Part shown: piece after piece, positions 1-64,000 of the stretch
Position numbering within the stretch: position 1 is the stretch's first letter
Layout of the letters: every line of letters starts with the position of its first letter
Assembly (NCBI GenBank): GCA_947169045.1
Contig: CAMVOC010000004.1
Location: forward strand, 1-64,000
Source: an uncultured bacterium
Lineage (GTDB): Bacteria; Patescibacteriota; Gracilibacteria; Absconditabacterales; Absconditicoccaceae
DNA: 64,000 nt
Direction: 5' to 3'
Position numbers and translations under genes: made by a program
The notes under the pieces: model-generated
The model's database searches: none
What the model saw: the letters and a program-made list of their open reading frames with translations, nothing else
Told to the model about the DNA's origin: nothing

Positions 1-152
1 GTAAGGATGAGCGGGTAGAGATTAAAATGTTCTTACTTCCTTTAGGTTAGCCTAGGAGTTTACGTCTATCTATCTTAAATTCTCATTTTCCTTTATGCTT
101 GGGCGGTTTTTTTGTTTCAAAAAAATCCCTAAATCCCACGCAGTCATTGCTT

Positions 153-1004
153 TTAATGAGTTCCTTCCCACTTCAATACTTTCAAATACATCGACAAAAT
201 ACCGTCTTTTACAGCATTTCACGTCCAAACGTCATTTTCATATCCTTCTCGAAAATATCTTGGAGCCATAGGAGTGACTTCACCATACACCGTTGAACCA
301 CTTAATCAGTTATACAAAGCAGAAAATCTTATCAAATCCGTAAAACTTGCTCCCGTATAGCTCAGAGTAATTGCGAGTCCATTTTTTTGATTAGCGTTGT
401 TATATCGCTGAATTTTATGATGAGCAAAATCCAAGAAATCCTGCACCGTCTGTGCAAAAATAGCTTCAGTGATTTCTCAACTTCCATAATCTTTACTTAC
501 GATCTGAAATGGACCATCTCCGTTTTTAGGTAAAATATATCCACACGTGGTTTCTCTATGCCATACAGCGATAGTTAACGCGGTAGGAAAATTATTTGCA
601 TAACTGAGATTATCTAACAAATTATACCATCCTAAACAATTGGTTGGAACTTCACTATCCAAGAGGAGTTTATCTTGATAATCAGTGATAAATTCTTGCT
701 TATATGGTTTTGCAAGCTGTTTAGAGAGACTTTTTTGTGATGAGAACTGACTATAACTAAAATCACTTAAATTGCTTAACAAATAATCAAGCCTATCATC
801 GTGACCACGTACAGCAGTTTTCAACTGAGAAAGTTGCTTATAATACTTCCAAAGATCCTCTGCAGACACATTCGCAAGAGTAGTTTTTAGAGAAGTAAGC
901 TGTTCAGTTGTAGCAGTATCTGGCGTATACGCTGCCAAGCTAGCTCCACCAAACGCCAGCAAACTAAAGCTCAAAAGAAAGAAAAATCTGACTTTTAACC
1001 TCAT
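153..1004 (-). CDS. Secreted lysozyme/transglycosylase-like protein
   Basis: The product is 283 aa. The N-terminus is a signal peptide (basic MRLKVR, then a hydrophobic stretch to about residue 25 ending in GASLAA). Around residues 150-175 a WHRETTCGY block is followed by GDGPFQI, which resembles the catalytic Glu and the G-x-QI turn of SLT-type lytic transglycosylases. The product would then act on peptidoglycan outside the membrane. In-frame UGA codons at 477-479, 306-308 and 219-221 are read as Gly, and UAA at 153-155 ends the gene. I chose the ATG at 1004 over an upstream GTG because it begins the signal peptide. The enzymatic assignment rests on this short motif only. Confidence 0.6.
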
Positions 1005-1100
1005 GAATATCACAAAAAACAGATAAAGAATAATGCTCAGTATACAAGCATCTTTCCAAGAATATACAAAAAAGCACCCCTAGAGCAAGAGGAGATACTG

Positions 1101-1128
1101 TTGACTTTTCTTGTATTTTGCATATGCT
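1101..1128 (+). promoter_or_regulatory. Promoter for the CAP gene
   Basis: A TTGACT -35 box (1101-1106) and a TATGCT -10 box (1123-1128) are separated by 16 nt. The spacer begins TTTC and contains TTTTG, like the other TTGACT promoters in this window. The downstream ATG is at 1173. Confidence 0.6.
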
Positions 1129-1172
1129 GAGGATATATCCATGCAAATTTTACATAAAAGAGAGAATTCTTA

Positions 1173-1886
1173 ATGGCAACCTCCACAACCTCTGCTCGTC
1201 ATGAAAAACTAAAACGTAAAGTAGCTCCCCAAAACGCTCCTGATACCGAACAGGTAATGCAGGACACGATGGGTAATCTCACGACAATGCAAACAGATAT
1301 CCAGCTAGAAAAGCTACAAACAGAAATCTCTGAAAAAGAAATCCAGCAGATACAAAAGAAAGTGGATAAAATGAAAAAAGAAGAGTTTAAAAAGCTGATC
1401 AATACACCAATAGCAGAGCTTCCTTCAAACGAAGTAGAATACCTGTTCAAGTTTTGAATGGCACGTAGAATCAACGAGATGAGAAAAGAAAAAAAGCTGA
1501 AAACGCTAAAACGGGACAAGAGATTAGAACGTGTAGCTCAAGACTTAGTGGAACAAAAAATTATCGACGGGAAAGAGCTTCCTTGGGATTATCCTACAGA
1601 ACACGAAAGTCTTGATGGATTATATATTCATGAAAGATTAAAAAATGCAGGACTTCATCCTCGTTATCATCATCAACCAGATGGACTTGATTGATGAGTT
1701 GGGGAAAATATTGGTCGATGTGGTAATCTACATTATACGACCATTGAGATGTTAATGCAAGAAGTCTCTAATTACCAAAAACATCCTGGGCATGCAAGGG
1801 CATTATTTGATCCAAGTGTAACCAAGGTAGGAATTGGCTATAAAGGAGGATATTTAAGATTAGTTCAAGTATTTGCAGATATCTAG
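1173..1886 (+). CDS. CAP/SCP superfamily protein without signal peptide
   Basis: The product is 237 aa when UGA at 1455-1457, 1692-1694 and 1695-1697 is read as Gly. The first ~85 residues are a charged, probably coiled-coil segment. A CAP domain follows: the helix INEMRKEKK, then LKWDKRLERVAQ where the W is CGG at 1512-1514, then GENIG, and the closing strand VGIGYKGGYLRLVQVF. CAP proteins are normally exported, yet no signal peptide or membrane helix is visible here, so its location is unclear. Family membership is well supported but no activity can be assigned. A second CAP protein lies at 20712-21545. Confidence 0.75.
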
Positions 1887-1901
1887 AAGAGATGCTGAGC
1901 G

Positions 1902-4097
1902 CTATTGTTGTAAAGAGATAAAGTGTCCACTCATTTTAGCATATTTGTCCTTATTCTCGTTGGTATTTACGTACATATTTACTTGCACGTCAAGGTTAGG
2001 AGATATGTCTCAGCAGTTTATTAAGAATGTCATCAATCTTGCCAAACAGAGCTGTTTCTGATACTCAATTTGTTTAACTCCTCCATATTCTGTATCTTCA
2101 CTGAAGACGTTTTTAAAGTCTTTTTGGTTTTCTACGCTATTTTTCCCCTGATTAAATAAGGCATCTTTCACATCGTCAAGTTTAGACCTCTGTTTGTTAA
2201 TATAGTATTGTATAGTCTCTATTTCTTTGTGCATTTGTTGGCCATTATTATCTTGATAAGGCTTATCACTTACGCAAACATTCAAAGGAATGGCGTGTGT
2301 TTGCTTGTAGTTGGGGTTATCAGCGAGAGCATTAAACGTTTTAATCCTATTTTTGAATTCCTCTAGTCCTTCTTCGCCTGATACAAGCTTTTCTTGTGTA
2401 TCTTTAGGCTTAAGAATTCTGAAACTTTTATATTCCCCACTATCAAATAACGTTTCAGTAGAGAGATTGATGTAATTTGCAAAAGGAGTTTCAGGTTGTT
2501 CAGAAGTCATATCTACCTTTGGAGCTATGATATTCATGGATATCTCATCATTAGACGTATTCTTCACGTGTATGTTTATATTACCATTTTTTACGGTGTT
2601 GGGAGGAAACTTAAGGGATAAATACGGTTGATCTTTAACACCTGTGTATATGTTCTTCAACTTATACGGTTCATGTGTGTTACTATTATAAGCTTGTTTA
2701 ACGTCTATAGTTTTGTTAGAGAGTCCTGCTTTAATTTGTCAATAAGTTCATTCAATTATTATGGTCTCATTAGTGTATGTCTGGAAAGAAATAGTAAAAG
2801 AGATTGGTCTTATGCTGCTTTCTAAACCGGTAAATAATATCATGACCTCAGATTCCTTCTTCTGATCAGATAATTTAATAGAAACATCATTCTCGTGGGG
2901 ATTGCTAGAATTATACTGAAAATGTTTTGAACTAGCATTATTATCTGTATTGTACAAAGATTTATCAACGCCATCATAGCCAGTACTATTGGTGTAATCT
3001 CCTGTTGAGAGGGTAAGGATTTGAGGGATATTATCCTTGTTGCCTCATAAGGTCTCAATGAAGAATCTGTCAATGTCATCTTTTCTCTTCTTCCTTAAAA
3101 ATTGAGCTATATCATTATGATCTTTAATCATTTGTTCCTTCCCTCAAGGGTATCCCGTATCTCCTTTTCATAAAGGGTTCTCTCGACATAATGAGAAAAA
3201 TTGGTCCCAATCAGATACATACTTATTGTGGTTTTCTTGGTATTGCTTTATATACTCGTTTTTCTCGCTTAGTTCAATAGGTCTCAAACCAACAATCCTG
3301 TAGGCAATATCATATTTAATATAATCTGAACATTCAAGATTAAAACCTTCTATCGTAAGAGTAAAAAAATCATTAGGTCCCTTAATTATACCGTAATCCA
3401 TAAGACATTCGGCCAAGAGAGTAGCCTTACGATCAAATGATTGAGAGTCTAGAGGAGTCTTGCCTGTGTCTACACAGAGCTGATAAACGGCAGAATTTGG
3501 ATCCTCAACAACAGAATGCCACGGGATGTGACCTTTACCAACAATACCAGTTACCTGATCCTTGGATAATGTAACACATGTTCATAGATGATCCAGGTTG
3601 CGTTTGCTCCAAAAGTTTGTGTCAGAGTTAAGCTCATATGGAGAAATAAAGGTTCCAGGGATTTTTTTGGAATCTTTAAGGTGTTGAATAAACTTTGTTT
3701 CTCCTAAATTTTGCAAAAGGGAATATTCTGTATCATGGAGTTGATAATAAACAAAAGGGGAATTCTTTATTTCGTCCATTATTTTTTGTTCATCTTCAGT
3801 TAGCTTTCTCTTTTGCTTGAAAAGCCAGAGGGAAGTACTAACGCTATCTAGTGTAGCTAAAATTTCATTAGTAGGATCCCGTTTTCGTACGCCATCCGTC
3901 TTTCTTTCAATAGACTTGATAGCTTCTTTTACTCCAATCTCCCACCTATTTCACTCTTCAATATCCATAAATCTCACCTTCAACTTTCCAGTCAAAGATT
4001 CCGCAGAAATCGAATCCATTTCACCTTCGAGAGACCTCGGAAACTCAGAATTCTTATCTTCTTTAGGAGAAGCGGAAATATTTTTAATAACCGACAT
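1902..4097 (-). CDS. Large hypothetical protein
   Basis: This is a 731-aa product broken by about seven UGA codons (for example 3582-3584, 3168-3170, 2748-2750, 2010-2012), all in one frame, ending at UAG 1902-1904. It is hydrophilic and charged, with no signal peptide or transmembrane segment. I do not recognise a domain. A stretch around residues 170-215 (GKGHIPWHSVV, GKTPLDSQS) is faintly ankyrin-like, too weak to call. The ATG at 4097 is the first start after the upstream non-coding gap. It is transcribed away from pheS. Confidence 0.6.
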
Positions 4098-4247
4098 ACT
4101 AATGCCAATAACGAGTAAAATATCCTACACTACCTAAATTATACCCCAAAAACGCTACAAAAGCAAAAAACACTGCTTATTTTCTTGCAATCACTTCTCA
4201 AATAAGTATCCTAATAAACATACTTTACTTCCCACATTTTACCTACA

Positions 4248-5686
<1,439 letters not shown>

Positions 5687-5733
5687 AGTACACAACAAAA
5701 AAGATAAAAAAGCTGAATTATAACAAGGGGAAT

Positions 5734-6990
5734 TTATGCATCCATAAGGGTAAATAATTCTTCTTTTGCCCTTTCCAATTGATTGTCTATTTGAGAGGCA
5801 TCATAAAGCTCTGCATCTCGTTTTACCTCGATATCTGGGATAAGCCCGGTACCGCTCACATTGACATGATTAGGACTAAACCACTTCCCAACAGTAAATT
5901 TTAAGCTAGAATGATCTGGAAAAGTCTCTACACTTTGGATATTTCCTTTCCCAAACGTTGGCATCCCAATGACCAGTATCTCACGTTCCTGAAGAGCAAG
6001 AGCGATAATTTCTCCAGCCGATGCAGTCATCTGATCCACTAGCACCACCAAAGGAAGCTCTGCTAATTCTCCTCTCCCTTGAGAACTGAAAAAAACGGGC
6101 TCATATCCATAGTATTCAGAAGTTACAACAACCTCTTTCTTCGGAATAAAATGTCCCAAGAATTTTACAGCCTCTTCCAAATAACCTCCACCGTTTCCGC
6201 GTAAATCTAGAATCATTCCATCCAAATGTTCATCAATCAATTCTAATAATTCATTAACAAACAGTTTAGTAGTCTGATCAGAAATACTAGAAACGGAGAA
6301 ATATCCCACGTGATGTCCGCTGATGGTGAGCGATTTTGCTACGACAGAAGGAATTTCTATGTTATCTCTAATAATCTCTACATCAAAAGTAGTGCTACTT
6401 TCGTCCTTTTCGATTCTTTGAATGGTAAGATGAACAGGAGTTCATTTTTCTCCTCTAATCAAAGCTACCGCTTCAGAATTGCTTAAATCTTTAGTACTTC
6501 CTGTCTCAATATACAGAACTCTATCCAAAGGTAAAAGCCCCGCTTTGTAAGCAGGTCAGTTTTTTATCACTTCTGAGATTTGAATATAGGTATCCTTCTT
6601 TTCTACAACAGCTCCAATTCCGCTAATACCAATCTCATCATGAAGCAAGTTCTGAAGTTGTGTATTTTCCTCAGCCGTAAGATAAGTGGTATACGGATCG
6701 TCCAATCCTGCAACATAAGCTTGCAAAGCACGCTCAATCATTTCCTCTTTCGCTCCGGAAAGCATCTCTTGATCGAGATATTCATGCTGTAGCAACTCAT
6801 CAATCATTGCAAATTTATCGAATTTAGAATAATATCCCTTCGTACCAACCGAAAAAGTTGGAAACCCAGAGAAAAGACGCTGAATATTCCCGCCTGTTGC
6901 CCAAATCCCCAGCATCACGGCGAAATTGGCAACTAAAAGACAAATACAAACGATAAGCCAAACGTTTATAGAAGATTTTTTTGTGGTCAT
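5734..6990 (-). CDS. S41-family C-terminal processing peptidase
   Basis: The 418-aa product has an N-terminal membrane anchor (residues 8-30, VWLIVCICLLVANFAVML), a PDZ domain around residues 110-195 (IGISGIGAVVE) and an S41 catalytic domain. ILDLRGNGGGYLEEAV is the substrate-binding strand, QMTASAGEIIA carries the catalytic Ser and PTFGKGNIQSVE the catalytic Lys. It belongs to the CtpA/CtpB/Prc type, which trims exported proteins outside the membrane. UGA codons in the linker between PDZ and protease are read as Gly. The gene ends at UAA 5734-5736. Confidence 0.9.
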
Positions 6991-7020
6991 GTAAGAAAAA
7001 AAGAGAAATAAATCAGATTT

Positions 7021-9099
7021 TTAATCTTCATATCCTTGTTCTTCTAGTGTCATTCCAATGATGGTATCTTCTCCGGCAGGTTCTCCAGAGATAGCTTCAC
7101 GATTGATATATACCCAGGTTACCATGAGCATTGGCACTCTTCCGATAATTTTTGTAATTTCTTCTCCCAAAGCCTCTTTAACTTGCTTGAGATTGCTTTT
7201 TACATCCATTCTTTTCTTGAGATTCGCATTATAATGGGATTTTGCGAATTCTACAATCTTCGTATGAATAGATTTTACCTCGGATGAATACACAAATCCG
7301 CGGGACTCGATCTGCAGATTACCTACTAATTCATGAGTCTTATTATCGATTTTGAAGATCAAAGCAACAACTCCATCAGTCGCCATAATATCCCTTGCTT
7401 TAATCACGTATTCTCCTGAGAGATGACCTTTCCCTTTTCCATCAATCATAACGGTATCAATTTTCAGCTTTTTGTCTGAGACTAAGACAGCTTCATCGAA
7501 AACCTCTATAAGTTGCCCATTCTTTGGCATCAAAACTTTTTCTTGAGGAATTCTCATTTCCAAAGCAACTTTTCTATGAGCGTTTCTTTGGACAAGATCT
7601 CCGTGGATTGGAGCAAAATATTCAGGTTTTAATAATGCCATCATCTCTTTCATATCTTCCTGATATGCATGTCCGGAGGTGTGGAGATCCAAATGAGGAT
7701 CATCTACGAGATCGACATCTAGATTGATAAGATTATTCATCAGAGCTGCAACAGCTTTTTCATTTCCAGGAATAGCATGAGAAGAGAGGATAATACAATC
7801 ATTTGGACGTAAGGAGAATCCTTTAAAGGTATTGGTAGCCATCCTCATGAGAGCAGCGAACTCTTCACCTTGAGAACCTGTACAAAGCACCAGTACTCTT
7901 TCATCTGGCATTTGATCAGCATCCGCAGAAATTTGCCTAATCATATCTTTAGGAGCATTGATATACCCCAGTTCTTGGCAGAGCTGAACGTTGTTGATCA
8001 TAGAGCGTCCCGCAAGAAAAATGGTCCTATTCTGACGGATGGCACTCTCTACGATCTGGATAATTCTACCAACATTTGAAGCAAATAACGAAATGATAAT
8101 CCTTTGTTTCGCATGACGATTAATCATGGTAGCAATATTCTCTCCAATGATTTTTTCAGAAGGAGTATGTCCAGGTTTTCTAGCGTTGGTTGATTCTCCC
8201 ATGTAAAGTTTTACTCCTTCTTGCCCAATCCTAGAAATCTTTCCTAAATCAGCAGGTCTATCAATCGCAGGGATAAAATCAATCTTAAAATCACCAGAAT
8301 GAACGATCATTCCCTTTGGAGTATGAATAGCAAATCCCATAGATTCTGGGATAGAGTGGTTGACTCTAAAACATTCAATGGTAAATACTCCAGCCTTGAT
8401 AATATCGAGATCCGGGTTCACAAGCTTATATTTAAAACGTTTTAATTGCTCAGCGTCAAAATTCTTTTTCATCAATCCCAAAGCTAGAGGAGTAGTGTGT
8501 ACCACTGGATAATTCAGATCTCCGATAATGTGCTGAATAGCTCCAATATGATCGAGATGTCCATGAGTAATAAAGATTCCTCTGATATTCTGTTTTTTTC
8601 CTATCAAGTAAGAAATATCAGGAATGATATAATCCACTCCATGCATATCGTAAGATGCAAATTCAAGTCCCGCATCAATGATAATAATATCGTTTTTGTA
8701 TTCAATGACCGTCATATTGATTCAGATTTGTTCTAGTCCTCAGAGAGCAAAGACTCTAACAGGGATTTCATCTTTTTTTACCAGTTTTTTGAGATCGGCA
8801 ATCGTTTGATGCTTAGGCTCAATTTTATGTTTAAGGAAAATCTCTGAAGTAATTCTTTGAGAAGAGGATCTTGGATGTCTAACATAGGTAGAGCCTCTAG
8901 AAATTGGAGCTTTTGAAGCAGTTCTACTCGCTGTGCTCGTAGGTCTTGTAGTCTGAGAGGGGTTGTTTTTTGTCTGAGAATGTGTAGAATACGCAGGTCT
9001 TGCTGAAGTTGTCCTAGGAGCTACAGATTTTGTAGCGCTAGTCCTTGAAAGCGTTGGTTTCGTCGTAGAACTGCGTGTCTGATTAGTAAGAATCATCAT
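7021..9099 (-). CDS. rnj: Ribonuclease J with Ser/Thr/Arg-rich N-terminal extension
   Basis: The 692-aa product is a metallo-beta-lactamase/beta-CASP RNase. The core starts with VRVFALGGLEQIGINMTVIEY (both UGA are Gly), then THGHLDHIG (zinc ligands), HSGDFKIDF and CTGSQGE, and ends with the usual C-terminal domain. RNase J degrades and matures mRNA by endo- and 5'-exonuclease activity. Ahead of the core lies a ~110-residue extension, of which ~70 residues are very rich in S, T, R and P and look disordered. The ATG pair at 9099/9096 is the likely start. RNase Y is also encoded (38891-40390), so both Gram-positive-type decay enzymes are present. Confidence 0.93.
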
Positions 9100-9193
9100 A
9101 AGAAGAAAAAAGAAATAAAATTCTGATTGATGTAAGGGGGCATTCCATATCTGCGTCCGCAATACACTATTTTACATCACCAAAGAGAATAAA

Positions 9194-9736
9194 ATGCCAT
9201 TTGAACACCTAAGAATATCCTGTGAACAAAGGAAAATTCCACTGATTTCTAGAGAAACTCAGGAGTTTTTATCTCAACTGCTTATCGAGAAAAAGCCTCA
9301 TAACATCCTAGAAATTGGGTCTGCTGTGGGGTATAGTACCATTTGGATTGCTCAAATCGTCAGTCAGCGAGGAGGTCACATCTCAAGCTTCGAAATCAGC
9401 TATCCGGCATACTTGGAAGCCCTGAAAAATCTGCAAAAAAATCAAGTAAGAAATGCGGTCATATACCCTTTTGACTTTAAAGAAATCAAGCTAGAAAACT
9501 TCTTTTCAGAAAACTTCGACTTTGTATTTATCGACGCTCAAAAGAGCGAATACGGGCGCTACATGGAAGAAATACAAGGCGTTTTGAAAACAGAAAATAC
9601 AATTATCCTAGATGATGTCATCAAATATCAAAACAAACTATCTTCATTATACTCATTTTTAGCAAAAAATCAAGTAAATTATGAGATTCTTGCGATGGAG
9701 GAATGAGATGGAGTGATGAAAATAGAGAATATATAG
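9194..9736 (+). CDS. SAM-dependent O-methyltransferase
   Basis: The product is 180 aa. It has the class I methyltransferase fold: the SAM-binding motif NILEIGSAVGYSTIWIA, an acidic residue at ISSFEIS, FDFVFIDAQKSEY and IILDDVI. This pattern is typical of the CCoAMT-like/COG4122 O-methyltransferases. The substrate cannot be told. UGA at 9704-9706 is read as Gly, adding ten residues before UAG at 9734-9736. Confidence 0.85.
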
Positions 9737-9966
9737 CTTCTCGACTGCTATAAAAAGACAAAAGAAATAAAAAGCTGATAAAACCACGAGTAAAAAGTGA
9801 ATCCAAAGAGATCAAAAGAGAGATAAACGTACGTATAACGCAATAAGAAGCCGACTAGGAGACCAATTTTGGGTGCGATTTAGACATTTTTTGACATTTT
9901 CTCTTGCATTGACGAACCAATACCATAAAAATAACCTGTTTTTTATTTCTTATTTACAATCGTATA

Positions 9967-12591
9967 ATGCCAGAAAAAAAGTATGTCTACTCTTTCGAAG
10001 AAGGGAAAGGAGTAGGGAAAGAACTTCTGGGAGGTAAAGGATCCAATATGGCGGATATGGTTGCCCTAGGATTACCGATTCCTTCAGGATTCACGATTAC
10101 CACAGAAACTTGTGATATTTACTACAAAAACAACAAGACGTACCCTCAGGAAGTTAAAGATCAGATTGAAACTCAACTGCAAGCTCTAGAAGCAAAAATG
10201 GGAAAAAAATTGGGAGATGCAAATGATCCATTGCTAGTTTCTGTACGTTCTGGAGCTGCTGCTTCACTTCCAGGAATGATGGATACCGTTTTGAATCTCG
10301 GTTTGAATGATCAATCAGTACTTGGACTTGCAAATAAGACAGGAAATGAAAGATTTGCGCGAGATTCTTACAGACGTTTCATTCAAATGTTTGGAGATGT
10401 TGTAATGGAAGTGCCTCATCACGATTTCGAGGTTGCATTGCAGTCTGTAAAAGACAAAAAAGGAGTAAAACTTGATACTGAACTAGAGACAGAAGACCTC
10501 AAACAAGTAGTTCAGCTGTATAAAGAGGTTGTACAAAAGGCGACAGGAAAATTATTCCCAAATACAGGAAGAGAACAGCTTGCTATGGCAATTGATGCAG
10601 TATTTAATTCATGGAATAATGAAAGAGCAATCATTTATAGAAAGCTGAATGACATTCGCGGACTCCTTGGTACTGCAGTAAATGTGCAATCCATGGTCTT
10701 CGGAAATATGGGAGAGACTTCAGGAACAGGAGTTTGTTTCACGAGAAACCCTTCTACTGGAGAAAATAAATTTTACGGAGAATTCTTGATGAATGCACAA
10801 GGAGAAGATGTAGTAGCAGGAATCAGAACTCCAGCACAAATCCAAACATTGAGTGAAGTAATGCCAGAATGTTACAACGAATTAGTAAGGATTTACAAAA
10901 TGCTTGAACAGCATTACAAAGATATGCAAGATATGGAATTCACAATCCAAGAAGCAAAACTGTATATTCTCCAGACAAGATCTGGTAAAAGGACAGCAGC
11001 TGCAGCAATAAAAATTGCAATGGATATGCTCCATGAAGGACTGATAGACGAAAAAACTGCAGTACTTCGCGTAAGCCCAGCTCAGCTTGATACGCTGCTT
11101 CATCCACAAATTGATCCAGCTGCAAAAACTACTGCTGAATTGTTAACTAAAGGACTTCCAGCATCTCCAGGTGCTGCAGTAGGACAAATTGTCTTCAGAG
11201 CTGATACTGCTCATGAACGAAAAGAACAAGGAAAGAAAGTAGTGCTCGTAAGAGTAGAGACTTCTCCAGAAGATATCCAAGGAATGGTCGCTTCTGAAGG
11301 TATTGTAACTGCTCGTGGAGGAATGACTTCTCATGCTGCTGTAGTAGCTCGTGGAATGGGTAAATGCTGTGTTTCTGGAGCAGGAGAGTTAGTAATCAAC
11401 GAGACCAACAAGACAATAACCGTCAAGGGAAAAACCTTTAATGAAGGGGATATGATTACACTCGATGGTTCAACAGGAGAAGTGTTTGCAGGAGCTCTTG
11501 CAGTAGTAGATCCTGAACTGAAAGGAGACTTTGAAGAGCTTATGAACCTCGCTGATAAATACAGAAGACTCAGAATTAGAACCAATGCAGATACTCCACG
11601 TGATGCAGCAACAGCAAAAAAATTCTGAGCAGAAGGAATTGGACTTTGTAGGACAGAGCATATGTTCTTTGCCGAGGATAGAATTAAGGCAATGAGAGAG
11701 ATGATTCTTGCTGAAGATGAAGAAGGAAGGAGAAAAGCATTAGCAAAAATTCTTCCTTACCAAAAGCAAGACTTCTATGATATCATGAAAGAATTAGAAG
11801 GAATGCCAGTAACAATCAGATTTTTGGATCCTCCTTTACATGAATTCCTTCCTACTGAAGACAAAGAAATTCAAGTGCTTGCTACAGAAATGGGAGTAAG
11901 TGTAGAGACGCTCAAAAATAAAATTGCTTCTCTCCATGAATTCAATCCAATGCTTGGACATAGAGGTTGTAGATTAGCAATTACATATCCAGAAATCGCA
12001 GAAATGCAAACAGAAGCTGTTATCTCTGCAGCATGTGAACTAAAAAAAGAAGGAATTGACGCTAGACCAGAAATTATGATTCCATTAGTAGGATTTCAGA
12101 CAGAGTTAAATTTCAATACAGAAATCGTGAGAAGAGTAGCCAAAAATATTATGGATAAATATGGAATCGAAGTGCACTATCTCTTAGGAACGATGATTGA
12201 AGTGCCAAGAGGAGCAGTAACAGCCGACGAAATAGCAAAAACTGCAGAATTCTTCTCTTTTGGAACAAACGATTTGACACAGATGGGACTTGGATTCTCT
12301 AGAGATGATGCAGGAAAATTCATTAAAGAATATCTCGCAAAAAATATCTTCGAAAAAGATCCTTTCCAATCCATAGATGAAACTGGAGTTGGAGGTCTCG
12401 TAAAAATCGCAGTTGAAAAAGGACGCGCTACTAGACCTGATATCAAACTCGGAGTATGTGGAGAACATGGAGGAGATCCAATGTCTATTGACTTCTTCCA
12501 TAGAGCAGGGTTGGCATATGTTTCTTGTAGTCCATTTAGAGTGCCAATCGCAAGACTTGCAGCTGCACATGCAGCATTGAAAAATGGATAA
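9967..12591 (+). CDS. ppdK: Pyruvate, phosphate dikinase
   Basis: The 874-aa product is full length for PPDK, which interconverts PEP + AMP + PPi and pyruvate + ATP + Pi. The N-terminal ATP-grasp domain has [10 protein letters not shown] and [21 protein letters not shown]. The phosphohistidine domain has [13 protein letters not shown] with His456. The PEP/pyruvate TIM barrel has [24 protein letters not shown] and the catalytic Cys in [10 protein letters not shown]. One UGA (11626-11628) is Gly in a conserved position. CGA at 10360-10362 stands where PPDKs have W or Y in RFA-W-DSYRRF. It is followed by a strong terminator. Confidence 0.97.
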
Positions 12592-12609
12592 TAACACGTA
12601 TAATAAGAA

Positions 12610-12644
12610 AAATAAAGCTGATGGAAGTCGGCTTTATTTTTTTT
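12610..12644 (+). terminator. Intrinsic terminator built on the AAAGCTGA motif
   Basis: A 12-bp stem (12610-12621 with 12628-12639, one G-U pair) closes a TGGAAG loop and is followed by eight T residues. The 5' arm itself is AAATAAAGCTGA, so it contains the over-represented motif. It sits 18 nt after the ppdK stop. Confidence 0.85.
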
Positions 12645-12807
12645 AATTCAAGAGAACCTAACAAGAATAGGTCTACTTCCAGAAGCAGAGAGAATACCTG
12701 GCGAAATAAAGCCAAATACATTTTGTCAAAAAATCTCTTGATTTTTTATTTTTTTTTCTTACAACAGCGATTGTCAAAAAAGATTTTATATTTTATATCT
12801 ACACAGA

Positions 12808-13896
12808 ATGGCAAAAACGACAGCTTCACATCCTACACCACAAGGACTTCAAGACGCATTAGCAAACATCGAGAAACAGTTTGGGAAAGGAGCAGTGATT
12901 AGAATGGGGGATAGCTCCAGCTTTGGACTGGTAAATACATTTCACAGCGGATCGTATGTGCTAGACTTGATCTTAGGAGGGGGATATCCAGAGGGGAGAG
13001 TAGTTGAAATTTATGGGCCAGAATCTTCAGGGAAGACAACGATTGCTTTGCACGCTATCGCAGAAATCCAAAGAAAAGGCGAGCTCGCTGCTTTTATCGA
13101 TGCAGAACACGCTTTAGATCCACATTATGCACGTAAATTGGGCGTAGATATCGACAATTTATTACTTTCTCAGCCAGATTACGGAGAACAAGCACTGCAA
13201 ATCGCAGAAGAATTAGCAAAATCAGGGAAAATAAAGCTGATTGTTATCGACTCGGTAGCAGCGCTCGTACCACGTGCAGAGGTGGAAGGAGATATGGGGG
13301 ATAGTTATATGGGATTACAAGCGAGAATGATGTCACAAGGGCTCAGGAAACTTACTTCCGTATTGGCAAAGACGGGGACGACCTGCATTTTTATCAATCA
13401 AATCAGGATGAAAATCTGAGTACTCTTTGGAAACCCAGAGACGACTACAGGAGGGAATGCCCTTAAATTCTTCGCATCGCAGAGGATTGAAATCAGGAAA
13501 GGAGATAAAATCCTAGAAGACAAGGAGCAAATCGGTTACTTCGCAAAAGTAAAAATCGCCAAAAATAAGATCGCAGCACCATTCAAAACAGCAGAACTTC
13601 CTGTAAAACGAAAGATGGGATACGACAAAACCACGGATATCATTGAAGCGGGAGTATTGCTCAAGTTAATTACCAAAGCAGGAGCGTTCTACACTCTTGG
13701 AGACCAAAAATTTCAGGGGAAAGAAAAGCTTTCTCAATTCTTAGAAAGTGATTCTAAAGCATTAAGCGAGATATCCAAAAAAATTGAAGGAGCAATAAAA
13801 GAAATGAGAATGGGGAAAAAAGTCTTAGACGAAGAAGCATTTGATGATTTGGATGCAATTTCCGAGGAACTAGCTGGGATAGAGATTTCAGGATAA
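12808..13896 (+). CDS. recA: RecA recombinase
   Basis: The 362-aa product is a complete RecA: Walker [10 protein letters not shown], the [13 protein letters not shown] loop, GLQARMMSQ, the [10 protein letters not shown] loop and [14 protein letters not shown]. It polymerises on single-stranded DNA and drives strand exchange. UGA at 13417-13419 encodes the invariant Gly204 between NQIRMKI and [12 protein letters not shown], one of the cleanest proofs of UGA=Gly in the window. The C-terminus is acidic, as usual. ATG at 12808 gives the standard N-terminus. Confidence 0.98.
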
Positions 13897-13903
13897 TTTC
13901 CTC

Positions 13904-13931
13904 TTGACTTTTTAGAAATTTTGAGTATAAT
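13904..13931 (+). promoter_or_regulatory. TTGACT-N16-TATAAT promoter facing a short RNA
   Basis: TTGACT (13904-13909), a 16-nt spacer and TATAAT (13926-13931) form a near-perfect sigma-70-type promoter just after recA. The spacer and flanks are almost the same as those at 45682-45709. No forward-strand gene follows; the transcript would run antisense into the gene at 13946-14353. Confidence 0.75.
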
Positions 13932-13937
13932 AAAGAA

Positions 13938-14011
13938 TTATTAAACTAACAGAGGAGCAAAAGGACATGATTGTTTTCACTTTCAGAAAGGATCCACTCT
14001 TGCTCCTTTTT
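13938..14011 (+). ncRNA. Candidate small antisense RNA
   Basis: The predicted transcript begins about 7 nt after the TATAAT and ends in T residues (14007-14011). Its ends pair perfectly over 8 bp (AGGAGCAA at 13953-13960 with TTGCTCCT at 14000-14007). It covers the 3' end of the reverse-strand gene 13946-14353 in antisense. The hairpin loop is long (about 39 nt), so termination strength is uncertain. No known RNA family is recognised. Confidence 0.4.
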
Positions 14012-14353
14012 CGATAAGGAGAGAAAGCTGACTTCATCAAGTAAAACCATACTACCCGGGATAAATGAGATTTCCTGATGTATAAGTTGTTGCAAAAAAT
14101 CAAAAGAAGAGAGGTGTTTTCCTTTTCGTAAAGCCTTATTCGAAGAGACGTCTCCTGTTGCTAAAAACTCTTCAAGAGAAATCTGATCGTGAAGATATTC
14201 CCACCAAGCCTCAAAGACAAATCCCATCCTATGATGGATAATCAACGCGTTATCAAGATGCTGAGCAATAACTTCTGAAATTCCAGTAAAAGAAGAGATT
14301 TCTTCCTCTTGGAGTTCCAGGAGATTAAGGAGTAACGGGAAATATTGAGTCAT
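13946..14353 (-). CDS. Hypothetical protein downstream of SufD-like gene
   Basis: The product is 135 aa, starts at ATG 14353 and ends at UAG 13946-13948. It is mixed alpha-helical and hydrophilic, with LLELQEEEISSF near the start and SLSKKEQEWILSESEN near the end. There is no signal peptide and no recognisable family. It lies 55 nt after the SufD-like gene on the same strand and is probably the last gene of that operon. An opposing promoter (13904-13931) fires into its 3' end. Confidence 0.55.
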   Translation of the reverse strand: MTQYFPLLLNLLELQEEEISSFTGISEVIAQHLDNALIIHHRMGFVFEAWWEYLHDQISLEEFLATGDVSSNKALRKGKHLSSFDFLQQLIHQEISFIPGSMVLLDEVSFLSLSKKEQEWILSESENNHVLLLLC

Positions 14354-14408
14354 CAGTGGTGGAGAAATAAATAAAATAATGAGAAAACAGCTTTTTAAAC
14401 TTTTTGAA

Positions 14409-15038
14409 TTACGTAGAAGATTCAGGAGAGAAAAGAAGGTCATGGAAGTCAAAACCTTGTACCTTCCCCATAATCATATTCCCATAACTCTCCAAGATCA
14501 ATTGTTGCGCAGCTTCCAACGATAATCCTTTGCTTTGCAAATAAAAAAGATGCTCAGACGAAATTCTATGCACTTTAGCACCATGAGAAGCCTTAACATC
14601 AGGCGACTCTACTTGTAAAATAGGTTGTAAGGCAGTATACTTCGCCCCATCCAGAAGCACAGCATCCTCAAGCAAATGAGCTTCCACGTGATGAACATCT
14701 TTTGAAATATGAATTGCCCCCTGCATTTGTACATGAGCACCTTGAGCCTGGAGAGAAATCAAATGCACATCAAGGTGTACGTTTGAAGCAGAAATATCAG
14801 CATGTACCTTGACGGTACTCTCACTGTGAGAAATCGCAGGGACTAAAACAAAGACCTCTCCATGGGTTTCTGGTATGTCTGCATAAATTTGGAGGTCTAA
14901 ACACGCATTTCTAACAAAAAACACTGAAACAGAATCAGTTTGCTCTGTCAAGTGAAGCGTCCTTTGTGCCTCAGTATCTTGAATCACTTCGTACGGATTA
15001 TTCGGCTTCTCGACCGTATTCTGCGTAGACATTTTCAT
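14409..15038 (-). CDS. SufD/SufB-family Fe-S assembly protein (short)
   Basis: The product is 209 aa and contains the C-terminal half of the SufBD core: LDGAKYTALQPILQVESPDV, then KASHGAKVHRISSEHLFYL and the helix GLSLEAAQQLILESYG. SufD normally has 400 or more residues; here only a short beta-helix precedes the conserved end. SufD pairs with SufB (53821-55209 here) in the SufBCD Fe-S scaffold. The start is ATG 15038 or 15032. It sits in a reverse-strand run with rsmE and a small membrane protein rather than with sufB. Confidence 0.75.
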   Translation of the reverse strand: MKMSTQNTVEKPNNPYEVIQDTEAQRTLHLTEQTDSVSVFFVRNACLDLQIYADIPETHGEVFVLVPAISHSESTVKVHADISASNVHLDVHLISLQAQGAHVQMQGAIHISKDVHHVEAHLLEDAVLLDGAKYTALQPILQVESPDVKASHGAKVHRISSEHLFYLQSKGLSLEAAQQLILESYGNMIMGKVQGFDFHDLLFSPESST

Positions 15039-15051
15039 ATCAATTTTCGCT

Positions 15052-15270
15052 TCAATTAAAAAACTCCTGTAAATTTTGATAATACTGATTCTCAAACGTA
15101 TCTTCAGCAGATCCACTTACCCCTTCTAGGCTCGTTGACTCAGCAGGAAGAGAAACGGACGTTGAGCTTTCTGGAGCATGTACCGGATGCCTCCAGCAAA
15201 AGATCCCAATCGCTACCAGCAAAATAAAAAGAAGACAAAAAAGCAGAAGCTTACGTGGAGATGTTTTCAT
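15052..15270 (-). CDS. Small single-pass membrane protein
   Basis: The product is 72 aa with one transmembrane helix near the N-terminus (LLLFCLLFILLVAIGIFCW) after a basic MKTSPRK start, then a Ser/Glu-rich tail. The orientation is probably N-in with the tail outside. It ends 13 nt before the SufD-like start, so the two are likely cotranscribed. No family is recognised. Confidence 0.6.
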   Translation of the reverse strand: MKTSPRKLLLFCLLFILLVAIGIFCWRHPVHAPESSTSVSLPAESTSLEGVSGSAEDTFENQYYQNLQEFFN

Positions 15271-15327
15271 CGTCATAAAAGACTAAGAAATAAAAGAACA
15301 TATTGCTTTCCCGCAGGTACTGCGGAA

Positions 15328-16083
15328 TTAGGGGAGAAGAAGGGAAGAGGTGGGTTTATCATTGTCGTTATGATGACAAAGGAATCGTCCTCCAACAATT
15401 GCAGCCGTCTCCATTCTTAGGACGGTGGATCAGAGAGAAACTACGTGAACACTAGGAAAGAGCGAATAATCCGATGCAGTTAATCCGCCCTCAGGGCCAA
15501 TCACACCTACAGATGCACGTGTTGCCTGAGAGTCAGCATCACAAGCGCAACTTTTAGAATCTTCTTTTTTATCAAAGATTACGATCTCTTTGTCTGCGAT
15601 AAGAGAAGGAATACGCTCTGGTTCTATGTAGGAAATCTCAGGAAATTTCCATCACCAGGACTGTTCAACGGCTTCTTTAGCAATTTTTAATAAACGTTGA
15701 TGTTTATGAGGATTTCGTCTAGTGATGATACTTCTTTCTGCGGGTCGAAATAGAAGGTGAGAGACGCCGATTTCAGTAAGTTTTTGAGCAATAAGTTCAG
15801 CTTTCTCCCATTTATTGGGCATTGCAACTAGCATGGAAATTTCACGTGTTGTTTTTGCTGGTGGGAGCATCTCTTCCAAAATATTCCCTTCAAGACGCGT
15901 ATCGCTCCGTTCTCCAATTTGCACATGATACCTCACTTCAGCTTTTTCTTTCTTTTGCACAAAAATCTCATCACCAATCTTCATTCTCAAAACTTTACGA
16001 AGTTGTGAGAGCAAATCTGGCACATCAGACAAAAAAATCTGATTCCCTTTCACGACCAACTGATCAACTAAGAATAATTGCAT
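15328..16083 (-). CDS. rsmE: 16S rRNA (uracil-1498-N3)-methyltransferase
   Basis: The 251-aa product is a SPOUT methyltransferase of the RsmE family. It has the PUA-like N-terminus (LSQLRKVLRMKIGDEI), the middle segment KAELIAQKLTEIGVS, PAERS, EAVEQSWG, and the knot motifs GVIGPEGGLT and LRMETAAIVG. It methylates U1498 of 16S rRNA at the decoding site. UGA codons at 15652-15654 and 15430-15432 are Gly; without them the SAM-binding knot would be lost. The ATG at 16083 matches the family start. Confidence 0.92.
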
Positions 16084-16141
16084 CAAGAAAGCATATTTTT
16101 TCGCTTGCAAAATGCAATGTTTTTCGTACGCTTATCGCACC

Positions 16142-16606
16142 ATGAAAACTTCAGAGCAACAACAACTGTACACGCTTCTTGCTAATCGAGAAGAGAATAA
16201 AAAGGTGATACCTACATTTTCGGATTTAACGACACATCCGATTTTTTGAGCAACCTTTGCTGCAATGAATCCTCAGCAAAAGCAGGAAGTACAAGAACTG
16301 ATCAATGAATATATCGCCACTCGCGTCCCACAGTTCAATAAAACCAAGTGAGGACAACTTTTTTTAAGATTTTTTGAATCTCAGCCAGAGATATTTCGAC
16401 GTTTTAGAGAATTAAATGAAAACGAGCAAACCGTAGCAACGCCAGAATTTCAAACCATAGGAAAACAAGTAGAACAAGAGCTTTTCAGACTAGAGGGGAT
16501 CCTGACCGACAAAATGATCAATCAAGAAAAAGGGCTCGACAAAGTAGTCGACGCCTTTTATGCTATTGTGTACCTCTTTTTTCCAAGATTTAATTTTGTA
16601 GAATAG
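16142..16606 (+). CDS. Hypothetical helical protein
   Basis: The product is 154 aa and is only seen when two UGA codons are read as Gly (in HPIFGATF and in NKTKGGQLFLRFF). It starts at ATG 16142 and ends at UAG 16604-16606. It is mostly amphipathic helix, with no signal peptide or membrane segment. The C-terminus FYAIVYLFFPRFNFVE is hydrophobic. The family is not recognised. Confidence 0.6.
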
Positions 16607-16642
16607 CAAGCAGCACGCTTGCCAAAATATCCAAGAGAGGTA

Positions 16643-17359
16643 CTAAAAATTTCTAAAGACTTCTTGGAGTTGATGCTGTTTTTGTAGAGCTTTTTGAGCT
16701 TCTTCTTTCTCTTTTCTGATTTTATTTGCCAAATCAGTAATTAAAAGACTGAATTTATCGATTTTTTCCTTGATCAAGACGTTATCCGTAGCTTCTATGC
16801 CATCCGTTCCAGGGAGGGAATAAAGCTTTTCTTCGTCGACCAAGATTTCCAAGGTGTTGACTGTCTTATCATATACAAATTGTAACAAATGCTCATCTTC
16901 TTCCTCAGAACCGGTAGTGGAGATAACCTTTTTGATAAAGAGTTCAATAGTTGAAGGATCGTCTTCATCCTCATCAAATAAAGATACTTGATAATCTACG
17001 GTTTGATTTGGTGTTTTTTGCCCTATAAGAGAAAATCCTTCCTCATCTCCAGAGAGTTGTATGACTTCTCTTGTTTGATCAATCAAGCCTAAAAATGCTG
17101 AAATTTCTGCATCTTTTTCGCTTTCATGATGTTCTTCGCTTCCTTCATCTCATTCATTCTCTTCTACATGATCATACGCAGGAATACTAGATTCAGGCTG
17201 GTTAGGTAAAGGAGCGTCGTTAACGTCCGCATGAGTATCTTCAAGAGGCGTAACGTCCAAAGAAGCTGGATCAAATCCATCTCCTCATCCAAACATAACA
17301 GAGGAAGATTGAGCTTGATCTTGAGTAGATTGCTGTTGTGCAGTAGTTTGATCTGGCAT
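16643..17359 (-). CDS. Acidic hypothetical protein
   Basis: The product is 238 aa. Residues 1-90 are Gln/Asp/Pro/Ser-rich and look disordered, with two UGA-coded Gly (one inside a Gly-Gly-Gly run). An acidic ordered part follows (FSLIGQKTPNQTVDYQVSLF) and a C-terminal coiled coil rich in K, E and Q. There are no membrane segments. It lies opposite its neighbours and has no recognised family. Confidence 0.6.
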
Positions 17360-17534
17360 GATTACTCTAAAAAAGAGATAAAAAATATCCTACCTCAAGT
17401 ATAAGGATTTTCGGTACAAAAATCAAAAAAATCAATTGCAATTGCTCTCGAAAATCATACAATACTCAGGCTGTGCTTATTTTAATAGCATCAGCTTTTT
17501 ATTCTTAATTGTTTAAGTACTAATGGGAGAAGAA

Positions 17535-17897
17535 ATGGTAATCAGCAAAACGAAATTATTCGTTTGAGGGCTGGATCGAGGAATGAGAGGAATTCACCTC
17601 AGAGAAGAATTTGAACCTTATGGAGAAGTTGTATTTGCCAAAGTAAATTTGGACAGAGAAACTGGTCGTAGTAAGGGATTTGGATTTGTAGAATTCGCAA
17701 ACGAAGAAGGTGCTGCAAGAGCACAAAGAGAAATGGATGGAAAAGAAGTAAAAGGAAGAAGTATTAAAGTAGATTTCGCAAAAGAAGATCCTACTAAAAT
17801 GTATAAAAGAGAAGCATCAGCTCCAGTAAATACGCCAGCTCCAGCTCCACAAGAGGCTGAAGATGACGAAACAGTTGTTGATGAAAATGTTTTCTAA
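17535..17897 (+). CDS. RRM-type RNA-binding protein
   Basis: The 120-aa product is a single RRM domain: RNP2 as TKLFVGGL, where the first Gly is UGA, and RNP1 as SKGFGFVEF, followed by a short A/P-rich acidic tail. Bacterial proteins of this type bind RNA and often act in cold adaptation. CGA at 17577-17579 follows GGLD, where the family has Trp (GGLSW), in line with CGA=Trp. A GGGAGA box 4 nt upstream favours ATG 17535 over ATG 17523. A strong terminator follows. Confidence 0.93.
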
Positions 17898-17910
17898 AGA
17901 ACTTTTATCT

Positions 17911-17943
17911 AAAAAACTCCCGAAAAATACGGGAGTTTTTTTG
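17911..17943 (+). terminator. Intrinsic terminator of the RRM gene
   Basis: An AAAAACTCCCG arm pairs with CGGGAGTTTTT around an AAAAATA loop, and the helix runs into a T tract. Confidence 0.9.
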
Positions 17944-17968
17944 CATTAAAAAAATTTTTAAGTATAAT
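17941..17968 (+). promoter_or_regulatory. Promoter for the acyltransferase/acyl-ACP synthetase gene
   Basis: TTGCAT (17941-17946) and TATAAT (17963-17968) are spaced by 16 nt. The leader to the ATG at 18091 is about 115 nt. Confidence 0.6.
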
Positions 17969-18090
17969 GTAAGTACGAGTACTACATCCATCTTGATGAA
18001 GAAGAAAATACGAGTAAAGGACTTATCTAAAAATGCATAAAGAACATCAAGAGGTACAATCAAAATTTACCTTTAACAAAAGAGAAAATC

Positions 18091-20715
18091 ATGAAATATG
18101 TAGGTAGCTTTCTTCGTCGACTACTATCATTTCGTTATGAACTATCCATAAAAGGGGAGAACCTCCTAAAAACAGGTAAAACAAGGCTGGTACTACCATC
18201 CCATGTTGCTTTAGTAGACCCGCTCATTATTACTGCATTGTTTTCATCTCAGGGGACTCTGCGCCCTTTAGCTTCAAGAAAATATTTTGATAGATGGCGA
18301 GTGCGTCCTTTTTTTAAGTTAGTAAAAGCTGTCCCTGTAGAGGAATTTGACCATGATAAGGGCTCTGCTCATGATGCAGAAGAGATGATGGAACAAGTGC
18401 ATACCTATTTAGCTCAGCATCAAAGCATTCTCCTGTATCCTCAAGGAGAACTTGCAGCACAAGGATACCAATCTATCGTAGGGAAAAGATCAGCTTTTTT
18501 GGCTGCTAAACATCTTCCAGCTGATACACAAATCATTACGGTAACGATTCGTTGATTGCGAGGTTCTCGTTCATCAAGGGCGCGAAACGGGAAATGACCT
18601 CAGCTTTTTCCATTTCTTATACGTGGAGGCCTTTCTCTCCTTGCAAACCTGTTTATCTTTACTCCAAAACGCAAGGTGGAAATTACAATTCACGATGCTA
18701 CTACAGAGCTTAAAAAAGTAGCAAATAAAGGAATAGACGCTTTCAATAGCCAATTAGAAAAGATTTATAACGCTGAGGGAGAAGAACCAATTCAATACGT
18801 CTCCGCATTAGCTCGATGCAATACCGTAAAAAACCGCAAAACACCGATGCATATTGTCGGATCGAGAGAAAGCTTGAGGAAACAGGGAGATTATTCTGCT
18901 ATAAAATACCCAGAAAAGACGCTTGATGTTATCCTAACAACGTTGCGCAAGATTAAAGAAGATCCGTCACTCACGGTAACCCTCAATACCAATCTTGTAC
19001 TGGATCTATTCCTCGATTCATTAGATATGGTAGAGGTAAAAAGTGCAATTACAAACCACTTCCCGACGGCCTCAAATCCGCCTCTGATGGACATAAAAAC
19101 GGTGGGGGACCTTGTCTTGATGGCGATGGGGCAGACACCACTGCAGGAGAATCTCAAACCGTGTGAACGGAATTTCTTGAGCAATCCTACCCCGATTACT
19201 AAGGCGTTTTTACAGCGTTATGATACGAATGCAAACATCCTAGAAGTAATGAAAAAAAGTTTTAAAAATCTGAAAAATACATCGGTATGCTACGACCAAT
19301 TATTTGGAGTACAGTCTACGAAAGATTTTTTGATGAAAGCATATCTGATTGCGGGAATATTACGCAAATTGCCAGATAAAAATATCGGAATTTTACTCCC
19401 TTCGTTATCGGCCACTTCAATGCTAGTGGTTGCGTGTTATCTCGCAGAGAAAATCCCTGTAATGCTCAATCGAACCCAGTCAAAAGAAGGATTTAAACAT
19501 TGCTTAAAAGTGCAGGAAGTGAAAGTAATTCTCACTGCAAAATCCTTTTTTCAAAAGATTCAAACCCCTCGACTAAAAAAATACGAAATGACATATGTTG
19601 AAGAGCTTTTAAAAGATATTTCCATGCGAAGAAAAGTTTCTGCGTTCGTACAAGCACGTAGAGGTAAAATCCCAGAAAAACTCGATGAAACCGCAGTAGT
19701 ACTGTTTACCTCGGGGAGTGAGGCATTGCCAAAAGCCGTAGCATTAACGCATCAAAATATTTTGAGTGATATTGCCGGAGCTTTAGGACGTATCAAAATT
19801 AGACAAGATGACGTACTATTGGCATTTTTACCGCCATTTCATAGCTTTTGATTCACTGTAAATACGATTTTGCCTCTCGTTACAGGGGTTCGTAGTGTCA
19901 ATACGCCAGATCCCAATGATACATTTCAGCTATCTAGTTTAATAGCTCACACGAAAGTGACGGTGATTACCTCGACTCCCACATTTTTCAAACAAATGCT
20001 TGAAGCATCTCATAAAGACCAACTGACGACCTTGCGCTTGGTGATGACCGGAGCAGAGAAAGCGCCAGAAGAATTATTAGATCTCATGAAACAAAAGACA
20101 GAAAAAACTGAACTCCTCGAAGGATACGGGATTACCGAGTGTAGTCCGATTATTTCAGTAGGTCAAAAACCGGGGAATGTAGGTTTACCAGTCGTAGGGG
20201 CAAAAATCTTAATTTTAAGCCAAGAAACAGAGCAAGAAGTGAAGACAGGAGAGGAGGGGATGATTTATGTCTCTGGACCTTTTGTTTTTAATGGATATGT
20301 AGATCCGACATTAGAATCGCCATTTCAGACGATTAATGGGAAAAAATTCTACAAAACAGGAGATATAGGATACTTAGATCGCGAGGGGAATCTGCATATT
20401 TCAGGGAGACTCAAAAGATTCGTAAAAATTGCAGGAGAAATGATTTCTATCCCAGCGATTGAAGAAGTGCTACAAAAAAAGTATGCTAGTGAAACGTTAC
20501 AAATAGCTTTAGAAGCTAAAGAAAAAGCTGATGGGACCGCAACGTTCGTTGTGTTTGCGACAAAAAAATTGGAAACAAAAGCAATCAATAGCTTTCTTCG
20601 TCAGGAAGGAATTTCTAACCTCGTAAAAATTTCCAAGGTAAAAGTCATAGAAGAAATACCTCTCTTATGAACGGGGAAGGCCGATTTTATGAAGTTAAGA
20701 GAGATGATTGATTAA
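18091..20715 (+). CDS. Acyltransferase-ACP-acyl-ACP synthetase fusion (Aas-like)
   Basis: The 874-aa product has three parts. Residues ~1-200 are a PlsC-type acyltransferase with the HX4D motif in PSHVALVDP, LYPQGE, and GLWGS (the W is CGA). Residues ~260-350 look like an acyl carrier protein: DLFLDSLDMVEVKSAI has the phosphopantetheine-type DSL and is followed by IKTVGDLV. Residues ~370-870 are an AMP-forming ligase with FTSGSEALPKAVALTHQN, EGYGITECSP, KTGDIGYLD and GRLKRFVKIAGEMIS. E. coli Aas re-acylates lysophospholipids with activated exogenous fatty acids; a built-in ACP is unusual. Four UGA are Gly. Confidence 0.88.
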
Positions 20716-21545
20716 TTTTGCAATAAGTCTGCACCATAATGAATGACGAAATAATATCTCTTCCTTGCGGTGTCGATAGAGATTCCTATTCATATCCGAG
20801 AAAATTGTTTACTCACGATGGCTTTATAATGAGACCCTCCTTTTTCTTTCTCTGACATAAAAAAATCCCAAGAACCACGCATGGCTTTCAGCAAATCATC
20901 AGTACAGTCAGCTTTATTACACTTATAATATCCTCGTCCCACACTTTCAGAAAAAACATCGTTTACAAAGGTAACATCGTGCTGAGCAAACCAATTTTTA
21001 ATACTTTGAACGTTATAATACGCGGTATCTGGCGCTCTAGTATGCGTATTTACAGTTCTTGCTTCGTCACGAAGACTTTCAGACCAGATATGAGCTGATC
21101 TCTCTAACTCGCTATGATACGAATAACTAGGTAATCATACGCTGTTGCGCTCTTGATTATGCCAGTCCAAAAATGCATTTCTCACTCTTTCACTATCAAC
21201 ATTCGGAAGAGAAAAATAAGTCTGATTAGTACTTGGCTTTATGGCTTGTGCTTTTAATCCAGCTAATGTCTGATTTCCCTGAAGAATCAGTACTCTATTC
21301 TGAGTATACGTACTGAGCTCAGCAAAAGTATCTGCGTATTGAGACGTAGTAAAACTTGGAGTATTGAGGAGAGTAGTGAGGGATTGTACAAAAGAAATTT
21401 GTTGATTAAGAGTAGGTCTTTTTGCGGTTGCAGAATCAATAGCTGAGATAAAACCTTCAATCTCTATGGCTTGAGTAACAGTACTTTGAACTCCTAAAAT
21501 CAGTAAAAAAGTTAAGAATTTTCAGAGGTATTTATAAAAAGACAT
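20712..21545 (-). CDS. Secreted CAP/SCP-domain protein
   Basis: The product is 277 aa with a signal peptide (hydrophobic FLTFLLILGVQSTVTQA). The C-terminal ~150 residues are a CAP domain: FLDWHNQERNSVGLPSYSY, HSELERSAHIWSESLRDEA, HYKAIVSKQF, IGIGISID and YYFVIHYG. It is the last gene of a reverse-strand run that begins with the penicillin-binding protein, which suggests a cell-envelope role. Its UAA overlaps the stop of the convergent Aas-like gene. The activity of bacterial CAP proteins is poorly known. Confidence 0.82.
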
Positions 21546-21570
21546 CAGCAAGGGGAGTAAAGATAAAAGC

Positions 21571-21858
21571 CTATCTAACCGCATGTTGACTGGTATCGGC
21601 AATAACAACCGATTCTATGGTAGCATCCAATAATCCTAAACTTGGTCCATAAAGATCTGAATTAGTGATTTTCTCTCGATTTTTCTGTTTAAGCTCGAGA
21701 ATATCAGCTTTTACAATCCTATAGCTAAAATTGGTATTATCTAGGCTGTTATTTGCTTTCCTAAGAAAATACCCTTCAGTAGAGGCCTTATTAATTAGTA
21801 AAATATATAATAATGCACATCAAATGACTCCAATAAACAACAACAAAATCTGAATCAT
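21571..21858 (-). CDS. FtsL-like small membrane protein
   Basis: The product is 95 aa with one N-terminal transmembrane helix (LLLFIGVIGCALLYILLI) followed by a short helical segment (FSYRIVKADILELKQKN), the layout of FtsL/DivIC. It lies between rsmH and a CAP gene in a run that includes the PBP, where division loci normally place ftsL. FtsL sequences diverge too far for certainty, so the call rests on topology and position. One UGA encodes a Gly inside the membrane helix. Confidence 0.55.
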
Positions 21859-21993
21859 TGTCACGAACTCCTTATGATTTCTATAGATTGTTAGCCCACT
21901 TTTGTAGAATCTATGGAACCTCCCTTCCCAATGGAGCACTAAAAGTTTCATACGACTAAGTAACAAATAAATTCAGCGTCTAGAATACTACAT

Positions 21994-22905
21994 CTAGATT
22001 CTTTCTATAATTCTCAGTTTGGCACTACGAGCTGCCTTATTTCTCTGAATTTCACTATATTGAGGCATAATAACTTTTTTATTCACCAGGCGGAAACCTC
22101 AGTCATCAGCAAGTGACTTAAACGCAGTTTTCACCATACGATCTTCGATGCTATGATAAGTAATAATACTACAGCGTCCCCCACAAGATACGACTTTCCC
22201 AAGCTTTTTCAAGAAGATTTCAAGCTGAAGTAATTCTTGATTAGTTTCAATACGTAGTACCTGAAAAACTACAGCAATCTTTTTTTGATTAAAATGAAGA
22301 CGAGAAAGAAGATCAAAAAGCTGAAAAGTAGTTTCGATAGGTTGCTTTTTTCTAGTTTCAATAAGAGCTTTTGTGATATATTCCGCCGTTTTTGGAGAGA
22401 AATCACCGTAAATGGTCAGAATTTTTTCTAATTTTTCTTTAGGATACGTAGCGATAATGTCTTTTGCACTAACACTTCCATCATTACGAAACCTCATATC
22501 CAAAGGAGCATCCACCTTGATAGAGAACCCTCTCTCTCCATCCTTGAAATGCTCGAGATTCACGCCTAAATCCAAAAGCACGAAATCAAAAAGCCCATAT
22601 TTTTCAGCTCGCAAATCAATATTCGCATAAGAGTCGAGGATCGGAGTAATGAAATCTTTCCATGGAGCAGTAAAATGAAGCCCTTTATCCATGATTTTTT
22701 TATCTACATCGCAGGCAAGCACGCGAGGCGTGGAAGACATACGAGACAAAAAATATTCCATATGACCGCCATGCCCAAAGGTCCCATCAAAAATCAACTC
22801 ACAAGTCTCAGGTAAATGCTCAAAAATCTCCCTCGCAAGCACGGGAATATGGCGAAGTGGTTGAGGAGCTGGAGATGCTGATTCAGAGTGCAGGGCAGAT
22901 CACAT
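21994..22905 (-). CDS. rsmH: 16S rRNA (cytosine-1402-N4)-methyltransferase
   Basis: The 303-aa product is RsmH (MraW). It has RHIPVLAREIFEHL at the N-terminus, FDGTFGHGGHMEYFL (SAM motif), DFVLLDLGVNLEHF, DAPLDMRF, QVLRIETNQELLQLE, IITYHSIEDRMVK and the C-terminal NKAARSAKLRIIER. UGA at the second codon and at 22099-22101 are Gly. The ATG overlaps the PBP stop as TAATG, so translation is probably coupled. It is a classic dcw-cluster gene. Confidence 0.95.
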
Positions 22906-25352
22906 TATAACAGAGAATATCCAATTAAAAATCTTGCAACTTCTCTAAACACTCTACCTCCAGTTGCAACTCACCATTGAGAAGTTCTTGGACGAGAGAC
23001 CCATATGAGGACAAGATATTTAGGATCATCTACACTCACAACTCAGACAAAAGTCGCTTGCGTCCATCCATTTCCTCTTTGAAGTCTTCCACGATAAGCC
23101 ATTTGGGCAGTTCCAGATTTAGCTCCTAGGTTGTATCCAGAGACAATAGCCGCGCTATAATCAGGATTTTTCTCCATAACTTGATGAAGAGACCATCTCA
23201 TATTATCGCTAACACTTGACCTCATTAATTGTCCAATAATTTGTGGAGGCTGTTGAATTTGTTCCGTAAGATCGGAATTTTGAGATTTTTTAAGAAGGCT
23301 AGAAACAATAGTAGGTTTAATAATTTTTCCCCCATTGATAATGGCTGCGTACGCGACGGCCATTTGGATTTGTGTCACTTGAATTCCCTGTCCGAACGCC
23401 GTATTCAAGAATCTTGACATTGCAACGGTGCTCGGATTATCCAAAGTTCCAGGTTTTTCCTCGGCAATTTCGATTCCTGTTAATTTTCCAAATCAAAACT
23501 TCTCCAAATAATTATAAAAAATTTCTTTTCCTATCTTTTGGACGATCCTAATCATCGCAATATTACAAGAAAACGCCAATCCATCCAAAAAAGAATGATA
23601 CCCCTGACAAATAGAACTTGCATTTTTAATAGTAAACATTCAGACTTTTACTTCTCCTGGATCATCATAATAATCGGTACCTCTGATTTCATCAGTATCC
23701 ATTCCAATGGACATCGTTAAAGCTTTAAAAATACTTCCTGGCTCAAAAGGAACGGCGACATTTCTATCCATAAAAACTTGAGAGCCAAAGCCATTTTTTG
23801 GTAAATATTTAGGCAGGCTAGTATCTGTCCTTTCTGCAAGAGTGGTAAGTTTATAAGTTCAACCTGACATAATATACACAGGTCTGTCCATATACGTCAA
23901 ATCATCTATCAAATAGGCGTGCTCTACTCCGAGAGGTACTAATTCATAAGCATCATTGTAGTTATTAGGATTAAAGCTAGGAGCTTGCGCCATTCCTTTT
24001 ACCTGTCAAGATAGAGGATCGTACACCAAAATACTAATTGAATCCGCACTAAATTCAGACAAATAATGCTGAGCAATAGACTCAATTTCCTTTTGAATTC
24101 CCACATCCACAGTTAAAAATACATCATCTCCATCCTTAGCATTTTCCACTTCAAATTCATTGGCTCCGACAGAACCTACCAAAGACGAGGAACGACCTTT
24201 AATCTTCCCATCTACTCAACGCAACAGCGAATCAAAATATTGCTCAACGCCAAAATACGCAGTTTGATTTTTATCAACATATCCAAGAATGTTCGCCATA
24301 AATCCTTCACGAGGATAATATCTAACGGCATAAGGCTCCAAAATAATTCCGTGCAAAACAGGGACTTTATCTTTTGATTTCTCGTCATAGTATTGATTTT
24401 TTAGGTCCTTAATGTCTTGTGCAATTTGAGGATTTGCTGAGGTAAAGAGCTTAATATATTTATACTCTTGCAAGCTAAACAGCTTATCAACCTGCGTCTC
24501 AGAAAGATAATATCCTTTTGCGTTAAAAAATTGTTGTAACAAACGTTTATCCCTTGTTTTATTGATGGATTTAGTAGGAACAACATAAATATAATACTCG
24601 TAAGAAATATCAATAAAAGGAAAATTCTGATCTCTCAATCAAGAAAGTAATGCCGGATCGGTATACATTCCTAAATAATTTCTTGGTTTGATTCAGGTTT
24701 GTATCTTTTCTTTTAATCTTTGAGAAATTAATTCTTTTGCTTTTTCTTCAGTAAAATTGGCAATGGTGTTTTGTCTAGATTCTTCAAATGCTGCGAAATC
24801 GAAGGTATTATACTCAGGAGATTTCAATCCAGAACCAAAATAAAACAGTTCAGGAGCTTTTGGTAAGAGGTCCTTATTGGTAAAAACTTCAATATGCTGG
24901 ATGCACTCTTCAGGAGTTGGCGTATTCATTCCATAAATGGTGCAAAAATGCTTGTAAACTACAGGCGTCAAAAGCTCAATCAAACGATCCTTCATAAAAA
25001 CGCCACTGGTGGTATACCCAATCATAGTCGGATCAATGGCAATATCGTAGAGCGTAATATTTTCCGTGAGTTTTACAGGATTTCAGGCTTGATCCTTAGC
25101 ATAAATATCTCCTCTATTGGCTAAAACAGAAGTGGTACTAGTATGCTGCTTGATGAGTGCTGAAGCATATTTTTCGTGATCGATGATTTGTAGTTGAAAA
25201 AGCCTGATGATGACAATCAAAAACAAACAAAAAAAGAAAACAATAAGCTGATTCTCCCTTGTTCGTGAAATATTTCTAATAAAGGGAAGACTCTTGAGAA
25301 TATTGGGAATATTCAGACTTCTTTTTCTTTTGTATGAGTAATAAGGTTGCAT
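22905..25352 (-). CDS. Class B penicillin-binding protein (FtsI/PBP2 type)
   Basis: The product is 815 aa. It has a basic cytoplasmic start, one transmembrane helix (QLIVFFFCLFLIVIIRLFQL), the dimerisation segment with ANRGDIYAKD, and a transpeptidase domain: EPGSIFKALT (SxxK), AFSCNIAMIR (SxN) and GAKSGTAQ (KSG). It cross-links peptidoglycan at the septum or side wall. About ten UGA codons are Gly, including the one in KFGFGKLTGIE. It heads a run with rsmH, an FtsL-like gene and a CAP gene, and is divergent from murD with 70 bp between them. Confidence 0.93.
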
Positions 25353-25422
25353 TGAGAAACTAAAATGCTATAAAAAACGACAAAGAACATGTCACAGAAT
25401 TTATTTTTTTATACTAGCAAAA

Positions 25423-26721
25423 ATGGATTTTTCGAAGTATCAAGGGAAAAAGATTGCGATTCTTGGCTTTTGAAGAGAAGGAAAATCAACATTAAAATTC
25501 CTTCTAAACAACGGAATCCCTTCCAATACTATTACAATTCTAGATAAAAATCAAGTGGAAATTGAAAAGATTAAATCTATCAGTTGAGAAGCTTATTTAC
25601 AAGGGCTAGAGCAATATGACATCATTTTTAAAACGGCCGGAATGCCATATTTCCCAGAATTACTTGCAGTTTCAGAAAAATTAGTTACGCAAGTGCAGTT
25701 TTTCTTTGACCATTTCCAAGGGAAAGTCATAGCAATTACAGCCAGTAAAGGGAAAACAACGATAACATCACTCATTTATCAGTTGCTTCAAGACGCGAAT
25801 TTCCCCGTGACCTTAGCAGGGAATATTGGAAAGCCTGTTCTCGACCAAATTACTGACTTCGACAACCCAAATCAATACGTAGTGATCGAATTATCTAGTT
25901 TTATGCTCGAAACATTACAAAAGAAAAATTTGATTTCTATTCTCGGTTCTCTCTTTCCTGTGCATTTAGATTGGCATGGAAATATGGAGAATTATGTCAA
26001 AGCGAAAGCCAATATCCTCAAAAATTCAGAGCGAAATATTATGCTCAAAACAACTCATGATCAATATTTTCCTAATCTAAACGACGAAAATTTGATTATA
26101 ACAGGGAAAGGGACAGAGTACACGCGAGACCAGTCAGCTTTTTATGCTCATGGGAAAGAACTGTTCAAAACAAGTGAAATCCAGTTACTAGGAGAACATA
26201 ACTTGCGAAATATCTCGGCAGTCGTTGCACTTGCTCAGAAACTTGAAATCCCCTCAGACATCCTAACAAAAACGCTGACACACTTCACAGCAGTAAGGCA
26301 TAGACTTCAAAAGGTGGGTACCTTCAAAGGGATTGATTTTTATGATGATGCAATCTCTACCTCGCCTTTTTCCTCTATCGCTGCGCTGGATGCTCTGGGA
26401 GATAAGGTCGACACACTATTTCTTGGAGGAGTAGATGGACGATATGATTTCTCTGCTCTCGTAGAAAGGATTAAAAAAAGTCAGATTCGTAATCTCGTAC
26501 TCTTTCCAGATTCAGGGATAAAATTCGCAAAAATGTTAGGTGAGACCAATTATAATATACTACACACTCGTGAAATGCGCGAGGGAGTACAATTCGCCTA
26601 TGACCATACACAACCGGGGAAAATAGCACTGTTGTCGACGGCGACACCTAGCTTTTCACTGCGAAAAGATTTTGAAGAAAAAGGAGACTTATTCCAGGAA
26701 CGGGTGATAAAATTATGATAA
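25423..26721 (+). CDS. murD: UDP-N-acetylmuramoylalanine--D-glutamate ligase
   Basis: The 432-aa product is a Mur ligase of the MurD type. It has an N-terminal Rossmann motif AILGFGREGKS (the Gly after GF is UGA), the ATP-binding loop ITASKGKTT, LSSFMLET, PVHLDWHGNMENYVKAKANI, GEHNLRNISAVVALA and YDDAISTSPFSSIAAL. It adds D-Glu to UDP-MurNAc-L-Ala in the cytoplasm. The gene ends Gly(UGA)-UAA. It carries one reverse-orientation AAAAAGCTGA copy. Confidence 0.93.
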
Positions 26722-26748
26722 ATTTTGATTCCTGTAATCTTGTCTCCA

Positions 26749-27648
26749 TTAATTGAGTCATGCCTTTTCGCGAAGCCACGCTTCGTCGAAATCTGAAACA
26801 TTGAGTTGCCCTAAAAGATAATCTTCAGTTCTCGCAGGAATAGGCTTTTTCAATAATCCAAAGACTTTCTGAATGAAAGCATGCTTTTCTAGCCCTCTGT
26901 CGTAGAGATCTTTTTCTGGAAGAGTAGTGTCAAACTCCAAACCTTCAGTTTCCTGTAAATAAATTTTCCTTGCAATCGTATTCAAAGGATGGTCTTTTGG
27001 TAAAGAATAGTTAGGTAAAACCTCTAATTTTGCATAATCAGCATTGAGATCGATTTCTTGATTGAGATAAATTTGCGTAATAGCAGTTGCGAGTTTACCA
27101 CTTTCAGGAGTTAATGATGCGATAAGAATAAGTTTCTTTGATGTTGGGATGTGGTCGTCGTTTCCAAATCCGTCTTCAGAAATTACTTTAGTGATATCAT
27201 AGGAATATGCCTTGATTTTGTATTTTTCTCGTACACGGTATCACAGCTTTTGAAACTTTTGTTCAAAACTAAAGATTCTATCATACCTATCTTCTAGATC
27301 GATCAAATTAATCACAATATGCGGTCTAGTCCCGAATTTATTCTCAATTTTTTTAAGATAAATTTCCAGAAATGTAATAAAAGGCCTTCCATCTTGATCA
27401 AACGGCTTATTGTCGAGAATATCTTGCGCTTTTACGCAGAAAAAAATTTCCATATCGTTTTTAAACTCTGCAAAAATCGTTTTGTACATTTCAGGGGAAA
27501 ACCCAGGAATCAACGCAGAAATTTTACTTTGATCAATCAAATTCCCTGTAATCTCAAAATAGAGCTTATCACAAGCGGAAAGCTTAGCTTGAATCTGTTG
27601 TTGAAGGTGTTGTATGTAAGCAGCTGGACGAAATCAATTGGATTGCAT
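26749..27648 (-). CDS. DUF1846 family protein, short form
   Basis: The product is 299 aa and aligns by eye with the N-terminal part of DUF1846 (UPF0371): KLYFEITGNLIDQSKISALIPGF, KLGYRVREKYKIKAYSYDI, SEDGFGNDDHIP, SGKLATAITQIY and the region LPKDHPLNTIARKIY. Family members are about 500 aa, so the C-terminal ~200 residues are missing here, with a clean stop and no sign of a frameshift. The function of the family is not settled. Three or more UGA are Gly. Confidence 0.75.
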
Positions 27649-27701
27649 AAAAAATATGTGCTGGGAAGATAAAGATTTTTTTAATAGCTTAGTATAAGCA
27701 A

Positions 27702-27740
27702 AAAAAGGCTGACTGTCAAATTTTACCAGCTTTTTTTTCA
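27702..27740. terminator. Possible hairpin in the divergent gap
   Basis: In the 264-bp gap between the DUF1846 gene and gatB, an AAAAAAAGGCTG arm faces CAGCTTTTTTTT across about 15 nt. It could act as a terminator or attenuator on either strand. The rest of the gap shows no clear promoter. Confidence 0.35.
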
Positions 27741-27912
27741 TGAAAAAACTTTTTACCTACCTCTAGCACGAAAAATATAGCATGAATTACTTGAACTTAA
27801 GGCTTTAAACCGAGGGAAATCTCTTATTTTTAGGAAAAAACGTTTTCAGTTGCAATTTCCCTGTAAAACACTATCTTTTCCCCGAAGTCTTTAACTTTTG
27901 AAAAAAAAGAAA

Positions 27913-29361
27913 ATGCTGATTACGATTGGCCTAGAAATCCACCTTAAACTCAATACCTCTTCTAAAATTTTTTGTCGTTGTCGTAATGACCAAAGTCTAG
28001 ATCTTAAGCCAAATACCAATATTTGTCCGATTTGTACTGGGCAACCTGGTGCATTACCATTACTCAGTCAAGAATGTGTAGAGAAAGCAATCCAATTTTG
28101 AAAAATTTTTAACGCAGAAATCGCAGAAATTAGCAGTTTTGATAGGAAAAATTACTTTTATCCTGATTTGCCAATGGGATTTCAGATTACGCAGTTTTTT
28201 CATCCCATCATCAGAAATGGAAAGCTGAAGTATCGAACGGATAATTTTGAAACCCAAAATACTGCCCAGATTCACGAAGCACATCTCGAATGTGATACGG
28301 CGAAAATGATTCACCAAGAGAAAATGACGCTAATAGACTTCAATCGTGCAGGGACTCCGTTGCTGGAAATCGTTACAGAACCGACATTTTCATCAGCAGA
28401 GCAAGCGGTAGAATTTGCTAAAGAAATTCAAAGAGTGGCTCGCCGAAACCATCTTTCCGATGCAGATATGGAAAAGGGTCAGATGAGAATTGACGTAAAC
28501 CTTTCTCTCAGAAAAAATGAAAACGATCCCCTCGGAACCAGAACCGAAATGAAAAATATCAACACGTTCAATGCGATGAAAAGAGCGATTCAACACGAAA
28601 CTGAGAGGCAAACAGCAATTCTTGAATCAGGAGGAACAGTCAATCAAGAGACCAGGAAACGAGACGATATGAAAGGGGAAAGTCTCCTCATGAGAAGCAA
28701 GGAAGATGCCCTGGATTATCGCTATTTCCCAGAGCCAGATCTGCCAGCATTCACGGCTAGTGCAACTACTACTCACCAAGAGACAGCCTCCAACCAGGAA
28801 TCTTCCTTAAACTCAGAGATACAAACGAGTTTTGACTACATTCGTACGTGCAAACAAGAGTTTGGATTCTCCAAAGAATATATCAATACATTGCTAAATG
28901 ATAAAGCGCTTTTTGACTCCTTTTTTCAGCTTGTGGATGAAGGGTTTGCTCCAAAAAATATTGCCAAGCGAATTGCCGGACCGCTGATGAAAAGCAAAAT
29001 TTCAACGGAGATCTTCCTTACAAACTATGCTACGTTGTTTAGAGATTTTCTGACAAAAGAAAAAGAAGGCTGACTAACAGATAATCAATTGAAACTCCTA
29101 TTCGACGAACTCCTTGCAACCGGAGATCCACTCGAAGAAATCATCAAAAGAAAAGGCTTCGATACCCCAGCGATGGACACAGAAACCTTAGAAAAGATAA
29201 TTGAAGAAGTACTTACACAAAATCCTATTCAAGTTCAGCAGTTTAAAGACGGAAAAGAAGCTTTAATGGGATTTTTTATTGGTCAAATTATGAGAAAAAC
29301 CTGAGGTTCATCTGATCCTCAAACAATAAAAAACCTCATCTTAAATAAGATGAGGCTCTAA
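27913..29361 (+). CDS. gatB: Asp/Glu-tRNA amidotransferase subunit B
   Basis: The 482-aa product is GatB, the kinase/transamidase subunit that makes Gln-tRNA-Gln or Asn-tRNA-Asn. It shows [96 protein letters not shown] and the C-terminal YqeY-like domain. CGA at 28660-28662 stands in the TR-x-WD motif and CGA at 28969-28971 in the ANW motif, supporting CGA=Trp. UGA at three sites is Gly. ATG 27913 is preferred over an upstream TTG. Its last codons form the 5' arm of a hairpin used by an opposing RNA. Confidence 0.95.
29328..29355 (-). terminator. Terminator of the reverse-strand RNA
   Basis: A perfect 10-bp stem (29334-29343 with 29346-29355) is followed on the reverse strand by six T residues (29333-29328). 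It overlaps the gatB stop codon region. Confidence 0.8.
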
Positions 29362-29489
29362 ATTAGACATTTATAAGTTGGACAACCAACTTATTGGCAT
29401 AAAAAGAGAAAATGATGCATTCGTGGCATTGCAGCATAAAAAGAGGAAGATTAGAAGATAAGTACACCATGAATGCACCATACATCGTA
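29328..29489 (-). ncRNA. Candidate structured small RNA (~160 nt)
   Basis: On the reverse strand a TTGACT promoter (29498-29525) is followed by ~160 nt that contain no plausible gene and end in a perfect intrinsic terminator. Within it, GGTGCATTCATGG pairs with CCACGAATGCATC (13 positions, one mismatch, one G-U). A second hairpin, ATAAGTTGG-TTGT-CCAACTTAT, is perfect. Promoter, two helices and terminator together make a convincing RNA gene. Its family is not recognised; 6S-like RNA is possible by size, but I cannot fold it here. Confidence 0.6.
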
Positions 29490-29497
29490 TACTACAT

Positions 29498-29525
29498 TAT
29501 ATACTCAAAAAATGTAAAAAGTCAA
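29498..29525 (-). promoter_or_regulatory. TTGACT promoter for the small RNA
   Basis: On the reverse strand TTGACT (29525-29520) is followed after 16 nt by TATATA (29503-29498), or after 18 nt by TATAAT (29501-29496). The spacer TTTTACATTTTTTGAG resembles the other promoters of this set. Confidence 0.65.
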
Positions 29526-29578
29526 GAGAAAATTACAGTAGGTGTGCATTGGTATTTATTGTTATTGTTACCAAAAAG

Positions 29579-30616
29579 ATGTTCTTTGTTACAAGCGTAG
29601 TCATAGGGTTAATAATTCTTACATGGTTTTGGTGTTCGCCTGAGGGGTGGTTCGCAGAATTAGCACTCAGTTTTTTACCTTATATTATGGTTCTGCTAGG
29701 GATTGTATGTGTTTTGATGGTACTACGTACGTATGGACTTATATTTTTCCCTCGAGGGAAAAAGAAGTATCGATTGCTGTTTGTGATTGCCATCTTGCGA
29801 AGTGGGATTTTATGAGGTTTTATGCTCTCGAAGTTCTTAAAAGTATATAAAAATCCCGTAGCGAGTTTCTCTCCCCAAGAGATAATAGGAGTAGTAGATA
29901 ATGTGCTTGCTTGACCAGAGGACAAAGAAACACTCACCGTGTACTATGCTAATATCTTTTACCAGAACTACAATTTTTTCGCAATTCAGCAGGAAATTCA
30001 GGCTCTAGATCCAGATATTGTTGCTTTGGTTGAATATTCAGATGAACACACGGTACTAAATAGCTTTTTTAAAGAGAGATATCCCTATGTAAACGCGACT
30101 TCTCGATCAAATATTCATGCAGGGAATGTAATTTTCAGTAAATATCCTGTAGAAAATCTAATGGACAAATATCCCATCGAAGTAGGGAAATGGAGATACA
30201 ATTACCTCAAAATTAACGCCAACATCCCACTATACTTCTATTTAGTGCATACCTCAGCTCCTGTTTCTTTTGAGAATTTTAACATGAGGAACGACCAACT
30301 TCAGAGACTTTCACAAGATTTTCTTACACAAGCAGCAGACAGAAAAGCTGAAGATAATGTGCTGATGGTAGGGGATTTCAACGTTTCTCCGCGATCCACG
30401 TATTACACCCAATTTACGCAAAGTCTAAGCCCATGGGTACACAACGCATTTACAGGCAGATCGCCAGCATTTACTCGATGCATGGAGAAATGGAATAAAA
30501 TTTGCTCACATATCGATCATCTCTTTTTATCTGAGGAATTAGAGCTTACAAACTTAGAAACGAGAAAATTAAACGGTTCGGACCACAAAGCACTCTGGTT
30601 TACCGTGCAAAAATAA
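29579..30616 (+). CDS. Membrane-anchored EEP-superfamily phosphoesterase
   Basis: The product is 345 aa. Residues ~1-90 hold two to three transmembrane helices (VTSVVIGLIILTWFW; YIMVLLGIVCVLMVL). The rest is an endonuclease/exonuclease/phosphatase domain: DPDIVALVEYSDEH, YLVHTSAP, MVGDFNVSPWS (the W is CGA at 30392-30394), ICSHIDHLFLS and NGSDHKALWFTV. It is probably an outward-facing nuclease or phosphodiesterase. ATG 29579 is chosen because it begins the first hydrophobic helix. Two UGA are Gly. Confidence 0.85.
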
Positions 30617-31594
30617 CTACAAAAATTTACAAATTTCCGCTTTCATTTGATCATAATCAGAAATAGAAAGCAGACTGTTTTTCCATTCTCTTGATCCAGG
30701 AATGCCTTTTACATAAGCAAAGAGAAACTTTCTGAATTCTACGAGACGATGTCTTAGTCGATCAGCTTTTTCTTCTTCTCCAGAAAAATGCATACGAGAG
30801 GAAGGGGTAAGATGAAGCTCCAAATGCTTTAAAATAACCTCCAATTTTTCTGCGTTAGACGGCTGATGAGGAGTAAAAATCCAAGGATTACCAATCGCAG
30901 CTTGTCCAATCATCACCCCATCTAATCCGTAGCGCTCCTGATACTCAATAGCTTGATTATAACTGGTAATACCTCCATTTCAAAACACTAAACACGCGGG
31001 ATTAAGTAACCTTTGCTTCGTTTGCTGAATAAACTTCCAATTTGCCTCTCCTCCATACAACTGTTTCAAGGTCCTTCCATGGATAGAGATACTGGAACAA
31101 TATTGACTCGCTTCAATCAAGAATTCCTGTTGAGCAGGGAGATCTTCGTCATTAAGTCCAGCTCTTGCTTTGATCGAGAAGGGGAGGCGTTGGAGAGATG
31201 CAGAGAGATGCTTGATGATTGTCAGCGTTTTTTTCTTATTTTTCATGAGTTCGCTTCATCAGCCACATTTCATCACGGCATTCGAAGGGCATCCCGTATT
31301 TAATTCAATCCCAGAAAAGAGATTTCCATAGGTATGTTCAATGCTTACTGCCGCTTTAATCAGCGTTTCCTCATTCCCTCAAAAAATTTGGGCAATGGGC
31401 TGTTGCTCCGGCGTTGTCTCTAGATGTTCAGCGACTTTTGCAGGGTTGATGAGGAAACCGTCAACATTCATAAATTCCGTCCAAAGTTTCAAGGTATCGC
31501 CTGGCTTTCCATATTGCTGAAAAACTTCTCGCGTAATCTGACGAGTCGCCATTGTAGTAATCCCATCCATAGGTGCAAAACAAAGTGTTGCCAT
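30617..31594 (-). CDS. tRNA-dihydrouridine synthase
   Basis: The 325-aa product is a Dus-family flavoenzyme that reduces uridines in tRNA. It starts FAPMDGITTMATRQ; the catalytic Cys lies in LNTGCPSNAVMKCGGGSEL, where two Gly are UGA. SIKARAGLNDED, ISIHGRTLKQLYGG and DGVMIGQAAIGNPW are the FMN-binding strands. It begins 5 nt after the gpmI stop on the same strand, so the two are likely cotranscribed. The subtype (A/B/C) cannot be told. Confidence 0.92.
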
Positions 31595-31599
31595 CAGTA

Positions 31600-33141
31600 T
31601 TAATCACTAAGAGTTAATCTTTGCCCCGTCATTTCCTCTGGTGTTTTAATGCCAAACATGCACAAAACCGTTGGAGCAAAATCAGACAATTCACCTTCTT
31701 TCTTAATCTCGGCTTGCACTTCTCATTTCTTCACCCACCAAAAAGGCACTAAATTCGTCGTATGAGCCGTTTTTGGAGCTTCAGGAGTACCCATTTCTTC
31801 ACAGTTTCCATGATCCGCAGTAATCAACAAATCCACATCAAAAGCCTTACTAAGTTCCAATAATTGACGCAAAATATCGTCCAATTTTACAACCATGCGT
31901 TTGCAGGCTTCCATATTTCAGGTATGACCTACCATATCTCCATTGGCAAAATTAACAACAAAAAAGTCAAAATGCTGAATACGTTCACGGAGTGCATCCA
32001 TAATTTCCTGGGCTGACATTTCAGGATCAAGGTCAAAAGTCGCTACTTTATGCGAAGGAATCAAAAGATTTTCTTGTCCGTCATAGAGAGTCTCTTTCTC
32101 TGCATTAAAAAATTTCGTTACATGAGCAAATTTCTCTGTTTCTGCCAGGTGAAATTGTCTTAATTCATTGAGAGAAAGCACTTCTGATAAGGTATTTTGT
32201 ACGTTTCTTGGAGCTAAAAACGTTGGTCAATCATACTCCGAAAAATATTGTGCCATCGTAGCTAAATACACGTTATGAAGCGGTTTAATCATGAGAGAAC
32301 CGTCCCGTTTTTCAAATAATGCAGCTTTTGTCTCATCTCTAGAGACTTCCAAAGCCTGAGTAAATTGCCTTGCTCTATCTGTGCGATAATTAAAATGGAA
32401 AACCGCATCTCCATCGTCGATTCCTTCCCCCTCTACAAAACTTACCGGCGGGATAAATTCATCAAATTTCCCAAGCTCATATTGCTTTTTCAAATATTCT
32501 GCCGGAGTATCACTGGTTTGTGTCTGCTGAAAAACGATTTCGTCATAAGCTTGTTGCACCCTATCTCGGTTATTATCTCTATCCATCCCAAAATATCTTC
32601 CTCCAAGACTAGCAATTTTTACATGAGGAAAATCAGATAAAAAAGCTGAAAACGCTTCCATGAGTGCATATGCTGAATCAGGAGCTAAATCCCTTCCATC
32701 AGTGAATAAATGCAAAAACGTAGGAATATCGCTTGGAATAATCTTAATCAATTCCTCCAAATGATGTAATGTACTATGAATTCCGCCAGGTCAAAACAGC
32801 CCTATCAAATGAAGTTTGGAATGGTGTGTTCTCACATGCTCAATTCCATCCGTAAAGGCAGTCAGCTTTTCAAACTGTTTTGTAGCAAATAATTCATCAA
32901 TCGCAACCATAGGTTGTAAGAGGATTCTTCAAGTCCCCAACGTCATATGTCCAACTTCAGAATTCCCCATTTGCCCATCAGGTAATCCCACAGCACGACC
33001 AGAAGCTTTAATTTGCCCATAAGGCTGAGAAAAGAGGAAATCTATGGTAGGGGTAGGAGAAGCTTGAAGAATGGCATTCTCTTCCGGAGTTTTGAAATTA
33101 AGTCCAAATCAATCAAGGACAATGAGCGCGATTTTTTTCAT
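31600..33141 (-). CDS. gpmI: 2,3-bisphosphoglycerate-independent phosphoglycerate mutase
   Basis: The 513-aa product is full length. It has ALIVLDGFGLN (Gly by UGA), [18 protein letters not shown] with the phosphorylated Ser, [40 protein letters not shown] and [10 protein letters not shown] for the two Mn ions, and the C-terminal [18 protein letters not shown]. It interconverts 3- and 2-phosphoglycerate in glycolysis. Its promoter (33198-33225) is one copy of a 52-bp duplicated block. Confidence 0.95.
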
Positions 33142-33175
33142 AAGCAAGATAAGATTTCAGACAAGGATTGACCTT

Positions 33176-33227
33176 GTATAAAGATAAAACAGAAATAAAT
33201 ATACAAAAATCAACGAGGTTTGCAACA
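33176..33227. repeat. 52-bp direct repeat, copy 1
   Basis: This segment matches 34416-34467 with two mismatches (positions 33205 and 33222). It contains a reverse-strand promoter and lies just upstream of gpmI. Confidence 0.9.
33198..33225 (-). promoter_or_regulatory. gpmI promoter inside the duplicated block
   Basis: On the reverse strand TTGCAA (33225-33220), a 16-nt spacer and TATATT (33203-33198) lie 57 nt before the gpmI ATG. Confidence 0.55.
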
Positions 33228-33261
33228 AAATTGCACAATTTGTAGTATAATAAATTTATAT

Positions 33262-34302
33262 CTACAGACATGCGACCTCTAAAAACGAGATTTTTTGCTG
33301 ATCACAATCAATTTCTGTGTCACATCACAGAGGTAATACATGCACAGGATCTGTATGTCAAAAGTCCATATTAGTAATAATCGGCAAATGAGAAAGTCAC
33401 AATTCACCATTAATGACTTTATCTAAAGCTTCTTCATAAGATATTTGCTCTCAAGTAGAATAATTTAGCTGAGACCTTCACAATAAGATTCATGAAAGGA
33501 CACGAATGATTCATTGAGATCATAAATTTCTTATAATTCTTTCGAATGTAATGAGAGGCATCTTTTCTTCAGAAGTCTCTATGCATAAGATTTTTCATTT
33601 CCAATCATCCAAATTAGGCCAAATAGAAGTCCCTTGTAAAAAAGGAAAGACATCTATACATCCTCAAATAAGCTTTCAAACGTGAACTCCCTTTCATTGT
33701 ATCCATTTCCATCACGACGTTTTTTGCGTTGCCCTACGCTTTAATTGATTCCCGGGATTGTCTCGGGATAAAAACTCATTAGTCCAGCCTCCAGAATTTG
33801 GCAAAAATTCTAAGTGATTATGAGATTCAAATAACATCTTCTTAACCGATGTAATCATATAATCAAACATTCATCCATTTTCGGCGAATCAAGCCATAAT
33901 TGATGGTCAATAAAAAGAGAGAAGTCACACTTTTTGACAAATAAAATGCGTTATCGTAGAATCAGAGAATCACATGAATATTTTAGGATTTTCTCTAATA
34001 ACATTAAAATCAATATAAGGTAAAATTCTAATACTTTCTTCTCATCAAATGGTAGAAAAAATAGCTTTTACCTCAGGATTTTTAAAAGCAGACATCAAAT
34101 CTTCAGCTCTTGCTTCTGGGTGAGTATAAACTCGTTCAGGAGACTGCAAGGTGTACTTTCATTCAAGCACATGAACACCAAATTCTTCTTCAAGTTGTTT
34201 TTTTCAAATAAGATATCTATCGGGACAAGCTCATGGTCATCACCAAGATAAAGAAAGAGTCATTACGGTATCTCACGGACGAAGGCGATTAGGTTTTATC
34301 AT
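33262..34302 (-). CDS. S66-family LD-carboxypeptidase (MccF-like)
   Basis: The 346-aa product is a serine peptidase of the S66 family, which includes LD-carboxypeptidases and MccF-type microcin C immunity enzymes. Visible motifs are KAIFSTIGGEESIRILPYIDF, GFSDSTITHFICQ (nucleophile Ser), FYGPSIMAGFAENGGM, LIGGCIDVFPFLQGT and NMDFGHTDPV with the catalytic His. About 26 glycines are UGA and only about 9 are GGN, far more UGA than in the housekeeping genes. Nothing longer than a fragment is visible in the standard code. It is flanked by the 52-bp direct repeats, so it may have been inserted with a promoter copy between terC and gpmI. Confidence 0.85.
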
Positions 34303-34415
34303 TGTACAATACTTTTAATGTAATTAAATCTTTTAATTCAATTTTTATTTCATCAAAATCACGCATATAATTCCATTATCTTCTTGTGTTTTACAGTAGG
34401 ACTAGTTAATTCCAA

Positions 34416-34467
34416 GTATAAAGATAAAACAGAAATAAATATACGAAAATCAACGAGGTTTACAACA
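34416..34467. repeat. 52-bp direct repeat, copy 2
   Basis: This is the second copy of the block at 33176-33227 (two mismatches). The two copies flank the S66 peptidase gene. The remaining ~110 nt between it and the gene show no feature. Confidence 0.9.
34438..34465 (-). promoter_or_regulatory. S66 gene promoter inside the duplicated block
   Basis: On the reverse strand TTGTAA (34465-34460), a 16-nt spacer and TATATT (34443-34438) match the gpmI promoter apart from the two repeat mismatches. The leader to the ATG at 34302 is about 130 nt. Confidence 0.5.
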
Positions 34468-34490
34468 CATTCACCATGGCAAACGAACAC

Positions 34491-35450
34491 TTATTCCTTA
34501 TCCTTCCACAAAGAAACTCCAATTCCAATCGAAATTCCTCCAACAATTACAGCAAGACTCACTAAACTCGAAAGATGAATATCGACAACGCCTAGTAGCA
34601 TCTTTACCCCGATAAAAAAGAGGATTCCAATCACTGCATAACTGAGATATTGAAATTTATTTCCCATCGCCTCAAGCACAAAATACAGCGCACGAAGCCC
34701 CAAAATCGCGAAAATATTTGATGAAAAAACGATAAACGTATCCTGTGAAATAGACAAAATAGCAGGGATAGAGTCAAAAGCAAACAAGATATCAGACAGC
34801 TCAATTGTTAATAAACAGAGAAATAAAGCTGAAGCATATCGTTTCCCATTCTCTTTAATAAAGAAATGATGTCACTCAATCTTTGCATGAACAGGGATGA
34901 TTCTCTTGATAAATTGAGAAATTTTCGTTTGAGAGTAATCATACTCTTTCTGATCAAGAGGAGAATTGCCAGGTTCTTTCGATTCTTTTTTGTTTTTAAT
35001 CTCTTCTATCAGCATTTTTATTGCTGTTACCCATACAATAATTCCAAAGACCGCAAGTACCCAAGTTCAGAGCCCTAACAGTGCAGTTCCAAGAGAAATA
35101 AAAAGCAGTCTCAACACAATCGCACCTAAAATTCCAAAGTACAATACTCTATGACGGTACTTCTCCGGAATACGAAAGGAAGTAAAAATCGCAATCATGA
35201 CGAAGAGATTGTCGACAGAAAGTGATTTTTCGAGTAAATATCCACTAAAATAATCCATTGTATCTCCAGCTCCTCTAAACCATCGTATCACTCCACCAAA
35301 TAACGTCGCGATAATCACCCAAAACAGCGTTTCCAGGAGTGCAGATTTAATAGAGACTACGGTATCTTTTGTATGTTGATAAAAATCTCGCCCCATTGAA
35401 GTGATGAGGAAAACTGCAAAAATACCATAGAGGAGGAGTTGAGAATCCAT
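34491..35450 (-). CDS. TerC-family integral membrane protein
   Basis: The product is 319 aa with about eight hydrophobic helices. TerC signatures are present: SVDNLFVMIAIFTSF, RVLYFGILGAIVLRLLFI, ELSDILFAFDSIPAILSIS and FVFSSNIFAILGLRALYF, with the acidic residues thought to bind metal. TerC proteins are linked to metal (Mn) efflux during protein secretion and to tellurite resistance. UGA codons in the first half and the central loop are Gly. Confidence 0.9.
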
Positions 35451-35583
35451 AAAAGAGAAATAAAAAAATAAAGCGACTCAATTTGTACAGTTTCAAGGAC
35501 GCTTTTCAAGTTTAATGTTATTTTAAGGTTGCTAAGTAAACTACAGTGATAGTTATGATGTTTTTACATCCTTATCTTATATC

Positions 35584-36018
35584 ATGAAAACAAAAGAAAC
35601 AGTATTGAGCTTTTGAATGCTAGCAGTGGGAGCTGGTGTTGTTACGCTAACGTTACCGATTTCCGAGGTAAGAGCGATAAGAAAGACCTCTGATAGCTCT
35701 TGTTTGACTGCAGTCCTCTCATCAACGAAAGGGCAGGGAATTGCTCTTGCGGAGGGGAAAATTTCTCAAGAACTGTACGAAGAAATGAAAATAAAGTATG
35801 GAAGTGGAGAATTAGGATATCCAAAAAAATTGCAAAAGAATGATCATCTCATTAGAGAGAAAAAAGAGCTCACAGAAGAGCAAAAAGCTGAAATCCAAAT
35901 CCAGCACAAAGAAAAACTCGCTCAAGAAGTAGCTGAAGGAAAAATTACTCAAAAACAGTATCGTAAAATGCTGAAAAATCTTGAAAGGTTTACCTTTCCT
36001 ATGATGCAGAAAAAGTAA
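35584..36018 (+). CDS. Small secreted charged protein
   Basis: The 144-aa product has a signal peptide (MKTKETVLSF-G, then hydrophobic LAVGAGVVTLTLPISEVRA) where UGA at 35614-35616 is Gly. The mature part is rich in K, E and Q and contains two similar short helices, GIALAEGKISQELYEEMK and QEVAEGKITQKQYRKMLK. No family is recognised; the helix pair could be a protein-binding module. It starts a run of small accessory genes. Confidence 0.6.
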
Positions 36019-36128
36019 CAAGATAGGTGAGATAAGACATAATGTGTAGGTGTATATAAAAATTGCTTGATTTTTAAAAAAATATTATTATCGGTAAAAA
36101 CATATGTATTATTACATTTCCATATCTA

Positions 36129-36338
36129 ATGGTTATGGCAGGATTATGAATTTTTGTGGAGATTAAAGAAGAAACTAACGAAGAAGTAGGTAGAGTTCTT
36201 GCAACTAGATGTACATACTGTGGAAACAAATGTAGAGCGTGTGCATGATGCAAGTGACCAGAATCTTTTGAGAAAAAAATGAAAGAGACATTACCTAGCC
36301 TTAGCCAGCTCCCTTTTTTATTGAATTACGAATTATAA
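36129..36338 (+). CDS. Small cysteine-rich protein
   Basis: The product is 69 aa: a short hydrophobic N-terminus (MVMAGLGIFVEI), then CTYCGNKCRACAGCKGP with five Cys in CxxC-type spacing, then a hydrophobic tail. Three of its Gly codons are UGA. The Cys cluster could bind zinc or form disulphides. The C39-like protease gene begins 6 nt after it, so the pair are probably one transcript. The start could also lie at the second ATG (36135). Confidence 0.5.
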
Positions 36339-36344
36339 TCGATT

Positions 36345-37103
36345 ATGCTAAGAAACGACCAACACCCCCAATATTTTTTACCAGAAGCCATAGGAGGGTA
36401 TTGCTCTATTACTTGTTGTATGGGGATTTTAAACTACTTTTGGTGAACTTCATTTAATGGTCAAAATACCTGGCAAATGATGAACCTTTTTAAAGAATGA
36501 CAATATTCTTGAGAGGAAATGCTAGATTTGCCAGAGATCGCTTGTAAATTAGACCAGTTATGATTCAAGATTACTTATTATATTTCTTACGATAAAGAAT
36601 CTCATCTTAACTATGTAGATAATCCAGAAAATGTTATATTTGATTGGTATCCAAAAAAATATCATAAATTTATAAAAAGATGAGAAAATTGATTGTATTG
36701 GGATGCTTGAAGTGCAATTTGTAGCCTAGTTGACACGACTTTTGATAAAAAAATAATAGAAAGTTTAACGATTGACTCTGAATATAATGCAAATATCACA
36801 GAAACCATTAAAAATGAACAAAGGGATTGAGTACTTTTTCTTGTCTGATTAGATTATTACTCACTTCATAATGAAGAGCCTATAGAATGACTACCGTGAT
36901 GACACGTTGTATTAGTATCCAAAATCGAGAATAATAAGGTCGTAGTCTTTGATCCAGGACCTCCATTAATGCAAAGTCGAGATATACCTGTAGAAAAGTT
37001 CATGGAATCTGTAAATGATTTTTGAAATCATTATGCTTTTATGAAAATAACTGATAAACATGGAGGAGATTCGTCTAAATGAGATGATAAGACGGTACAT
37101 TAG
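36345..37103 (+). CDS. C39-like papain-fold cysteine peptidase
   Basis: The product is 252 aa. The N-terminal GGYCSITCCMGILNYFW has the Cys-x-x-x segment of the C39-like papain fold. The later LPGGHVVLVSKIENN supplies the His and VVVFDPGP the Asp. Members cleave leader peptides or act as general cysteine peptidases. There is no signal peptide. About 14 glycines are UGA against about 7 GGN, so the gene is nearly invisible in the standard code. It follows a small Cys-rich protein, a possible substrate by position only. Confidence 0.65.
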
Positions 37104-37221
37104 AGGGAATAATTTGAATATTTTTGTTGAATCAAAAAGACTGAAATTTCCAACTTTCCTCAAAAATATTTTCCCTTGAAAACATTTCAAAAATTCCTAT
37201 AACAGAGCCGTCAACATAGAT

Positions 37222-37294
37222 GCCAGCTTAGCTCAGTTGGTAGAGCGTCTCACTCGTAACGAGAAGGCCGCCAGTTCAATCCTGGCAGCTGGCT
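37222..37294 (+). tRNA. tRNA-Thr (anticodon CGU)
   Basis: The cloverleaf is complete. The acceptor GCCAGCT pairs with AGCTGGC, D stem GCTC/GAGC surrounds CAGTTGGTA-type loop bases, the anticodon loop is CTCGTAA (CGT at positions 34-36), and the T stem GCCAG/CTGGC encloses TTCAATC. There is an A-C mismatch at the bottom of the anticodon stem. CCA is not encoded. Confidence 0.92.
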
Positions 37295-37316
37295 AATCTT
37301 TTCAAAACATCTTCGA

Positions 37317-37841
37317 ATGCTAGCTTACTTCATACAAAGTACTCAGAATATTCGAGCAGAATTAACCAATCAGATGCCTTTGTTTCTGATTGTTTTTTTG
37401 GTAGGTTTCATCATCCAACTCATCAAAGTGATACTTGATTCCATAGATCAAAAGCATTTTTCTCTCTCTCAATTATTCTCTTCAGGAGGATTCCCATCCT
37501 TTCATAGCGGAATCGCCAGCAGTGTAACGATGATTACATTACTGCATGAGGGAGTAGGAGGTACTACCTTTGCAATTGCTTTGACGTTTTCAGTACTCTT
37601 TGCCTACGATGCGATGAATATTAGGTTCCAAACAGGGAAACACGCAGAATATCTAAATAAGTTAGGAAAAGATTTTCAAAAAACCATCCAAGAAAACAAC
37701 ATGGAAGCACCACGCTGAATAAGCACTTACAAAAAGACAAAACTCAGAGAAAGACTGGGGCATACGCCTTTTGAGGTTTTTTGAGGAATTTTGTTTGGGA
37801 TAGTGTTAACGTTTGTTTTTTATTACGTATTTTATGTCTAA
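37317..37841 (+). CDS. Divergent PAP2-family membrane protein
   Basis: The 174-aa product matches the DUF212/YuiD divergent PAP2 family: GGFPSFHSGIASSVTMI with the conserved His, FAYDAMNIRFQTGKHAEYLN and LRERLGHTPFEVFGGILFG (UGA codons are Gly). It has about four transmembrane helices. Relatives are probably lipid phosphate phosphatases. The stop overlaps the start of the FtsQ-like gene by 8 nt, so translation is coupled. Confidence 0.88.
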
Positions 37842-38886
37842 ATCTCTCGTCCGTGCAAGACCCTTTGCAAAAAAAAAGAAGCCACTCTCTCTCAAAAGAA
37901 TGGCACATAAAGCAGCAAAAAAAACGGGTATTCCTTTACCCTCTTTTTCGTTAAATCTGAGTAAAACAACGAAATCTGTGCTTTCCTGGAGTGCTATCGC
38001 GGCAATTCTGCTTTTTTTTACATTTACATTTCTGATTAAAGGCATTCTCTTCCAGGAGAAATTCCAAATTACAAGCGTAAGATTTTCACAACAAACGCTG
38101 GAAACCTACGAAGATATCGATTTATTTAACACGGTATATCGTGCGGTAAAAGACAAAAATTTTTATATGTTGATACGATTCGATAAAGAGGAGGTATTAG
38201 CCGCGATTCAGGAAGACTTTCCTCAAATTCAAGATATCCGTTTCCAGCTTGAGCGTAATCAAGAGACCCATGCAGAAGAGGAGACTGAGGAGTCAACAAC
38301 ATGATTAGCCGACTTGATCCTTTGAGAAAGCAGAGAAAAAAATCTGACAAATCAACTCCCAATAAACCTGACAAACACCGGAAAAATTCAAGAACGGAAT
38401 GTTCAATCGACCGGAGGATGAATTCTAGGAGTAGATTTAACGTTTGTAGAGCCTCTGTTAGTAGTGAAGTTATGAGAAAAAAAGTTTGGAGTACGAGGAG
38501 ACAGTCTCTTTCGAGAATTAGAACCGAATCATGCTTTAGGAATGGATACCTTTTTGATTGATACGCCTCAGTATCTGTCAGGAATCACAACCTTAAGCGG
38601 ATTCTTCTTTGAGATCCCAGTATCTACCTTTCTAAAAGCGATTCCGTTGATTCAAGAAAAATTCCCTACGATGGAGCGCTTTGTATATCTTGCGGGGTCA
38701 TCAAGGATAGCAGTATTTACCAATCAAGAACAAGTTTTTTATCTCAATATCGCTAGTTCTGAGCTCTTACAAAAGCAATTCCAAAAATACGATACCTTAA
38801 AACAACGATATCCAAATTTTGATCAGCTTTTATCTGTTGATTTATGAGCCTTGGACGAGACAAAGGTAATTGTAAGGAAGAAATAA
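37834..38886 (+). CDS. FtsQ-like division protein (POTRA)
   Basis: The product is 350 aa: a basic cytoplasmic tail of ~55 residues, one transmembrane helix (AIAAILLFFTFTFLIKGILF), and a POTRA-like segment with NFYMLIRFDKEEVLAAIQEDFPQI, followed by a longer beta-rich region. This is the architecture of FtsQ/DivIB. UGA codons near 38302, 38323, 38419 and 38488 are all Gly. The call rests on topology and POTRA pattern, since the family is weakly conserved. Confidence 0.7.
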
Positions 38887-38890
38887 TTTC

Positions 38891-40390
38891 CTACCTTAAG
38901 TATTGAACAATCTTTGTTTCTCTAATTCCTGAGATCCTGATAACTCCAGGATAATCAAGTTGTTCTTCAATCTTCTTTCCAACTTCTTCCAATAGCTTTT
39001 CTACTTCCAAATCACTAATTTTCTTTGGATTAACATACACCATAATTTCTCTTCCAGCCTGCATAATATGTACTTTTTCAACACCTTCAATTTCAGTAAT
39101 CAATTTCTCTAATTCTCCCATCTTCTCGATAAACACTTCTTTCGTATCCATTCTTGCTCCTGGGCGAGCTGCAGAAATCGCATCTGCTGCTGCAACTACT
39201 CGTGAAATCGGATGCGTCATTGGTACATCATAGTGATGAGCTTCAGCAGCATTGATGATGACAGGATCCATTCCCCACTTTCTTAGAAGATCTGCACCGA
39301 GTTTCGTATGAGATTCTCCAGATGTAGAGAGGATTTTTCCAACATCATGAAGGAGTCAAGCTTTCTTGGCTAAGATAGGGTCAAGTCAGAGTTCAAGTGC
39401 AATAGCTTCGGAAATCTTCGCCACTTCTATCGCGTGAGACCAGAGACTTTGTCCGTAACTAAACCTCAAGAAAAATTGTCCAATAGTCTTTGTCACTTCC
39501 GGCTTCATAACTGGAAGATTGAGGAGAGTAAGAGCCTCTTTTCACTTCTCAGTAAAGGTATTTTGAAGTTCTTCAACGTTTTGATTATAGATCTTTTCGA
39601 TATACATCGGATTGATTCTTCCATCCTTGATGAGGATTTCTAGAGTCTTTGCCGCTAAAAAGCGTTTCTCATGATCAAAAGAAGAAATTTTTACAGTTCC
39701 AGGAGTATCGTCAATAATCAGCTCAACTCCAGTGGTTTTTTCAAAGAAAGAAATATTTCTTCCTTCTCTTCCAATCAGCTTTCCTTTAAAATTTTCGTCA
39801 GGTAAATCAACTGTTTTGGTAGTAAATTCGCTAATATTTTGCGTTGCAATCTTTTGAAGGGAGTTAACGATGACTTTTGCAGCTTCGTAATCAGCTTCTT
39901 CAGATTTAATAGTTTTAAATTTTTCGACAAATCTTTTAATTTCTTCAGTATTCTCCTTTTCGACCATAGAAAAGATTTCTTCTTTTGCTTGTTTTGGAGT
40001 AAGTTCTGCAATTTCTGTAAGTTTATCTTTTTGTTGTTTTACGATATCTTCTGCTTCTTGACGGAGTTGAACGATTTTTCCTTTCTCTTCTTCGAGCTTT
40101 TCAAGTCTTTGTTCCATCTTTTCTTCTCTATCCAAGAGTCTGTTTTGAATTTCTTCCATTTTTGCAAGTCTCTGTTCTTCGATTTTTTCAGCTTTTTTTT
40201 GCGCTTGTTCAATTAAATCATCACATTTCTTTTTAGCTTCCTCTAATTGTTCTTCTTCAATTTCTTTCACTCTAGCAATACGCTCTTTAAATTTAATTGC
40301 TTTATCGGTAAGAGTCTTTTTGTAGCCGAAGAATCCAGCGACCCCTCCGATCCCTAGCCCAGCAATAGCGGCTATTAAGATTCGTGTCAT
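38891..40390 (-). CDS. rny: Ribonuclease Y
   Basis: The 499-aa product is RNase Y, the membrane-bound endonuclease that starts mRNA decay. It has an N-terminal anchor (MTRILIAAIAGLGIGGVAGFF), a coiled coil to about residue 175, a KH domain with GKLIGREGRNISFFE, and an HD domain with GLLHDVGK and EAHHYDV. The C-terminal VHIMQAGREIMVYVNP matches the family. ATG 40390 begins the anchor. UGA in the middle (39542-39544 and following) is Gly. Confidence 0.95.
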
Positions 40391-40497
40391 TATGTTATGT
40401 TGTTTTAGTAATAAAAGTATGTGTCCAAAATACACACAAGCATAAATATAAGAAAAAACAATATAAAGTCCAGCGATTTTTTTCTGCTTCAGAACTG

Positions 40498-42690
40498 CTA
40501 AAACAGACTCTGCTGTTGTACATTTTCTTTCCCGTGAGTGGTAGATGCCCTAAGAGGAAGTTCAAGGGCCTTGAGATCAGGAAATACACGCAAAATCTCG
40601 TCCCAATCATCATAAATTTTCAATCCTAACTCGCGTGCGATAGTTTCTTTTTTCCCAGCATCATGCCCCACCAAAACAAATTCGACGGCTTTATGCGGAG
40701 TCGCAACCCACTGAAATCCAGCTTTTTCGAGAGCTTCCTTAATCTTTTCTCTAGAAATAGGGAAAGTTCAAGTGATGGAAAAGTATCTTGACGCCTTGGT
40801 AGTTTCGGGGAGAGATCCCTCTGATAATGAGTCTCCATTTCACACAGAGGATCTAGCTTCAAACTTCATCCCTGCACGCACTAAACCTTCAAGCATCTTT
40901 TTGACCTCTTCATTTGCAAAAAAATCAGAAAAAGAAGTCTGAATCTTTTCTCCTATCCCTTCGATATCTAGCAAAAATTCTTCATTCGTGAGCCAAAAAA
41001 TCATTTCGTTCAGATTTTTTATCTTTTTTTCTTCTAAACGCTGAGCTAAATCTTTAGCAAGTTTTGTACCAATGTTAGGAATTCCTATCCCGTTCAAAAT
41101 TCTCCACAAAGGTTGAGTTTTTGATTTTTCAAGTCCTTGTAAAATTTCAAAGATCTTTTTTTCACCAAAACCAGGGAGTTTTTTCAGGTAGATTTGGACC
41201 TCAGGACGTTCTAAGCGATATAAATCTTCAATCCCTTGTAAGAGCTTCTGACTCATGAGAATCTCCGTAATACTTTCTCCAATACCGGAGATATCTAAGC
41301 AATTCCTACTTACAAAATGCAAAACTTTCTCTTTAATTTGAGCAGGACAATGGGGATTCCTACAATAATAATGCATCTCTTCTTGCACGATTGGTCACTG
41401 ACAGCTTGGACAAAAAAGCGGAGCTGAAATTAAATCTTCTTCTCCCGTTCTACGCTCCTTAATAACCCCCGTAATATAAGGAATAACTTCGCCACTTCTC
41501 TGAACCCAAACCCAATCATGTAATTTAATATCTTTCTCCTTTACAAAATCAAAATTATGCAGGCTTGCTCTGCTGATCTCCGCCCCACTGAGTTGCACAG
41601 GACGTAAATTTGCGACAGGAGTAATGATTCAGCTCCTTCCTACCTGAAAATCTACACGTAAAATCTGAGTACTTGCTTGTTGAGCGGGAAATTTATAAGC
41701 GATAGCCCAACGCGGATGATGATTAGTATGTCCTAAAATATCATGGAGGGAACTGGTAGATGCACCGTTTTCTTCAGCATTTCCCACCACTTTCACGACA
41801 AGCCCATCAAAATCAAAATCCTGCTGTTCCAGCTTCTTTTTTGTCTCTGGATTCAAACAAAAAGCTATCACCTCTTCAATAGAACTAAAAAGCTGATCCG
41901 TAAGCTTGAACGTTGGCAGTCCGAAATCCGCAAGATCAGTAACTTCTTCTTTCAAATCTCAAGAATCAGTACCGAAAGTGGAACTCAAAAGCTCATAGAC
42001 AAAGCAACTTAACCCTCTTTTTGCAACTTCTCTACTATCCAAAAGTTTTAAGCTTCCAGACGCGGCGTTTCTTGTATTTGAAAAGGGTTCTAAACCAGCT
42101 TTTTCTCTTTCTTGATTGAGTGCTTGTAATTTGCTTTTTGCCAACATAACTTCTCCACGTACATGAAGAGATCGAGGATAATGTGCAACATATGAAGACG
42201 GAGGAGTAAGAGGTAACAGGGATCTGATGGTTTTTACATTTTGGGTAACATCTTCTCCCACTAATCCATCTCCACGGGTAATCCCTTGCACAAGTTCTCA
42301 ATCCTCATAGACCAATTCAACGCTAAGTCCGTCAAATTTTGGTTCTACCGTATAGTTTCGAGAGGTAATATCATGTTTGAGGAGCACTTTCTTTACCCTA
42401 TCATCAAAGGATCTCAGATCGCCAGCGTCATAACTATTTTCCAACGACAAAAGAGGTTGTTGACGGGCAACTTTTTCAAATCCTTCCGCAATTTGCCCCA
42501 CTAAGGACTGAGTAGGGGAGTTCTCGGAGATAATCCGAGGATGCTCTTCTTCAATATGTTTAAGCTCAGCAAAAAGCTGATCATATTCTTGGTCGGAGAT
42601 AATTGGATGAGAATCGAGATAATAACGACGGTTATGCTCGGTTATTTCGTCGATAAGCTGTTGGTAACGCTCAGTGATTGAAGTATTCAT
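40498..42690 (-). CDS. ligA: NAD-dependent DNA ligase
   Basis: The 730-aa product is full-length LigA: domain Ia, the adenylation motif EPKFDGLSVELVYEDG (catalytic Lys, last Gly UGA), TRGDGLVGEDVTQN, NTRNAASGSL, HHPRWAIAYKFPA, VQRSGEVIPYI, a Cys4 zinc finger (CPSCQG...CRNPHC), helix-hairpin-helix repeats and a C-terminal BRCT with FSITGTFPISREKI. It seals nicks in replication and repair. Seven or more UGA codons are Gly. ATG 42690 is preferred to an upstream GTG on family length. Confidence 0.96.
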
Positions 42691-42778
42691 ACTCCATAAA
42701 GTAAGAAAACCACCTCGAAAAACAAGATATTTTTCAATGACGTACAGTCTGTCCGTCGTAACAATAAGATAATGATAA

Positions 42779-42810
42779 CAAAAAAAGACCAATCCAGAGA
42801 CGGACTAGCC
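42779..42810 (-). terminator. Reverse-strand intrinsic terminator
   Basis: On the reverse strand a 9-bp stem with three G-U pairs (42802-42810 with 42787-42795) closes a 6-nt loop and is followed by an uninterrupted run of T residues (42786-42779). It ends transcription coming from the gene at 43195-43668, not from ligA, which starts after it. Confidence 0.65.
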
Positions 42811-43194
42811 TTCTTTAGTCAAGAAGAAGAATTTCTGCCTAATTAAGCAATCTTAAAGAGGCAATTCATTATAGCCTCACGAAATAGATTATAATCTCTA
42901 TCGGAGGATGCTAGGTATTTGAGACTTTCTAAAGCCCAAATCGAAAGGTAAATACTCTAGTTCATAAGAAATACATTCTTTATATCCAAGAAACCTGAGG
43001 AAGAAAGAGATTTCAAGAGAATAGTGTATGAAAGGGATAAAATGGGCGTTTTGTTTTTGTTGAACACTATCCGCTCTACAAAGCAACCTAATTCTTGCCA
43101 GCAAGCTTGCAATAGACAAACTTCATGACAATCCTATTGTATTCAAAAAGATTCCAAAAAGCAAAAAAATCAGACTTTTTTTTAGAAAATGGGT
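42811..43194. other. 384-bp stretch without a convincing gene
   Basis: This lies between a hypothetical gene (ends 43195) and a terminator. A 74-codon reverse frame (42898-43119) begins only with TTG and faintly recalls ribosomal protein S8 (IASLLARIR; then LGYKECISYELE), but it is too short and has no ribosome site. I leave it unassigned; it may be a 3' UTR or a decayed gene. Confidence 0.4.
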
Positions 43195-43668
43195 TTAATG
43201 AAAGATTTTCCCTTCTTGTTCCATATGAGAAACTGCTTGTCAAATGGGAAGTCCATGAAGTAAAGAGGTAATTCAACCCTGAAGATCGTCAATAAGCCAT
43301 CCATACATATTTTCTATGGATCCATTAGATCTTCTCACTTCCGTTAAGGTATCTTGAGCTTGATACAATCATTCAACGATATACATAAGATCAGCTTCGT
43401 TGGAAATAAGATCTTTCTTAGATGCATTGATTTCTTCCAAGAGAGTACGAATCCCTAGCAACTCAGTCATAAAAAGATCAGTGTATTCCGTTTTTTGATC
43501 AAGCTGCTCCACTAACTTAATTAGTGTGTCCGCAACATTTTTGGTATTCAAGACTAAGGTATCAAATAAGTCATTCATCACATTATCAACGACTTCTTTG
43601 ATAGGGACAGGAGCTTCATGATAACGCTCAGAATGATTTCTGCGTTCAGAAGAATTGATTGTGTTCAT
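43195..43668 (-). CDS. Hypothetical helical protein
   Basis: The product is 157 aa, starts MNTINSSERRNHSER and ends ...EQEGKIFH at UAA 43195-43197. It is mainly amphipathic helix (NVADTLIKLVEQLDQ; LLGIRTLLEEINASKKD) without signal peptide or membrane segment. Four or more UGA-coded Gly occur in the last 50 residues. No family is recognised. It ends in the terminator at 42779-42810 after a long 3' region. Confidence 0.55.
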
Positions 43669-43940
43669 AATAGAAAGAAGAAAAGGAAATAAATTTTTTT
43701 TAACAACAAAAGTATACTCCTTTTTTTCAAAAAAGCTCAAAAAAGAAAAAAATCTGACACTCTTCACTTGCGTTCTGAAAATCAAGCGATTTTGCTATTT
43801 ACATCGAGACATTTTAACAAAGAATTGATAAAGAAAGGTTATCAAAAAGCATTATACAAATATTTTTTTGAACATTGGCAAGATACGAAATCATTAAAAT
43901 ATAAAAGTCAAGGGAAAAAGAACATAAAAAGATCTCAATC

Positions 43941-43969
43941 TTGCTTCTTTTTTGATTTGCAGTTATAAT
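43941..43969 (+). promoter_or_regulatory. Promoter upstream of the TPR-like gene
   Basis: TTGCTT (43941-43946), a 17-nt spacer and TATAAT (43964-43969) precede the ATG at 44021. A second CAGTTATAAT occurs at 43995-44004. The rest of the 352-bp gap (43669-44020) shows no clear gene; a reading frame at 43768-43968 lacks an ATG. Confidence 0.5.
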
Positions 43970-44020
43970 TAAGTATCGCAACAAGAGCGATTTTCAGTTA
44001 TAATACAAAAACCAATAAGG

Positions 44021-45571
44021 ATGTACGCACCAACGTCAATCAGATTTTTAAGCTTATTATGAGTACTCACGATAGTGTGAGGAATTTTTTATACAGCGCA
44101 TCCAGAGAAATTTGATGTTTCTAGTTTGCAAACAGCCCTTTCAAAGATCTCTCTTTCATCTCCAAAGAGAACGGATGCTACCGCTCAAAAACCATCTCTA
44201 GCCTCATCTCATCAAGATTTCGAGGAAGATATTGCTTTTTCTGGAGAAATTTCTACTCATGCGACGCTAGATCCTACAACAAATCAGAGACTCCAACAAT
44301 TGCTGATGACAGAGGAGACATCAGTTACAGACCAAACTCAAACGCTCAATGCTGAAACGCTCTTACAATATTTCCAAAAGACGAAAGATCCTCAACTGAT
44401 CAATAGTATTGTGAGAGAAATGCTTGATACCTACCGCTTCACACAAGCAAAACAATTCATTCAATCCCTAACTCCTACGCAAAAAACCTTTCTCGATCCT
44501 CACTTAGATATTCAAGTAGCATTCAATTCATTCCAGCTTTCTTCTACTTCTGGGTTACAAGATATAGCAATCATTATCAATCAATATGCATCTGCGAAAG
44601 CTATTACTACAGAAGAAGCCGCACGATATAACGCAATCATCGCATTAACACAAAGAGAATACGAGAAATTTTTTGAACTCGCTCAGCAATTTTCAAGCAG
44701 TTCTTATCGCTGATTTGCCGATACGATTACCAAACTGAAGGCACAAGTAGAGCAACCAGGGGATCAGCCAGCTTATTATTTAGATGCGTTGGTAGCAGTA
44801 GAACTATTTAATCAAGGCTTTTTCTATCCGGCTAAAGTGCTTTCATTGCACGCATTGTTTCAAAATGCAAGTTATATCCTGCCTTATCAAATATTAGCAT
44901 ATTCCAATTTCTTTACAAGTTCGCGAGATGCAGCAATTGGATACTTTTCTACCTTGAAAACGCTTGATGAGGCTCAATATGAGAAATATACCTTCCTCAT
45001 GGGAGTAGCTTACTATCGAAATAAACAATATGAATATTCCGTTCTCCATCTCAATCAAATCAAGAAGGATAATCCTATTTTTTATGCAGACGCACAAAGA
45101 TATGCATTACTTGATTATCTAGCTCTCAAACAGCGATCCAAAGCTCTTGAACTTCGGGAAACGCTTTTCAAACAAAAAGAGATTACGCTCTCAGACTTTT
45201 TTACCTATTTTGATTATACCTTTTTTAAACCATATGCGAAAGGAGAACCGTACACAATATACCAGGAGAATCCTATGCTAGCAAAACAATATGTCCTGAC
45301 GTGCGAGCAATTATTTGTAAATAATTCCGTATGTGCATACGGTAAAATAGGACTTTCTTTAGTAGAAAATACAAATCTGAATCTAGAAGAGGAATTATTG
45401 CAATTGGTGGAACAATATCCACAAGGGTATTTATATCAATTGTTAGGGGACTTGTATCGCAGGCAGGGAAAATCTGAAGATGCGAAATTTTACCTCCTCA
45501 AAGCAATGGGAATGTCTGAAAACGAAGCCCAAACATATCAAATTAAGAACCTTTTGCAAAAGGTCTTATAA
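44021..45571 (+). CDS. Membrane-anchored TPR-like protein
   Basis: The product is 516 aa. Residues ~7-28 form an N-terminal signal-anchor (SIRFLSLLGVLTIVGGIFYTA; both internal Gly in LLG and VGG include UGA). After a Ser/Thr-rich linker, the rest is alpha-helical with TPR-like pairs: AKVLSLHALFQNASYILPY, LMGVAYYRNKQYEYSVLHL and QLLGDLYRRQGKSEDAKFYL. TPR proteins scaffold protein complexes. The product probably faces outside. A terminator follows directly. Confidence 0.75.
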
Positions 45572-45575
45572 AATA

Positions 45576-45606
45576 AAAATCCCCCTTCTAGAGAGGGAGG
45601 ATTTTT
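45576..45606 (+). terminator. Intrinsic terminator of the TPR-like gene
   Basis: AAAATCCCCCTT pairs imperfectly with GAGGGAGGATTTTT around CTAGA, ending in T residues, 5 nt after the stop. Confidence 0.8.
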
Positions 45607-45681
45607 AACCTGTTTAGTCTTTTTTGTGAAAAGACGGTATGCAGTATATAGTTTTAAAAACAAAATGCAAGTAAATTAACC

Positions 45682-45709
45682 TTGACTTTTAAGAAAATTT
45701 GAGTATAAT
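45682..45709 (+). promoter_or_regulatory. TTGACT-N16-TATAAT promoter upstream of ileS
   Basis: TTGACT (45682-45687) and TATAAT (45704-45709) have a 16-nt spacer nearly identical to the one at 13904-13931, as are the bases after the -10 box (GAAGAAT against AAAGAAT). Confidence 0.8.
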
Positions 45710-45715
45710 GAAGAA

Positions 45716-45812
45716 TAGCTAGCGTGAAAACGCTGGAATTCCTGATTACAAAATAAAATTTGATTGCTTATCGAAATGTCCGGAAGCTCGAGGAATCCCT
45801 TGAGCTTTTTTT
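45716..45812 (+). ncRNA. Candidate ileS leader RNA or small RNA with terminator
   Basis: Transcription from 45682-45709 would begin near 45716. The RNA has a small hairpin AGCG-TGAAAA-CGCT and then, at 45784-45807, AAGCTC/GAGCTT arms with an inner AGG/CCT helix followed by seven T. This is either a free ~97-nt RNA or an attenuator 200 nt ahead of ileS. No T-box sequence is seen. The following 45813-46015 shows nothing else. Confidence 0.5.
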
Positions 45813-46015
45813 CAACATTGCTCATCGAAAGAACTTCTTCATCATACATATCAGCAGTTGGGAAAATGTAGCAGCAACTCAGAAGAGAATCTCTGCAAAA
45901 CGAGATAAGAAGCTGTATAGCAAAAATAAAATTACAAAAATCTCTAGATTTTCCCATTCAGATTTATATAACTTTTCGAAATCATATCTTTAACTTTTCA
46001 ACAATATTACCCTCA

Positions 46016-49000
46016 ATGACCAACCTTGAATTAATGGATCAAATCATCGCTTATCGAAAAAAAGACCAAACATTTCAACGTTCAATCGACGAAAGAAGCG
46101 AAAAAATGCCGTTTAGATTTTTTGATGGTCCTCCTTTTGCTTCAGGGACTCCTCACTATGGACATCTGTTAGCAGGAGCTATCAAAGACGCCATCCCAAG
46201 ATATATGACCATGCGTGGATATCGCGTAGAAAGGAAACGAGGACGAGATTGCCATGGGTTGCCTGTAGAAAAAGCAGTGGAAAAAGACCTAGGAATTGAT
46301 GGGAAAAGGGAAATAGAAACAAAAATCTGAATTGAGTCTTTTGTAGAGAAATGCCGTGCCTACGTCAATGAGACCAACGATGTGCGAAAACGATTTATCA
46401 ATCATACAGCTCGCCGAGCGGATATTGAGAATGATTATCGTACGATGGATCTCGATTTTATGGAAAGCGTAATGTATTGTTTTGATAAAATTTACAAAGC
46501 GAACCTCGTTTACAAGGGATTTAAAGTACAGCGATATTGTCCAAGTTGTGCAACTCCGCTCGCAAATAACGAAGTTTCCGAAGGATATGAAGATAAAACG
46601 GATAACGCAATTACGGTAAAATTCCAGATCAATCCCCAAAAAAGTGAGCTAGAAAAATGGCATACCTATCAACACACTACTGACGGAGCAATTCGTTATG
46701 TCAGAGGAGTCATCAAAAATGAAAAAGGGGAGATTCTCCAGATATTTAGCACGAGAAAACATCTGTTTACCTTTCCAGGAGGAAAAGTAGAAGAGGGAGA
46801 AACGTTACAAGAAGCGCTTTCCAGAGAAATCAATGAAGAATTGGGATTAACAGTAAAAAAAGCTGATTTTTTATGATCGTTTAAAACAATCCTCAACGAT
46901 AATCCAGGATTTCGAGAGCAGAATCTCTTTGAAGTGGAAGTTTCTGGGGAATTGATAAACCGTAAGCCAGAGAAACATAGTCAAATTAAGCGAGTAAAAA
47001 TAGAAGCTTCAGAAAACAGCGAGAATACGCTGAATGCCCAACTCGTAATGGATGGAGTCATCATCGATACGGCAGAGGAAATCGAAAAACAGTTTGAAGA
47101 TTTGTATTTTTATATGAGAGGAATTCCGCAAAAAGTAGCATCATCTGGAGATGCTAAACTCTTTTTCTTAGCGCGAACGACTACTCCATGGACGCTCCCA
47201 AGCAATATGTTCCTTGCAGCTGGAGCAGATATTTTATATGCAATCGTGTATGACTTTGCGAGTCAGGAATACTTTGTTCTAGCAGAAAATCTCCTCAAAA
47301 AATACTACAAAAATCCAGAAGATTATATCCTCATCCGCACGTTAAAAGGTGCTAAATTAGCAGGATTTTTCTATCATCCACTCTTTGATTATATCCAAAA
47401 ATCAGACATAAAAGCTGAATTTAAAGACCAATTTTTCCAAATTCTCAATGCGGAATACGTAAGTACGGAGGATGGAACTGGAATCGTGCATATTGCTCCA
47501 ACCTTTGGAGAAGAGGATTACAACGTAGTTGCTCAATTGTTGGGAGGAGAAAATGCCTTAAAATGGCTCTTTATGCCGGTAAATGAATATGGAGAATTCG
47601 ATAAACAAATCCCAGATTATGAAGGGCAGAGCGTCCTCACGATCAATAAAACCATCATAGAAAGAATGAAAGAAGAAAAAAAGTTAATAAAATCTGAATC
47701 CATTACCCACAGTTATCCTCATTGTCGAAGGTGTCATACCCCACTCATCTCGAAAGCAATGTCTTCTCGATTCATCAAAGAAAAAGAGATGAATGCACAA
47801 ACACGAAAAGATGCAGAACATATTAATTTCGTCCCAGAAAGTGTAAAAAATCGTTTCGTCAACGGACTTCAGCAAGCTCCTGATCGAAATGTTGCTAGAA
47901 ATCGTTATCGAGGAAGTCCACTTCCAATCTGGCAAAACGTGGATAATGAAAATGATCATATTTCTGTAGGTTCATTGGAGGAATTGTATCAGCTTTCTTT
48001 ATCTGGTTCTAAAAATATTACAAAGCATATTCTCATTCGTCACGGAGTAACCGATTATAACCAACAAGGACTGCATGATATGCTAAGCAAAGCCAAATTA
48101 AACGAAAAGGGACAACAACAAGCGCAAGAAATTGCAGATAAACTTCGTGCAAGTAATTTGAAAAAAGAAAATACCGTGATTGTACTGTCTCCATTGGATA
48201 GGACCTGGGAGACGGTAATTCCTGCGTTAGATCTCTTCTATTCCGCAGAGGAAAAAGAAAAAATCGCTCAGTCCTACAAACAAGTGCAACAAAAATATCT
48301 TACGCTTTGCAATGAGGGGACTCTTATCCAATATCTATGAGACGAAAAAGCTGAAAACCATTTTCAGATCGGAGAAAATATCTATGTAGATTTCCGTATC
48401 ACTGATAGCATTACTCCTAGTTTCCAAGATAAAAGATTGCCAGATACCGATAGGGAAACACCACTTACAGAAAAAATATATGGCGATCCTACAGGAGAAA
48501 CCTACCAGCAAAGAATCCAAAGAAATCAAAACTACCTTCATTTCGTCAATACCACCTATCCAACCCGCACAATTATCACAATCAGCCACGGAGGATCACT
48601 TACCGTTCATAAACAAGGATTTCTTAATTTTGATTATAAAGACAGAACGAGATACGTCCCTAAAAACGGGGAAGTAACGGTGCTATATCGAGATACAACC
48701 AGAAATACTTCAGTGGATCTTCACAAGCCTTATGTAGATACCTATCGATTTATGAAGGAAGGAAAAACCTACAAAAGAATCCCAGAAGTAATGGATTGCC
48801 GGTTTGAATCTGGAGCAATGCCATTTGGTCAGGAACATTACATTGGAAATAGTAAAGAAAGCTGACAAGGAGAGAAACAATCCTCACGTTTCACGGCAGA
48901 CTTTATCGCAGAAGGACTCGATCAAACGCGTGGACGATTTCGTTCTCTGCATATTCTCAATCATGCTATTACGGGAAATAATGCAGCAAAAAATATTGTG

Positions 49001-50044
49001 GTAAACGGACTTATTCTCGCTGAAGATGGGAAAAAGATGTCCAAATCACTGAGAAATTATCCAGATCCGCAGGCTCTTATCGAAAAACGAGGAGGAGACA
49101 GCTTTAGGCTCTATTGTCTACAGTCCCCAGTCGTAAGGGCAGAACCTATGAAATTCAATGAAAAAAGTGTAGAACAAATTTTCAAAGACATAACAATTCC
49201 TCTTCAGAACGTCTATAATTTTTTCGAAACGTATGCGAAAATTGATGGATGGAAATCTGAGGGGACAGAAGTATATCTCCGAAAAGGAAGTTCAGATGCT
49301 GAATCTAGTACCGAAAATCTAGAAATGAAAACTCGCATTAATCCAGATGTCACAGTTACACTTTCCAATCCAACTGAGTATGCTAACATCCTCTCTGAAA
49401 ATAAGGGGAAAAGAATTCTGATACAAACGGATGAACAAACCTTTGCTAAACTGCGAGCAGAAATATACGCAGGTTCAAATACCGAAAAAGCGCTTGTACA
49501 AAGAGATACTCCTATCGAGCTCCCGACCTATCAAATTACAAATGACCTTGATAGACGAATCCTTGCTGAACTGCATCAAACGATGAAAACAGTAGATATA
49601 AACTTACAAAAATACATTCTTGATGAGGCAACAAAAGCTGCAGTGGATTTCCTTGATAAACTTACTAATCGACGATTGCGTAGGTCAAGACGTCGTTTCC
49701 GAGCAAATGGAATGACTGATGATAAATATTCAGCATTTGCTACCTTATTTTGGGTATTCAAGAGATATTTGCAAATTCTGGCACCATTTGCCCCATTTAT
49801 CACGGAGGACTTATGGTTAAAATTACATGATTTTATCAGTCCAGCAGGAACAAACGAGAAGGACACAGTACAATCTATCCATCTTTCATATCGACCATTC
49901 GCTAGTGACTTATATATCAATCGTGATCTCATTTCTGAAATCGCTACTGTGCGTAAAATTATTAAGCTCGCCCTTTTTGTCAGAGCAAAGAATAAAATCG
50001 CAGTTAAACAGCCACTTCAATCTCTTCAAGTAAAACTCAATTAA
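46016..50044 (+). CDS. ileS: Isoleucyl-tRNA synthetase with inserted Nudix and histidine-phosphatase domains
   Basis: The product is 1342 aa, against roughly 900-1100 for normal IleRS. The class I core is intact: HYGH at residues 47-50, the editing domain with TTTPWTLPSN, the Zn-type CRRCHTPL, and KMSKS at 1007-1011. A Nudix domain (box GGKVEEGETLQEALSREINE, residues 255-280) is inserted between the start of the editing domain and TTTPW. A histidine-phosphatase domain (IRHG at 674-677, SHGG at 857-860) is inserted between VGSLEELYQ and LHKPYVDTY. CGA/CGG stand at seven conserved Trp positions. The protein stops soon after KQPLQSLQV, so the usual C-terminal domain is absent. All UGA are Gly in one frame. 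Confidence 0.93.
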
Positions 50045-50083
50045 AGAAATATACGTAGAAATACTTTGTTTGAGCTCGAAGAA

Positions 50084-50118
50084 AAGCATTTTTGTAGTAC
50101 AAAAAAATGCCATTTTTT
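50084..50118 (+). terminator. Intrinsic terminator of ileS
   Basis: GCATTTTTGTA and TACAAAAAAATGC form a long A/T-rich stem, followed by CATTTTTT. Confidence 0.7.
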
Positions 50119-50179
50119 CCTTGCAATTAAGGGCAAAAAAGCTACTACTACTATAGCTTCATTGCGAAGCATTCATATC

Positions 50180-51865
50180 ATGCCAAACATCGTAAAAAAC
50201 GCACTTTTTTTACTCTTTTTCTGTTCCTTTGCAGGAGGTGTTTTTTACGTTAGTACGAGTTCCGATGTGCTACATTTGAGTGAGAAAATCTTTTTAGGAG
50301 AAATAGGATTCAGCAAGGAAACGAAAACTCAGATTTTAACGGGAGATTTTTCGATTACATTAGAAAATAATGAAGTCTGAGAAGAAGAAATTCTGTGACA
50401 AAAAGCGAATCCTCAATCTGCAGATTTGACCGCTCCTGTCTGTACAGCTAGTTATGACCCAACTGCTTGGACGAGTGGAAGTGTAGTAGTGACCTTAACC
50501 TGCAGTGAAGAAGTGGAATTTTGTACAATGGATGATTATTCTGACTGTCCTCAACCACAACCAGTACCAGCAGAAGAAGGAGTACCATGTTGGAGAGCTG
50601 AAGATATTGCCTACAATGGATTCACAATTATGGCATGTAACCTATGAGCAACGGAAGTAGGGAATGGAGAATCCAGTTATGGTAACTATTATCAGCGAGG
50701 AAATAATTATCCGATGGGAGATGGAAAACTCACGGGAGAATATCTACCAAATTCAACGACAAGGGTAAATGCGTCAAGTTTTTGACCAAATAATCCTTTT
50801 TCTAGTGCTACATTTATCAAACAATCGTATTGGGATAGCTCAATGAATAATAATTTACGAGGAGGATCTGGTGATACACTTTCTACGAACGGGCCAGGAA
50901 CGCGAGAGGACCGTCAAGGTCCATGCCCTGAGGGATATCATGTGCCTTCTACGTTAGAATGGAGTTTACTGTTCGCAGGAGTCCCAAATTCACCGGTTGG
51001 AGTAAATATTATTCAGAATACCTTATTTTTACCAGCAGCAGGTCAGCGTAATTATTCCAATGCAAGGCTTATCTCTTGAAGTATTGCAGGAAGTTATCAT
51101 TCCTCTAGCCCATATCTCACAAGTACGCAGCATAATTATGCATTATATTTTACTAGATCTGGTTTGAAACCTCAGGCGTATCGATATCGTGGACGTGGAT
51201 TATCAGTGCGCTGTTTCCTAAATGCGTATGATCCTCCTGATCCTATCCCTTGTGACGGAGCTCCAGATATAACATATAACGGAATTACAATTATGGCATG
51301 TAATCTTGGAGCGACTGAAGTAGGGAATGGGGAGAACAGTTATGGATATTATTATCAGCGAGGAAATAATTACCCTATGGGTGATTATACAATAGCCACC
51401 TATACTCCATATACAAGCACAAAAGTCGACGCTTCTGCATTCTGACCAAATAATCCCTATTCTAGCGCAACATTTATTAGACAAAATCAATGGGATAACT
51501 CAAATAACAAGAATTTACGAGGAGGATCTGGTGATACACTTTCTACGAACGGGCCAGGAACGCGAGAGGACCGTCAAGGTCCATGTCCTGATGGATATCA
51601 TATCCCTTCCATTTTAGAACGACAGCAATTACTCTCCGGAGTAACTGAGCATGACTTCAAATACATTCTTTTCTTGCCGTTGGCAGGTTTCCGTAACTCT
51701 AATGCAACACTAACAAAAGTTGGAGCTGGTGGAAGTTATCATTCATCGAGTCCATATCCTAGTACCAGTCAAAGCTATGATATGTATTATAATACGAGTG
51801 CAAATGCCAAAAGTTATCAATCGCGCGGAGTAGCTCAATCGATCCGTTGTTTCCAAGACTCTTAA
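50180..51865 (+). CDS. Secreted protein with two FISUMP-type modules
   Basis: The product is 561 aa. It has a signal peptide (NALFLLFFCSFAGGVFYV), a short linker with an Ig-like Cys strand, and two tandem modules of 220 residues that match the Fibrobacter-type major paralogous domain: NGFTIMACNLGATEVGNG, YYQWGNNYPMGD, GPCPEGYHVPSTLEW and a closing ...VRCF. In the modules CGA (50696-50698, 51359-51361, 51620-51622) replaces Trp that is TGG in a sister module. Four or more UGA are Gly, at equivalent spots in both modules. It is probably a cell-surface protein; the function is unknown. Confidence 0.8.
50852..50925 (+). repeat. 74-bp exact internal repeat, copy 1
   Basis: This 74-bp segment is identical to 51512-51585, 660 bp away, in the same frame of the FISUMP-type gene. 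Confidence 0.9.
51512..51585 (+). repeat. 74-bp exact internal repeat, copy 2
   Basis: This is the second copy of 50852-50925. The surrounding module is more diverged, so the exact block suggests recent gene conversion. Confidence 0.9.
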
Positions 51866-51989
51866 CATATAAGGAAACCAGCCTTTTCTTCTTAATTCTC
51901 CAAATAAAGAAGTGATTTTGTACTTTTTTACCTAGAAAAAGACGAGGATTTCTGTATACTTAAACTTTACTTAACTCAAGAAATGACAG

Positions 51990-53780
51990 ATGAGCATTAG
52001 AAATATTGCAATTATTGCACACGTAGATCACGGGAAAACCACCCTGGTGGACCACTTATTACAACAATCATGAACATTAAAAGCACTCGAAGGACACGAC
52101 TTAATTATGGACAGCAATGACCAGGAAAGGGAAAGAGGAATTACTATTTACGCCAAAAATACCGCAGTGCAATGGCAAGGAAATAGAATCAACATTGTAG
52201 ACACACCTTGACATGCAGACTTTGGAAGCGAGGTAGAAAGAGTGTTAAGAATGGTGGATTGCGTACTTTTAGTGGTAGATGCCTATGAAGGTCCAATGCC
52301 TCAGACAAAATTTGTATTAAAAAAGTCATTAGAACTCTGACTAAAACCCATAGTGATAATCAATAAAATCGACAAACCGACAGCAAGACCAAATGAAGTG
52401 ATTAATCAGCTTTTTGATTTGTTTATTTCGCTGGGAGCAAGTGATGAACAGGCTGATTTTCCTATCGTTTATGCTAGCGCTAAACAGGGGTTTGCAATAA
52501 AGAATCTCACAGACGAGCCAAAGGATATGACGCCATTATTTGAAGCGATTATGGAATATGTCCCAGAAGCAGCACAAAAAGCTGATAAACCATTTAAAAT
52601 GCAGATTGTAAACCTATGATACGATAATTTTCTAGGAAGACTTGGAATTGGACGTGTCTATGAAGGGACAATCAAACCTAATTCTCAAGTGAATATTTAC
52701 GACAACAAAGGACATGTCAGAACGGGGAAAGTGACGAAAATTTTTAATACCTTAGGGATTCAGAGAATTGAACAAGCAGAAGCTCAATGCGGAGATATTA
52801 TTACCATCGCAGGAATCCCAAATATTTTCGTAGGAGAGACCGTGAGTGTCGGAGAAGTTGAGCCGTTACCAAGTATTTCTATTGATGAACCTACATTAAA
52901 GATGGAATTTTTAGTGAATGATTCGCCTTTTGCAGGTAAAGAAGGGAAATATATGACAACGAGAAACTTAGAAGAAAGACTGAAAAAAGAGCTAGAAACC
53001 AATGTAGGACTGAAAGTAGAGGTAGAAGAAGGGAAATATATCGTGAGTGGAAGGGGAGAATTGCATTTGGGAGTCCTTATCGAAAGTATCAGACGTGAGG
53101 GACGAGAATTACAAGTCTGATCTCCACAAGTGATTTTCAAAGAGATCAACGGAGAAAAACAAGAACCTATTGAACAATTGATTGTGAGCGTAGACGATCA
53201 GCTTTCTGGAGCTGTTATCGAATCTATCAATAACCGTAAGGGGATGATGGTAAATATGAGTTCACTAAACGGATTGACTACGATAGAATTCAATATCCCA
53301 ACCAGATGATTGCTCGGCTTTAGAAGTGAATTTATCCTGATGACGAAAGGCGAGTGAATCATGTACTCGTCATTCTCTCATTATGAGCCGTATAAATGAG
53401 AAATCAAAAAAAGAGAAGTCTGATCAATGATTAGTTCAGCTACAGGTCAAGCAATGAACTACGGGATCTTTAAACTCCAGGAAAGAGGACCAATTTTTGT
53501 ACAACCCGCTCAACAAATTTACGAAGGAATGATCGTAGGGGAATATCTAAAAGGAACTAACGATATGACCGTGAATCTGACGATCAATAAACAGCAAAAC
53601 AACGTTAGAAACAGTGGAAATGATGAGGCAATGAGACTAAATCCTATTAGAACCTTAACATTAGAAGACGCTCTAGGATATATTGGACATGATGAATTAG
53701 TCGAAGTTACCCCAAAAAATATCAGAATTAGGAAAAAATATTTAACAGAATCCGCAAGAAAATTAGCGGAAAAGAAATAG
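51990..53780 (+). CDS. typA: Translational GTPase TypA/BipA
   Basis: The 596-aa product is TypA/BipA. The G domain has [15 protein letters not shown] (G1), RERGITI (G2), VDTPGHADFG (G3, the Gly is UGA) and [11 protein letters not shown] (G4). The C-terminal part shows [27 protein letters not shown] and [17 protein letters not shown]. TypA binds ribosomes under stress and helps 50S assembly. The 123 nt before it hold no clear promoter. Confidence 0.96.
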
Positions 53781-53820
53781 ATTTGATTTATCTTTCATAA
53801 AGCATATACTCCAGATTGTA

Positions 53821-55209
53821 ATGACCTTTCTAGAAACTCCCGATCAAATCCATTATGACCTGCGATTTCAAGGACTCACCGAACAGACAATCAGAGGGAT
53901 TTCCGCAGAGTTAAACGAGCCAGAGCGAATGCTTCAGCAGAGACTGGATGCTCGAGAGATTTTTAAAAAGATAAAAAATCCTGATTTCTGACCAGAACTT
54001 TCCAGTATCGATTATGATAAACTCATTTACTACGCAAAACCTTCCGCAGACGCAGGGAAAAATAGCTCAATACAGAGTTCAAACGATCAACGAGACCAAG
54101 TCCCAGAAAAGATTAAAAATGTGTTTGATCGCCTCAAAATCCCCGAAACGGAGAAGAAATTTCTTGCAGGGGTAGGGGGGCAATACGATTCTTCAGTCGT
54201 TTACCATAAACTTCAAGAAAAGCGACAAAAAAGCTGAATCATCTTTCTGGAAATGTCTGAAGCAGTGCGTCAGTATCCCGATTTGGTAAAAAAGCATTTT
54301 ATGAAACTTATTCCTCCTACCGATCATAAATTTGCCGCATTGCATGGTGCAGTGTGGAGTGGTGGAACGTTTGTATATGTCCCTTCAGGGGTGAAAGTTT
54401 CGGATCCTTTGCAGGCGTACTTTCGTATGAATATCCTCTTTGGAGGACAATTTGAGCATACTCTCATCGTCGTAGAAGATGATGCAGAAGCGAGTTATAT
54501 TGAGGGATGTTCTGCGCCAAAATATGACAAAAGGTCGTTACATGCAGGAGCAGTAGAAATCTTCGTAGGAAAGAACTCGAAAATGAGATATTCATCTGTA
54601 GAAAACTGGTCTCTCAATACCTTCAATCTCAATACGAAGCGTGCAATTCTAGGTGAGAATAGCTATATGGAATGGATTAGTGGAAATCTCGGTTCTGGAG
54701 CAACAATGTTGTATCCTTGTACCATTCTACAAGGAGATAATGCAAAAGCTGACAATATTTCCGTTGTTGTTGCCTCCAAAGATCAGCATCAAGACATCGG
54801 AGCAAAAGCTATTCATATTGGGAAAAATACTTCTTCCAATATTGTTTCAAAATCTCTTTCCAAAGACGGAGGAATCTCTAAATATAGAGGTCTCATCGAT
54901 ATTAAAGCAACAGCAAAAAATGCTGTCTCTTCGACGAAGTGCGACGCATTACTATTGGACGAATGCTCCGTCTCCGATACGATTCCTTCGATCAAAGTTG
55001 CTACTGATGATGCAACTATTTCTCACGAAGCCGTAGCTGGAAAAATCGATACCCATCAGCTTTTTTATCTGATGAGTAGGGGATTAAGTAGCGAAAAAGC
55101 AATGGCAATGATTGTAAACGGATTTTTCTCATCAGTGGTAAAAAAGCTCCCAATGGAATACGCAGGGGAACTCAATCATTTAATCGAAATGGAGATGGAA
55201 GGCTTCTAA
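53821..55209 (+). CDS. sufB: Fe-S cluster assembly protein SufB
   Basis: The 462-aa product is SufB, the scaffold subunit of SufBCD. It has EPEWMLQQRLDAW near the N-terminus (both W are CGA; EPEW is the family signature), HGAVWSGGTFVYVPSGVKV, EGCSAP, HAGAVEIFVG, YSSVENWSLNTFNLNTKR, CDALLLDECSVSDTIP and the C-terminal SHEAVAGKIDTHQLFYLMSRG. It is separated from typA by 40 nt. SufC is not in the window, and the SufD-like partner lies at 14409-15038. Confidence 0.95.
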
Positions 55210-55285
55210 AGAATGAATTTCTTCCTTGAAACTCACCGCTAAAACCCTACACTAACCACAATACTTTATACCTAATTATATCCTC

Positions 55286-56947
55286 ATGTATCTTACGATT
55301 GCATTCTCTTGACCAGCAGGAACTGGAGTAAATACCGCAGGAATCCTCCTCGCCGATCTTATCGCATCCAAGGGGTACAATCTCCGAGCAGATAAAGAAT
55401 ACGCTTCTGTCATCAAAGGAGATAACAATACCTTTCTGCTCTCTATTTCCGACCAAGAGCAAATCAGACTTTCCAAAACGATAGATGTATTTTTTGCGTT
55501 TGACCAGCTCGCAATAGATAAAAATAGCACTATTTATGATCTGAAACAGATTGTTTCGCTGACAGAGATAAAAACTCCACACAAAAATATGTTTGCTTTC
55601 TGAGCTTGTTTAGCAGCACTCAAAATGTCTCTAGAGGAGGGAAAATCTTGGCTTTCCAAAGAGCATTTTCACTTAGATACGCCAGAAAATCTCGCAGAAG
55701 TGCAGGCAGGGTTTGAACGATTCTCTAGTTTGCCAATTGCTTCTACGTGTTGGACAGTTGAAGGAGTATTTGGGTGCTTTTCGCTTTCTAATGCCATTGG
55801 CGAACCAAAAAGCCTCAAATTAGGGAATCAATTGATCGCAGAAGGAGCAATACAAGCTTGATTAGAATTCTATTCCGCTTATCCGATGACGCCTGTGACA
55901 GGAATTATCGACACGATTGTGCGTAATCCTAATGTTACCTTCTTTCAAGGAGAAGATGAAATCGCAGTAGCAATGGCAATGCTCGGAGCAAAATATGCAG
56001 GGAAAAGAGCAATGTGCGCAAGTTCTGGTGGAGGATTTGCATTGATGGCAGAGAGCCTTTCCTTTTCTCATCAAGCGGAAATCGGAGGAGTATACCTGCT
56101 TTGAATGAGAGATTGACCATCCACAGGGACTCCGACGTTTACAGCTCAATGAGACCTTTCCTTTGCGATGAATGCAGGTTTTGGTGAGACCTCTCCGATT
56201 GTCTTAGCGCCTTCTACCTTTGAAGAGGCCTACACTATGATGATGCAAGCACTCAATCGATCAGATAGATACCAGCACCCTGTCATTGTTCTCGTGGATA
56301 AACAGCTCTGTGAAGGCTACAAAACAGTAAAAAAATCTGATCTAACCCAAGGGGAAATCGATAGAGGAGAACGTGCAACTCTTCCGTCTTCAGACGCACA
56401 AGATACGTACCTCCGTTATCAAATCACTGAAAGTGGCATTTCGCCTTACGCTATCCCAGGAGAAGGACTGACGCGAATGACTACCTCTTACGAGCATGAC
56501 GAAGCAGGTGCAACCAGTGAATCTCCAGAGACCAAGCAAGCTCAAATGCAAAAAAGATTCAAAAAAAGGACAACATTTCTCGCCCAAGAATATCAAAACG
56601 ATCAAATTGCTTACGAAGTCGTGAATCCATATGCAGAAAATTTCTTCGTAACACGAGGAATTAATCGTTACAACCTAGAAGCTCTCATCAAAGATCGTCC
56701 AGATCGAGGGGTAATCGTAATCAAAGTTTTCCATCCTTTCTGTCCTAGTCTGATTGATTTTTTCAAAAACCATCAACATCAGATAAAAAAGCTGATATTC
56801 GTCGAGATGAATTATGAAGGACAAATGGAAAAAATAGTCCGCCAAGAATGCTGACTGATAACACCAGAGCGAAACGAAAAAGTTACACATTTCAGAAAAT
56901 ATACACTGTATCCTATCTTCATCGAAGAAATACAGCAAGTGATGTAA
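55286..56947 (+). CDS. 2-oxoacid:ferredoxin oxidoreductase, gamma-alpha fusion
   Basis: The 553-aa product has an N-terminal gamma-type domain (TIAFSGPAGTGVNTAGILLADL, KEYASVIKGDNN) followed by the alpha-subunit domain (GNQLIAEGAIQAGLEFYSAYPMTPVTGII, FFQGEDEIAVAMAMLGAKYAGKRAMCASSGGG). This is the KorA-type layout for 2-oxoglutarate or other 2-oxoacids, which are oxidatively decarboxylated to acyl-CoA with reduction of ferredoxin. A TPP-binding beta subunit is expected but is not in the window. UGA at seven sites is Gly, including GGVYLLGMRDGPSTGTPT. The stop abuts the convergent SufU-like gene. Confidence 0.88.
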
Positions 56948-57364
56948 CTAATCGTCTAATAAATCCTCAAATTCTTCAACCTTATCTTCCCCTCTAAAAG
57001 CACGAATCGCATTTCTAGTCGCCAAGAGGGCAATAATTGCAGCTCTTCTCCTACGAGGTAAAACATCAAGTCCTGCTGCTGCAATGGTATCATATCCTCG
57101 TTCCATGACTTCATCCAAACTCTTCCCGATAATAAGTTCTGCCAGCAAACTTGCTGCTGCCGTCGTCACTGCACCTGTATTACCAGCGAAACTCCAGTCT
57201 ACAATATGATTATCGGCGATTTTGAGATACACATCAATATCATCCCCGCAGATAAAATTCCCTTCATGTCTCGTAACAGAAAAATCCTCCATAACCAAGT
57301 TATGAACAGGATTTTTATTATATTCACTAATCATAAGATCTACATGAGGCTCTCAATATGTCAT
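56948..57364 (-). CDS. IscU/SufU-like protein lacking two ligand Cys
   Basis: The 138-aa product follows the IscU/SufU fold: GEPHVDLMISEYNKNPVHN, FICGDDIDVYLKIADNHI, WSFAGNTGAVTTAAASLLAELIIGKSLDEV. Scaffold proteins hold the Fe-S cluster with three Cys. Here the first is present (ICGDD), but the second (normally G-x-G-C-A) is Thr-Gly and the third is Ala in PRRRRAAIIALL. It may be a non-catalytic or regulatory paralogue, or bind something else. ATG 57364 fits the family start better than 57334, with a UGA-coded Gly in YGEP. Confidence 0.8.
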
Positions 57365-57500
57365 AACAACCGGAAAGATATGCTTTTAAGAAAAGATTTC
57401 AAGAGATTTCCATAGTATTTTCTTCCTACGCACGAGATTCCCTTCCATACTCAACAAACAAAACAATATTCATTTCAAAAATGAATCATACATACCTTCT

Positions 57501-57528
57501 ATTATATTCAAAATTTTAAAAAAGTCAA
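57501..57528 (-). promoter_or_regulatory. TTGACT-N16-TATAAT promoter for the SufU-like gene
   Basis: On the reverse strand TTGACT (57528-57523), a 16-nt spacer TTTTTAAAATTTTGAA and TATAAT (57506-57501) repeat the promoter block seen at 13904 and 45682. The leader to the ATG is about 130 nt. Confidence 0.75.
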
Positions 57529-57558
57529 GAGGATTATGCTTATAAAAGGAAGAAAAAT

Positions 57559-57587
57559 CTGACTTTTTTTTCTTTTTGGAGTATCAT
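57559..57587 (+). promoter_or_regulatory. Promoter-like block for the giant surface protein
   Basis: CTGACT (57559-57564), 17 nt ending TTGGAG and TATCAT (57582-57587) resemble a weak version of the TTGACT block. It is divergent from 57501-57528, and the ATG lies at 57618. Confidence 0.4.
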
Positions 57588-57617
57588 TAGTGTAAGTTTT
57601 ATCACATATACTTATCG

Positions 57618-60600
57618 ATGATGAAAAAGAAAGTTCTTGCCTTAGGAATCGTTTTATCAGGAATGCTAATATGTGGGATATCGCAAGTATCCGCTGATAC
57701 TACAAGAACGGTGGCGTGTACGGGATTGCCAAATAATGCGGTTTGGAGCTCTAATTCCAGTACTACAAAATACATAACTCAGACATGGCTCGTATTTCAA
57801 AATACGGGAGTATGGGTGCCTTCATCGGAAGGGTCATATAACACCTCAACATTGGGGTCTAACTGTTATTACACATGTAACGCTACTTCCACACGAAATA
57901 GTAGCAATGAAACCTGTGTACAAAATACGCGAGAGGCAGGCAATCGAGGAAGATGTATTCAAGGCCAGACTACAAGAACGGTACAGTGTACCTCATTTGC
58001 AGGAGCAGTATTGGCAGATGCAGCTTGTAACGTTAGTACAAAACCGAGTACGACTCAGACTTGTACGGTTTCTTTGCCTATTGTAGAATTTAGTCCAAAT
58101 GGAAGTACTACATACAAAACAGGATATGCGGTGAGAATGTCGGTAGACGGGAATGATGGACGTTCTCCAAAAGATTTAAAATATATCTGGCAAACTTCAA
58201 GTAACTGTCCAAGCACTACTGGGGGATATACCTCAACATTCACAGAAAATTGAACAATTTATAGCCCAGCAAATCAAAATGGACAAGTATACCTATGTGT
58301 AACTGCAAGTAATCAGGCTGGAGGTACTATTTATACAGGAAGATCGTTTCTTTTGGATACTATCGCACCTTCAGGAAATGCTTCTATCTCTGGGAATATA
58401 ACCCATACAACACAGAACTCCGTAAAAATTAAGGTATCTTCCGTTAGTGATAACATTTCTGCAAATAACCAGATTTTAGGTTGTGTTAGTAAAAACACCT
58501 CACTTGAGTATTGTGGCTTTTGGTCATCTCTATCGAATCTTACTTGGGAACTATCAGAAGGATATGGGGATAAGATGGGATTCGTATTTTTGAGAGATCA
58601 GGCAGGAAATGTATCAAGTCCAAAACTGATCACAATCAATAGAGTTGCTCCATCAGAAGTAACATTTTCACCTAATGGAAACGATAACACTCCAGCAAAG
58701 AGTGCTTCGATAACAGTGACTGTAACGGTAAATGATAAGCTCGATAATTCATCTACATTAAAATATACATGGATGAAAGGGGCTTGCCCGTTAACTACAG
58801 CAAGTTACACAGAAACTCTTACTAATAATCAAGTAATCACTACCCCAGAGAATGGACATGGAGGATATCGTTTATGTGTCATGGTAACAAATCCTCTTGT
58901 ACCATCAGAACCAGTAATAAAAGGAAGTGATTATTTTGTATTAGATAATACTGCTCCAACAGGATCAATTAAAATTAATAATGGTGCAACTACTACTACC
59001 TCTAGATATGTAACATTAAATTTATCTGGAATTGATACTACAGTAAGTTGCGGATGGGAGCCATGACTTACAAGTATGGTAGAAGTTTGTAGTGGCACTT
59101 CGAAAGAAGCTTACCAAATGTGTATCTCTAATCAAAGTTTCTCTGCTACATTCTGTCCTACTCAATGGGAAAACTATGCAACCATAAAGAGTAATCGAGA
59201 TCTTACAGCAGGAATAGGAGAAAAATGGGTATACGTCAGATATAAAGATCAGGCAGGAAATATTTCTCAAGAATATAAAGCAAAAATAGAGCTACAAGCA
59301 GTGATCTGAACATATAAAATCATTTTAAGTACGGGTACTATTAATTCAGGGACTTATACCACTACGTCTGAATCTCAAACAAGAACGCTGACTCCACCGA
59401 CAAATTTCTTGACGGTCTCTTTTGATTCAAATGGAGGAGGAACAGTAACTCCAGCAAGTGTAAATAGTGAAAGGGAATTTAGTGGATGGATCATCACTAC
59501 CAACAGTACCCCATCAAGTAGTATCGTAGGAAATACATTGACAATACCAGCTAATGCAGCAGGACCAATAATAATTAACGACCAATGGAAAGCCTGGCAA
59601 TCTGTAACATGTTCCCCAGCTCCAAAAAAAGAAGGATTTTATTTTCTTGGTCGATATACTTCACCTATTAACGGAGAAGGTACACGAAAATGTGGTGCAA
59701 ATGGTAGTTACACACCGACTTCTTCAGAAACGCTTTATGCTCACTGGGAAGCACTTCCTACATGTAATTATCAATGAGAAGTAACGCCTTTGACTCAAGC
59801 ATTATTTAATAGATTGTATCCAAAAAATTCACTTTGTAACCCTTCAACTTCCTTAAAAGAAGGACCTACGTATACTCCCGGAGCAGGATGGAGATGGACA
59901 TGTGGAACGGTATCGCATCCTTATGAGGTATCTTGTTTCATTCCAGAATTGACACAAGAGGAGGGAAAACTTAGAGTAACCAAAACAGCAGCTCCAAGAG
60001 AGGCTAGACCTGGGGAAATAATAAGTTGGAAACTAGTATTTACTGCAACAGATGGAAATATTAACGAACCAGAATCTTTTACGGATGTGATTCCTGAAGG
60101 TCTACTATTAATTCCTGGTTTCTCTAAAATTACTCCTGAATGAAGCGCAGAAATTAGTATAGAAGGGGATCAACAACTAAATATTACCATTTTGCCATCC
60201 CTAAAAAACGGGCAAAGTATAACGGTATGGATATACACCAAGATTCCAGAAGAGTACGAAGAAAATAAGACAATTACAAATTGTGTAAAAAAAGCTGAAT
60301 TACAAAGAGAACTTACTTGTGATGACGATATTCAGTGGAATGGACTTTTAATTGCAGCTTGTAATGTAGGTGCAACTGAAGTGTCTAATGGTAACAATCC
60401 AGCGAGTTTTGGTAATTATTATCAATGGGGAAATAATAATCCAATGGGAGATTATACCGTTGATCAATATCAACCAGTTAGAAATACATCAATAAATGCT
60501 AGGGACTACTTACCTTCACAATATACAAGTAGTGAGTTTATTACGGTCAATCCGCGAGATTATCCAGAGAATCCAGATTTGCGAGGAGATAAAACAAATA

Positions 60601-63600
60601 CGAATGAAGCGAGAAAAGGACCTTGTCCTGAAGGATATCATGTACCATCTCTCAGTGAGTGGGAAACGTTATTTAAAGGAATGTCGAATGCAGATACTAA
60701 CGTTCTAGTAGAAACACTCAAATTTCCTTACGGAGGAAGACGCGATGGAAATACTGCAAGACTTGTGGATCTTAATCAAGGAAACCGAGGAGGTTATCGG
60801 TCATCTACTCCTTTCTCAGCTATGTTAGAAAGATCTCATATGATCAAACTTTCTCCATCAGAATTCACCATAGAACCATATAATCGTAATGAAGGACTTA
60901 ATGTTCGTTGTTTTAAAGATACACTTCCAGAGGCGATAGAAAATACTCTTGATGAACCAGTATGTGATACAGTTAATATCGTTCCAAAAGGAGAACTCGA
61001 ACGAGAAAAAACAGCTTCTACTTCTAGAGTTACTCAAGTAGGGGATGAAATCATTTATACGTTAAAGTTTACTGGAACAGGAGGAAAGACCGAAGCTTGA
61101 TGGTTTTCTGATGAAATAAATGAGAATCTTGAAGTGATAGAAACGGGAGTAAATGCGTATCCAGAAGAAAGAAGTAATAATGTGAAGCTCAATCAACAGG
61201 CAAATAATTTTGATATTTACATTCCATCTCTCAATAACGGGGAGACCATTACTATCGTTATTAAAACAAAGTTAAGAACATTGCCAAATACGGAGGTGGT
61301 AACAGGAATTCAAAATTGTCTTATAAAACAAAGTGCTACATCTTATGGGCTACTAACGGATGGATGACTCTATACGCTAGATCTAGCAATAAATCCTTCT
61401 ATTGATGGAATTGCAATAGATCCTTCTATTGATGGAAATAATGTCATAAATAGCGCAGAATCAAATGGTTGAGATACTGCAGAGAATCCAATCGAAGTAT
61501 TGAATCCGGACGCTGATGCAATAGTACAACCTTGAGATGAGGACAGTAAAGTAAAATGTGTACGAGTCAGCTTTCCAGAAAATATCCGAAATACAACCTA
61601 TAGTAAAAAATTAATTTACCAATCAGGAGATACTATTGCCCGAGAAATTACGTGGCAATGAGTCAAGTGAGTTTCCAGAGAAGAACAATTTATTGATGAA
61701 TTAACAGGAGAAATTACAAATATTTCGATAGGAACAGCAAAGCGAACTCAGAGCCCAGCAGGAGAACTTTCGCGAAGCTCAACGTATCCTATAACATCTC
61801 CAATTACTTTTACACTAAGTGGACTTCAAGAAAAACACTCAGTTTCGCTCATAATCACAGGGACAATCCTACCAGAAGCTGATACTAAAAATATAGAGAA
61901 CTGTATCTATAAAGTAGATAAGACAGAAGAATCTGAAAATAATAGATTTGGGACAGAAGTGCCATTAGTTGGAATCCATTATGAAGATTGGATAGATCGA
62001 GATCGAAATGATGCCGAACTATGTTTTTATGGAGAGAAGGAAGGAAATCTCACTTTTAATGGACAAGAAATGATTGCTCAATTTTCAGGAGAGCTAAATC
62101 TTGAAATTCAACGTAATGCGTGAGCAAATCACGATTATAAAATTACTGTAAAAAATAGTAAAGGAAGGATCAAACAGATTTATACAGGAAATACATATCA
62201 TGGAGCTCCTATTAAAGATGGATCAAAGAAATCAATAAGCTATAAAACGATCTCCGTAAGTACAGGAGATAATATTGAAGTAAGCTTCGTTAACGCATAT
62301 TGGGATCAGTATGGAGGAGGGGAAGCTTGTGCTCCTGAGGGACATCCTAAGACAGCACGACAGCGAATCCTTAATAATTCTCAGCGAGGAAAACGAAGAA
62401 GTCCTAACTTGATTGAGAAAAAATATTCATGCGAAGAAATTGATCAAGGAAGACTAGAAGTATTACCAAATAAATGTAGAAACTTGTTCGCAAAAAAAGA
62501 ATGTGCAGGATGATGTTCAAAAGGTGAGTTTCGAAATCCTGAGACGCAGAAATGTGAAAAAGATCCAAATCTCTTTTGTACTGATGGAAGCTTAAAGGCA
62601 GATAAAAAAGCTGAATGTGAAGCAGAAGGTGGGGAACGACAGGATGCTGATTGTACGTGTACTAAGGGAACAATATCGCAACCTATTGCATGTTGATCAT
62701 TGTCTGGTAGTATGCTTCCTCGGGATTTTGATATAGAAACGGTTACAGAGAATCAGTTTTGTATTCCTCCTGAAGCATGGGACGGTACTAGTGAAGAGAC
62801 TCCAGATGATGAAGGAGGGGTAATAATTACATGGAAATGTAAAAATGGTACAGAAGAATTAATCTGTAGTGCTATTAAAGAACCTAAACAAGAAGACCTA
62901 TGTCCTGATGGAAAAACAAAAACAGAGAAAAAAGCTGAATGTGAAGAGAAGGGTCAAAAACGAGATGGAGAATGTGATTGTATCATTACAGAATCAATAG
63001 AAACACCCGTTGTATGTGGACCACTGTCAGGTCAGGAGATCGCTCATGATATTGATATCAATACACTTGATGAGAGTCAGTTTTGTATTCCTCCTGAAGC
63101 ATTAGTTCGTCCATTTGAAAAAAATACAGATGATGAACTGATATGGAAATGTAAAAATGATACAGAGGAATTAATCTGTAAGGCTACGAAGGTACACGGA
63201 TCTGCAGAGGATTTATGTCCTGATGGAACGACAAAAGCATCTCATGAGGCAGAAAAAGCTGAATGTTTAGAGAAGAATGGGAAATGGGATGATGCAAACT
63301 GTGGATGTAGGAATGAGCCAGAACTTGTTGTATGTTGAGATACATATCATATGCAATCATTGCCAAAGAATACAGTTTTTGATAGCACTCTCTTGTGTAA
63401 TCCGTCAGAAAGTTATAATGGAGACCTTAAAGAGACTACAAACGGATGGACATGGTCTTGTGGAGATGCAGAAGCTTGTTGGGCAAGTAATTGTCCTGCA
63501 GGATTTGAAAGAGACAAAGATGGAAACTGTGCGCTCAGTGATATTTCTCATACAAAGACGCTTAGCGGAAGTAGAGAAATCTCAGAAATAGGACAAACAG

Positions 63601-64000
63601 TAACATGGATATTTACATGGACAGCAAATGCAAAGTTCCAAGATAAGAATTACCATTATATTGAGGAGCTTCCATCATATTTTGAAATTGTTGGAGATGT
63701 AGTTTTCAAACCAGCAGATGCAGTAGGAGACAAAGTAACCTATGAAATAGGGGAGGGTAATATCGATTTCCGAGTACACAATATGAATGCCGGAGAAAAG
63801 CTTACCGTAGAGGTAACTGTAAAACTCGTAGAGCGACCTGAAGGAGTAAAAGGATTCCGTAATTGTTTGGTAGCTTCAGGAAACGGAGAGGAGGCATCAT
63901 TTGATAAAAAAGTCTGACTCATCTATGAAGATTGGACAGATCGAGATCGAATTGATGTTTCGTTATGTTTAGAGGGAGATGTAACGTTGTCTTCGGAAGC
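57618..64000 (+). CDS. Giant secreted multidomain surface protein (continues beyond window)
   Basis: One frame is open from ATG 57618 to the window end (more than 2125 codons); every interruption is UGA and no UAA or UAG occurs. Order of parts: signal peptide (LALGIVLSGMLICGISQVSA); TSP1-like Cys repeats (to ~150); Ig-like beta domains (~155-560); an InlB-like repeat with VSFDSNGGG (~598-720); DUF11-type domains (KTAAPREARPGEIISWKLVF, ~778-890 and again ~1120, ~1970); a FISUMP module (~900-1100); Cys-rich repeats LCPDGKT...KAEC...C.C (~1650-1900). It is probably an adhesin for host contact. The C-terminal anchor lies outside the window. Confidence 0.85.

Follow-up and report, generated by a model that had tools for sequence, protein, structure and literature searches.

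A Giant Modular Protein with a Sec Signal Peptide in a Code-37 Patescibacterium, and the C-Terminal Domain Found in Its Relatives across the Order

Introduction

In Candidatus Vampirococcus lugosii, a predatory Absconditabacterium, giant membrane proteins have been described that are the closest counterparts of the protein considered here; they range from 1392 to 4163 aa, bear DUF11 together with other adhesion domains and were proposed to act in host attachment (PMC8080830). Since these giant DUF11 proteins have been published (PMC8080830), the kind of protein described here is already known. What we take to be the new part is a conserved C-terminal domain (CTD) and its distribution over the order. 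The CTD provides an order-wide handle for finding and testing the host-contact proteins of uncultured predatory or parasitic bacteria. A second precedent concerns genes that keep to the standard code: phages of Gracilibacteria and Absconditabacteria have been described that are compatible with code 11, and an advantage of keeping the standard code was inferred by their authors (PMC10746230).

The Giant Gene and Its Code

The window analysed here, 64,000 nucleotides long (G000:C4:1-64000), belongs to a contig that extends to 91,327 (91 kb) in a draft genome of 873 kb and 13 contigs. Near its end, on the plus strand, a frame devoid of TAA and TAG runs from 57618 to 63998 for 2127 codons. The giant gene begins with this frame (57618..64000 in the window), and the rest of it lies beyond the window; the whole gene spans C4:57618-69347, encodes 3909 aa and ends at a TAA outside the window. 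An earlier note, made from the letters of the window, had described a protein of more than 2100 residues that was still open at the window end, and the stop at C4:69347 bears this out. The open frame is a real, single gene: base shuffles of it gave open runs of at most about 200 codons, and its two remaining forward frames contain 206 and 202 TAA/TAG.

The gene fits NCBI table 37, where UGA is read as Gly and CGA/CGG as Trp. The "dozens of UGA glycines" of the earlier note were an overstatement for the window, as its part of the gene has 16 UGA codons and the whole gene 28, which is 9% of its Gly and typical of the contig; the window part also has 30 recoded Trp from CGA/CGG. Reading CGR as Trp instead of Arg gave higher bit scores for all three domains tested (TSP1, List_Bact and FISUMP), and two of these, List_Bact and FISUMP, exceed their Pfam cut-offs as isolated segments only when CGR is Trp. 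When the neighbouring GH26 gene was aligned with that of a second species, CGR stood opposite CGR at 20 of 21 places and opposite Trp at the other.

Several other genes on the contig merit mention. An LD-carboxypeptidase (S66) gene on the minus strand at 33262-34302 has 26 UGA codons in 346 aa, far over the window average. An AT-rich island at C4:82.5-87.0 kb (L004:10500-15000; GC 0.23-0.30) holds genes in which UGA makes up 67-81% of Gly, against 6-19% around the island, among them two similar C39-peptidase-like genes, one radical-SAM-like and one methyltransferase-like. An isoleucyl-tRNA synthetase-like gene of 1342 aa (46016-50044) contains an inserted NUDIX domain (residues 229-332) and, from residue 672 onward, a histidine phosphatase domain.

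Architecture of the Giant Protein

The modules run in one frame on the plus strand, and the earlier reading proves right in that the protein is a mosaic giant, secreted, from a Patescibacterium that uses code 37. The protein opens with a Sec type I signal peptide, as had been proposed, at residues 1-27 (57618..57698), with a hydropathy peak of 2.17 at residue 6 and likely cleavage after VSA; inspection of the N-terminal sequence revealed neither a lipobox nor a prepilin motif. It is followed by a TSP1_ADAMTS-type thrombospondin repeat (PF19030) at residues 105-150 (57930..58067), which as an isolated segment scored 31.7 bits with CGR as Trp and 26.3 with CGR as Arg, both above the cut-off of 23.8. 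Next is a putative Ig-like block of about 195 aa present twice in tandem, at residues 150-344 and 345-555 (58065..59282). The duplication is clear (internal repeat E 4e-16), and the family search returned no Pfam match for the pair. A List_Bact repeat of the InlB type (PF09479), at residues 654-709 (59577..59744), scored 30.7 bits in isolation with CGR as Trp, 22.6 with CGR as Arg (cut-off 27) and 23.9 within the whole protein. The FISUMP domain (PF09603), at residues 926-1100 (60393..60917), scored 37.4 and 30.4 bits in isolation under the two readings (cut-off 33.9); in the whole protein its scores, 28.2 bits for PF09603 and 25.2 for TIGR02145, are under the cut-offs. The TSP1-like, InlB-like and FISUMP modules that the earlier note had named each lie above cut-off as isolated segments with CGR as Trp.

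About ten DUF11-type modules are spread from residue 785 to residue 3343, and only the last two, both beyond the window and strong at 60.1 and 37.3 bits, individually exceed the Pfam cut-off. Within the window the modules score poorly, at 17.9-20.1 bits where they match at all: module 1 at residues 785-892 (59970..60293; PF01345 19.1 bits), which is repeated elsewhere in the protein; module 2 at residues 1127-1228 (60996..61301; 20.1 bits); a degenerate module 3 at residues 1324-1449 (61587..61964), with no Pfam match, which repeats with residues 1981-2118 and 2482-2626; and module 4 at residues 1975-2070 (63540..63827; 17.9 bits), all of the scored ones below cut-off. The protein as a whole belongs to the DUF11/B_ant group, with 98.4 bits for PF01345 (cut-off 24.6) and 85.2 bits for TIGR01451 (cut-off 24).

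A further module, marked by the motif EDWxDxDWND, occurs in three copies. The first, at residues 1451-1583 (61968..62366), is 39% identical to residues 2598-2736; the second, which begins at residue 2099 (63912..64000) and is cut by the window end, is 44% identical to the first; and the third, found as an internal repeat, lies beyond the window at residues 2598-2755. A DUF4114-like calcium-binding identity was considered and rejected, as PF13448 was unmatched to E 1 and only the DxDxND motif recalls calcium-binding loops. Between the first two copies are tandem Cys-rich units at residues 1653-1948 (62574..63461), whose internal repeats are 44-52% identical. The conserved end of the protein, the CTD, occupies residues 3386-3909, beyond the window, and corresponds to no Pfam family.

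A C-Terminal Domain Conserved across the Order

With the last 524 aa as query, the CTD, a domain of about 440-520 aa, was matched in 37 of the 49 genomes of the order, including those of the named relatives SR1 bacterium RAAC1_SR1_1 and SR1 bacterium MS502-49; the 12 genomes that gave no match include some that are near complete. In stretches of 20 kb fetched around such matches the CTD closes all 23 frames, 22 of which are 1173 to 4481 aa long, while the remaining frame, of 997 aa, has lost its 5' end at a contig end and is the only one of the 23 to lack an N-terminal hydrophobic signal. The bodies of the giants diverge whereas the CTD persists. A C-terminal hydrophobic segment is absent from 22 of the 23 members, and an internal 19-residue hydropathy window just over 1.6 was found in a single one. 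The bacterium's own genome has two CTD loci, one on contig C9 and the window's gene, which is the second copy. In the C9 paralog (L035:5843-12340, 2165 aa) the CTD is followed by some 20 hydrophobic residues, possibly a membrane anchor, unlike other members; because of this tail, the CTD is perhaps not always sufficient for retention.

Searches found no Pfam family for the CTD and no sequence relative in the PDB at E 0.1 or better, and Foldseek gave no significant match, which does not prove a new fold. Two structure models had pTM values of 0.78 and 0.80, and the last approximately 200 aa are predicted to form a beta-solenoid. The best structural match of model 1 was ComZ of Thermus at Z 7.9 (182 aligned, rmsd 5.4) and that of model 2 was again ComZ, at Z 6.6 (129 aligned, rmsd 4.2), values such as models with no true match commonly give; ComZ also topped the Foldseek results for the short one of the two models, with a non-significant E of 0.53. 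A profile of the last approximately 200 aa recovered faint relatives beyond the order, in 16 genomes of the same class and in 6 of other classes; those of these Patescibacteria relatives that were read form the ends of large proteins.

Genes around the Giant

In the source genome and in a second species (G036), the CTD giant is followed first by a gene for a secreted HExxH peptidase with a FISUMP domain and then by one for a GH26-like enzyme. In most genomes the CTD gene is directly preceded by another giant gene of about 1500-2200 aa, members of a family without a signal peptide or Pfam match (L035:12369-19043 and L036-L054) that show many short, beta-strand-like hydrophobic stretches; the source genome has this gene pair on C9.

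FISUMP, which was found in 13 of the 49 genomes of the order, also occurs in a separate protein of the window, a 599 aa frame at 50066..51865 (+) with copies at 50666-51214 and 51248-51862. This protein scored 42.1 bits for TIGR02145 (cut-off 41.65) and 30.8 for PF09603, below cut-off; its FISUMP is a paralogous domain, and its gene is not adjacent to the giant. The module is shared with this protein, as had been noticed, and the next gene after the giant has it too, but a recent exchange between surface genes, as suggested from it, finds no support. Between the FISUMP of the giant and the two copies identity is 39-42%; the copies share 59-61% with one another and 41% with a FISUMP of the G036 giant, and so the giant's copy is no nearer to them than is that of another species.

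Anchoring and Possible Role

The anchor expected at the C-terminus was absent when the extended contig was read, and the conserved CTD, which has no Pfam family, stands in its place. A hydropathy scan of the giant found no TM segment. Sortase anchoring was rejected for want of an LPxTG motif and a C-terminal hydrophobic segment, SLH/S-layer anchoring as no SLH match was returned by Pfam and NCBIfam domain searches, and a role as T9SS substrate as the C-terminus gave no Por_Secre_tail match. Since cleavage probably removes the signal peptide, and no part other than the CTD is common to all members, we infer that the CTD would be an envelope-retention module. The export signal and the architecture are legible in the sequence, and from them we consider it somewhat probable that the giant, exported via Sec, would stay on the cell surface, held at the envelope by its CTD, and would display its fast-changing body of beta-rich modules as a modular shaft in contact with the host. 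The candidate host-attachment fibre of the earlier note holds insofar as the protein is a secreted, modular giant, and host attachment would be its likeliest use. In this genus the peptidase/FISUMP and GH26-like genes come after the giant, and so it may, in addition, hold these hydrolases at the contact site. Against this reading count the 12 genomes without a CTD match, the hydrophobic tail of the C9 paralog and the fact that no cognate receptor for the CTD was identified.

It is less probable, though still worth weighing, that the CTD is a distal, pilin-like tip (a beta-solenoid) or an adhesive head, with retention residing elsewhere, for example in an uncleaved signal peptide. ComZ, a competence minor pilin of Thermus, was the best structural match of both models and the last approximately 200 aa end large proteins in other Patescibacteria too, but Z values of that size are typical of models lacking a true match, the N-terminus is Sec type I-like and has no class III prepilin signal, and the annotated neighbours included no conspicuous type IV pilus gene. 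We likewise regard it as unlikely that the giant is released and unanchored, serving together with the peptidase and GH26-like enzyme as a scaffold or as a factor for digesting glycans of host or plant origin. The absence of a classical anchor, the retention of the gene trio in the second species and the presence on giant and peptidase of FISUMP, known from fibre-degrading bacteria, would agree with a scaffold; against it, the CTD is conserved where giants are without FISUMP and both enzyme neighbours, and a domain search of the giant revealed no cellulosome-type docking domain. Finally, an artefact, whether an assembly chimera or a frame joined over an error, might be suspected in a 13-contig draft but is very improbable, given GC of 0.47, 0.43 and 0.24 at first, second and third codon positions, domains that run in order through the frame, and a homologous 4481-aa giant with the same genes downstream in another species' assembly.

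UGA-Free Genes with T9SS Tails

Downstream of the giant, on the minus strand at C4:74753-78199 (L004:2754-6200), a lipase-like gene ends in a T9SS sorting tail, the sole Por_Secre_tail match in its genome, and has no UGA among 86 Gly codons; its code appears to be the standard one, and it is similar to genes of bacteria that might be hosts. G036 has a UGA-free gene 37-42% identical to it, near virB4 and mutL, among large neighbours in which mostly about 30-47% of Gly is UGA. T9SS tails were found in 32 of the 49 genomes of the order, mostly within long UGA-free frames (besides L004:2754-6200, such UGA-poor genes were seen at L123:5979-9416 and, about 45 of them, in L042, L050, L091, L092 and L134-L193). 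In 47 T9SS-tailed genes UGA accounts for 12 of 2616 Gly codons, 11 of these 12 being in two exceptional or doubtful genes, as against 3764 of 11262 (33%) in neighbours. In alignments CGR codons of such genes fell opposite Arg in 7 cases, Gln in 4, Lys in 2 and Trp in 1, and the genes seem to use CGR as Arg. A makes up 61% of the 20 bases upstream of their starts but 36% in native genes (p 1e-15), which agrees with what is described for Bacteroidetes, where Shine-Dalgarno sites are lacking and A upstream of the start plays a role (PMC6847099).

These genes may have been long kept in the standard code, or re-imported repeatedly. A gene that occupies one locus in six genomes makes recent import less convincing as the only cause, since its synonymous sites are saturated: 56-76% of its fourfold sites have changed, and yet all 768 of its 768 pairwise-shared Gly codons are GGN. 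GC3 of the T9SS-tailed genes tracks the GC3 of the genome around them (rho 0.59, p 0.002), which fits long residence; a distance test of a history shared with the CTD gene gave r 0.26, p 0.22, and with this result import may have recurred. High expression as the cause of UGA absence was mostly rejected, as UGA makes up 14/40, 15/28 and 26/42 of Gly in ribosomal proteins, but 1/36 in G037. Contamination is an unlikely source where the genome is complete, as in G042, or where UGA-rich genes lie on either side, and a viral origin of one such gene was rejected, since it had no relative among viral contigs. One stretch, L187 (G011:C55:76000-92000), has several UGA-free non-secreted genes, looks Bacteroidota-like throughout and may be a misbinned Bacteroidota contig. 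A search of the open-access literature returned no paper on T9SS tails in Absconditabacteria, which is no proof of novelty.

Nine genomes of four genera have a T9SS-tailed gene close to a CTD giant, at distances of 84 bp to 5.7 kb; six of the nine belong to one genus, so that the independent cases number about four, and the T9SS-tail matches examined for this adjacency were not a random sample. These apparently standard-code genes in code-37 genomes point to T9SS bacteria such as Bacteroidota and Fibrobacterota as possible hosts. A bolder and, in our view, doubtful proposal is that the genes are "bilingual", their lack of UGA, CGR as Arg, A-rich starts, signal peptides and T9SS tails letting a standard-code host of these phyla translate and display them; that no Bacteroidota promoter was found upstream (0/46 T9SS-tailed genes, against 2/256 native genes) counts against expression by the host. 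If they were expressed by the host, this would be a new way for one bacterium to act upon another, and if the bilingual proposal were true, the CTD-giant loci would be host-interaction loci that combine parasite-made fibres with host-made proteins.

Comparison with Known Systems

Like the Vampirococcus giants, the present giant is a DUF11-bearing protein of giant size from an Absconditabacterium; there, the membrane localisation was inferred and the passages on those giants name no common C-terminal domain, whereas here there is no TM anchor and the CTD is order-wide. ComZ (PDB 6qvi), the best, weak match of the CTD models, has a C-terminal beta-solenoid, as is predicted for them, but the giant has no prepilin signal and is far larger, and Z values of 6.6-7.9 are not significant. 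The DUF11/RrgB-type fimbrial and adhesin proteins of Gram-positive bacteria (TIGR01451, TIGR04226) resemble the giant in having DUF11-type modules above cut-off; unlike them, it lacks an LPXTG/sortase signal and adds Cys-rich, FISUMP and TSP1 modules and the CTD. Lastly, the code-11-compatible phages, tied to code-25 bacteria, and the T9SS-tailed genes are both DNA without in-frame UGA associated with recoded bacteria, but the published cases (PMC10746230) are phages, and those found here are single chromosomal genes for secreted, T9SS-tailed proteins.
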